Part shown: piece after piece, positions 1 through 33,799 of the stretch | Position numbering within the stretch: position 1 is the stretch's first letter | Layout of the letters: each line of letters opens with the position of its first letter | Source: Clostridia bacterium | Lineage (GTDB): Bacteria > Bacillota > Clostridia > Oscillospirales > Acutalibacteraceae | NCBI GenBank assembly: GCA_017629275.1 | Contig: JAGBXM010000046.1 | Span: forward strand, 1 to 33,799 | Reading direction: 5' to 3' | DNA: 33,799 nucleotides | Notes under the pieces: model-generated | Told to the model about the DNA's origin: nothing | Database searches by the model: none | Seen by the model: the letters and a program-made list of their open reading frames with translations, nothing else | Position numbers and translations under genes: made by a program

Positions 1-853
1 ATTAGCACTGATAATCCGCAACGGCGACCACCGTTCCAACAACTATGATAATATAGCCGCACGTCCGAGACCGTCGCACGCCGACTATGCGGCATCGGTG
101 CGTTTCTCGGGACACAATGATGTAAGAGGCGGCGGCAACTTCTCGGGCAGACTCACAGCACCGTTAACCGCGGCGGGTTCTGTCGCCCGTCAGATACTCA
201 AAAAACACGGTATTACGGTTGGCGGTCACATTTCGTTTATCGGCAGTACGGCCGACGAACCGTTCGACCCCGTAAATATCGACCCCGAACTGCTGGAAAC
301 CTTAAATAAACAATATTTTTCAACCGTTTCAGAGGAAGCACGGCAAAAAATGACGGTCGAAATTGCCCAAGCCAAGCAAAACGGCGACAGTATCGGCGGT
401 GAACTTGAAATTGCCGTAACGGGACTGCCCGCAGGCATCGGTTCCCCCACCGTCAGAGGTATCGAGAACAAGATTTCCGAAGCGGTTTTCGCCGTTCCCG
501 CCGTCAAGGGTGTTGAATTCGGCTTTGGGTTCGGCTTCAGCTCGGCTTTAGGCTCCGAGGTCAACGATGAAATGTATTTCGACGGCGACCTTATTAAGTG
601 CAGAACCAATAATTCGGGCGGTATCACGGGTGGTATTTCCAACGGTATGCCGCTCATCATCCGTGTTGCGATAAAGCCCACCCCGTCGATCTCCAAACAG
701 CAAAATACAGTTAATCTCGAAACAAACAAAGATGATATACTTATCATTGAAGGCAGACACGACCCCTGTATAGTACCACGCGCATTACCCGCTGTTGAAG
801 CGGCTGTCGCCCTTGCACTAGTCGACCTGCTTTGGGAGGTAAAGCCCTTATGA
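1..853 (+). CDS. aroC: Chorismate synthase, 3' part (5' end outside window)
   Basis: Makes chorismate from 5-enolpyruvylshikimate-3-phosphate in the cytoplasm, using reduced FMN, as the last step of the shikimate pathway. The open frame starts at base 2 with no stop before it, so the gene continues to the left; a GTG at 98 is internal. The frame reads RPSHADYAA, then NDVRGGGNFSGRLTAPL, the chorismate synthase signature, and near the end RHDPCIVPRALPAVEAA, the conserved C-terminal block. About 283 residues are visible of a family length of roughly 360, so some 75 N-terminal residues are missing. The stop TGA overlaps the pheA start (ATGA at 850-853), implying translational coupling with the gene that consumes chorismate. 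Identity is secure; only the 5' end is unseen. Confidence 0.96.
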   Translation, partial: LALIIRNGDHRSNNYDNIAARPRPSHADYAASVRFSGHNDVRGGGNFSGRLTAPLTAAGSVARQILKKHGITVGGHISFIGSTADEPFDPVNIDPELLETLNKQYFSTVSEEARQKMTVEIAQAKQNGDSIGGELEIAVTGLPAGIGSPTVRGIENKISEAVFAVPAVKGVEFGFGFGFSSALGSEVNDEMYFDGDLIKCRTNNSGGITGGISNGMPLIIRVAIKPTPSISKQQNTVNLETNKDDILIIEGRHDPCIVPRALPAVEAAVALALVDLLWEVKPL

Positions 854-1962
854 GTCTCGACGAAATACGCAAAAAAATAGACGCCATCGACCGCGAACTT
901 GCACCGCTCATCAAAAAAAGAATGGAATGTTCTTTAGAGGTCGCACGTATAAAGAAGGCCGAAAATCTTCCCATATATCACGCAGGCCGTGAGCAGGAAA
1001 TTCTTGACCGCGTAAGCCGTGACGCAGGTGAAGAATACGGTGTCTACGTCAGCAGTGTTTACCGCAATATGATGGCGGTCAGCCGTGCTTTGCAAACCGA
1101 TACACTTTTCAAAAACGGTTCGTTTGCCGAAAAGGTTATGAGTTATCCCAAAGATATGACCTATAAAAAAGTTATATGCCAGGGTGCTCCGGGTGCATTT
1201 TCACACGCCGCGGCAAGAAGTATGTTTAATGAACTGACCCCCGAGTTTTTGCTGAGCTTTGAGGACGTATTCAAGGTCTGCGAGGCCGATGAAACAGCCG
1301 TGGGAATCCTCCCCGTTGAGAATTCGACCGCAGGTTCGGTCAATTCGGTTTATGACTTGATTTTGAAATATAAACTCTGCATCGTCAAGGCCAAGCGTGT
1401 CGATGTTTCGCAAAACCTCTTGACCGTAGGTGACGAATCCCAAGTCAAGGTGGTCTACTCGCACCCCCACGCCTTGAAGCAATGCGAAAAATATATCAAG
1501 GAACACAATATCACGGCGATGCAGTTTGAAAATACCGCACTCGCCGCAAAATACGTTGCCGAACTGAACGACCCCGCCATTGCGGCCATCGGTTCGACCG
1601 AAGCCGCCGAAATGTACGGTCTTCGGGTCGGCGCCACCTCGATTCAGGACAACAAAGATAACATCACAAGGTTTATTGCCGTGTCGAAAAAACCGTTTAT
1701 CGCACCCGACAGCAATACCGTAAGCCTTGCCTTTACCATTCCGCACGAAAAGGGTTCTCTTTACTCAATGTTGGGCCGTTTTGCCGATTGCGGACTGAAC
1801 CTTACCAAAATCGAATCCCGTCCTTTGGGCCACGGTTTCGAATATAAATTTTATCTTGATTTTTCGGGCAACATAAAGGATGCAAGAACCTTGAGTTTGC
1901 TCTCTTCACTCGAGCAGACACTTTCTTTCTTTGTGTTCCTGGGCAACTACAACGAGAAATAA
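850..1962 (+). CDS. pheA: Bifunctional chorismate mutase / prephenate dehydratase (P-protein)
   Basis: Converts chorismate to prephenate and then to phenylpyruvate, committing chorismate to phenylalanine. The 370-residue protein has three parts: an AroQ-type helical chorismate mutase (about 1-85, starting SLDEIRKKIDAID), prephenate dehydratase (about 107-282, with GAPGAFSHAA, LPVENSTAGSV and the catalytic TRF at 273-275), and a C-terminal ACT domain (about 290-365) with the ESRP motif at 322-325 that binds phenylalanine for feedback inhibition. The start is the ATG at 850, preceded by GGGAGGT at 835-841; an in-frame TTG at 832 lies upstream of this site and is unlikely. All key motifs are intact, so allosteric control by phenylalanine is expected. 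Confidence 0.96.
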   Translation: MSLDEIRKKIDAIDRELAPLIKKRMECSLEVARIKKAENLPIYHAGREQEILDRVSRDAGEEYGVYVSSVYRNMMAVSRALQTDTLFKNGSFAEKVMSYPKDMTYKKVICQGAPGAFSHAAARSMFNELTPEFLLSFEDVFKVCEADETAVGILPVENSTAGSVNSVYDLILKYKLCIVKAKRVDVSQNLLTVGDESQVKVVYSHPHALKQCEKYIKEHNITAMQFENTALAAKYVAELNDPAIAAIGSTEAAEMYGLRVGATSIQDNKDNITRFIAVSKKPFIAPDSNTVSLAFTIPHEKGSLYSMLGRFADCGLNLTKIESRPLGHGFEYKFYLDFSGNIKDARTLSLLSSLEQTLSFFVFLGNYNEK

Positions 1963-1974
1963 CAGAGGTAGTAT

Positions 1975-2985
1975 ATGAACAAACGTAAAAAAGCGGCTTT
2001 GCGCCGTCAAAAGAATTATCTGATACTTTTCAACGTCTTGACATCGGTTATTCTGGCAATATGTATTATTCTTTCAAGCTTTTTGGGAATAATGGCCTAC
2101 GTCACCAAAGATATGAAGCAGGGTCACATTTCGAATGACCACGACGAGCTCGGTATCAGTTCGGAGATTGCAAATTCCTTACCGAAGGATATTATAAATA
2201 TCGCACTTTTCGGTATTGATACACGTGACCGCAAGGCGACTGACCGCAAAAAAGCTTTAAGCGGTAACTCCGACACCATAATTATTGTGTCGATCAATAC
2301 CAATGACAATACCATCAAGCTGACCTCTATTCTTCGTGACAGTTGGGTTCCCGTCAACGGCAGCTACCATAAAATAAATGCCGCTTATGCGGGCGGAGGC
2401 CCTCAGAGGGCTATCCACACGCTCAACAACAACTTCGGACTTAACATTAAGGACTACGTTTCGGTCAGCCTTTTCCAGATGAAAAACGTTTTGGAAATAT
2501 TGGGCGGTGTTGACATCGAAATAACCGAGAAGGAACGTCAATGGATCAACAGAATAGCCAACGACCCCTACGACGGATTCGCCGGCGGTTATCTTGAAAA
2601 AGCAGGACTTGTCCACCTTAACGCTACACAGGCGTTGTCTTATTCAAGAATTCGTTACGACAGCGAAGAGACCCGAGTTTTGCGTCAGCAAAAGGTCTTG
2701 AGTTGTATGTTTGAGAAGCTCAAAACCTATCCCAAGACCAAATATCCCGAACTTTTAAGACAGGTCCTCGCCAATGTCGAGACCTCTATGACCTACGACG
2801 AGATTTTAAGCTATGCGCCGATGTTGGCTGTTTCGGGACTTCATCTGCAAAAGACCTCAATTCCCGGCCAAGAGGTCGTTGCTAAGGGCGGTATATTCGA
2901 AGACACCCGCGGCGGGTGGGTCTGGAAATATGACATTGAAGCCGCAAAAAAATATATTTACCGTTGGATATACGGAATATACTGA
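1975..2985 (+). CDS. LCP (LytR-CpsA-Psr) family cell-wall glycopolymer ligase, first copy
   Basis: LCP enzymes move lipid-linked anionic polymers, such as teichoic acids or capsule, onto peptidoglycan on the outer face of the membrane. This 336-residue protein has a basic N-terminus, one membrane segment (about 16-43) and an extracellular LCP domain (about 73-260). Visible catalytic/pyrophosphate-binding elements are FGID (79-82), SDT (99-101), LTSILRDSWVP (116-126) and the arginine-rich SRIRYDSEETRVLRQQK stretch (224-240). An AGAGGT site lies just before ATG 1975, 12 bases after pheA. A paralogue follows directly at 2999. The substrate polymer cannot be read from the sequence; the name LytR would overstate what is known. 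Confidence 0.93.
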   Translation: MNKRKKAALRRQKNYLILFNVLTSVILAICIILSSFLGIMAYVTKDMKQGHISNDHDELGISSEIANSLPKDIINIALFGIDTRDRKATDRKKALSGNSDTIIIVSINTNDNTIKLTSILRDSWVPVNGSYHKINAAYAGGGPQRAIHTLNNNFGLNIKDYVSVSLFQMKNVLEILGGVDIEITEKERQWINRIANDPYDGFAGGYLEKAGLVHLNATQALSYSRIRYDSEETRVLRQQKVLSCMFEKLKTYPKTKYPELLRQVLANVETSMTYDEILSYAPMLAVSGLHLQKTSIPGQEVVAKGGIFEDTRGGWVWKYDIEAAKKYIYRWIYGIY

Positions 2986-2998
2986 TTCGGAGTAACCT

Positions 2999-4219
2999 AT
3001 GAACGAGCAGGATAAGACTTTGACAGCTTCCGAAGCAGAAACTGTCGAAAATAAAACAGATGTTAAAAACGAAATAAACAACGAGTCGCCCCAAAAGCGA
3101 CCCGTTGTTTGGCTTGTTTTGTTCAACACGGTGGTCAGTCTTATCCTTATCATTTGCATATTTATTACAGGTGTTTTAGGCTTTAGTGCGTACCTTTTTC
3201 AGGATATGCACTACGACACCGACTTTCCCAACACTGACAATCACGAAGCATTGGGCATCGACCCCGACATATTAGGGAAACCGCCTATTATAGACACCGA
3301 TAAAGAGCCTGACAGCAGCACCGATAAGAATGCCGACAAAAACACCGATAAGAATAACGACAAAAACACCGATAAGAATAACGATAAAAACGTTATAATC
3401 CGTGATAAAATAACCAATATCGTTCTGTTTGGTATTGATAACAAATACCTCGTCGACAATACCGCCCAAAATGGAGATTCCAACCGTTCTGATGCCATAA
3501 TTATAGTATCAATAAACGAGACCAAAAAAACGGTTAAACTGACATCTGTGCTTCGTGACAGTTGGGTCCCGATAGATTTTCCCGACGGTAAGCGGTATGA
3601 CAAAATAAACGGTGCCTATAAAGCAGGCGGCCCCACACTTGCAGTCAGGACGCTTAATCAGATTTTCGGCCTTGATATTACAGAATATGCCGCCATCGGC
3701 ATCGACCGCTTTGATGAATTGGTCGACTATATCGGTGGTATTGACGTCACAATCACACAGGAAGAAATGACCTTTATAAACCTGTTCACCTATTCCAAGG
3801 AAGGCGACGAAAACTACCTTTCAAGTTACGGAAAGGTGCGACTCAACGGAACTCAGGCCATCGCCTTTTCCCGTAACCGAGACCTCGGGAGCGATACCGA
3901 GCGTGTAAAAAGACAACAGTTGGTGGTCCAGGCGATCTTTCAAAAAATCAAATCCAATCCCATTGGTGAACTGCCGCAAACCATCCGTACAATGCTCGGT
4001 ATGATCAAAACCTCGTTAAGCTATGACGAAATAGCAGAGCTTCTGCCCATCACCTTGGAAAACGATCTGAAAATCGAAAAAACCTCCCTTCCCGGAGATA
4101 ACATACCGGCCCACGGCGATATATTTGATGACACCGACGAACTTTGGGTCTGGAAATACGACCTTGAAGAGGCTAAAAAGTTTATGCGAAAATGGGTTTA
4201 CGGCATTGAAAGCAATTGA
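2999..4219 (+). CDS. LCP family cell-wall glycopolymer ligase, second copy with Asp-Lys-Asn repeat linker
   Basis: Paralogue of the preceding LCP protein, 406 residues. Order: acidic cytoplasmic tail (1-35), one membrane segment (about 38-65), a long hydrophilic linker (about 70-140) with the repeated words DKNTDKN and DKNNDKN, then the LCP domain with FGID, SDAIIIVS, LTSVLRDSWVP, KINGAYKAGG and SRNRDLGSDTERVKRQQ. The linker is absent from the first copy and is encoded by a 24-bp tandem DNA repeat at 3321-3392, so it could change length by slippage without shifting frame. It probably holds the catalytic domain further into the wall. It sits 13 bases after the first copy with a CGGAG site before ATG 2999. 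Confidence 0.93.
   Translation: MNEQDKTLTASEAETVENKTDVKNEINNESPQKRPVVWLVLFNTVVSLILIICIFITGVLGFSAYLFQDMHYDTDFPNTDNHEALGIDPDILGKPPIIDTDKEPDSSTDKNADKNTDKNNDKNTDKNNDKNVIIRDKITNIVLFGIDNKYLVDNTAQNGDSNRSDAIIIVSINETKKTVKLTSVLRDSWVPIDFPDGKRYDKINGAYKAGGPTLAVRTLNQIFGLDITEYAAIGIDRFDELVDYIGGIDVTITQEEMTFINLFTYSKEGDENYLSSYGKVRLNGTQAIAFSRNRDLGSDTERVKRQQLVVQAIFQKIKSNPIGELPQTIRTMLGMIKTSLSYDEIAELLPITLENDLKIEKTSLPGDNIPAHGDIFDDTDELWVWKYDLEEAKKFMRKWVYGIESN
3321..3392 (+). repeat. Three in-frame 24-bp tandem repeats in LCP linker
   Basis: Units start at 3321, 3345 and 3369, each beginning CCGATAAGAA. Units two and three differ at two positions; unit one differs from unit two only at three bases in the middle. Each unit encodes eight residues of the type DKNxDKNx. 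The period is a multiple of three, so gain or loss of a unit keeps the gene open. Confidence 0.92.
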
Positions 4220-4255
4220 ACACTGCCGCAAAATTTGATAAAAGAGGAACAAAAA

Positions 4256-4525
4256 ATGAAAATCAAAAATGACTTTGTATTAAAAACCATCGCAGGTACC
4301 AACGTTGTAGTACCTTTGGGCTCAAATACCGTCTCCTTCAGAGCTATCATCACCCTGAATGAAAGCGGTGCTTTTCTTTGGCAGTCGTTGGAAAACGACA
4401 TAACCAAAGAGCAATTGCTCCAACTGATGCTTAAAGAATACGATATCGACCGCGAAACCGCCCTTAGTGATATTGAAGAATTCTTAAATAAACTCCGCGA
4501 GGCCGAGCTTTTAGATGAAAACTGA
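4256..4525 (+). CDS. PqqD-like small protein
   Basis: An 89-residue protein with the PqqD fold pattern: an N-terminal beta part (MKIKNDFVLKTIAGTN, VVVPLG), then the typical LNESGAFLWQSLE helix and an acidic C-terminal helical part (ITKEQLLQLMLKEYDI). PqqD-like proteins bind leader peptides of ribosomally made peptides and present them to a modifying enzyme. The start is the ATG at 4256 behind an AGAGGAA site; an in-frame TTG at 4235 lies before that site and is rejected. The gene overlaps the next one (S24/S26 peptidase) by 11 bases, implying a joint role. No radical SAM enzyme or precursor peptide is visible nearby, so the client is unknown. Confidence 0.82.
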   Translation: MKIKNDFVLKTIAGTNVVVPLGSNTVSFRAIITLNESGAFLWQSLENDITKEQLLQLMLKEYDIDRETALSDIEEFLNKLREAELLDEN

Positions 4526-4997
4526 GAAAAGAGCCGTTCCGATGGAGGAAATGTCACCGCTTATTACGGGACTGATTGCGGAAGGTGTAGACGTCACCAT
4601 AACGGTCACGGGCAACAGTATGAAACCGTTGTTGACCACCCACCGCGATACCGTCGTATTAACACAATGCGACCCGCTTAAACTAAAGGTTGGCGACATT
4701 CCTCTTTACAAACGCGAGAACGGGAAATACATACTGCACCGAATCGTCAAGGTAAACGACACCACCTACGATATGGCGGGTGACCATCAGGCCGAGACCG
4801 AATACGGTGTTAATAAATCACAGGTGCTGTGCGTTGTAAAGGCGTTTACGAGAAACGGTAAGCTTTACACCGTAAAAAATCCTATTTACCGTATCTATTC
4901 GTGGTTATGGCGCATTATGTTGCCACTGCGCGGCTTTGTTATGCGTACCCACGGCAAACTTCACAAGCTTTTCAAAAGAAAAGGAAACAAAAAATGA
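4515..4997 (+). CDS. S24/S26-like serine peptidase without N-terminal membrane anchor
   Basis: A 160-residue protein with the S26 signal-peptidase core: VTGNSMKPLL gives the nucleophile Ser35 followed by Met36, and VGDIPLYKRENGKYILHRIV gives His75 where bacterial SPase I has Lys, as in the ER/SipW-type Ser-His enzymes. The GDH motif (89-91) replaces the usual GDN/GDA block. It lacks the N-terminal membrane helix of true signal peptidases. A hydrophobic, basic C-terminal stretch (about 120-140, IYRIYSWLWRIMLPLRGFV) could bind the membrane. It overlaps the PqqD-like gene by 11 bases and metF by 4 (ATGA). It could process a peptide bound by the PqqD partner, or act as a self-cleaving S24-type protein; the substrate is unknown. 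Confidence 0.8.
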   Translation: MKTEKRAVPMEEMSPLITGLIAEGVDVTITVTGNSMKPLLTTHRDTVVLTQCDPLKLKVGDIPLYKRENGKYILHRIVKVNDTTYDMAGDHQAETEYGVNKSQVLCVVKAFTRNGKLYTVKNPIYRIYSWLWRIMLPLRGFVMRTHGKLHKLFKRKGNKK

Positions 4998-5854
4998 AAC
5001 TGATTGATATCATCAATTCCGACCGTTTAAGCCTCTCATTTGAGGTTTTCCCTCCCAAAACAAGCGACGTTTTTGAAAGCGTCAAGACGGCAACCGAAAA
5101 AATTGCCGAACTCAAGCCCTCTTATATGAGCGTTACATACGGTGCAGGCGGCGGCACGTCGGACTATACCTTAAAAATTGCCGAAAACTTGAAAAACAAG
5201 GGTGTTCCTGCATTGGCACACCTCAGTTGCCTTACGTCCTCAAAAGATGAGATACACGACAAACTGACCCAACTTAAAAACCACGGCATTGAGAACATTC
5301 TGGCTTTGCGAGGTGACGCGCCGAGTGACGGGACGCCTATAAAGACCGATTATAAATACGCAAGTGAACTGACTGAAGATATCAAAGAGTTCGGCGGTTT
5401 CTGCATCGGCGGTGCCTGTTACCCCGAATCGCACCCCGAAAGTGAGTCGAGCATTGCCGATATCGACAATCTGCGCCGCAAGGTTGAAGCAGGTTGCGAG
5501 TTTTTGACAACTCAGATGTTCTTCGACAATAACATCTATTATAATTTCCTTTACCGACTCAATAAAGCCGGTGTCACCGTTCCCGTTGTCGCAGGTATTA
5601 TGCCGGTCACTAACCCAAAATCCATCAAACGCATCTGCCGTATTTCGGGCAGTGCCCTTCCCCAGCGTTTCGTCCGCATCGTTGACCGATTCGGTGACGA
5701 CCCCGAATCAATGGCCCAGGCAGGTATTGCCTATGCGACCGAGCAGATAATCGACCTTTTTGCCAACGGCGTCAATGCCGTTCACGTTTATTCAATGAAT
5801 AAACCCGAGGTTGCCGAAAAAATCAAAAATAATATTTCGGGTATTATAAAATGA
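4994..5854 (+). CDS. metF: Methylenetetrahydrofolate reductase
   Basis: Reduces 5,10-methylene-THF to 5-methyl-THF, the methyl donor for the MetH encoded two genes later. The 286-residue TIM-barrel flavoprotein shows SLSFEVFPPKT near the N-terminus (catalytic Glu region), YMSVTYGAGGG, NILALRGDAP, CIGGACYPESHPES and FLTTQMFFDN, all typical of the family. The start is the ATG at 4994 with an AAGGAA site; the open frame extends to 4901 but that part only mirrors the peptidase gene in another frame. It overlaps both neighbours by ATGA junctions. The electron donor (NADH or ferredoxin via a partner) cannot be decided; no MetV-type partner gene is adjacent. Confidence 0.96.
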   Translation: MKLIDIINSDRLSLSFEVFPPKTSDVFESVKTATEKIAELKPSYMSVTYGAGGGTSDYTLKIAENLKNKGVPALAHLSCLTSSKDEIHDKLTQLKNHGIENILALRGDAPSDGTPIKTDYKYASELTEDIKEFGGFCIGGACYPESHPESESSIADIDNLRRKVEAGCEFLTTQMFFDNNIYYNFLYRLNKAGVTVPVVAGIMPVTNPKSIKRICRISGSALPQRFVRIVDRFGDDPESMAQAGIAYATEQIIDLFANGVNAVHVYSMNKPEVAEKIKNNISGIIK

Positions 5855-6408
5855 TTTCAATTGACGTAAACGATTTAGAATTAAACCGTGACGAGTTGGC
5901 GGCACGTATGATGTGTACCGACCTCGATACGCTTTTTAACCTTATTGACCCTGCTGTGCAAGAGGTCAAGTCCAACGCAGAATGTTATTATACGTTTGAA
6001 AAAACGGGTGTGAAAATATCGGGCGGCTCTGTCAGATTGGGCTTTGGTGAGGTTAAAAGTACAGCTCTCGCCAAATGCCTTGAAGGCTGCGATTCGGCCT
6101 TCATTGTTGCCGTAACTTTAGGCCACCCGGTCGACCGATTATTGCGTCAGAAAAGTGTCACCTCGACCACCGAACAGTTTGTGACCGATGCTGTGGCTTC
6201 GGCACTCTGTGAGGCACTTTGCGACAAAGTGCAGTCGCTTTTGCCTTTGAAAACGCGACGTCGCTTCAGTCCCGGCTACGGTGACCTTTCACTGGAAGTG
6301 CAGTTTCCCCTTTTAAATTATCTCGATAACTGCGGTATCGTTCTGACCGAAACGGGCCTGATGATACCGTCAAAATCAGTAACCTTTATTGCAGGTGTAG
6401 AAAAATGA
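5851..6408 (+). CDS. Free-standing methionine synthase (cobalamin) activation domain protein
   Basis: A 185-residue protein matching the activation (AdoMet-binding) domain that forms the C-terminus of long MetH proteins. The signature RFSPGYGDLSLEVQ is followed by LLNYLDNCGIVLTETGLMIPSKSVTFIAGVE, the conserved end of that domain. The usual RxSxGYG pattern is present. In the family it binds S-adenosylmethionine and supports reductive methylation of inactive cob(II)alamin. It lies directly upstream of a MetH that lacks this domain, overlapping it by four bases (ATGA at 6405-6408), so the two chains probably rebuild the full enzyme. It is translationally coupled to metF by another ATGA at 5851-5854. 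Confidence 0.9.
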   Translation: MISIDVNDLELNRDELAARMMCTDLDTLFNLIDPAVQEVKSNAECYYTFEKTGVKISGGSVRLGFGEVKSTALAKCLEGCDSAFIVAVTLGHPVDRLLRQKSVTSTTEQFVTDAVASALCEALCDKVQSLLPLKTRRRFSPGYGDLSLEVQFPLLNYLDNCGIVLTETGLMIPSKSVTFIAGVEK

Positions 6409-8753
6409 CCGTTTTAGAAGCTTTAAACAAAAAACGTCTTTACCTTGACGGCGGCACGGGAACCATGCTGCAGACCAAGGGTCTCAAATCGGGTGAAGGC
6501 ACCGAGGAATGGAACCTTACCCACCCCGAAGAAATAATCCGACTCCACCGCGATTATCTGACCGCGGGGTCGGATATTTTTTGCACCAACACCTTTAGTG
6601 TCAACTGCTTAAAAAAGCCGAACTATGAAGAATATATCACAGCCGCCGTAAACTGCGCCAACAAGGCGCGTGAAGGCTTTGAGGATAAATTCATCGCCTT
6701 CGATTTAGGGCCTACGGGACGGCTCTTAAAACCGCTCGGCGACCTCGATTTTGAGGATGCCGTAGAGGTTTTCGCCAAAAATATCCGCATCGCCAAAAAC
6801 TTGCCGGTTGATCTTATTATGATCGAGACTATGAACGACCTTTATGAAACCAAGGCCGCCATTATCGCCGCCAAGGAAAACTGCGACCTGCCCATTTTCG
6901 TCAGCAATGCCTTCGGTGAGGACGGCAAACTGATGACGGGTGCCGATGCCGAAACGGTTATTGAGACCCTTTGTGCGCTGGGCGTCGATGCCATCGGTAT
7001 GAACTGCTCGTTCGGTCCCGATAAAATGTTGCCTGTTGTCAAAGAATACGCCAAAAAAAGCCGTCTGCCCATCATAGTAAAGCCCAACGCAGGTCTGCCT
7101 TCGGTTGTCGACGGCAAAACGGTGTTTGACATCGACCCCGAAAAATTCAGCACAATTATGACCGAAATCGCAGAGCTCGGTGGCGCTGTTTTGGGCGGTT
7201 GTTGCGGAACGACCCCCGACCACATCAAGGCAACGGTTGAAGCGACCAAAAATATCGAGCTGAAACCTCGCAACGTAAAACGTCGCACCGCCGTCACCTC
7301 ATACACCCACACGGTCGAATTCTCAAAATCGCCCATTCTCATCGGTGAACGTATCAATCCGACGGGCAAAAAGAGGATTAAAGAGGCTTTAAGAGAAAAG
7401 AACTATTCGCTCATTCTAAACGAAGGCCTCCGTCAGGTCGAAGAGGGTGTCCATATTCTCGATGTCAACGCAGGACTGCCCGAAATAAACGAAGCCGAAG
7501 CCTTAGCGCAGATAGTTTCTGACCTTCAGAGCGTGACCGACGTGCCGTTGCAGATCGACACCTCCTCCCCCGCCTGTTTGGAAAAGGCTATGCGACGTTA
7601 TAACGGCAAACCGTTGGTCAATTCGGTCAACGGCACCAAGGACAGTATGGACGCCGTTTTCAGACTGGTCAAAAAATACGGCGGCACCGTAATCGCACTC
7701 ACCATCGGTGATCAAGGGATTCCCGAAACGGCCGAGGGCAGAGTAAAGATTGCCGCTGACATTATTAAAACCGCCCAAGAATACGGCATAGACCGTTCCG
7801 ACATCATCGTCGACCCCTTGACCATGACGGTGTCGAGCGACCCCAAAAGCGCCAACGTAACGCTCAAGGCCGTAAAAATGATAAAAGAACAACTCGGTGT
7901 TTTCACAAGCCTCGGTGTTTCCAACGTTTCGTTCGGTCTGCCCGAGCGCGACAAGATAAACTCGACCTTCTTCACTATGGCCTTGAACGCAGGTCTTGAT
8001 GCCGCCATTATGAACCCGTTTTCAGAAGCAATGATGACGGTCTACCATTCCTTTAAGGCGCTCACCGAAAAGGACGAAAACTTCACCGACTACATCACCT
8101 TTGCCGAAAAGAACGGTGTCGACACCACCGCAAAAGCCGTTGACAGAGCACTTGATCTCAAGACCGCTATATGCAAGGGTCTGTCTGCCGATGCCGAAGC
8201 CTTGACAAAACAATGCCTTGAGACGACCGACCCATTAAAGCTCATTTCCGACGAGATCGTCCCTGCTTTAAACGAAATCGGTACACTTTACGAGCAGAAA
8301 AAGGTTTATCTCCCGCAGTTGCTCATTGCTGCCGATGCCGCCTCGGCTTCGTTTGGCGTCATTAAAGAAAAGCTTCCCTCTGCGGCCGATACTTCCAAAA
8401 AAATCGTTATTGCCACCGTCAAGGGTGACATTCACGATATCGGTAAAAACATCGTCAAAGTTCTGCTTGAAAACTACGGCTTTTATATCGTAGATTTAGG
8501 TCGTGATGTTAACCCCGAAAAAATAGTCGAGGAAGCCAAAAACTGCCGCCTCGTTGCCCTCTCGGCACTTATGACCACCACTGTCCCCCAAATGGAGGAA
8601 ACCATAAAGCTATTGAGAAAATCCTCGCCCGACACCAAAATAATGGTCGGCGGCGCGGTGCTCAATCAGGAATATGCCGATATGATAGGTGCCGACTTCT
8701 ACGGTAAGGATGCTATGGATGCCGTAAGAATCGCACAAAGCCTTTTCAATTAA
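6405..8753 (+). CDS. metH: Cobalamin-dependent methionine synthase, short form
   Basis: Transfers the methyl group of 5-methyl-THF to homocysteine through methylcobalamin. The 782-residue chain has a homocysteine-binding barrel (about 1-285) with zinc ligands Cys201 and Cys266/Cys267 (GGCCGTTPDHI), a pterin-binding barrel (about 308-570, ILIGERINPTGKK), a helical cap (about 575-655) and a B12-binding domain (about 665-782) with D675-x-H677-x-x-G680, His677 being the lower cobalt ligand. The C-terminal activation domain of the 1200-residue E. coli type is absent and is supplied by the preceding gene. It is the last gene of the long + strand run and is followed by a terminator hairpin. Confidence 0.96.
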   Translation: MTVLEALNKKRLYLDGGTGTMLQTKGLKSGEGTEEWNLTHPEEIIRLHRDYLTAGSDIFCTNTFSVNCLKKPNYEEYITAAVNCANKAREGFEDKFIAFDLGPTGRLLKPLGDLDFEDAVEVFAKNIRIAKNLPVDLIMIETMNDLYETKAAIIAAKENCDLPIFVSNAFGEDGKLMTGADAETVIETLCALGVDAIGMNCSFGPDKMLPVVKEYAKKSRLPIIVKPNAGLPSVVDGKTVFDIDPEKFSTIMTEIAELGGAVLGGCCGTTPDHIKATVEATKNIELKPRNVKRRTAVTSYTHTVEFSKSPILIGERINPTGKKRIKEALREKNYSLILNEGLRQVEEGVHILDVNAGLPEINEAEALAQIVSDLQSVTDVPLQIDTSSPACLEKAMRRYNGKPLVNSVNGTKDSMDAVFRLVKKYGGTVIALTIGDQGIPETAEGRVKIAADIIKTAQEYGIDRSDIIVDPLTMTVSSDPKSANVTLKAVKMIKEQLGVFTSLGVSNVSFGLPERDKINSTFFTMALNAGLDAAIMNPFSEAMMTVYHSFKALTEKDENFTDYITFAEKNGVDTTAKAVDRALDLKTAICKGLSADAEALTKQCLETTDPLKLISDEIVPALNEIGTLYEQKKVYLPQLLIAADAASASFGVIKEKLPSAADTSKKIVIATVKGDIHDIGKNIVKVLLENYGFYIVDLGRDVNPEKIVEEAKNCRLVALSALMTTTVPQMEETIKLLRKSSPDTKIMVGGAVLNQEYADMIGADFYGKDAMDAVRIAQSLFN

Positions 8754-8769
8754 ATAAATCGACCCAAGC

Positions 8770-8802
8770 AAAACGACCGCGAAATCAATTCGCGGTCGTT
8801 TT
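8770..8802. terminator. Bidirectional hairpin terminator between metH and the SGNH gene
   Basis: A perfect 14-bp stem (AAAACGACCGCGAA with TTCGCGGTCGTTTT) around a 5-base loop. It has T-rich sequence on the 3' side and A-rich sequence on the 5' side, so it can stop both convergent genes. Confidence 0.88.
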
Positions 8803-8813
8803 AGAATTTGCAA

Positions 8814-9722
8814 TTATCTCAAATGTTTGAGCAGTTCGTAAGCATAAGTAGCGTAACCTTGAGTAGTAGGATGCACATTATCGGAACTTATTTCAACATC
8901 CCATCCTCTTGAGCTTATATAGGTCGCGTTGCCGTATTGGGCCTCAGCCTCTTTGGCACACCTTTCAATGGTGTTGCGACGCCAACCCGAACCGTCGACG
9001 GTATCGGCCGACGGCAACGCAAGAAATACGGGAGTATCACCGTAAATGCCGATAATCTTCCTGACAAACTCACGGTAAACGGTCACAAACCCGTCAACGT
9101 AAGATTCATCGGTCAGATGGTCGTTAGTACCAATCTGAATAATTATCTTGTCGTACTTTCTTTCATTCTCAAAATCAAACGGGACCATCGGCACCCTACC
9201 TTCGCACGGACTTGTCAGATAGAAAAACGCCGCCGACATACCTTTAAAAGGTGTCAATTCTTCCTTGACCTTAACGTATCCGCGGTCGACACACAAAGCC
9301 ATACTGCCCTGCGCTATGCAGGTATAGTCACAGTCAAGCTCACGCGGAATTATAACCGAATGCGAAACAGCGGAATGGGTCAACGAATCACCTATAAAAA
9401 GAATATTCTGCTTTCTTGAAGGCACAAAACCGACCGAGCCTTCGGTCTCGACACCTTTGAAAGTAACGGTGTGTGCTGTCTCGTTGGCCGTAAGACGGAC
9501 CAGCGACTTTTTACACAATTTATAAACTCCATCCTCGGCATTGACCTTTTCACCGTCGACAAAAACGCTGTATTCACCCGAACCGTCACCAAGCTTCAGA
9601 CCGAAATCGGCATCACAGAAAAACTCAACGTAGGGTCTGACCCAATGCGATTTATAACCGTTATTCGTTTTCTCCCATCGGCCGTGGTAATTAAAGCATT
9701 CGTTATTGCAGTTTATAAACAT
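8814..9722 (-). CDS. SGNH/GDSL hydrolase, CE2-like carbohydrate esterase
   Basis: A 302-residue protein with an N-terminal beta-sandwich-like part (about 1-100, HGRWEKT and HWVRPYVEFF) of the kind seen in family CE2 acetyl esterases, followed by an SGNH hydrolase. The catalytic blocks are FIGDSLTH (Ser113), QIGTND (198-201) and DNVHP (Asp281, His284). CE2 enzymes remove acetyl groups from plant or wall polysaccharides. No signal peptide is visible, so it may act on imported oligosaccharides or on an internal substrate. The start is the ATG at 9722 with AAGGAGA eight bases upstream; the in-frame start at 9746 lies before that site. It is a single-gene unit, convergent with metH and divergent from the ABC transporter. 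Confidence 0.88.
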   Translation of the reverse strand: MFINCNNECFNYHGRWEKTNNGYKSHWVRPYVEFFCDADFGLKLGDGSGEYSVFVDGEKVNAEDGVYKLCKKSLVRLTANETAHTVTFKGVETEGSVGFVPSRKQNILFIGDSLTHSAVSHSVIIPRELDCDYTCIAQGSMALCVDRGYVKVKEELTPFKGMSAAFFYLTSPCEGRVPMVPFDFENERKYDKIIIQIGTNDHLTDESYVDGFVTVYREFVRKIIGIYGDTPVFLALPSADTVDGSGWRRNTIERCAKEAEAQYGNATYISSRGWDVEISSDNVHPTTQGYATYAYELLKHLR

Positions 9723-9772
9723 TTTACCTGTCTCCTTGCTTGACAATTTTCTCGGTATGTATTATCCTAAAC

Positions 9773-9801
9773 TTGAGACATGATTTCTCAATGAATACAA
9801 T
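9773..9801 (+). promoter_or_regulatory. Predicted promoter of the ABC transporter
   Basis: TTGAGA (9773-9778), a 17-base spacer, then TACAAT (9796-9801). The -35 is itself half of an inverted repeat, TTGAGA-N7-TCTCAA (9773-9791). Confidence 0.55.
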
Positions 9802-9815
9802 TATAATTATATTCA
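9792..9815. promoter_or_regulatory. 24-bp palindrome over the ABC transporter -10 region (operator candidate)
   Basis: The 24 bases starting TGAATACAATTA and ending TATATTCA form an almost perfect inverted repeat with one mismatched pair. It covers the predicted -10 box, which is where a dimeric repressor would block transcription. No regulator gene is adjacent, so the binding protein is unknown. Confidence 0.55.
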
Positions 9816-9855
9816 TTTGCGGCCAAATTTCAACACTTTTTGAGGAGAAAGAATT

Positions 9856-12681
9856 ATGCTTGAAATTAAAGAACTTGTCAAGGTTTATAAACCTAAAAAA
9901 GGTGTTCCTGTCAAGGCGCTTGACGGTGTCAACATCAAATTCCCCACACACGGAATGGTCTTTTTATTGGGCAAATCGGGTTGCGGCAAATCCACCCTTT
10001 TGAACCTTTTAGGCGGACTTGACCGTTACACCTCGGGTGAAATCATCATCAAGGGTGTGTCGTCAAAGAAATTCCGTCAGAGTCACTTTGACTCCTACCG
10101 TAACACCTATGTCGGTTTCATTTTCCAGGAATACAATATTTTGGACGAATTTTCGGTCGGTGCCAACGTGGCATTAGCGTTACAACTTCAGGGTCAGAAG
10201 GCCACCGATGAAGCTATAAATAATATTCTTCGTGAAGTCGATCTCGACGGCTACGGCAACCGCAAACCGAACGAACTGTCGGGCGGTCAGAAACAGCGTG
10301 TCGCCATTGCCCGTGCGTTGGTCAAAAACCCCGAGATCATTATGGCCGACGAACCGACCGGCGCTCTCGACTCGACAACGGGTAAACAGGTTCTCGAAAC
10401 ACTCAAAAAGCTCTCGCGTGACAAACTCGTCATAGTTGTATCGCACGACCGCGAGTTTGCCGAAAACTATGCCGACCGTATAATCGAACTTGCCGACGGT
10501 AAGGTCATCAGCGACGTTGTCCCTGAGATAGACAACGATTTCAACGTATCCGACGGCCTGAACTACAACGGCAACACCATCGACGTGCCCCAAGGCTACC
10601 ACCTGACCGAAGAGGACCGCAAGGCCATCAACGAATATATCGACTCACTCAAAAGCGGTGTTACGCTCAACGTTAAGTCGGGCGCCAACGCCACAACCAG
10701 AAGGTTTAAAAACACCGATACTTCAAATTTAAAGCTTGATGACGGCTCTAAGTTCAAACTTATCAAATCAAAACTGCCGTTGAAGTATGCCTTTAAAATG
10801 GGTGCCAACGCACTGAAATTCAAAAAGGTGCGCCTTGCGTTTACCATTCTTTTGTCCTTCATTGCGTTCACGCTGTTCGGCCTTGCCGACACCTGCGGTG
10901 CATATAACCATATAAAAACCTGCACCAACTCGCTTATCGACTCCGAAATAAAATACGCATCCATCGTAAGATCAATTCGCGAGGGCGAAGGATTGAACGA
11001 ATATTGGAACGAATGGAACACATTTTTCAACGATCAGGAAATAGCTGAACTGAACAAGAAATCCAACCACGAGTTCCACGGCGTTTTTGTTCCGCAAAAC
11101 ACCGACCTCAGTTTCCGCGGTTACTTCAACAACGAGTACGAATTCACCAAAAGCGGCACCAACATTTACACCGAATCTTTCTCGGGCTTTGTAGAGTTCA
11201 CCGAAGACGATGCCAATAAACTCGGCTACCGCGTTCTAGCGGGCAAACTTCCCGACGGCGCCAAGGACGAGATCGCCATCAGTGAATACGTCTTTGAAAC
11301 CTTCAAAAAAGCAGGTTATATCGATCCGTTTGCCCCTACCGACGACAAGTACGCCGATAAAGACAAAATCGACCCCAATAACGGTAAGATCAAATATGAA
11401 ACCGTCAGTGACTATAAAGATATGGTCGGCAAAAAGATCAGATTGTATGGCACCGAATTTACCGTTACGGGCATTGTGGATACCGGACTTGACCTCTCCC
11501 GCTACGAGGTTTTGACCGAGGATCAGTCCAAGCTTGACACCAAGGATATGTTGGTCAACTATATTCTAATGAGCGAACTTAACAGCGCTTCAGATTACAG
11601 CTACGCCGCCACCGCTATGCTCGGCAAGGGCGGTATTGCCAACCTCCTGTCCAAAAACGTGGTTCCTTCACAGCTCAACCACGGCAGCATCGATATCAAC
11701 TTCGGTGAAGATATGTGGATGTATTACCAGTCGGTTGCTTCTTTAAAAGAAATGTCCAAGGTCTCCTTGACCTGGGTCGACGGTGAAAAGACCACCCTTT
11801 CAGATGACGAAATGATTATGCCGTATGATGCCTTGATAGGCTACGTCGACCTGTCGGCCTACCGCGACGATTCCATCGGCTTTGAGACCGACGAGGAGTA
11901 CAGAAAATACGAAGCCTCGCTTATGGTCAAGGCACTCAAGGACAAAACCTTCACGCTGCACTACTACGACCACTACGAAGGTGGGAAAAATGAATATCAG
12001 ATGAAGGTCGTCGGCTTTACCACTCCTACCGCCGATATGTATGATTATGAAAACGGCGGCTCACTTAACGCTATCGGTATCAGCGATGCCCTCATCGACC
12101 GTTTCACCAAGGGCAACAACGGTATCTACCGCTTTGCGGTATCCGATATGCCCGAAACCAAAGAATCTGTCCGCAATCTGGTCAAGTTCTGCTATGCCGA
12201 GGACGGAGACATTAGATACCCCTTACAGAACGCCGTCACCTACGAGCTTGATACCGTTAACGAAATGCTGCAAACCATGTCCAAGGTATTCCTCTACATC
12301 GGTCTCGGCTTCGCAGTGTTTGCTTCACTGATGCTTTCCAACTTCATTGCCACCAGTGTTTCGCACAAAAAACGTGAAATCGGTATTTTGCGCGCCATCG
12401 GTTCGAGAAGCAACGACGTATTCCGTATCTTCTTTGCCGAAAGTTTTATCATCGCTATGATAAACTTTGTATTGGCGGTAATAGGCACAGGCGTTGTGAC
12501 CTTCATTGTCAATAATCTTTTGAGAAATCAGGTCGGCATACTCATCACCATTCTGTCCTTCGGTGTAAGACAGATAGTTCTTCTGTTGGCGTTAAGCCTT
12601 ATCGTTGCCGCAGTCTCAAGCTTTATCCCCGTAAAACGAATTGCCTCCAAGCGTCCCATTGACGCCATCCGCGACCGATAA
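9856..12681 (+). CDS. ABC transporter, ATPase fused to FtsX-type permease
   Basis: A 941-residue single chain. The ATPase part (about 1-220) has Walker A GKSGCGKST (39-47), signature LSGGQ (141-145), Walker B IIMADEPTGALD (161-172) and H-loop His197. After a linker come a first membrane helix (about 326-344), a large extracytoplasmic region of about 460 residues, and three C-terminal helices (about 811-830, 863-885, 905-925) with REIGILRAIGSRSNDVFRIFFAE, typical of FtsX/MacB permeases. The family mostly does mechanical work across the membrane, such as peptide resistance or lipoprotein handling, rather than nutrient uptake. No sensor kinase pair is adjacent. GAGGAG lies upstream of ATG 9856. 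A homodimer would complete the transporter; the substrate is unknown. Confidence 0.93.
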   Translation: MLEIKELVKVYKPKKGVPVKALDGVNIKFPTHGMVFLLGKSGCGKSTLLNLLGGLDRYTSGEIIIKGVSSKKFRQSHFDSYRNTYVGFIFQEYNILDEFSVGANVALALQLQGQKATDEAINNILREVDLDGYGNRKPNELSGGQKQRVAIARALVKNPEIIMADEPTGALDSTTGKQVLETLKKLSRDKLVIVVSHDREFAENYADRIIELADGKVISDVVPEIDNDFNVSDGLNYNGNTIDVPQGYHLTEEDRKAINEYIDSLKSGVTLNVKSGANATTRRFKNTDTSNLKLDDGSKFKLIKSKLPLKYAFKMGANALKFKKVRLAFTILLSFIAFTLFGLADTCGAYNHIKTCTNSLIDSEIKYASIVRSIREGEGLNEYWNEWNTFFNDQEIAELNKKSNHEFHGVFVPQNTDLSFRGYFNNEYEFTKSGTNIYTESFSGFVEFTEDDANKLGYRVLAGKLPDGAKDEIAISEYVFETFKKAGYIDPFAPTDDKYADKDKIDPNNGKIKYETVSDYKDMVGKKIRLYGTEFTVTGIVDTGLDLSRYEVLTEDQSKLDTKDMLVNYILMSELNSASDYSYAATAMLGKGGIANLLSKNVVPSQLNHGSIDINFGEDMWMYYQSVASLKEMSKVSLTWVDGEKTTLSDDEMIMPYDALIGYVDLSAYRDDSIGFETDEEYRKYEASLMVKALKDKTFTLHYYDHYEGGKNEYQMKVVGFTTPTADMYDYENGGSLNAIGISDALIDRFTKGNNGIYRFAVSDMPETKESVRNLVKFCYAEDGDIRYPLQNAVTYELDTVNEMLQTMSKVFLYIGLGFAVFASLMLSNFIATSVSHKKREIGILRAIGSRSNDVFRIFFAESFIIAMINFVLAVIGTGVVTFIVNNLLRNQVGILITILSFGVRQIVLLLALSLIVAAVSSFIPVKRIASKRPIDAIRDR

Positions 12682-12693
12682 AGTATAGATACT

Positions 12694-12735
12694 AAAGTCC
12701 TGAGCGAACTTCGGTTCACTCAGGACTTTATTTTT
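12694..12735. terminator. Hairpin terminator between the ABC transporter and the FAD oxidoreductase
   Basis: An 11-bp stem (AAAGTCCTGAG with CTCAGGACTTT) with an imperfect inner extension, followed by ATTTTTTATTATTTT. It lies between convergent genes and may serve both. Confidence 0.88.
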
Positions 12736-12754
12736 TATTATTTTAAACTGTCAT

Positions 12755-13984
12755 TTATTTCTTTATCAGATTTATCAGTTCATTAGGAACGTCACGCACC
12801 GAGCATTTGTGCTTTGAAGCATAGGCGGCCGCCTTGCCTGCCGCCTCACCCATTGCGCAACAGTTGCCCGTAACCCTGTAAGAAGCCATTGCAATATGCG
12901 TACCTGAAATACTGCGACCCGCAACCAAAAGACCTTCAAAGCCTTTGGGAATAAGTGAACGGAAAGGTATCTGATAAGGCTTGGTATGTATAACCGTCTG
13001 CTTTGTGGCTTTTGAATCGTGAATGTCAATACCAAAACCACAGGTGCAAATACCGTCCGGGAATTTTGCTCCGTTCAAAAGGTCATCTTCATTGAGGGTA
13101 TATTCGCCGACGATACGGCGCGATTCACGGACACCCAACAACGGTGCGGCGCCAATCAACGACATATCTTTAAAATCCTCATCATAATTTTTCAAGGCCT
13201 CAAATGCCGTTATCATCTGTTGTCTGCCTTCCATAACAGCCTTTGTTCGGTCCGAAGCGCTCAACGGGTCATATCCCCTCATATGGGTCAACTGCACGTT
13301 GGCGAAGTCGGAATTGGGCGCAGGTATAAGATACGGCACCTTAAACGGCAGGTGGTTACCCTTGCCTTCCTTTAGGAATGCCGTCTCACAAACGTCGTAC
13401 ATTATAAGTCCGTCACGATATTTTTCGGGGAAACCGCATACCATAAACATCTGTGTCATTGCCTGACAGTCAGTATAGTCACCGTTCTCACCTATCTGCC
13501 ACTGAACTCCTGCGTCGGCACAAAGCGTGGCATCTCCCGTTGCATCAACAAACACGTCGGCCTCATAGTAAGAAATGCCCTCAATATTGCTGACGTAAAC
13601 ACCCTTTACCCTGTTTTCCTCGCATTCACAACCGATGTAATGGGTATCATAAAGCACATTGACACCTGCTTCGGCACTTTTCTCCTCAAGTAACAGCTTC
13701 ATATATTCAAATATAAAGCTTTTGTCCCAAAAGCCACCGAAGGCGTTACGCTCTTTCAATCCGTCAACCAATTCACGCATAATGCCCTTTTTGTTGATAC
13801 CATCGAAAAGCGGGTTCATAAAGCCACCTGCCCACATTCCGCCAAGAGCGTTTTGAGCCTCAATAACAAGCGCTTTTGCGCCCATTCTTGCGGCGGCAAT
13901 GCCTGCAGGCGCACCCGAAGGGCCGCCACCTACAACAATGACGTCATAACGTTCTTTGCATTTTACTTTAGAGTTGAGATCCAT
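12755..13984 (-). CDS. FAD-dependent oxidoreductase (FAD_oxidored type)
   Basis: A 409-residue flavoprotein. The N-terminal Rossmann fold has VIVVGGGPSGAPAGIAAARMG (motif at 19-24) followed by the acidic strand end ALVIEAQ. ALGGMWAGGFMNPLFDG follows, typical of the PF12831-like group. VDATGDATLCADAGV is the second FAD contact, and near the C-terminus GLLVAGRSISGTHIAMASYRVTGNCCAMGEAAGKAAA gives the closing FAD-binding block. Many relatives are annotated only as FAD-dependent oxidoreductases near carbohydrate genes; the substrate here is not known. It is transcribed divergently from an AraC regulator whose promoter abuts its own, which suggests local control. No signal peptide. Confidence 0.9.
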   Translation of the reverse strand: MDLNSKVKCKERYDVIVVGGGPSGAPAGIAAARMGAKALVIEAQNALGGMWAGGFMNPLFDGINKKGIMRELVDGLKERNAFGGFWDKSFIFEYMKLLLEEKSAEAGVNVLYDTHYIGCECEENRVKGVYVSNIEGISYYEADVFVDATGDATLCADAGVQWQIGENGDYTDCQAMTQMFMVCGFPEKYRDGLIMYDVCETAFLKEGKGNHLPFKVPYLIPAPNSDFANVQLTHMRGYDPLSASDRTKAVMEGRQQMITAFEALKNYDEDFKDMSLIGAAPLLGVRESRRIVGEYTLNEDDLLNGAKFPDGICTCGFGIDIHDSKATKQTVIHTKPYQIPFRSLIPKGFEGLLVAGRSISGTHIAMASYRVTGNCCAMGEAAGKAAAYASKHKCSVRDVPNELINLIKK

Positions 13985-14017
13985 TTATAATTACCCCATT
14001 TACCTTGAATTTCTTTA

Positions 14018-14046
14018 ATTATGTAAGAAATATCTTGATTTTTCAA
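14018..14046 (-). promoter_or_regulatory. Predicted promoter of the FAD oxidoreductase
   Basis: Read on the minus strand: TTGAAA (14046-14041), a 17-base spacer, CATAAT (14023-14018). Its -35 touches the -35 of the divergent araC-type promoter. Confidence 0.55.
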
Positions 14047-14062
14047 TAGAAAAAATTATAAT
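14035..14062 (+). promoter_or_regulatory. Predicted promoter of the AraC-family regulator
   Basis: TTGATT (14035-14040), a 16-base spacer, TATAAT (14057-14062). The leader to the ATG at 14105 is about 36 bases. Confidence 0.55.
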
Positions 14063-14104
14063 AAATATGGACAAAACTTTAACAAAAGGCGGTTGAGGTC
14101 AACA

Positions 14105-14848
14105 ATGTTACCCGAAATTTCACTGTTTGCTCATTTTAAAAATAAACCCGATTTCCAATACGAGGTCGAAGCCTATTCGTCGAACGTTTTGTTCATATTA
14201 AAATCGGGTCGGTTTGAGTTTTTAAACTCGGACGGTCAAACGCAAACCGTCACCGAGGGTGAGGCTGTATTTTGTCCAAAAGGCTTCCCTTTTCGTAGAA
14301 ATGTTATATCCCCTGTTGACCTGTTTATGATAAAATTTGATTGTTTGAGCCGTATGCCGTCGAAAACGGTTGTAACCTCTGCCGACAACCGCGTTTTTGA
14401 AAGCCTAAAAAAAACACAGTCTGCATTTTGCACCGCCCCGAATATCGACCGTTTGACCGAACACTATTGTATTGACGCTTGCCTTGAGATTTGCTCGCAA
14501 CTTTCAGAAGATTCCGACCAAACCGTATCAAAACTTCCCGAAAACGTAGAATCGTTTTTAAACGAGCATTTCACCCACAACGTCACCAACGACGTGTTGT
14601 GCGAGCTTATGCATTGCTCCGAAGCCACAATGATTGCCACTTTTAAAAAGGCAACAAAAAAGACGCCGCAGCAGTTTATAACCGAAAAACGGCTAAAACT
14701 TGCACGACGTCTCTTGACCGATACCGATGAAAATATTAACATTATTGCCGAAAAGTGCGGTTTTTCGGACCCTTTATATTTCAGCAGAGCCTTTAAAAAC
14801 CACACCCATCTCACCGCAACCGAATTCCGCAGAAAATACCGAATATAA
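14105..14848 (+). CDS. AraC-family transcriptional regulator with cupin sensor
   Basis: A 247-residue regulator. The N-terminal half looks like the small beta-barrel sensor of AraC proteins (FLNSDGQTQTVTEGEAVFCPKGFPF is the cupin-like stretch). The C-terminal 100 residues hold two helix-turn-helix units, ending in the family signature INIIAEKCGFSDPLYFSRAFKNHTHLTATEFRRKY. Such proteins usually activate a neighbouring gene in response to a sugar or other small molecule. The divergent FAD oxidoreductase is the obvious target. The start chosen is ATG 14105 with GAGG six bases upstream; a TTG at 14093 is in frame but lies before that site. It ends only six bases from the convergent EamA gene, with no terminator between them. 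Confidence 0.9.
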   Translation: MLPEISLFAHFKNKPDFQYEVEAYSSNVLFILKSGRFEFLNSDGQTQTVTEGEAVFCPKGFPFRRNVISPVDLFMIKFDCLSRMPSKTVVTSADNRVFESLKKTQSAFCTAPNIDRLTEHYCIDACLEICSQLSEDSDQTVSKLPENVESFLNEHFTHNVTNDVLCELMHCSEATMIATFKKATKKTPQQFITEKRLKLARRLLTDTDENINIIAEKCGFSDPLYFSRAFKNHTHLTATEFRRKYRI

Positions 14849-14854
14849 TAAAAC

Positions 14855-15706
14855 CTACAACAGCGTTGCAACGCATATACCCGCGATAACTATTGCGGCA
14901 CAGACCGACCGCTTTAAAATGTGCTTTTCCTTAAAGAACAGCTTACCCGTCAGCACCGTGACCAATACCGACGACTGCTTCAAAAGTGTCATAATAGTAA
15001 CCTGACTTTGCGGGTCCTCGTTGGCAATAAACAAAGCGCGGTCGGCAATAACAAACAACGCACTCAAAATCACTATCCAATAGTTTGTCTTGACCGTTTT
15101 AAGACTTATCGGCACCCTCTTGAACAATATGTAAGCGCCGTACAAGGCCGTCATATAAAGCATATACCAGAACTGTAACTGCGACGAGTCTATCTGCCCC
15201 GTAACCAACAGTTTTTTATCCATAAAGCCTGAGAACGAATTAAGTAAGCAGGAGGCCAAAGCCATCAAAAGATACTTCACCTTGACCTTTTCATCGTCCT
15301 CGCCGCCGAGGTTGACAAGCACCAGACCCAATAACACGACCGCAAGACCGATTCCCTTCGGCCAGGTCATTTGTTCGCCCAAAAACAGTAAAGCCAGCGC
15401 CGTCGAGAATAACATCCTCGCCGTGTCAAGTATTCCGTAATAGCTTATCGGCATCCTTTTGATCGAATTAAAAGCCAATATCCACGCCAAGAATATCGAA
15501 AATGACTTTATAAATACATATAAATGATAAAGCGCCGAAATTTCAAATACGTTGTGTGAAAACGGCAACGTCATTATAAACGACAGCGCCGTATGGAAAA
15601 ACAGCACCTCAATAACACCGTTTTTCTGTAATGCCTTCTTTTTAAGTCCCTCACGCGCACCTTTGGCAAGACCGTAAAATGCCACGAGGAATATCCACAT
15701 TCCCAT
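14855..15706 (-). CDS. EamA/DMT-family membrane transporter
   Basis: A polytopic membrane protein of about 283 residues with ten predicted hydrophobic segments in two halves, the EamA (drug/metabolite transporter) pattern. Visible features are AFNSIKRMPISYYGILDTARMLFSTALALLFLGEQMTWPKGIGLAVVLLGLVLV at the end of the first half and the parallel VTIMTLLKQSSVLVTVLTGKLFFKEKHILKRS ending the second. The start chosen is ATG 15706, with AGGA upstream on the minus strand; the frame is open to a TTG at 15730 and an ATG at 15700 is also possible. The substrate is not predictable. The upstream gap to the LOG gene is filled by a small inverted-repeat element. Confidence 0.88.
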   Translation of the reverse strand: MGMWIFLVAFYGLAKGAREGLKKKALQKNGVIEVLFFHTALSFIMTLPFSHNVFEISALYHLYVFIKSFSIFLAWILAFNSIKRMPISYYGILDTARMLFSTALALLFLGEQMTWPKGIGLAVVLLGLVLVNLGGEDDEKVKVKYLLMALASCLLNSFSGFMDKKLLVTGQIDSSQLQFWYMLYMTALYGAYILFKRVPISLKTVKTNYWIVILSALFVIADRALFIANEDPQSQVTIMTLLKQSSVLVTVLTGKLFFKEKHILKRSVCAAIVIAGICVATLL

Positions 15707-15737
15707 ACAAAAACATCCTAACCGAAACAAGTAACAA

Positions 15738-15808
15738 AATGAATGTCATTCTGAGCGAAGCGAAGAATCTTAAAGCAAGACTCTTGCCCAACCCAAAATG
15801 ACATTTTA
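15738..15808. repeat. Small interspersed repeat, CATTCTGAGCG type, copy 1
   Basis: A 71-base element bounded by AATGTCATT (15742-15750) and its complement AATGACATT (15797-15805). The core is CTGAGCGAAGCGAAGAATCTT, and AGAATCTT can pair with AAGACTCT, so the whole element folds. The same core recurs at 20256-20283. It has no coding capacity and looks like a MITE/REP-type repeat. Confidence 0.75.
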
Positions 15809-15827
15809 ATTCAATATAACTCCAAAA

Positions 15828-16385
15828 TCAAGCGTTTTTCTCGATATAATCAAGAATTTCATCAATACTGTCGCTGATGAATAAAAGCTCTCTGACCTTC
15901 TCCTTGATGAAACCTGCCTTGATACCGGTATCAAGCACAGCCAACAGACCGTCATAATAACCCAACGTATTAAGCACCGCCATCGGTTTTTTGTGCTGAC
16001 CCAAGTTTTTCAAGGTAAGCATTTCAAACAACTCATCATAGGTTCCGATACCGCCGGGTGTGATGATAAATCCGTCAGCCAACTCGTCAAGCAACGACTT
16101 TCTCTCGCGCATTGTGTCGGTCTCGATATACTCGTCGATCTTGTCAAACAAAAGACCGTCAACGTGTTTGCCATCCTCCATAAAGAAGTCGGGAACGATA
16201 CCCGTTATCTTGACACCGCCGTGACGGTGTACGCCGCGTGCGACCGCGCCCATAAGACCGCCGCCACCGCCACCGAAAACAAGGTCGTGTCCTCTTTCGG
16301 CCATTTTAAAGCCCAAAGTCTCGCCGTCCTCGATATAAACTTTATCAATAAGGTCACTTGCCGCACCGTATACACAAATATTCAT
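15828..16385 (-). CDS. LOG-family cytokinin riboside 5'-monophosphate phosphoribohydrolase (TIGR00730 type)
   Basis: A 185-residue Rossmann-fold protein with both signatures of the LOG family: GGGGGGLMGAVARG near residue 40 and MRERKSLLDELADGFIITPGGIGTYDELFE (PGGxGTxxE, nucleotide binding and catalysis). Relatives split N6-modified or plain nucleoside monophosphates into base and ribose 5-phosphate. In bacteria the role is probably nucleotide salvage or removal of damaged nucleotides rather than hormone production. AAGGAGA lies five bases before the ATG at 16385. The length equals the family norm. The same-strand EamA gene is 121 bases downstream, separated by a repeat element. Confidence 0.92.
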   Translation of the reverse strand: MNICVYGAASDLIDKVYIEDGETLGFKMAERGHDLVFGGGGGGLMGAVARGVHRHGGVKITGIVPDFFMEDGKHVDGLLFDKIDEYIETDTMRERKSLLDELADGFIITPGGIGTYDELFEMLTLKNLGQHKKPMAVLNTLGYYDGLLAVLDTGIKAGFIKEKVRELLFISDSIDEILDYIEKNA

Positions 16386-16428
16386 AAAAATCTCCTTTCA
16401 AACAATAAATGTTATATTTACATCTTAT

Positions 16429-16457
16429 ATCATAAATTATTATGAGCAAAAAATCAA
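16429..16457 (-). promoter_or_regulatory. Predicted promoter of the LOG-family gene
   Basis: Read on the minus strand: TTGATT (16457-16452), a 17-base spacer, TATGAT (16434-16429). Confidence 0.45.
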
Positions 16458-16571
16458 GGTAATTCCATTTATTTATCGCATCTGTCGAAGCCACAAATAC
16501 AAATATTTCCCTCCCGTTTTCCCAAAACCGAATATATAGTACACTTTAACGCCCAAAACCGCAAAATATAC

Positions 16572-16600
16572 TTGACATAATGTCGGTTTAGTTATACAAT
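16572..16600 (+). promoter_or_regulatory. Strong predicted promoter of rny
   Basis: Consensus TTGACA (16572-16577), a 17-base spacer, TACAAT (16595-16600). Transcription would start near 16607, giving a long leader. Confidence 0.75.
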
Positions 16601-16663
16601 ATAAAAGGATGTGTAGATGCATTTTTCGATATTTGGCGAATTGAAATAATGCTTTTTATAACC

Positions 16664-16686
16664 CCGGCTTACCCGCGGCCGGTTTT
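16664..16686 (+). promoter_or_regulatory. Hairpin in the rny leader, possible attenuator
   Basis: CCGGC (16664-16668), a 9-base loop, GCCGG (16678-16682), followed by TTTT. The stem is short and the T run is only four bases, so termination would be weak at best. It could equally be a protein- or RNase-contact site for autoregulation. Confidence 0.3.
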
Positions 16687-16737
16687 AAGTCTTAAGGCTT
16701 ATTAACGCGGTTATTATATAAAGGAGGTATCAACGCT

Positions 16738-18288
16738 ATGCCTTATTTATGGTACATCGTTGAAGGTGTTGTAGCCTTGGTTGTCGCCGTCATAATGTTT
16801 TTTGTCGGCTCGGCACACCGCCGCCGCACCGCAGAGGCCGCCATCGGCTCTGCAGAAGACGAAGCAAGACGCATTCTTAATGACGCCATGAAGAATGCCG
16901 AAGCTAAGAAAAAAGAAGCAATTTTAGAAGCAAAAGATGAAATCATCAAATCAAGAAACGAGACCGAGAAGGAACTCCGTGAGCGCCGCGCTGAGGTTCA
17001 GCGTCAGGAACACAGAATTCAGCAGAAAGAAGAATCTTTGGACAAAAAGGTCGAGAATCTTGAAGTAAAGGAAAACAAGATAGCCGAAAGAGCCCGTGTT
17101 GTCGAAGAACGTATGGCCGAGGCCGAACAGCTCAAAAAGAGTCAGTTCGATATGCTCGAAAAGATTTCGGGCTTCACCGCCGATCAGGCCAAAGCACAGC
17201 TCCTCAATATGCTGGACGGTGAGTTACAGCACGAAAAAGCAATGAAGATCGCCGAGTACGATCAACAGCTTAAAGAGGAAGTTGACCAAAAGGCACGTGA
17301 ACTCATTTCAATGGCTATTCAGCGCTGTGCAGCCGACCACTCATCCGAAGCAACCGTTTCGGTCGTCGCCCTGCCCAATGATGAAATGAAGGGCCGAATC
17401 ATCGGCCGTGAGGGACGTAACATACGCGCCCTCGAAACCGCAACGGGTGTCGATCTTATTATCGACGACACACCCGAAGCCATCACCGTATCGAGTTTTG
17501 ATCCCGTCCGCCGTGAAATTGCACGTATCGCACTTGAAAAGCTTATTGTTGACGGACGTATCCACCCTGCCCGCATTGAAGAAACAGTCGACAAGGCACG
17601 TGCCGAGGTTGACCGCACCATCAAGCAGAAGGGTGAACAGGCAATGCTTGACGCAGGTGTTCACAGTATGCACCCCGAGATCGTAAAGCTTCTCGGACGT
17701 CTGCATTTCAGAACCAGTTACGGACAGAACGTACTTAATCACTCGCTTGAGGTCTGCTATATCACAGGTCTTTTGGCCGCCGAATTGGGCGAAGACGTTT
17801 CACTTGCAAAACGTGCAGGTCTTCTTCACGATATCGGTAAGGCTATCGACCACGAGCAGGAAGGTTCTCACATTCAGTTGGGTGTCGAGACCGCCAAGAA
17901 GTACAAAGAAAACGACGCAGTTATCCACGCCATTCACGCCCACCACGGCGACGTCGAAGCCAAGACGGTCATTGCCTGTCTCGTTCAGGCAGCCGACGCT
18001 ATTTCGGCAGCACGTCCCGGTGCACGTCGCGAGAATATCGAAAGCTACATCAAGCGTCTTGAAAAGTTGGAGGAAATCGCCAATTCCTTTAACGGTGTTG
18101 AGACCTCTTTCGCTATTCAGGCAGGCCGTGAGATCCGCGTTATGGTCAAGCCCGATGCCGTCAACGACGATCAGATGATCCTCATTGCGCGTGACATCGT
18201 TAAGGAAATCGAAAATAACCTCGATTATCCCGGCCAGATCAAGGTTCACCTCATTCGTGAAAACCGCGTTATCGACTACGCAAAATAA
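16738..18288 (+). CDS. rny: Ribonuclease Y
   Basis: Membrane-bound endoribonuclease that starts decay of many mRNAs in Firmicutes. The 516-residue protein has the standard layout: one N-terminal membrane helix (about 4-23), a long charged coiled coil (about 30-190), a KH RNA-binding domain (about 205-270, with GREG at 223-226) and an HD phosphohydrolase domain (about 335-430) with the metal-binding His364-Asp365 in [11 protein letters not shown], followed by [14 protein letters not shown]. The C-terminus is complete. AAGGAGGT at 16721-16728 precedes ATG 16738. It has its own promoter and terminator, so it is monocistronic. The length matches the family. Confidence 0.97.
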
Positions 18289-18375
18289 TCAACCCCAAAC
18301 AACCGCCGCCCTATCGCCCACACCCTAAGGGAAAGTATTTCCTTAAAAAGTGAAATTTTGGCACGATAATGCGTC

Positions 18376-18415
18376 AAAAGACCACGGTATGCGTCAGCAT
18401 TACCATGGTCTTTTT
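18376..18415 (+). terminator. Terminator of rny
   Basis: Stem AAAAGACCACGGTA (18376-18389) pairing with TACCATGGTCTTTT (18401-18414) with one mismatch, followed by a T run (18411-18415, then CCTTTT). Confidence 0.9.
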
Positions 18416-18421
18416 CCTTTT

Positions 18422-18557
18422 CTCTTGCTCAAAATTTTCATTTTAAGGTGCTTCGCAGTTTCGTAAAGAACTAAAATTCTTTGTATTAAAGCCATAAAAC
18501 GCAGAAAGGTGCCGCCTTTTGAGGCTTTTGGCAAAAATACAGAGAATTTTGCTTGAG
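18422..18557. repeat. Possible MITE-like or structured element with imperfect terminal inverted repeats
   Basis: The left end CTCTTGCTCAAAATTTTC (18422-18439) matches the complement of the right end GAGAATTTTGCTTGAG (18542-18557), allowing a two-base gap and a few mismatches. Inside is a smaller hairpin, AAAGAA-N6-TTCTTT. No open frame of note. It could be a degenerate mobile element or a non-coding RNA; nothing identifies a known family. Confidence 0.35.
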
Positions 18558-18633
18558 AAACAAATACTTACCCTTAGGGCGCGGGCGAATACGCACGGGC
18601 GGCTATTTTAACCCCTCTGATTTTTCACCCCTC

Positions 18634-18662
18634 TTGTTTTTTCATTTTCTTTATGATAATAT
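18634..18662 (+). promoter_or_regulatory. Weak predicted promoter of the LUD gene
   Basis: TTGTTT (18634-18639), a 17-base spacer, TAATAT (18657-18662). Both boxes differ from consensus at two positions. Confidence 0.35.
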
Positions 18663-18693
18663 TAAATCAAAAACACAAATCAAGGTGATAACT

Positions 18694-19341
18694 ATGACAG
18701 AACAGCTCAAACGCACAATAGAAAACCTTAATAAAAATAATATGGAGACCTTCTTGGTCGAATCACGGGACGAAGCCTTAAAGACCGCCCTGTCGTTGCT
18801 GAACGACGGTGATACCGTCTCGGTCGGCGGCTCGGTAACTTTGAGTGAGATAGGTCTTTTAGAGGCACTCAAATGCGGCAATTACAATTATCTTGACCGT
18901 TATGCCGCAAGTTCCCCTTCAGAAATGCACGAGATATTCCGCAAAAGCTTTTTTGCCGACGCTTATTTCACGTCATCCAATGCCGTCACCGAAAACGGCG
19001 AACTATTTAATTGCGACGGCAATGCCAACCGCGTCGCGGCATTAATGTACGGCCCCAAAAAGGCCATCGTCATTGTCGGCAAAAATAAGATAGTCAAAAA
19101 CCTTGACGAGGCTCTCTACCGTCTTAAAACGGTGGCCGCACCGCTTAACGCCAAACGTCTGAACAAGGAAACCTACTGCGCCAAAACGGGCCATTGTGTG
19201 ACAATGGATAACGGTAAAGAAAAGGATTTGACCTGCGGTTGCCGTTCAAAGGACCGCATCTGCCGTAACTACACCGTAATGGGTGAACACCTCCCTGACC
19301 GAGTAAAGGTCATAATCGTCAACGAGGATTTGGGATATTGA
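18694..19341 (+). CDS. Stand-alone LUD-domain (LutC/YkgG-like) protein with Cys-rich tail
   Basis: A 215-residue protein of the LUD family (older name DUF162). DTVSVGGSVTLSEIGLLEAL and the NGELFNCDGNANRVAALMYGPKKAIVIVGKNKIV block are the family core. In lactate utilisation LUD proteins work with iron-sulfur partners (LutA, LutB), but none is encoded here. The C-terminal part has Cys162, Cys168, Cys181, Cys183 and Cys190 (CAKTGHC, TCGC), which might hold a metal or iron-sulfur centre. The start is ATG 18694 behind AAGGTGAT; the open frame back to 18553 has no such site and is rejected. It is a monocistronic unit ended by a strong hairpin. The substrate is unknown. Confidence 0.85.
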   Translation: MTEQLKRTIENLNKNNMETFLVESRDEALKTALSLLNDGDTVSVGGSVTLSEIGLLEALKCGNYNYLDRYAASSPSEMHEIFRKSFFADAYFTSSNAVTENGELFNCDGNANRVAALMYGPKKAIVIVGKNKIVKNLDEALYRLKTVAAPLNAKRLNKETYCAKTGHCVTMDNGKEKDLTCGCRSKDRICRNYTVMGEHLPDRVKVIIVNEDLGY

Positions 19342-19348
19342 TAAAACA

Positions 19349-19376
19349 AAAGCCGCCGAGATAACTCGGCGGCTTT
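19349..19376. terminator. Bidirectional terminator between LUD and alpha/beta hydrolase genes
   Basis: A perfect 12-bp stem, AAAGCCGCCGAG and CTCGGCGGCTTT, with loop ATAA. A and T runs on the two sides suit both convergent genes. Confidence 0.9.
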
Positions 19377-19381
19377 ACTTT

Positions 19382-20194
19382 TTATCTTTCGGTATTCATC
19401 CACTCGGCGGCAAGTGATACCCACTTGGCATTGTGGGGGTTGTCTTGCTTTTTCCAACCCTTGCTCGTTATTTTGTTGGACAGCGCCATTCCGTGCGGCG
19501 CATCCTCAAAAATATGCAGTTCAAACGGGATGTTATGCTTGGCATACGAGTTTGCAAGTTCAATTGCATTACGCACATTCACAATATTATCATTTGCGGT
19601 ATGCACGATAAAGGCGGGTGCCGAGCGCTCATCTACATGTAATTCAAGCGAAAATTCAGCATATTCCTCTTCGGATTTTTCAGTTCCTACAAGGTTATAA
19701 AATGAGCCGCGGTGACCAAATTCCGGGTTACTTGACACAACAGGATATACAGGGATAATTCCCTTAGGTTTATTATACCCAAACGGCATATCTATCGCCT
19801 TATATATTTCCTCTTTATGCCACAGAATACCTAACGAAGCACACAAATGACCGCCCGCAGAAAATCCCGTAGCAAAGACCTCTTCGGGGTCTATTCCGTA
19901 TTCAGACGAATTATCCTTAATATGCTTTATTGCCAACGAAGCCTCAATTAAGGGATTAAACCTCTGACAGTTCTCCTCCCCCACCGAATAACGCAGAACA
20001 AAGGCATTAAACCCATACGGCATAAATGCGTGGGCTATCGGCTCACCCTCACGGTCGGAGCAGATATTTCTGTAACCGCCGCCGGGAATGACCAAAATGG
20101 CCTTCCTTATGAAATTCAAGGTCGGGTCGGCAACGTAACAATCAAGCCACACGTTTTCTTTGCCTTCGACCAAGTATATTCTTTTAAAAATCAT
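19382..20194 (-). CDS. Alpha/beta hydrolase, acetyl-esterase type
   Basis: A 270-residue esterase. VIPGGGYRNICSDREGEPIA carries the oxyanion GGGY motif (38-41). The nucleophile elbow is GFSAGGH (Ser112), the acid is probably Asp202 (HTANDNIV) and the base His234 (EDAPHGM). This layout is that of the xylan/feruloyl-acetyl esterase group common in gut Clostridia. No signal peptide is visible, so the substrate is probably an intracellular acetylated sugar. The start is ATG 20194 with AAGGAAG eight bases upstream; a longer open frame to 20224 lacks a site. The SGNH esterase at 8814 is a second, unrelated esterase in the window. The exact substrate is inference. Confidence 0.88.
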   Translation of the reverse strand: MIFKRIYLVEGKENVWLDCYVADPTLNFIRKAILVIPGGGYRNICSDREGEPIAHAFMPYGFNAFVLRYSVGEENCQRFNPLIEASLAIKHIKDNSSEYGIDPEEVFATGFSAGGHLCASLGILWHKEEIYKAIDMPFGYNKPKGIIPVYPVVSSNPEFGHRGSFYNLVGTEKSEEEYAEFSLELHVDERSAPAFIVHTANDNIVNVRNAIELANSYAKHNIPFELHIFEDAPHGMALSNKITSKGWKKQDNPHNAKWVSLAAEWMNTER

Positions 20195-20255
20195 AGATAT
20201 ACTTCCTTTTATACGGGCCGCCAAGGATGTCGGTCCCTACATAGTGCCATTGCCC

Positions 20256-20283
20256 TGTCATTCTGAGCGTCAGCGAAGAATCT
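20256..20283. repeat. Small interspersed repeat, CATTCTGAGCG type, copy 2
   Basis: TGTCATTCTGAGCG followed by CAGCGAAGAATCT matches the core of the element at 15745-15770 except for a short change between the two halves. The flanking inverted repeat of copy 1 is not kept here. Confidence 0.7.
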
Positions 20284-20284
20284 T

Positions 20285-20334
20285 GCCTTCCCCAGCGGGG
20301 AAGGTGGTTTTTGCGAAGCAAAAGACGGATGAGG
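20285..20334. repeat. Hairpin repeat CCTTCCCC-GGGGAAGG with GACGGATGAGG tail
   Basis: CCTTCCCC (20286-20293) and GGGGAAGG (20297-20304) form a perfect stem over AGC. A second hairpin, TTTTGC-GAA-GCAAAA, follows, then GACGGATGAGG. The layout resembles short repeats I recall from Ruminococcaceae/Faecalibacterium genomes, joined directly to the other repeat. It lies downstream of argS and could also act as its transcript end. Confidence 0.55.
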
Positions 20335-20367
20335 AGAACACCCTCACATCAAACTCCGAACGACACA

Positions 20368-22056
20368 TTACATACTTTCGGGAGCATCAATCTTGAGCAT
20401 TTCAAGAACGTTCTTGATAACCGTCTTGGCAGCAATGCAAAGTGAAATTCTTGCCTGCATTAAGGACTCGTCCTCAACCTTGACGCGACAAGCATTATAG
20501 AACTTATGGAAAAGGGTAGCAAGGTCAAGAACATATCTCGTGATTCTTGCAGGATCGTAAGCGGCGGCCGAAGCCTCGATCTCACCCGTGAACTCCGAAA
20601 TATGACGGATAAGCTCACGTTCCTCCGAAGCGTTAAGACCGGTCAGTTCCTCGACCGAACAGGTCTTAGGGGTGACGCCGTCGGCGGCCAGATTTCTCAG
20701 AATACTACAGATACGTGCGTGGGCATACTGAACGTAATAAACAGGATTCTGACTCGACTGCTCAACCGCCAAGTCAAGATCAAATTCCAGATGGGTATTG
20801 GACTCTTTTGAGTTGAAAATAAATCTTGCGGCATCCAACGGAACCTCGTCAAGCAGGGTTTTCAAGGTAATAGACTTACCCGTTCTCTTCGAGACCCTTA
20901 CGACCTCACCGTTACGTACAAGACGTACCAACTGCATCAGAACGACATCCAACTTGTCACCGTCAAGACCGACGGCATCCATAGCGCCCTTCAAACGTGC
21001 TACGTGGCCGTGGTGGTCGGCACCCCAGATGTTAATAACCTTATCAAAGCCGCGAACGGCAAACTTGTTGTAATGATAGGCAATATCACCTGCGAAATAG
21101 GTCGGATTACCGTTGGCGCGGATAAGAACCTCGTCCTTCTCACCACCGAAATCGGTAGCCTTGTACCATACTGCGCCGTCCTTTTCATAGGTCAATCCCT
21201 TGTCGGACAAAATCTTTACAACATCCTTGATGGCACCCGATTCATAAAGAGTCGATTCCTTAAACCATACGTCATAGTTGATTCTGTAGGTGCCGAGGTC
21301 GGTTCGCAAACCTTCGATATTAAGCGGCAAAGCATAGTTTACCAAAGCCTCGCGACACTCTTGTTCACTCTTTGCAACGTAAGAGTCACCGTGAATATCG
21401 GCAAACTCTCGGGCTCGTTCGATAATGTCGGCACCGTGGTAGCCGTCCTCGGGGAACTCGACCGAAGGATCGTAAATCTCTAAATAACGAGCCTCTAAAG
21501 AAGCGCCGAACTTAGCAATCTGGTTACCTGCGTCATTGACGTAGAACTCACGTGTAACGTCGTATCCCGCCTTATCGAGAACGGCGGCAAGACAGTCACC
21601 CAAAGCGCCGCCGCGGGCATTACCGATGTGCATAGGGCCTGTCGGGTTGGCCGAAACAAACTCGACCATTACCCTTTGACCGTTGCCGACATCCGACTGT
21701 CCGTAAGCGTCACCCAAGGTACAAACATCGTTGACAATGGCGCCGTAATAACGGTCGGACAAGAACAGATTTATAAATCCGGGACCTGCGATTTCGGCCT
21801 TCTCAATATAGGTTCCTTCAAAATCAAAGCTTTCAGCCAGGGTCTCGGCAATCTTTCTGGGATTAGAGCGGAAGGCTCTTGCCCAAACAAGAGCCGCATT
21901 TACGGCAAAATCGCCGTGTGCGCGGTCGGCAGGGACTTCAACGTTAAAGTCGGGCAACTCTGCCTCGGGCAAAGTACCTGCGGCCATAGCCTTTTTGGCG
22001 GCCTCAATTATAATTCCTTTAATACTTTTTCTTGTTTCAAAAACTATTTTTGACAT
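20368..22056 (-). CDS. argS: Arginyl-tRNA synthetase
   Basis: Charges tRNA-Arg with arginine. The 562-residue class I enzyme has an N-terminal additional domain (about 1-100), the catalytic core with ANPTGPMHIGNARGG (HIGN at 143-146), IWGADHHGHVARLKGAM, and the KMSKS-equivalent VSKRTGKSITL, which is the usual ArgS form. The C-terminus is a helical DALR anticodon-binding domain (TRYVLDLATLFHKFYNACRV). The start chosen is ATG 22056 with GAGGA nine bases upstream; an ATG at 22065 almost touches that site and is less likely. It is the last gene of a murI-DUF1934-argS minus-strand operon, 16 bases after DUF1934. The enzyme appears complete. Confidence 0.97.
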   Translation of the reverse strand: MSKIVFETRKSIKGIIIEAAKKAMAAGTLPEAELPDFNVEVPADRAHGDFAVNAALVWARAFRSNPRKIAETLAESFDFEGTYIEKAEIAGPGFINLFLSDRYYGAIVNDVCTLGDAYGQSDVGNGQRVMVEFVSANPTGPMHIGNARGGALGDCLAAVLDKAGYDVTREFYVNDAGNQIAKFGASLEARYLEIYDPSVEFPEDGYHGADIIERAREFADIHGDSYVAKSEQECREALVNYALPLNIEGLRTDLGTYRINYDVWFKESTLYESGAIKDVVKILSDKGLTYEKDGAVWYKATDFGGEKDEVLIRANGNPTYFAGDIAYHYNKFAVRGFDKVINIWGADHHGHVARLKGAMDAVGLDGDKLDVVLMQLVRLVRNGEVVRVSKRTGKSITLKTLLDEVPLDAARFIFNSKESNTHLEFDLDLAVEQSSQNPVYYVQYAHARICSILRNLAADGVTPKTCSVEELTGLNASEERELIRHISEFTGEIEASAAAYDPARITRYVLDLATLFHKFYNACRVKVEDESLMQARISLCIAAKTVIKNVLEMLKIDAPESM

Positions 22057-22072
22057 CTCAAACATTCCTCAC

Positions 22073-22492
22073 TTATGGTTTTACATCTATTTCAACCAGA
22101 TTACGGCTTATCATACTGTTGTTAACATCCAGCGTGTAGCTCATATAAAGCTTACCGCCCTTTTCGGTTATACTGTTCTCGACCGTCTCACCGAAAACAC
22201 CCATGGTCAACACACCCTGACCCGTTTCATAGTGGCAAATGTGACGTTGGCCCATTTTGATATACATTCTCGAATTGAGAGTGCCCGAGCGTTGCATAAC
22301 GACCGATTTATCTTCCGGGTCTACTTTTATCAGACAACTGACACCCTCAACACCGGTTGCCACGCTGTCGTCATACTTCAGATAGGTCTTACCGCCGATA
22401 ATATTCATCTGGCCGACGGTATTCATCGAGACGACGTCCTTGTCGCCGTCGACTATCTGTGTGCCCTTGATATCAATTATAACTTCCTGCAT
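22073..22492 (-). CDS. DUF1934 / YwiB-like beta-barrel protein
   Basis: A 139-residue protein of the YwiB (DUF1934) group, a calycin-like beta barrel of unknown function found next to argS in many Firmicutes. Visible features are alternating beta strands, VIIDIKGTQIVDGDKDVV at the start, and GTLNSRMYIKMGQRHICHYETGQGVLTMGVFGETVENS in the middle, the best conserved stretch. The ribosome binding site GGAGGA lies inside the last codons of murI, which ends five bases before the ATG, so the two are translated together. The function is not established; a role linked to argS or the wall is only suggested by position. Confidence 0.88.
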   Translation of the reverse strand: MQEVIIDIKGTQIVDGDKDVVSMNTVGQMNIIGGKTYLKYDDSVATGVEGVSCLIKVDPEDKSVVMQRSGTLNSRMYIKMGQRHICHYETGQGVLTMGVFGETVENSITEKGGKLYMSYTLDVNNSMISRNLVEIDVKP

Positions 22493-22496
22493 TAAA

Positions 22497-23306
22497 TTAT
22501 CCTCCGAAACTGTCGATGTTGATCATCTCAACGTCATCCTCAATGTCCGATCCCAACAGAATCGAGGCGGTCGAAGCAAACGACTGCACGCGGTCACTGA
22601 CGAAATATCGTCGTCGTCCGCCTTCGCCCAACAAATAGTTGGTAGTCAGATACTCTGCGGCGGCCAAAGCGGCCTGCTCACCCGAATTTATCAGGGTGAC
22701 CGAGTCGCCCATTACGTCACCGATTATCTCCTTGATGGCAGGAAAATGGGTGCATCCTAAAATAACCGTGTCAACGCCGGCCTCACAAAGCGGTTTTAAA
22801 TAACGCTTTGCGGTAGCAACCGTAACCTCATCATCTCGGTCGATCCATCCGTTTTCCACCAACTGAACAAACAACGGACAAGCATTCTGTACTACCGTCA
22901 ATTCAGGGTTGAAATTCAACATTGCGTTTTTATAAGAATTACTGTTGACGGTAGCGGCGGTGCCCAAAACGCCGATTCTGTTAGTTTTAGTGGCCTTGAC
23001 TGCGGCCTTGGCGGCAGGAGTTACCACCTCTATAAAAGGCACAGGCAGTTCGTTGGCCGTAAACCCTGCAACCGAGCTTACCGTACCACAGGCAGCAATG
23101 ATAAGCTTCACGTCGTGCGACAGCAAAAACTTCTCGTCCTGACGGGCATATTTTACGATGGTCTCGGCACTTCTAGTACCGTAAGGCACACGTCCCGTAT
23201 CACCGAAATATATTATATTTTCGTCGGGCAACACACGGTTCAGTTCCTTAATAACCGAAAGACCGCCCAGCCCTGAGTCAAAAACTCCGATAGGTCTTTT
23301 ATCCAT
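22497..23306 (-). CDS. murI: Glutamate racemase
   Basis: Makes D-glutamate for peptidoglycan. The 269-residue enzyme shows FDSGLGGLSV (Asp10, substrate contacts), the first catalytic cysteine Cys73 in AACGTVSS, and the second, Cys185, in GCTHFP. The usual first motif is ACNTAS; here the Asn after the cysteine is Gly, a departure in a substrate-contacting position. Everything else is standard and the length is normal, so the enzyme is probably active. The start is ATG 23306 behind GGAGGTG; the open frame to 23366 lacks a site. It is the first gene of the operon with DUF1934 and argS and has a good promoter at 23380-23408. Confidence 0.94.
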   Translation of the reverse strand: MDKRPIGVFDSGLGGLSVIKELNRVLPDENIIYFGDTGRVPYGTRSAETIVKYARQDEKFLLSHDVKLIIAACGTVSSVAGFTANELPVPFIEVVTPAAKAAVKATKTNRIGVLGTAATVNSNSYKNAMLNFNPELTVVQNACPLFVQLVENGWIDRDDEVTVATAKRYLKPLCEAGVDTVILGCTHFPAIKEIIGDVMGDSVTLINSGEQAALAAAEYLTTNYLLGEGGRRRYFVSDRVQSFASTASILLGSDIEDDVEMINIDSFGG

Positions 23307-23379
23307 CCAAACACCTCCGCTCACTATTCTCAAAAGACAGAACAAATTAAAAATCTGCCAAAACATAACTATTCATTGT

Positions 23380-23408
23380 ATTTTACCATATATTCCTCTC
23401 AAATGCAA
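23380..23408 (-). promoter_or_regulatory. Predicted promoter of the murI-DUF1934-argS operon
   Basis: Read on the minus strand: TTGCAT (23408-23403), a 17-base spacer, TAAAAT (23385-23380). The leader to the murI start is about 65 bases. Confidence 0.6.
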
Positions 23409-23464
23409 ACCTTATTTAACCAAAAAACAAATCTCTCTGATTTTACATAAAAAGACCACCCGAC

Positions 23465-23493
23465 TTGTTACAAAAAATATTTTATTGCATTAT
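23465..23493 (+). promoter_or_regulatory. Predicted promoter of the EamA gene at 23556
   Basis: TTGTTA (23465-23470), a 17-base spacer, CATTAT (23488-23493). Confidence 0.45.
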
Positions 23494-23514
23494 TTACGTG
23501 TTGGTAGTAAAATT

Positions 23515-23538
23515 AAAACGTTGCGAAATCAACGTTTT
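23515..23538 (+). promoter_or_regulatory. Palindrome in the EamA gene leader, operator or attenuator
   Basis: AAAACGTTG (23515-23523), six bases, CAACGTTTT (23530-23538): a perfect 9-bp inverted repeat placed about 15 bases after the predicted transcription start and 17 bases before the ATG. It could bind a repressor as DNA or form a hairpin in the RNA near the ribosome binding site. Confidence 0.55.
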
Positions 23539-23555
23539 CTGTTTGGGGTGACGGT

Positions 23556-24446
23556 ATGAATTGGGTCAGAACGCGTATAGGTGAATCGGCGGTATTGTTC
23601 GCGGCTTTGCTTTGGGGATGTATCGGCATCTTCACACGCAGTATGTTGGAAACAGGCTTCACCGCAGTACAGATAGTGGCCGTCCGCGCCTTTGTCACCG
23701 CCGTTGTTATGGGTGTTATCATTCTTATAAAAGATCCCAAACTGTTTAAAATAAGGCTCAAAGATATATGGATGTTTTTCGGAACGGGTATTTTGAGTTT
23801 CCTGTTTTTCAACATCTGCTATATGTCCTCCATCGGTGAAAACTCACTGTCGGTCGCATGTATTCTGATGTATACCTCACCCATCTGGGTCACGACCCTG
23901 GCCGTGCCGATTTTTAAAGAAAAACTGACATTTCAAAAACTCGCCGCATTTATAATCTGCTTTGGCGGTTGTGTTATGGTCTGTCTGTCCGACTCGTTGA
24001 AGCTGACCGAGATCGGTCTCGTTTTCGGTCTTTTGTCGGGCTTAGGCTACGCTTTGTACTCGATATTCGGCAAAATCGCCTCTGCGAAATACAACACACT
24101 GACCATTACCTTTTACACCTTTCTGTTTGCATCGGTAGGGGTTTTACCGTTGTGCGACCTGCCGAAGCTGACCGTTTTATTGTCAAGCGGCACCAACGTT
24201 TTGTGGTCGGTAGGCGTAGCCGTGACCTGCACAATACTGCCCTATCTGCTTTACACCTTCGGACTTTCCAAAACGAGTGCGGGCAAAGCGGCGGTTATTG
24301 CTATTTTGGAGCCTGCCGTCGCTTCGGTCGTCGGAGTGCTTTGCTTCGGTGAAAATATGGGCGTGTTGGGACTTTTTGGCATCGCCGCAGTGATGGTCGG
24401 TCTTGTTTATCTTGAGACGGGTAACCCGTTTAAAAGGAAGCATTGA
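23556..24446 (+). CDS. EamA/DMT-family transporter
   Basis: A 296-residue membrane protein with ten hydrophobic segments in two EamA repeats. The first half has LLWGCIGIFTRSMLETGFTAVQIVAVRAF and VACILMYTSPIWVTTLAVPIFKEKLTFQK; the second half has the matching VTCTILPYLLYTFGLSKTSAGKAAVIAILEPAVASVVGVLCFGENM, the family hallmark proline/glutamate segment. Many such proteins export amino acids or other metabolites; the substrate here is not predictable. GGGGTGA precedes ATG 23556. It is divergent from murI, with its own promoter and palindrome. It is unlike the EamA protein at 14855 in most positions, so the two are not a recent duplication. Confidence 0.92.
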   Translation: MNWVRTRIGESAVLFAALLWGCIGIFTRSMLETGFTAVQIVAVRAFVTAVVMGVIILIKDPKLFKIRLKDIWMFFGTGILSFLFFNICYMSSIGENSLSVACILMYTSPIWVTTLAVPIFKEKLTFQKLAAFIICFGGCVMVCLSDSLKLTEIGLVFGLLSGLGYALYSIFGKIASAKYNTLTITFYTFLFASVGVLPLCDLPKLTVLLSSGTNVLWSVGVAVTCTILPYLLYTFGLSKTSAGKAAVIAILEPAVASVVGVLCFGENMGVLGLFGIAAVMVGLVYLETGNPFKRKH

Positions 24447-24471
24447 AAAAGTGCGCTATATATGATATAAT
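24443..24471 (+). promoter_or_regulatory. Near-consensus promoter of the ymdB gene, overlapping the EamA stop
   Basis: TTGAAA (24443-24448), a 17-base spacer, TATAAT (24466-24471) with an upstream TGA extension. The -35 box includes the EamA stop codon (TGA 24444-24446), so the downstream block can be read independently of the transporter gene. Confidence 0.75.
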
Positions 24472-24504
24472 ATATTAAATAATCTTAAAGGACCGTGTAT
24501 TGCT

Positions 24505-25281
24505 ATGCGAATTCTCACCGTTGGTGATGTTTGCGGACAAATCGGCTGCGACTTTCTGCTCAAAACGTTACCCAAACTTAAAAGCGACAACCGAATAGAT
24601 GTGTGCATCGTCAACGGCGAAAACTCGGCCGACGGCAACGGTATCACGCCAACCTCTGCCGATATGCTTTATGCCGCAGGTGCCGACGTTATTACGGGCG
24701 GCAACCACTCGATGCGCCGCCGTGAGATCTTCGACCGACTCGACTCCGACCCGTTTCTTTTACGCCCCGAGAATATGCACACCACGGGAGCAGGCAAAGG
24801 CTTTGCCGAGCTCGATTTAGGCTTTAAACAGATAGCCGTCATAAACCTAGTGGGCCGCGTTTATATGCCCGAAGCCGAAGACCCGTTCAGTGTTGCCGAC
24901 CGACTTGTAACCAAAGCAAAAGACCACGGTATAAACATAATTTTAGTTGACTTTCACGCCGAAGCCACCGCCGAAAAGAAGGCGTTGGCATATTATCTCG
25001 ACGGTCGCGTTTCGGCCGTTTTCGGCACACATACCCACGTCCCCACCGCCGACCAGCAAATTTTACCTTTCGGCACGGGATATATTTCCGATATCGGTAT
25101 GACCGGCCCCGATAATTCGATCTTAGGCGTAAAGCCCGAGCTTTCGATCGCCAAAATCAAGGATGGCGCACCCGTTAAATTCGAACTTGCCGACGGTCAA
25201 TGCCGATTGCAGGGCTGCATATTTGAAATTGACAACAAAAGCGGAAAGACCGTCTCGGTCGAACGCATAGACATTATTTAA
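24505..25281 (+). CDS. ymdB: YmdB-type metallophosphoesterase
   Basis: A 258-residue calcineurin-like phosphoesterase of the YmdB group, whose B. subtilis member cleaves 2',3'-cyclic nucleotides and influences biofilm and motility choices. Metal and active-site motifs are VGDVCGQIG (Asp8), NGENS (39-40 region), GGNHSM (Asn67, His68), DFHAEATAEK and FGTHTHVPTAD. The usual aromatic-Asp pair after GNH is replaced by SMRR. In B. subtilis ymdB also lies just downstream of rny in the genome; here the two genes are 6 kb apart. ATG 24505 follows AAAGGA by a slightly long spacing. It starts the + strand run toward recG. Confidence 0.92.
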   Translation: MRILTVGDVCGQIGCDFLLKTLPKLKSDNRIDVCIVNGENSADGNGITPTSADMLYAAGADVITGGNHSMRRREIFDRLDSDPFLLRPENMHTTGAGKGFAELDLGFKQIAVINLVGRVYMPEAEDPFSVADRLVTKAKDHGINIILVDFHAEATAEKKALAYYLDGRVSAVFGTHTHVPTADQQILPFGTGYISDIGMTGPDNSILGVKPELSIAKIKDGAPVKFELADGQCRLQGCIFEIDNKSGKTVSVERIDII

Positions 25282-25313
25282 CAATACTAAAATAGAAAAG
25301 GAGGAATGACCCC

Positions 25314-26939
25314 GTGAAGTTCAAAAAACTGCTCTGCCTGATTTTCACCGTTTTGATAATGCTAACAGTCGGTTGCGGCCAACGTGACACGGGCGACGAT
25401 TCTTCCTCAACCCCTTCCGATACGACACAAAACGTGCGTACCGAAATAAGCCTTTTATGGAGCGCCGACGACACACTCGACCCCTACACCGCCAAAACCG
25501 AGCTTAACCGCAAACTTTCGCTTTTGCTGTTCGACCCACTGGTAAAGCTTGACGGTGAATTTCAACCGCAGTTGGTTTTGGCCAAAACGGCCGAGCCCGA
25601 CGGCAAGGACTATATCGTAACCTTGAAAAGCGCCGTTTTCAGCGACGGCACACCCGTCACGGCCGACGACGTTGTTTTTACGCTTGACAAACTGTTAAAA
25701 ACCGAACTGCCTTACAAGCAACAGTTGAGCATCGTCAAGTCGTATAAGGCCGAGTCGACCGATACGGTAAGGTTCACCTTGACCAAGGTCGACCCTTATT
25801 TTAAAAATCTGCTGGACTTCCCCATTATAAAAAAAGATTCGGACGACCGTCACGACGAAAACAACATTCTGCTTCCGCCCATCGGCTCGGGTCGTTATAT
25901 TTTCGACTTTAAAACCAAAACCCTTACTGTCAATAAAATGTGGGTCATGGGTGCGGTCAATATACCCACCGTCAATCTTATCGACGCGCCCGACAGCACC
26001 GTTGAAAAACACAACCTTGAGGTCGGAAACGTCAGTTGCTATCAGACCGACCTTAGTGACGGTGTTGTTCCTCCGATGAGCGGCAACACCAGCCTTTTAG
26101 AGCTTAATAACCTCGTTTATCTGGGCGTTAATCTCAACAGTTCGACCATAAGCCAAGAAAAGGCTCGTTATGCTATCAGCGCCGCACTCGATCGCACGGC
26201 CATTTGTAACGATGCATACCACGGCTACGCAAGACCTGCGGCAGGACTGTTCAACTCGGTATGGAGCGATGCAGGGGCTCTTCAAAACATCACTTCCACC
26301 TCTAATTTGGAAATAGTTGTTGCGAATTTCGAAGAGATAGGTTATAATAGTAAGGATGAAGACGGATTTTTGTTGAATGAAAAGAACAAACCCTTAACTT
26401 TAAAGCTTATTTCTTATAAAGACAACGCACGGCGCGATGCCGCGGCGGCACTTGTCAAGCAACAGTTGGAGGCCGTCGGCATCAGAATCGAGCTTGTCTC
26501 CCTTTCGTGGGATGATTACGTCAAGGCTTTGACCTGGGGCAATTTCGACCTTTACATTGCCGAGACCAAAATTCCCAATAATATGGATGTGACCGAGCTT
26601 GTCACGTCGGGCGGTTCTTTAGGTTACGGTATTCCCGAACCGAAAACCGTCACCGCCGAAAAAAACGGGGATGAAACCGATGCCTCATCCGAAGCACCCA
26701 AGACCGAAACACAGACCGAAACGGTTACTGTTTCTGCCGTTGAGCTTCTGGATAATGCCGTCAACGGCTTTTATTCCGAAAATCTGTCGTTGGTCGATAT
26801 AATCAATGCTTTCAATGCCGAAATGCCGATTATTCCCCTATGTCACCGACGAGGTATGACGGTGTGCGAAGCCACCATTGATTCAAGTCAAATGTCTTCT
26901 GTTTCCGATGCTTATTTCGGAATTTCAAATATAAAATAA
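25314..26939 (+). CDS. Oligopeptide-binding lipoprotein (SBP family 5), orphan
   Basis: A 541-residue extracellular solute-binding protein. An N-terminal signal (KKLLCLIFTVLIMLTVGC) ends in a lipobox with Cys21 as lipid-attachment site, followed by a Ser/Thr linker. The body has SBP_bac_5 features: LLFDPLVKLDGEFQPQLVLAKTAEPDGKDYIVTLKSAVFSDGTPVTADDVVFTLDKLL, RYAISAALDRTAICNDAYHGYARPAAGL and QLEAVGIRIELVSLSWDDYVKALTWGNFDLYI. Residues about 442-475 are a Thr/Glu-rich insertion (TETQTETVTV) unlike the family. The start is GTG 25314 with AAAAGGAGG at 25296-25304. No permease or ATPase genes accompany it, so it may serve a transporter encoded elsewhere or be a sensor protein. Confidence 0.92.
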   Translation: MKFKKLLCLIFTVLIMLTVGCGQRDTGDDSSSTPSDTTQNVRTEISLLWSADDTLDPYTAKTELNRKLSLLLFDPLVKLDGEFQPQLVLAKTAEPDGKDYIVTLKSAVFSDGTPVTADDVVFTLDKLLKTELPYKQQLSIVKSYKAESTDTVRFTLTKVDPYFKNLLDFPIIKKDSDDRHDENNILLPPIGSGRYIFDFKTKTLTVNKMWVMGAVNIPTVNLIDAPDSTVEKHNLEVGNVSCYQTDLSDGVVPPMSGNTSLLELNNLVYLGVNLNSSTISQEKARYAISAALDRTAICNDAYHGYARPAAGLFNSVWSDAGALQNITSTSNLEIVVANFEEIGYNSKDEDGFLLNEKNKPLTLKLISYKDNARRDAAAALVKQQLEAVGIRIELVSLSWDDYVKALTWGNFDLYIAETKIPNNMDVTELVTSGGSLGYGIPEPKTVTAEKNGDETDASSEAPKTETQTETVTVSAVELLDNAVNGFYSENLSLVDIINAFNAEMPIIPLCHRRGMTVCEATIDSSQMSSVSDAYFGISNIK

Positions 26940-26958
26940 ACTACGGAGGTATTAAATA

Positions 26959-27306
26959 ATGATCGCTTACGAAACCAAAACAGGTTCGATCACTCTGTCT
27001 GAAAATTATCTTGCCAAACTGATCGGAAATGCTGCATCTTCCTGCTTCGGTGTTGCAGGTATGGCACCGCACGGCGCACAGAAGCTGCGTAGCCTTTTCT
27101 CCAAGAAGCATTACACCGATAAAGGTATCAATATAACCGGCAATATCGACTCTATTGATATTGACCTGCACATCATCGTTGCTTACGGTATGAACATCAA
27201 TGCCATTGCCAAGAGCATCACTCATAAAGTAAAATATGTCGTCAGCGAGACCACCGGCATCAACGTCGGAAAGGTTACCGTCCGCATTGACGGAATTAAG
27301 GAATAA
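26959..27306 (+). CDS. Asp23/Gls24 family protein (YloU-like)
   Basis: A 115-residue Asp23/Gls24 protein: GSITLSENYLAKLIGNAASSCFGVAGMA at the start and IDLHIIVAYGMNINAIAKSITHKVKYVVSETTGINVGKVTVRIDGI at the end are the family core. Members lie at the membrane of Gram-positive cells; Asp23 itself is tied to cell-wall stress and Gls24 to general stress. The function of the YloU branch is not settled. It is encoded directly before fakA, as yloU-yloV in Bacillus. GGAGGT precedes ATG 26959, 19 bases after the binding-protein gene, so transcript sharing is likely. Confidence 0.93.
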   Translation: MIAYETKTGSITLSENYLAKLIGNAASSCFGVAGMAPHGAQKLRSLFSKKHYTDKGINITGNIDSIDIDLHIIVAYGMNINAIAKSITHKVKYVVSETTGINVGKVTVRIDGIKE

Positions 27307-27357
27307 TAATTTCTCAATTTCAGGCGGACTGTACCGCCGATAAAGGAGTTGTCAATT

Positions 27358-29022
27358 TTGATAAACGGAAATACTCTGCGCGACGCACTTTTGTCGGGCG
27401 CAAACAATATCGTCAACTGCAAACAGGCCGTTGACGAACTCAACGTGTTCCCCGTTCCGGATGGTGACACTGGTACCAATATGTCTATGACCATCTCGGC
27501 CGCCGCACGTGAACTTGCACTGCTCGACGGCGAGTCGGCAGACAAAATCGCTTCAACCAACGCTTCGGCTCTGCTTCGCGGTGCCAGAGGTAACTCGGGT
27601 GTTATTCTTTCCCTTTTGTTCCGTGGCTTTGCCAAGGGTCTTAAAGGCAAAGAGGAAATGGACTCTGCCGCTTTGGCCGAGGCTATGAAACTCGGTGTTG
27701 AGGCCGCTTATAACGCAGTTATGAAACCAACCGAGGGCACCATTCTGACCGTTGCCCGCGTCGGTGCCGAATATGCCGCTAAAGCAAATGAAGAAGGCAA
27801 AGACGTTGTCGCCACCTTTGAGGCTTTGCTTGAAGGTGCCAATAAGGCTCTCGCAGAGACCCCCGAGATGTTGCCCGTTCTCAAAAAAGCCGGTGTTGTC
27901 GACGCAGGCGGACGTGGCTTCGTCGTTATTTTAGAAGGTATGCTGTCGGTTATCCGCGACGGCAAGATGATCGAATCGGCCGAGGCTCCTTCAGCTTCTC
28001 CTGCCGCCACTCAGCGTAATGCCGCAGGCGAGATGGAGGCTGACATCACCTTCACCTACTGTACCGAATTTATCGTCAAGCGTGACGATGCCGATAAGGA
28101 TCCCAAGACCTTGCGCGCTTATCTTGAAACCATCGGCGACTGCGTTGTCGTTGTCGATGATGAGGAGATCATCAAGGTTCACGTTCATACCGACCATCCC
28201 GGTAATGCCTTTGAAAAGGGTCTTACCTTCGGTCAGCTTATCAATATGAAGGTCGAAAATATGCGCGACCAGCACGAACGTGCCAAGCACGATTCCAAGG
28301 GTGACGCACCCAAGACCGCAACTCCTAAGGATGACGGCGAGATCGTTTCGGTTGAGATTGAAAAAGACTTCGGCTTTGTTGCCGTTGCCGCAGGTGAAGG
28401 CTTACACGCTTTATTCGCCGATCTCGGTTGTGATCTTATCGTTTCGGGCGGTCAGACCATGAACCCCAGTACCGACGATATCTTAAAGGCCATCGAGCAG
28501 ACCCCTGCTTCGACCGTCTTTGTTCTCCCCAACAACAAGAACATCATTATGGCTGCCGAACAGGCTATCCCTCTCAGCACCCGCAAGGTCATCGTTTTGC
28601 CCACCCGTACCATTCCGCAGGGTATTTCGGCTATGTTGAACTTTGATCCTGACCTTGACAGCGACCAGAATGCCATCAATATGCAAAAGGGTTATGCCAA
28701 CGTTCAGACCGGTCAGGTCACCTTTGCCGCAAGAGATTCCGATTATGACGGCAAACAGATCAAAAAGGGTGAACTTTTAGCTCTTGCCAACGGCAAGGTC
28801 TCCTTCACCGAGACCGAGCTTGAAAAGTGCGTCATCAAGCTCACCAAGGCCTTGGCAGACCGTGATACCGCGTTTATCACCCTCATCCACGGTGAGGATG
28901 TAAGCGAGGAGGATGCACAGAAGATCTCCGATGCTTTGAGTGAAAAACTCGGTTCTGATATTGAGGTCACCCTCATCAACGGCGGTCAGCCGGTATACTA
29001 TTTCATCATTTCGGTAGAATGA
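27358..29022 (+). CDS. fakA: DAK2-domain fatty acid kinase subunit (FakA/YloV)
   Basis: ATP-binding subunit that phosphorylates fatty acids held by FakB (DegV) partners, allowing exogenous fatty acids into phospholipid. The 554-residue protein begins with the DAK2 domain (about 1-200): NVFPVPDGDTGTNMSMT supplies the metal/ATP aspartates and LRGARGNSGVILS the next loop. A middle domain and a C-terminal DegV-like domain (VSGGQTMNPSTDDILKAIEQTPASTVFVLPNNKNIIMAAEQA) complete the YloV layout. The start chosen is TTG 27358, nine bases after AAAGGAG; an in-frame TTG at 27349 is too close to that site. No FakB gene is in the window. It is followed one base later by recG. Confidence 0.93.
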   Translation: MINGNTLRDALLSGANNIVNCKQAVDELNVFPVPDGDTGTNMSMTISAAARELALLDGESADKIASTNASALLRGARGNSGVILSLLFRGFAKGLKGKEEMDSAALAEAMKLGVEAAYNAVMKPTEGTILTVARVGAEYAAKANEEGKDVVATFEALLEGANKALAETPEMLPVLKKAGVVDAGGRGFVVILEGMLSVIRDGKMIESAEAPSASPAATQRNAAGEMEADITFTYCTEFIVKRDDADKDPKTLRAYLETIGDCVVVVDDEEIIKVHVHTDHPGNAFEKGLTFGQLINMKVENMRDQHERAKHDSKGDAPKTATPKDDGEIVSVEIEKDFGFVAVAAGEGLHALFADLGCDLIVSGGQTMNPSTDDILKAIEQTPASTVFVLPNNKNIIMAAEQAIPLSTRKVIVLPTRTIPQGISAMLNFDPDLDSDQNAINMQKGYANVQTGQVTFAARDSDYDGKQIKKGELLALANGKVSFTETELEKCVIKLTKALADRDTAFITLIHGEDVSEEDAQKISDALSEKLGSDIEVTLINGGQPVYYFIISVE

Positions 29023-29023
29023 T

Positions 29024-31054
29024 ATGCGATCAACAGATAACGTAAGATATGTTAAAGGCGTCGGCGAAAAAAGAGCCGAGCTGTTTCGACAGCTCGGCAT
29101 TGAGAGCGTCGGCGCTCTTTTGCGCCATTATCCACGAAGCTACATAGACCGCTCACGTCCTCTGAAGCTTCGTGAAGCGCCGTTCGACCGTCCCTGCTGT
29201 ATCAAGGCCAAGGTCTTCAGCGAGGTACGCGAGATATACGTGCGCCACAAAATGGTGCTTTATAAATTCTTTGCCAACGACGGCGAAGAAAACGTTGAGA
29301 TAACGCTTTTTAATCAGAAATGGGCGGCCGAAAAACTCGAATTCGGTAAAGAATTTCTGTTTTACGGTCAGGTCAATCGCACCCTTTTCTCGTGTGAGAT
29401 GTCCTCGCCCGAGATATACGATTCAACCGAACAGACCATAAGCCCCGTTTATCCGCAAACGGCAGGACTAAACTCCAAAGCCATTTCCAAAGCGATACAA
29501 AACGCGCTTTCACAGTTTGTCCCCGACGACCCGTTACCGGAGACGCTACGTCAAAAATACAGTCTTATTTCGCTCAAAGAAGCACTTTTCGGCATCCACT
29601 TTCCCAAGACCTTCCGCGATGTCGAAGCGGCGAGAAAGCGACTTGTTTTCGAAGAACTTTTCTTTTTGCAGACGGGTATTCTGTTCCAGAAAAGCAGTCG
29701 AAGCAATTACACTCCCGTAAAGATTTCGGGACAGTTTTTAGATGAATTCAAAACCCGACTTCCCTTCACCCTGACCGAGGCACAGAGCAATGCTATTCTG
29801 CAATGCCTTAACGATATGCAGTCGGGCCGTCCGATGAGCCGACTTGTGCAGGGCGACGTTGGTTCGGGTAAAACGGCCGTGGCCGTAGCGTTGAGCTACT
29901 GCGCCGCCAAAGAGAATTGGCAGAGCGTTATAATGGCACCCACCGAGGTGTTGGCAACGCAACATTTTGAGACCTTCCGAAATCTGCTCAAAAACAGCGG
30001 TATAAACGTAGCACTTCTGACGGGTTCGGTAACTAAGGCCAAAAAGGCAAAAATCAAGGAGGCTGTTTTAAACGGCGAATACGATATAGTTATCGGCACC
30101 CACGCCGTTTTGCAGGACGACGTGTGCTTCAAAAGATTGGGACTCATCGTCACCGACGAGCAACACCGCTTCGGTGTCGAACAAAGAACAAGCCTGACCG
30201 CCAAGGGTAATGAACCGCATATGCTTGTTATGTCGGCAACGCCGATTCCCCGTACCATGTCACTCATTTTCTACGGCGACCTTGATATAAGCATTATTGA
30301 TTCCCTGCCGCGCGGACGTCAACCTATTGCCACCTATCTGATAGACTCAAGCATACGTCAACGCTCTTATAACTATATCCGCAACCACCTTGACCAAGGC
30401 CGTCAGGGCTATATCGTCTGCCCGATGGTTGAAGAAAACGAAACGGCCGATCTGGCCTCTGCGGTCAAATACTACGAGGATATCAAGGAAAACGATTTTA
30501 AGAACTACACGGTTGGTCTTTTGCACGGTAAAATGAAACCCAAAGAAAAGGATGCCGTGATGAAGGCATTCGCTTCCGGCGAGATCCAGTTGCTCGTATC
30601 GACTACCGTTATCGAGGTGGGTATCGACGTGCCCAATGCCGTTATAATGCTGATAGAAAACGCCGAACGGTTTGGCCTTAGTCAGCTTCATCAGTTAAGA
30701 GGTCGAATCGGTCGCGGACAGTATGCCTCGACCTGCATTCTGCTCAGTGACCGCGGCGGCAACGACACCAAGCAAAGGCTCAAATTTATGTGCAGTACCA
30801 CCGACGGCTTCAAGGTTGCCGACAAGGATCTTGAGCTTCGCGGCCCGGGTGATTTTTTAGGCAAACGTCAGCACGGTCTGCCTGAACTCAAAATAGCCGA
30901 TTTATCGGAGGATATGGAACTGTTCAGAGCGGCAGGCAACGCGGCCAAAGAGCTTTACCGCACCGACCCCACCCTGAAATCGCCTGAAAATCAGTGCCTT
31001 CGCACCGAAATCTCCACCCTTTTCAAAACCGCCAAGACCTACGGATATAACTAA
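29024..31054 (+). CDS. recG: ATP-dependent DNA helicase RecG
   Basis: Rescues stalled replication forks by branch migration. The 676-residue protein has an N-terminal helix-hairpin-helix/wedge OB region (about 1-230, starting RYVKGVGEKRAELFRQLG), then the two helicase lobes: GDVGSGKT (277-284), the DEQH box in TDEQHRFGVEQR, SATPIPRT, STTVIEVGIDVPNA and QLHQLRGRIGRG. The TRG-like motif GPGDFLGKRQHGLPELKIADL lies near the end. The length is normal. The yloU-yloV-recG order matches Bacillus except that serine dehydratase genes are absent between them. No strong ribosome binding site is seen before ATG 29024, so expression probably depends on translation of fakA, which ends one base earlier. Confidence 0.97.
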   Translation: MRSTDNVRYVKGVGEKRAELFRQLGIESVGALLRHYPRSYIDRSRPLKLREAPFDRPCCIKAKVFSEVREIYVRHKMVLYKFFANDGEENVEITLFNQKWAAEKLEFGKEFLFYGQVNRTLFSCEMSSPEIYDSTEQTISPVYPQTAGLNSKAISKAIQNALSQFVPDDPLPETLRQKYSLISLKEALFGIHFPKTFRDVEAARKRLVFEELFFLQTGILFQKSSRSNYTPVKISGQFLDEFKTRLPFTLTEAQSNAILQCLNDMQSGRPMSRLVQGDVGSGKTAVAVALSYCAAKENWQSVIMAPTEVLATQHFETFRNLLKNSGINVALLTGSVTKAKKAKIKEAVLNGEYDIVIGTHAVLQDDVCFKRLGLIVTDEQHRFGVEQRTSLTAKGNEPHMLVMSATPIPRTMSLIFYGDLDISIIDSLPRGRQPIATYLIDSSIRQRSYNYIRNHLDQGRQGYIVCPMVEENETADLASAVKYYEDIKENDFKNYTVGLLHGKMKPKEKDAVMKAFASGEIQLLVSTTVIEVGIDVPNAVIMLIENAERFGLSQLHQLRGRIGRGQYASTCILLSDRGGNDTKQRLKFMCSTTDGFKVADKDLELRGPGDFLGKRQHGLPELKIADLSEDMELFRAAGNAAKELYRTDPTLKSPENQCLRTEISTLFKTAKTYGYN

Positions 31055-31056
31055 AC

Positions 31057-31093
31057 AAAGCACTATCAAAGCAGATTGCCTTGATAGTGCTTT
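31057..31093. terminator. Bidirectional terminator between recG and the TerB-like gene
   Basis: A perfect 13-bp stem, AAAGCACTATCAA and TTGATAGTGCTTT, around an 11-base loop, then TAAATTT. On the minus strand it is followed by GTTTAG after the T-rich stem end, so it suits both convergent units. Confidence 0.88.
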
Positions 31094-31115
31094 TAAATTT
31101 AAATATACCGCCGAC

Positions 31116-31580
31116 TTAACCTTCACAAAGCGCCTTGAAGCGTCTGACCTCTTCAAGCTCTTTTTCGGCAACGATGCCGTCACTTTCAATAATGATCTCG
31201 CTTACCAACTGAAGAAGTGATTTATAAGCATCGGCAAGTTTTGTGTTTATTTTTCTCATCAGAGTAACACCGTTTTCAAAGCTTTCATCGACAAATCGGC
31301 TTATATCATCGACGCAACTGTTGTAAACAGCAATCATTTCCTCTTTTGTATAATCGAAGCCGAAGGTCTTATTGAAATATTCAACCTCTTTTTTATCAAT
31401 AATGCCATCGACGCCGATGAGCTTTATAATAACGGTTGCAAGATCGTTGGAATAAAAGGCATCCATCTCGCCGTGTGCCTCTTTGTTCCAAAGCTTTAAC
31501 TCCTCGATAGAGTCACACCCGAGAATGAACGCTTCGTGTCTGGCTCTGAAGATTTCTGCCTTACTTTCCAAATTTGTCAT
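31116..31580 (-). CDS. TerB-like domain protein, partner of the metzincin gene
   Basis: A 154-residue helical protein with two acidic DG motifs spaced as in TerB/DjlA-type domains: GVDGIIDKKEVEYF (56-69) and ESDGIVAEKELEEVRRF (132-148). In TerB such residues bind metal. TerB proteins belong to tellurite/stress gene sets and are often fused or linked to processing and defence proteins, with no agreed biochemical role. No signal peptide is present. GGAAGGGG precedes the ATG at 31580, one base after the stop of the metzincin gene (31582), so the two are certainly co-transcribed and probably act together. The TerB call rests on the paired motifs and helical pattern only. Confidence 0.68.
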   Translation of the reverse strand: MTNLESKAEIFRARHEAFILGCDSIEELKLWNKEAHGEMDAFYSNDLATVIIKLIGVDGIIDKKEVEYFNKTFGFDYTKEEMIAVYNSCVDDISRFVDESFENGVTLMRKINTKLADAYKSLLQLVSEIIIESDGIVAEKELEEVRRFKALCEG

Positions 31581-31581
31581 T

Positions 31582-32676
31582 TTAATTACCCCTTCCCAAT
31601 GCTTCGGACACTTTATTTTTAAACCTTTCGGATTGATAAAGTTGCATTCTGTTTTTCATAAAAGCCATAATAACCATTTCAATATCATTGTTACTTATCG
31701 GCCCGTTGTGATCGCACATAACGAGGTTATATGCTTTCCGACCGACGGCATAACAGTCCAACTCATCATACGTGCCGAAATCTACACCACTGAGTCCGTC
31801 TTTTTCATTGCAATACAAATCACCAAGACCTATAACGTGACCGAATTCGTGCTTGGCAACGTTCATAAGGTCGGTATAATCATCAAAATTCCCGTCTTCG
31901 CTCAAAATATAAATATTCTTAACAGAGTGCACCGTCCACCCAAAAAGATGAGTGGCAAATGAGCGCCGTTGTTCAACTGCTTCCACAAAAACGTTTTTGC
32001 CGTTTTTGAACAACACGGTGTTTTTAATTTCATCAAACATTGCAATAACGGAGTTGGTAAACGGATATATCACAAGGTTATCCAATGCCTGTTCGTTACG
32101 TGTGACAACTACCTTGACGGTAAGCTGTTGTCCCCCAAATACGGTATATTCTCCCGCCCACGCTGACACGCCTGCAACAATTGCTTCTTCAAACTGCTCC
32201 GCATTCGGCAAAGCATCGAGATATACGAATTTAAGATTTACACTGAGTGTCAGAATATTTTTTCCGTTCTCATACTTCAGAACGGCATCGACGGGTGTGA
32301 ACATACCTTTTTTATTGATTTTAATGCGGCGTCGGTCAAAATCAACAAGCGGACCCGAAAAAGCCTTTTCCTTGAATTTTTTATCATATCTGAAATTACA
32401 GTAAGAGTTGAGATAAGCCCTTGCCTGAATACACCCTCTGTCGGCGGCACTCATTATGAGTGACAGCGCGTTATCGACATCATTTTTGCCTTTTACCTCT
32501 ATTACTCCGTCAAGAATAAAGCGTCCAAACCAAAAAGCGGCTTCACTGTCACCCAAAGCGAATGCTTCATAAATCATCTTCAAGCCTTCGTTCTGTTTTT
32601 CTCGGTCACTTGACGGATCAAAGATCAAATGCTTTCCCGCTTCCCTTATTAACTCGGGAGTCATTTTTTCATCCAT
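31582..32676 (-). CDS. Sel1-repeat protein with C-terminal metzincin-type zinc protease domain
   Basis: A 364-residue protein that I do not recognise as a named family. Residues about 25-92 look like two Sel1/TPR-like helical repeats (AAFWFGRFILDGV, ALSLIMSAADRGCIQARAYLN). A beta-rich linker follows (about 95-155). The last 200 residues resemble a metzincin: the helix EEAIVAGVSAWAG, then H276-E277-x-x-H280-x-x-G283-x-x-D286 (HEFGHVIGLGD), and a candidate Met-turn at Met320 (NLVMC), 34 residues later. Asp as third zinc ligand occurs in snapalysin-like enzymes. There is no signal peptide or membrane segment, which is unusual because most metzincins are secreted. GAAGGTGA precedes ATG 32676. It is the first gene of the unit with TerB, under a perfect-consensus promoter. 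Confidence 0.8.
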   Translation of the reverse strand: MDEKMTPELIREAGKHLIFDPSSDREKQNEGLKMIYEAFALGDSEAAFWFGRFILDGVIEVKGKNDVDNALSLIMSAADRGCIQARAYLNSYCNFRYDKKFKEKAFSGPLVDFDRRRIKINKKGMFTPVDAVLKYENGKNILTLSVNLKFVYLDALPNAEQFEEAIVAGVSAWAGEYTVFGGQQLTVKVVVTRNEQALDNLVIYPFTNSVIAMFDEIKNTVLFKNGKNVFVEAVEQRRSFATHLFGWTVHSVKNIYILSEDGNFDDYTDLMNVAKHEFGHVIGLGDLYCNEKDGLSGVDFGTYDELDCYAVGRKAYNLVMCDHNGPISNNDIEMVIMAFMKNRMQLYQSERFKNKVSEALGRGN

Positions 32677-32711
32677 CCGTTCACCTTCTCTTAACTGCTA
32701 GGCTTCGGTTT

Positions 32712-32740
32712 ATTATACCCTACATCGACAAGGTTGTCAA
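32712..32740 (-). promoter_or_regulatory. Perfect-consensus promoter of the metzincin-TerB operon
   Basis: Read on the minus strand: TTGACA (32740-32735), exactly 17 bases, TATAAT (32717-32712). Both boxes match the sigma-A consensus at every base. The leader would be about 30 bases long. Confidence 0.85.
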
Positions 32741-32749
32741 GAAAACGAC

Positions 32750-32778
32750 AAGCGGAGTCGTATTTAACGAACCCGCTT
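32750..32778 (-). terminator. Weak terminator downstream of the amidohydrolase gene
   Basis: Read on the minus strand: AAGCGG and CCGCTT pair, with a 2x2 internal mismatch and a further 4-bp stem closing a 5-base loop. CGTTTTC follows. The T run is short, so some readthrough into the metzincin unit is possible. Confidence 0.45.
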
Positions 32779-32789
32779 TGAAGTTACAG

Positions 32790-33799
32790 TCACTTATTCT
32801 CATAATAAGCCTTAATATTTTTCAGATTTTCGCGATCCTCGTCGCTCAAAATCTCATCCAACGACTCAAGCCGTGCAATTTCTTCTTTGATTTTTAACAC
32901 GTCATTTGGTTTTGGTGTTACGCCTAAAAGCTTGATAAAATTGCCGCTCATAATTTTCTCTTTCGCCTCTTTTGAAATACCGAGACCTACGCAATGATAC
33001 TTACCCCACTCAAATGACTCGTTGCTTTCCAAGGCGGTAGAAACAAGTGTATAAAGACTTGAATGATAATTAGGTGCCAAAGTATCATTTACATCAGTGC
33101 CATAATATAAACGGTCGGCAAAGCGTTCAAAGAACAGCTTGGCTTTTTCTAAACTTTTACCAAAATTCTCATACATTTCTTTGCCCGGTGTCAGGTCAAA
33201 GCAAACGTTAGGGTACTTTTCCATAAATGCGGTAGCCCTATCAATATCAGCCGACAGAAAATAAAAATGTGCAAAAATCACCTTCAAATTCGGGTGTCTT
33301 GCCAGAATATCATCAACCTCTTTGTAATATTCCTCTTTAGGTCTGCGGCCCTCAGCACCGTAAAATCTGCCGTGGGTCAAAGCATACTCGTTGACGGTGT
33401 TGATATCCCAACTTTCCTCGGGGTCGGCAACGTGCATCAAAATAGGAATTCCGTTATCCTCTGCATATTGGAACATCGTATCAAACCGCATATCGTTCAT
33501 ACGAAAATGTAACTCCAACTCAAGACTTGGGTGGCATTCCAGAATTTTAAGCCCCTCAAAGCCCATTTCCAAACCTTTTTTCAGTTGTGTTAAATATTCC
33601 TCGGCACCCTCACCGTGAACAAGCCCCATAAAGGCCGAAGAATACGGTGTCAACACATCTTTAAGTTGCAAAGACAACAAATTCTGCGTGTGGTAATATT
33701 TAGCCGACGGTGAAACGGGTATCGACAAAATGCAGTTACGGTCGATTCCGTTAGCATTTTTCAACCGAGTATAATAATCGAAAAGCTGGTCGGCATTCA
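32790..33799 (-). CDS. Amidohydrolase family protein (TIM barrel), 5' end outside window
   Basis: The frame is open to the window edge: before the TTG at 33764 it reads NADQLFDYYTRL without a stop, so the true start lies to the right. About 335 residues are visible. Metal- and substrate-binding motifs of the amidohydrolase-2 group can be seen: GLVHGEGAEEYLTQLKKGLEMGFEGLKI, ILMHVADP (His), VIFAHFYF (His) and YYGTDVND (the Asp of the metal site). The ending LKNIKAYYENK is hydrophilic and normal. Family members include decarboxylases and hydrolases of small aromatic or sugar-like acids; the substrate is not known. It lies upstream of the metzincin unit on the same strand, with a weak hairpin between. 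Confidence 0.85.
   Translation of the reverse strand, partial: NADQLFDYYTRLKNANGIDRNCILSIPVSPSAKYYHTQNLLSLQLKDVLTPYSSAFMGLVHGEGAEEYLTQLKKGLEMGFEGLKILECHPSLELELHFRMNDMRFDTMFQYAEDNGIPILMHVADPEESWDINTVNEYALTHGRFYGAEGRRPKEEYYKEVDDILARHPNLKVIFAHFYFLSADIDRATAFMEKYPNVCFDLTPGKEMYENFGKSLEKAKLFFERFADRLYYGTDVNDTLAPNYHSSLYTLVSTALESNESFEWGKYHCVGLGISKEAKEKIMSGNFIKLLGVTPKPNDVLKIKEEIARLESLDEILSDEDRENLKNIKAYYENK

Follow-up and report, generated by a model that had tools for sequence, protein, structure and literature searches.

In some relatives of the Clostridia bacterium studied here, the gene of a Sel1-metzincin-type protease is grouped with genes for RyR-domain, AAA-AAA-M41 and TIR-LRR proteins and with genes for TIR-Sel1-metzincin fusions, a grouping that is new here. 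Because the same protease gene adjoins TIR and RyR immune-type genes in some of these relatives, we read it, together with the TerB-family gene that follows it in the window (the whole 33,799-nt stretch of DNA that was analysed), as the protease arm, restrained post-translationally, of a bacterial antiviral or stress system linked to TIR and RyR proteins, a tentative reading to which we assign a probability of about 0.4. If this is correct, a metzincin would join the executioner proteases of bacterial immunity, TerB would gain a concrete partner, and a membrane RyR-domain protein would be tied to TIR operons, making bacterial RyR function directly testable. No paper describing a metzincin-TerB/TIR/RyR module was recognised in searches of open-licence PMC papers, and the module is thus likely, though not proven, to be novel.

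The protease and its TerB-family neighbour

A single base separates the protease stop codon from the TerB ATG on the minus strand (Table 1). This spacing, together with the full-consensus promoter-like site and the 17-pair hairpin on either side, makes the two genes look like one transcription unit, in keeping with the two-gene operon proposed in the first-pass annotation, both open reading frames of which lie where it had placed them. The converging plus-strand neighbour is recG, as judged from its Pfam domains. Rfam gave no match within 30900-33799, and an RNA element around the pair was rejected on that basis.

Table 1 Features of the protease-TerB locus, in window coordinates.
Feature	Position	Strand	Evidence or remark
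Sel1 + metzincin-type protein, 364 aa	31582..32676	-	ORF; 430 homologues; invariant zinc-motif columns; Sel1 and matrixin-like parts in predicted model
Sel1-like helical region, residues 1-95	32392..32676	-	predicted model
Metzincin-type domain, residues 120-341	31654..32319	-	
Zinc motif HEFGHVIGLGD, residues 276-286	31819..31851	-	sequence; invariant ligand columns; also in six distant relatives
Met320, candidate Met-turn (YNLVM)	31717..31719	-	invariant in 36 sequences; aligned Met in five of six distant relatives
C-terminal tail SEALGRGN, residues 357-364	31585..31608	-	conserved in active and inactive intracellular paralogues
GGAAGGGGT, likely TerB ribosome-binding site within tail codons	31588..31596	-	sequence
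TerB-family protein, 154 aa	31116..31580	-	ORF; 161 homologues; 28 of 31 aligned family members match Pfam TerB
TerB first acidic motif D58-G59 to E65, half-EF-hand-like	31386..31409	-	D58 and E65 invariant
TerB second acidic motif D134-G135 to E141	31158..31181	-	D134 and E141 invariant
Promoter-like site TTGACA-17-TATAAT, 12/12 consensus	32712..32740	-	ends 35 nt upstream of protease ATG
Terminator-like hairpin, 17 pairs, T-rich tail, 3' of TerB gene	31057..31093	-	sequence

The homologues of the protease were collected at E<=1e-3, and the best 120 of the 430 were listed. In a 36-sequence alignment taken from these 120, H276, E277, H280, G283, D286 and M320 are invariant, and HExxHxxG[LIV]GDLY is kept in 120 of the 120 listed (the stricter GLGDLY in 119). 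A chance HExxH was rejected, the zinc motif being invariant across the family alignment. H276, E277, H280, D286 and Met320 are all where the first-pass annotation had named them, and the conservation of HExxH that it had asked of homologues holds for the stand-alone proteins but fails in nine of ten TIR-fused ones. Among the six distant relatives the aligned Met is missing, at the level of sequence, in the archaeal row.

The predicted model of the protease combines a Sel1-like and a matrixin-like part. Sel1-like helical repeats are present according to both the model and PDB profile matches, and with the zinc motif and Met320 they bear out the Sel1 plus metzincin architecture proposed earlier; Pfam Sel1 was not reported for the window protein, and PF08238, which we take to be the Sel1 model, was listed for P0261. 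In the predicted model a single helix runs through residues 267-287, with a mean pLDDT of 61 over 281-290, and the third ligand is not seen in place. The window protein missed the curated profile cut-offs for M10 (17.0 bits vs 24) and M6dom (24.6 vs 110.8), M7 was not reported for it, and over the 36 aligned members Pfam M7 matched one and M10 ten. A weak PDB profile match (E 0.095, residues 268-300) was to 1c7k, a Streptomyces-type zinc endoprotease, presumably snapalysin. Snapalysin (M7), matrixins (M10) and M6 peptidases share with the protease HExxHxxGxx[D/H] followed by a Met, and its model is matrixin-like; the protease differs from them in having no apparent signal peptide, Sel1 in front and a conserved tail behind, and in leaving the curated cut-offs unmet. 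No PADLOC model matched the protease. A homologue in L007 (P0014) has a cysteine-rich, zinc-ribbon-like N-terminal extension, and one A1 member weakly matches a zinc-ribbon model.

Known M6, M7 and M10 peptidases are secreted, and metzincins are usually known as a secreted class. By a crude Kyte-Doolittle test over 19 residues, the hydropathy maxima of the protease and TerB are 1.03 and 1.17, respectively, and both N-termini are charged, so that neither protein is predicted to have a signal peptide or a membrane helix; the earlier claim to this effect for the protease agrees with the test. A classically secreted protease was rejected, the N-terminus having no hydrophobic stretch, and the protease is apparently intracellular.

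The match of the window's second protein to Pfam TerB is under the curated cut-off (E=0.027), and the family model (PF05099) matches the aligned members counted in Table 1 at E<=0.01, with a best value of 3.9e-9. D58, E65, D134 and E141 are invariant in the 31-member alignment; the TerB-like neighbour with two acidic DG motifs described earlier is upheld. TerB proteins bind metal, and what is seen here is the conserved acidic motifs alone. The best sequence matches of the family profile in the PDB were to troponin C EF-hand loops, and these were weak (E 0.018). A model computed for P0121, which differs from the window protein at five residues, is all-helical (pLDDT 88.5); PDB fold searches with it gave no clear match, and no TerB entry stood out. 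PADLOC gave one marginal match for TerB (SP_VI, E 0.0042), and the TerB homologue P0178 bears a RyR domain. Ter/TerB stress modules likewise have a TerB-family protein adjoining a predicted effector, the difference being that the partner here is a metzincin; no other Ter genes showed among the selected neighbours scanned with Pfam.

An alignment-based scan with one genome per species gave 30 loci, or 28 after removal of the distant L033 and L034; L030 is cut inside the protease gene, leaving 27 database loci with its 3' end. TerB lies directly downstream of the protease in 12 of these 27 (13/28 including the window) and 3.8 kb upstream of it in L024. The protease-bearing set of 30 entries comprises 29 distinct genomes, G194 and G453 having the same coordinates and an identical gene. 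TerB was matched in 18 of the 29, weakly in G447, and in a class sample of 391 genomes it was matched in three, namely the two with a full-length protease and, weakly, one more; 18/29 against 1/389 others corresponds to a Fisher P of 4e-23 with phylogeny ignored. Completeness was given for few of the protease-bearing genomes, so absences of TerB, and likewise of RyR proteins, are soft. With TerB not directly downstream in 15 of the 27 usable loci and unmatched in 11 of the 29 genomes, the two genes form a common but not an obligatory unit: the tie between protease and TerB that was claimed from the window recurs elsewhere, but adjacency is not general and TerB is often absent.

RyR-domain, AAA-M41 and TIR genes near the protease

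A RyR-domain protein is encoded in the fetched stretch around the protease at eight of the 28 database loci, against 0.19 expected from rounded genome sizes; its gene is upstream of the protease in seven loci and downstream in L007. These neighbours have about 600-780 aa, three to four predicted N-terminal membrane helices and a C-terminal RyR domain, with a weak TrkA_N match in four of the seven scanned. The RyR assignment is based on PDB profile matches, the family profile matching 6uhi (E 6.8e-6) and the bacterial RyR entries 3nrt and 6uag; Pfam RyR (PF02026) is weak in three of the seven scanned (E 0.02-0.09) and gives no match in four. According to the available part of PMC13232231, a phage RyR enzyme hydrolyses 2'cADPR and 3'cADPR, with ligand residues H75, W78, H100 and D117. 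By pattern and spacing these correspond to H582, W585, H612 and D629 of the L006 protein, which are invariant in eight sequences. A profile built from the eight genes near the protease, an origin that favours the resulting figure, found a RyR-domain membrane protein in 23 of the 29 protease-bearing genomes (best E 6.6e-100 or lower in each; six unmatched), compared with 15/389 other class genomes at E<=1e-10 (Fisher P 1e-22, phylogeny ignored).

An AAA-AAA-M41 protein occurs at four loci (L009, L011, L015 and L016) and, at E<=1e-100, in 15 of the 29 genomes, a count for the protease-bearing set only. Its PADLOC matches (IetA at 8.5e-48 and others) probably reflect the AAA domains. TIR-TM-LRR genes adjoin the protease in L029 and L030, and L025 begins inside the LRR part of another. 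On a different contig of the latter genome (L052), a TIR-metzincin fusion comes after a RyR-type gene, and a TIR-LRR gene then begins. In L029, genes for a RyR-type protein, for two TIR-metzincin fusions, for a TIR-TM-LRR protein, for the protease and for TerB stand in a row. Between TerB and the RyR protein, L024 encodes a protein that clusters with a Card1-like protein (below the Pfam cut-off). At least one TIR, LRR, RyR or AAA-M41 gene is present in 12 of the 28 database loci and none in the stretch held of the other 16; the window is a further locus without such neighbours. The link to defence genes that had been guessed from the window was borne out for the TIR, RyR-domain and AAA-M41 proteins.

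The TIR proteins P0263-P0360, L029:6087-7952 and L092:2815-4848 belong to a large Clostridia family, most with LRRs. Of the 82 listed TIR proteins of at least 550 aa, 77 have a single predicted membrane helix, which begins around residues 130-230 and separates TIR from LRR; the order TIR-helix-LRR is a Toll-like-receptor-like layout. A family of about 160 aa recurs near AAA-M41 or TIR-LRR genes (L009, L011, L015, L058 and L092), as tandem pairs in L009 and L011; it had no Pfam match, and its YbjN label was given by eye.

The best promoter-like match upstream of the protease was surveyed at 21 of the 28 database loci, with no shuffle control. Loci L005, L008, L013, L023 and L026 have at most one mismatch and no system genes upstream. 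Where RyR or AAA-M41 genes precede the protease (L006, L009, L010, L011, L015 and L032) there are three to four mismatches, as expected under co-transcription, although L024, also behind a RyR gene, has two; L014 and L020 have two as well. Because L012, L017, L018, L019, L022, L027 and L031 have 3-5 mismatches with no RyR or AAA-M41 gene upstream, the apparent contrast between loci with and without upstream system genes is only a tendency.

Parts that are adjacent in relatives are scattered in the window's own genome. Away from the protease-TerB pair, RyR-type proteins are encoded on contigs C17 and C94, and the gene on C94 immediately follows one for an AAA-AAA-M41 protein. One of five TIR matches is a TIR-LRR gene on C136 that matches its L029 counterpart at E 1.1e-105. 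The C136 protein has one strong hydrophobic stretch; its gene adjoins a PrsW-family gene and lies near a relative of the 160-aa family, members of which are encoded upstream of the protease at L009, L011 and L015. The PrsW-family gene (L092:4859-5773) encodes an intramembrane metalloprotease. On C94 (L047), genes for the AAA-AAA-M41 protein, the RyR-type membrane protein, a STAND-like NTPase (NPHP3_N, just under the cut-off), a Card1-like protein (below the cut-off) and a CLC channel are clustered.

Among 60 genomes (the window's own and 59 relatives) the only full-length protease gene is that of the window, and one other genome has a short relative; full-length genes occur in one of four genomes of the genus (own included) and in two of 391 of the class, with further weak class-level matches in L039-L042. 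In a congener, a gene judged by eye to be NUDIX-like and a DUF559 gene (L104:10306-11221) take the place of the pair between recG and the amidohydrolase gene. A segment of the same genome as the window (L065; C118:1-1197) has about 80% DNA identity to window positions 32607-33799, covering the protease 5' end and the amidohydrolase, and represents a second copy or mixed strains. Phage or plasmid carriage was rejected in the sense that plasmids, phages and viral contigs gave no match.

TIR-fused copies, distant relatives and the C-terminal tail

TIR-Sel1-metzincin fusions form 10 listed clusters (P0241-P0247 and P0249-P0251), the fragment P0248, which lacks TIR, having been left out. Nine of the ten have lost one or more zinc ligands; P0251 keeps HEAGHIFGLGD, and hence not every TIR-fused copy is dead. 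The C-terminus of all ten reads S-K-ALG[KR] and then GN, or DN in P0250. Likewise, S.ALG[KR]GN ends 116 of the 120 listed stand-alone homologues (the best 120 of 430), the other four being one-residue variants, and variants are also found in database loci L020, L024 and L026. Two short L030 ORFs with the tail look like ends of TIR-fused copies. Over residues 343-364 the pLDDT is under 50, and the tail is predicted to be disordered. A tail common to unrelated proteins was rejected: among the ORFs of the loci collected up to that stage, none that clearly falls outside the family carried it, with a search pattern that misses variants such as that of L026. A specific partner is suggested by the shared tail and by TIR-fused copies that are mostly dead; since the tail is kept where TerB is absent, it is probably not solely a TerB-docking site.

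The same catalytic core ends the RHS-repeat proteins L036 and L037 and a third protein, L038, in which no RHS match was found. These resemble the protease in the catalytic core, the Met region and an N-D-[IV]-type helix, but L036 and L037 have an RHS carrier instead of Sel1 and all three are without the S-x-ALG[KR]GN tail, which was not seen in any of the six distant relatives; these comprise RHS-type, apparently secreted and archaeal proteins and a short one. RHS C-termini of this type are polymorphic toxins. The gene next to L037 and L038 encodes WG-like repeats, as judged by eye.

In the tail codons, GGAA[AG]GGG is present in 12 of 13 tails that precede TerB and in two of 18 others (16 without TerB next and the two L029 TIR fusions); a looser pattern, including bases after the stop, gave 14/15 vs 9/16. 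In loci without TerB next, the codons drift and the amino acids S-x-A-L-G-x-G-[N/D] stay nearly fixed. Selection thus seems to act on the tail at the protein level, and the tail seems to double as a translational signal. The 12 of 13 tails would fit conservation of the tail as a mere by-product of encoding the TerB ribosome-binding site, but this was rejected and is largely refuted by the amino acids that persist as codons drift, which leaves it a negligible probability. Nor do we favour a proteolytically released signalling peptide, as in FxSxx-COOH peptide-processing systems. The tail is predicted to be disordered and is conserved whether or not the copy is active, and the available part of PMC7159879 offers the precedent of a zincin paired with a conserved peptide at a C-terminus; here, however, the tail sits on the protease itself and, among the loci collected up to that stage, in no ORF that clearly falls outside its family, making a peptide signal very improbable.

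A proposed protease arm and its alternatives

From the motifs, gene order, co-occurrence, tail and codon pattern described above, we infer an enzymatic activity, a regulatory role for TerB, a signal, targets and an outcome along the following lines. The pair would be made constantly from the consensus promoter (the site itself is observed), and such constitutive expression would place control after translation. TerB, in which both acidic DG motifs are invariant, would restrain or gate the protease, to which its dosage may be tied by the likely ribosome-binding site inside the last protease codons. A shared partner would dock on the tail that active proteases have in common with the dead TIR-fused copies. 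When the cell is infected or damaged, an ADP-ribose-type signal made by TIR enzymes would be read or cleared by the membrane RyR-domain protein, and the protease so released would cut cell proteins, stopping growth. The window would keep only the protease-TerB core, relatives of the other parts being observed elsewhere in the same genome. A more elaborate version is a Toll/ryanodine-receptor-like cascade, in which TIR-TM-LRR receptors and TIR-fused dead metzincins would produce or carry a cyclic ADP-ribose signal, a channel-like membrane protein would sense it through its RyR domain, the resulting ion change would act via the half-EF-hand TerB to unleash the metzincin, and active and dead copies would share a partner through the eight-residue tail; in this full form we consider it unlikely.

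An ordinary regulated protease of stress or protein quality control, whose proximity to TIR and RyR genes reflects clustering in variable islands, would be compatible with the 16 of 28 loci without any TIR, LRR, RyR or AAA-M41 gene in the stretch held, with the constitutive-looking promoter site and with the lack of a PADLOC model for the protease. It accounts poorly for a RyR protein at eight loci where 0.19 are expected, for TIR and metzincin in one polypeptide in 10 listed clusters and for the patchy occurrence of the full-length gene (1/4 genus genomes, 2/391 class genomes), and we place it somewhat on the improbable side. The RHS-repeat proteins and L038, which end in the same core, bring up a toxin-antitoxin-like pair with a metzincin related to RHS effector domains and TerB as antidote; genomes without the protease hardly ever gave a TerB match, and protease codons contain the likely ribosome-binding site of TerB. 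Such a partner should always accompany its toxin, but the protease has no detectable TerB in 11 of 29 genomes (draft gaps are possible) and no adjacent TerB in 15 of 27 loci, with the zinc motif intact, so that we regard an antidote role as improbable.

The preferred reading, a TIR/RyR-linked protease arm, has parallels in known systems. In type IV Thoeris, caspase-like proteases act downstream of TIR signalling. Thoeris and other TIR anti-phage systems share with the loci described here a TIR beside the protease (L029 and L030) and a RyR domain with ADP-ribose-binding-type residues, the difference being that the proposed effector is a metzincin. The available part of PMC12799240 describes pairs of a trypsin-like protease and a nuclease, the protease having been acquired by unrelated immune systems; they are similar in concept, with a metzincin and TerB here in place of trypsin-like protease and nuclease. 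The metallopeptidases in the available parts of PMC7159879 and PMC8195603 belong to other conflict systems or toxins and not to a metzincin-TerB module. No ThsA was found among the selected neighbours scanned, and PADLOC gave weak ThsB matches for the TIR parts.
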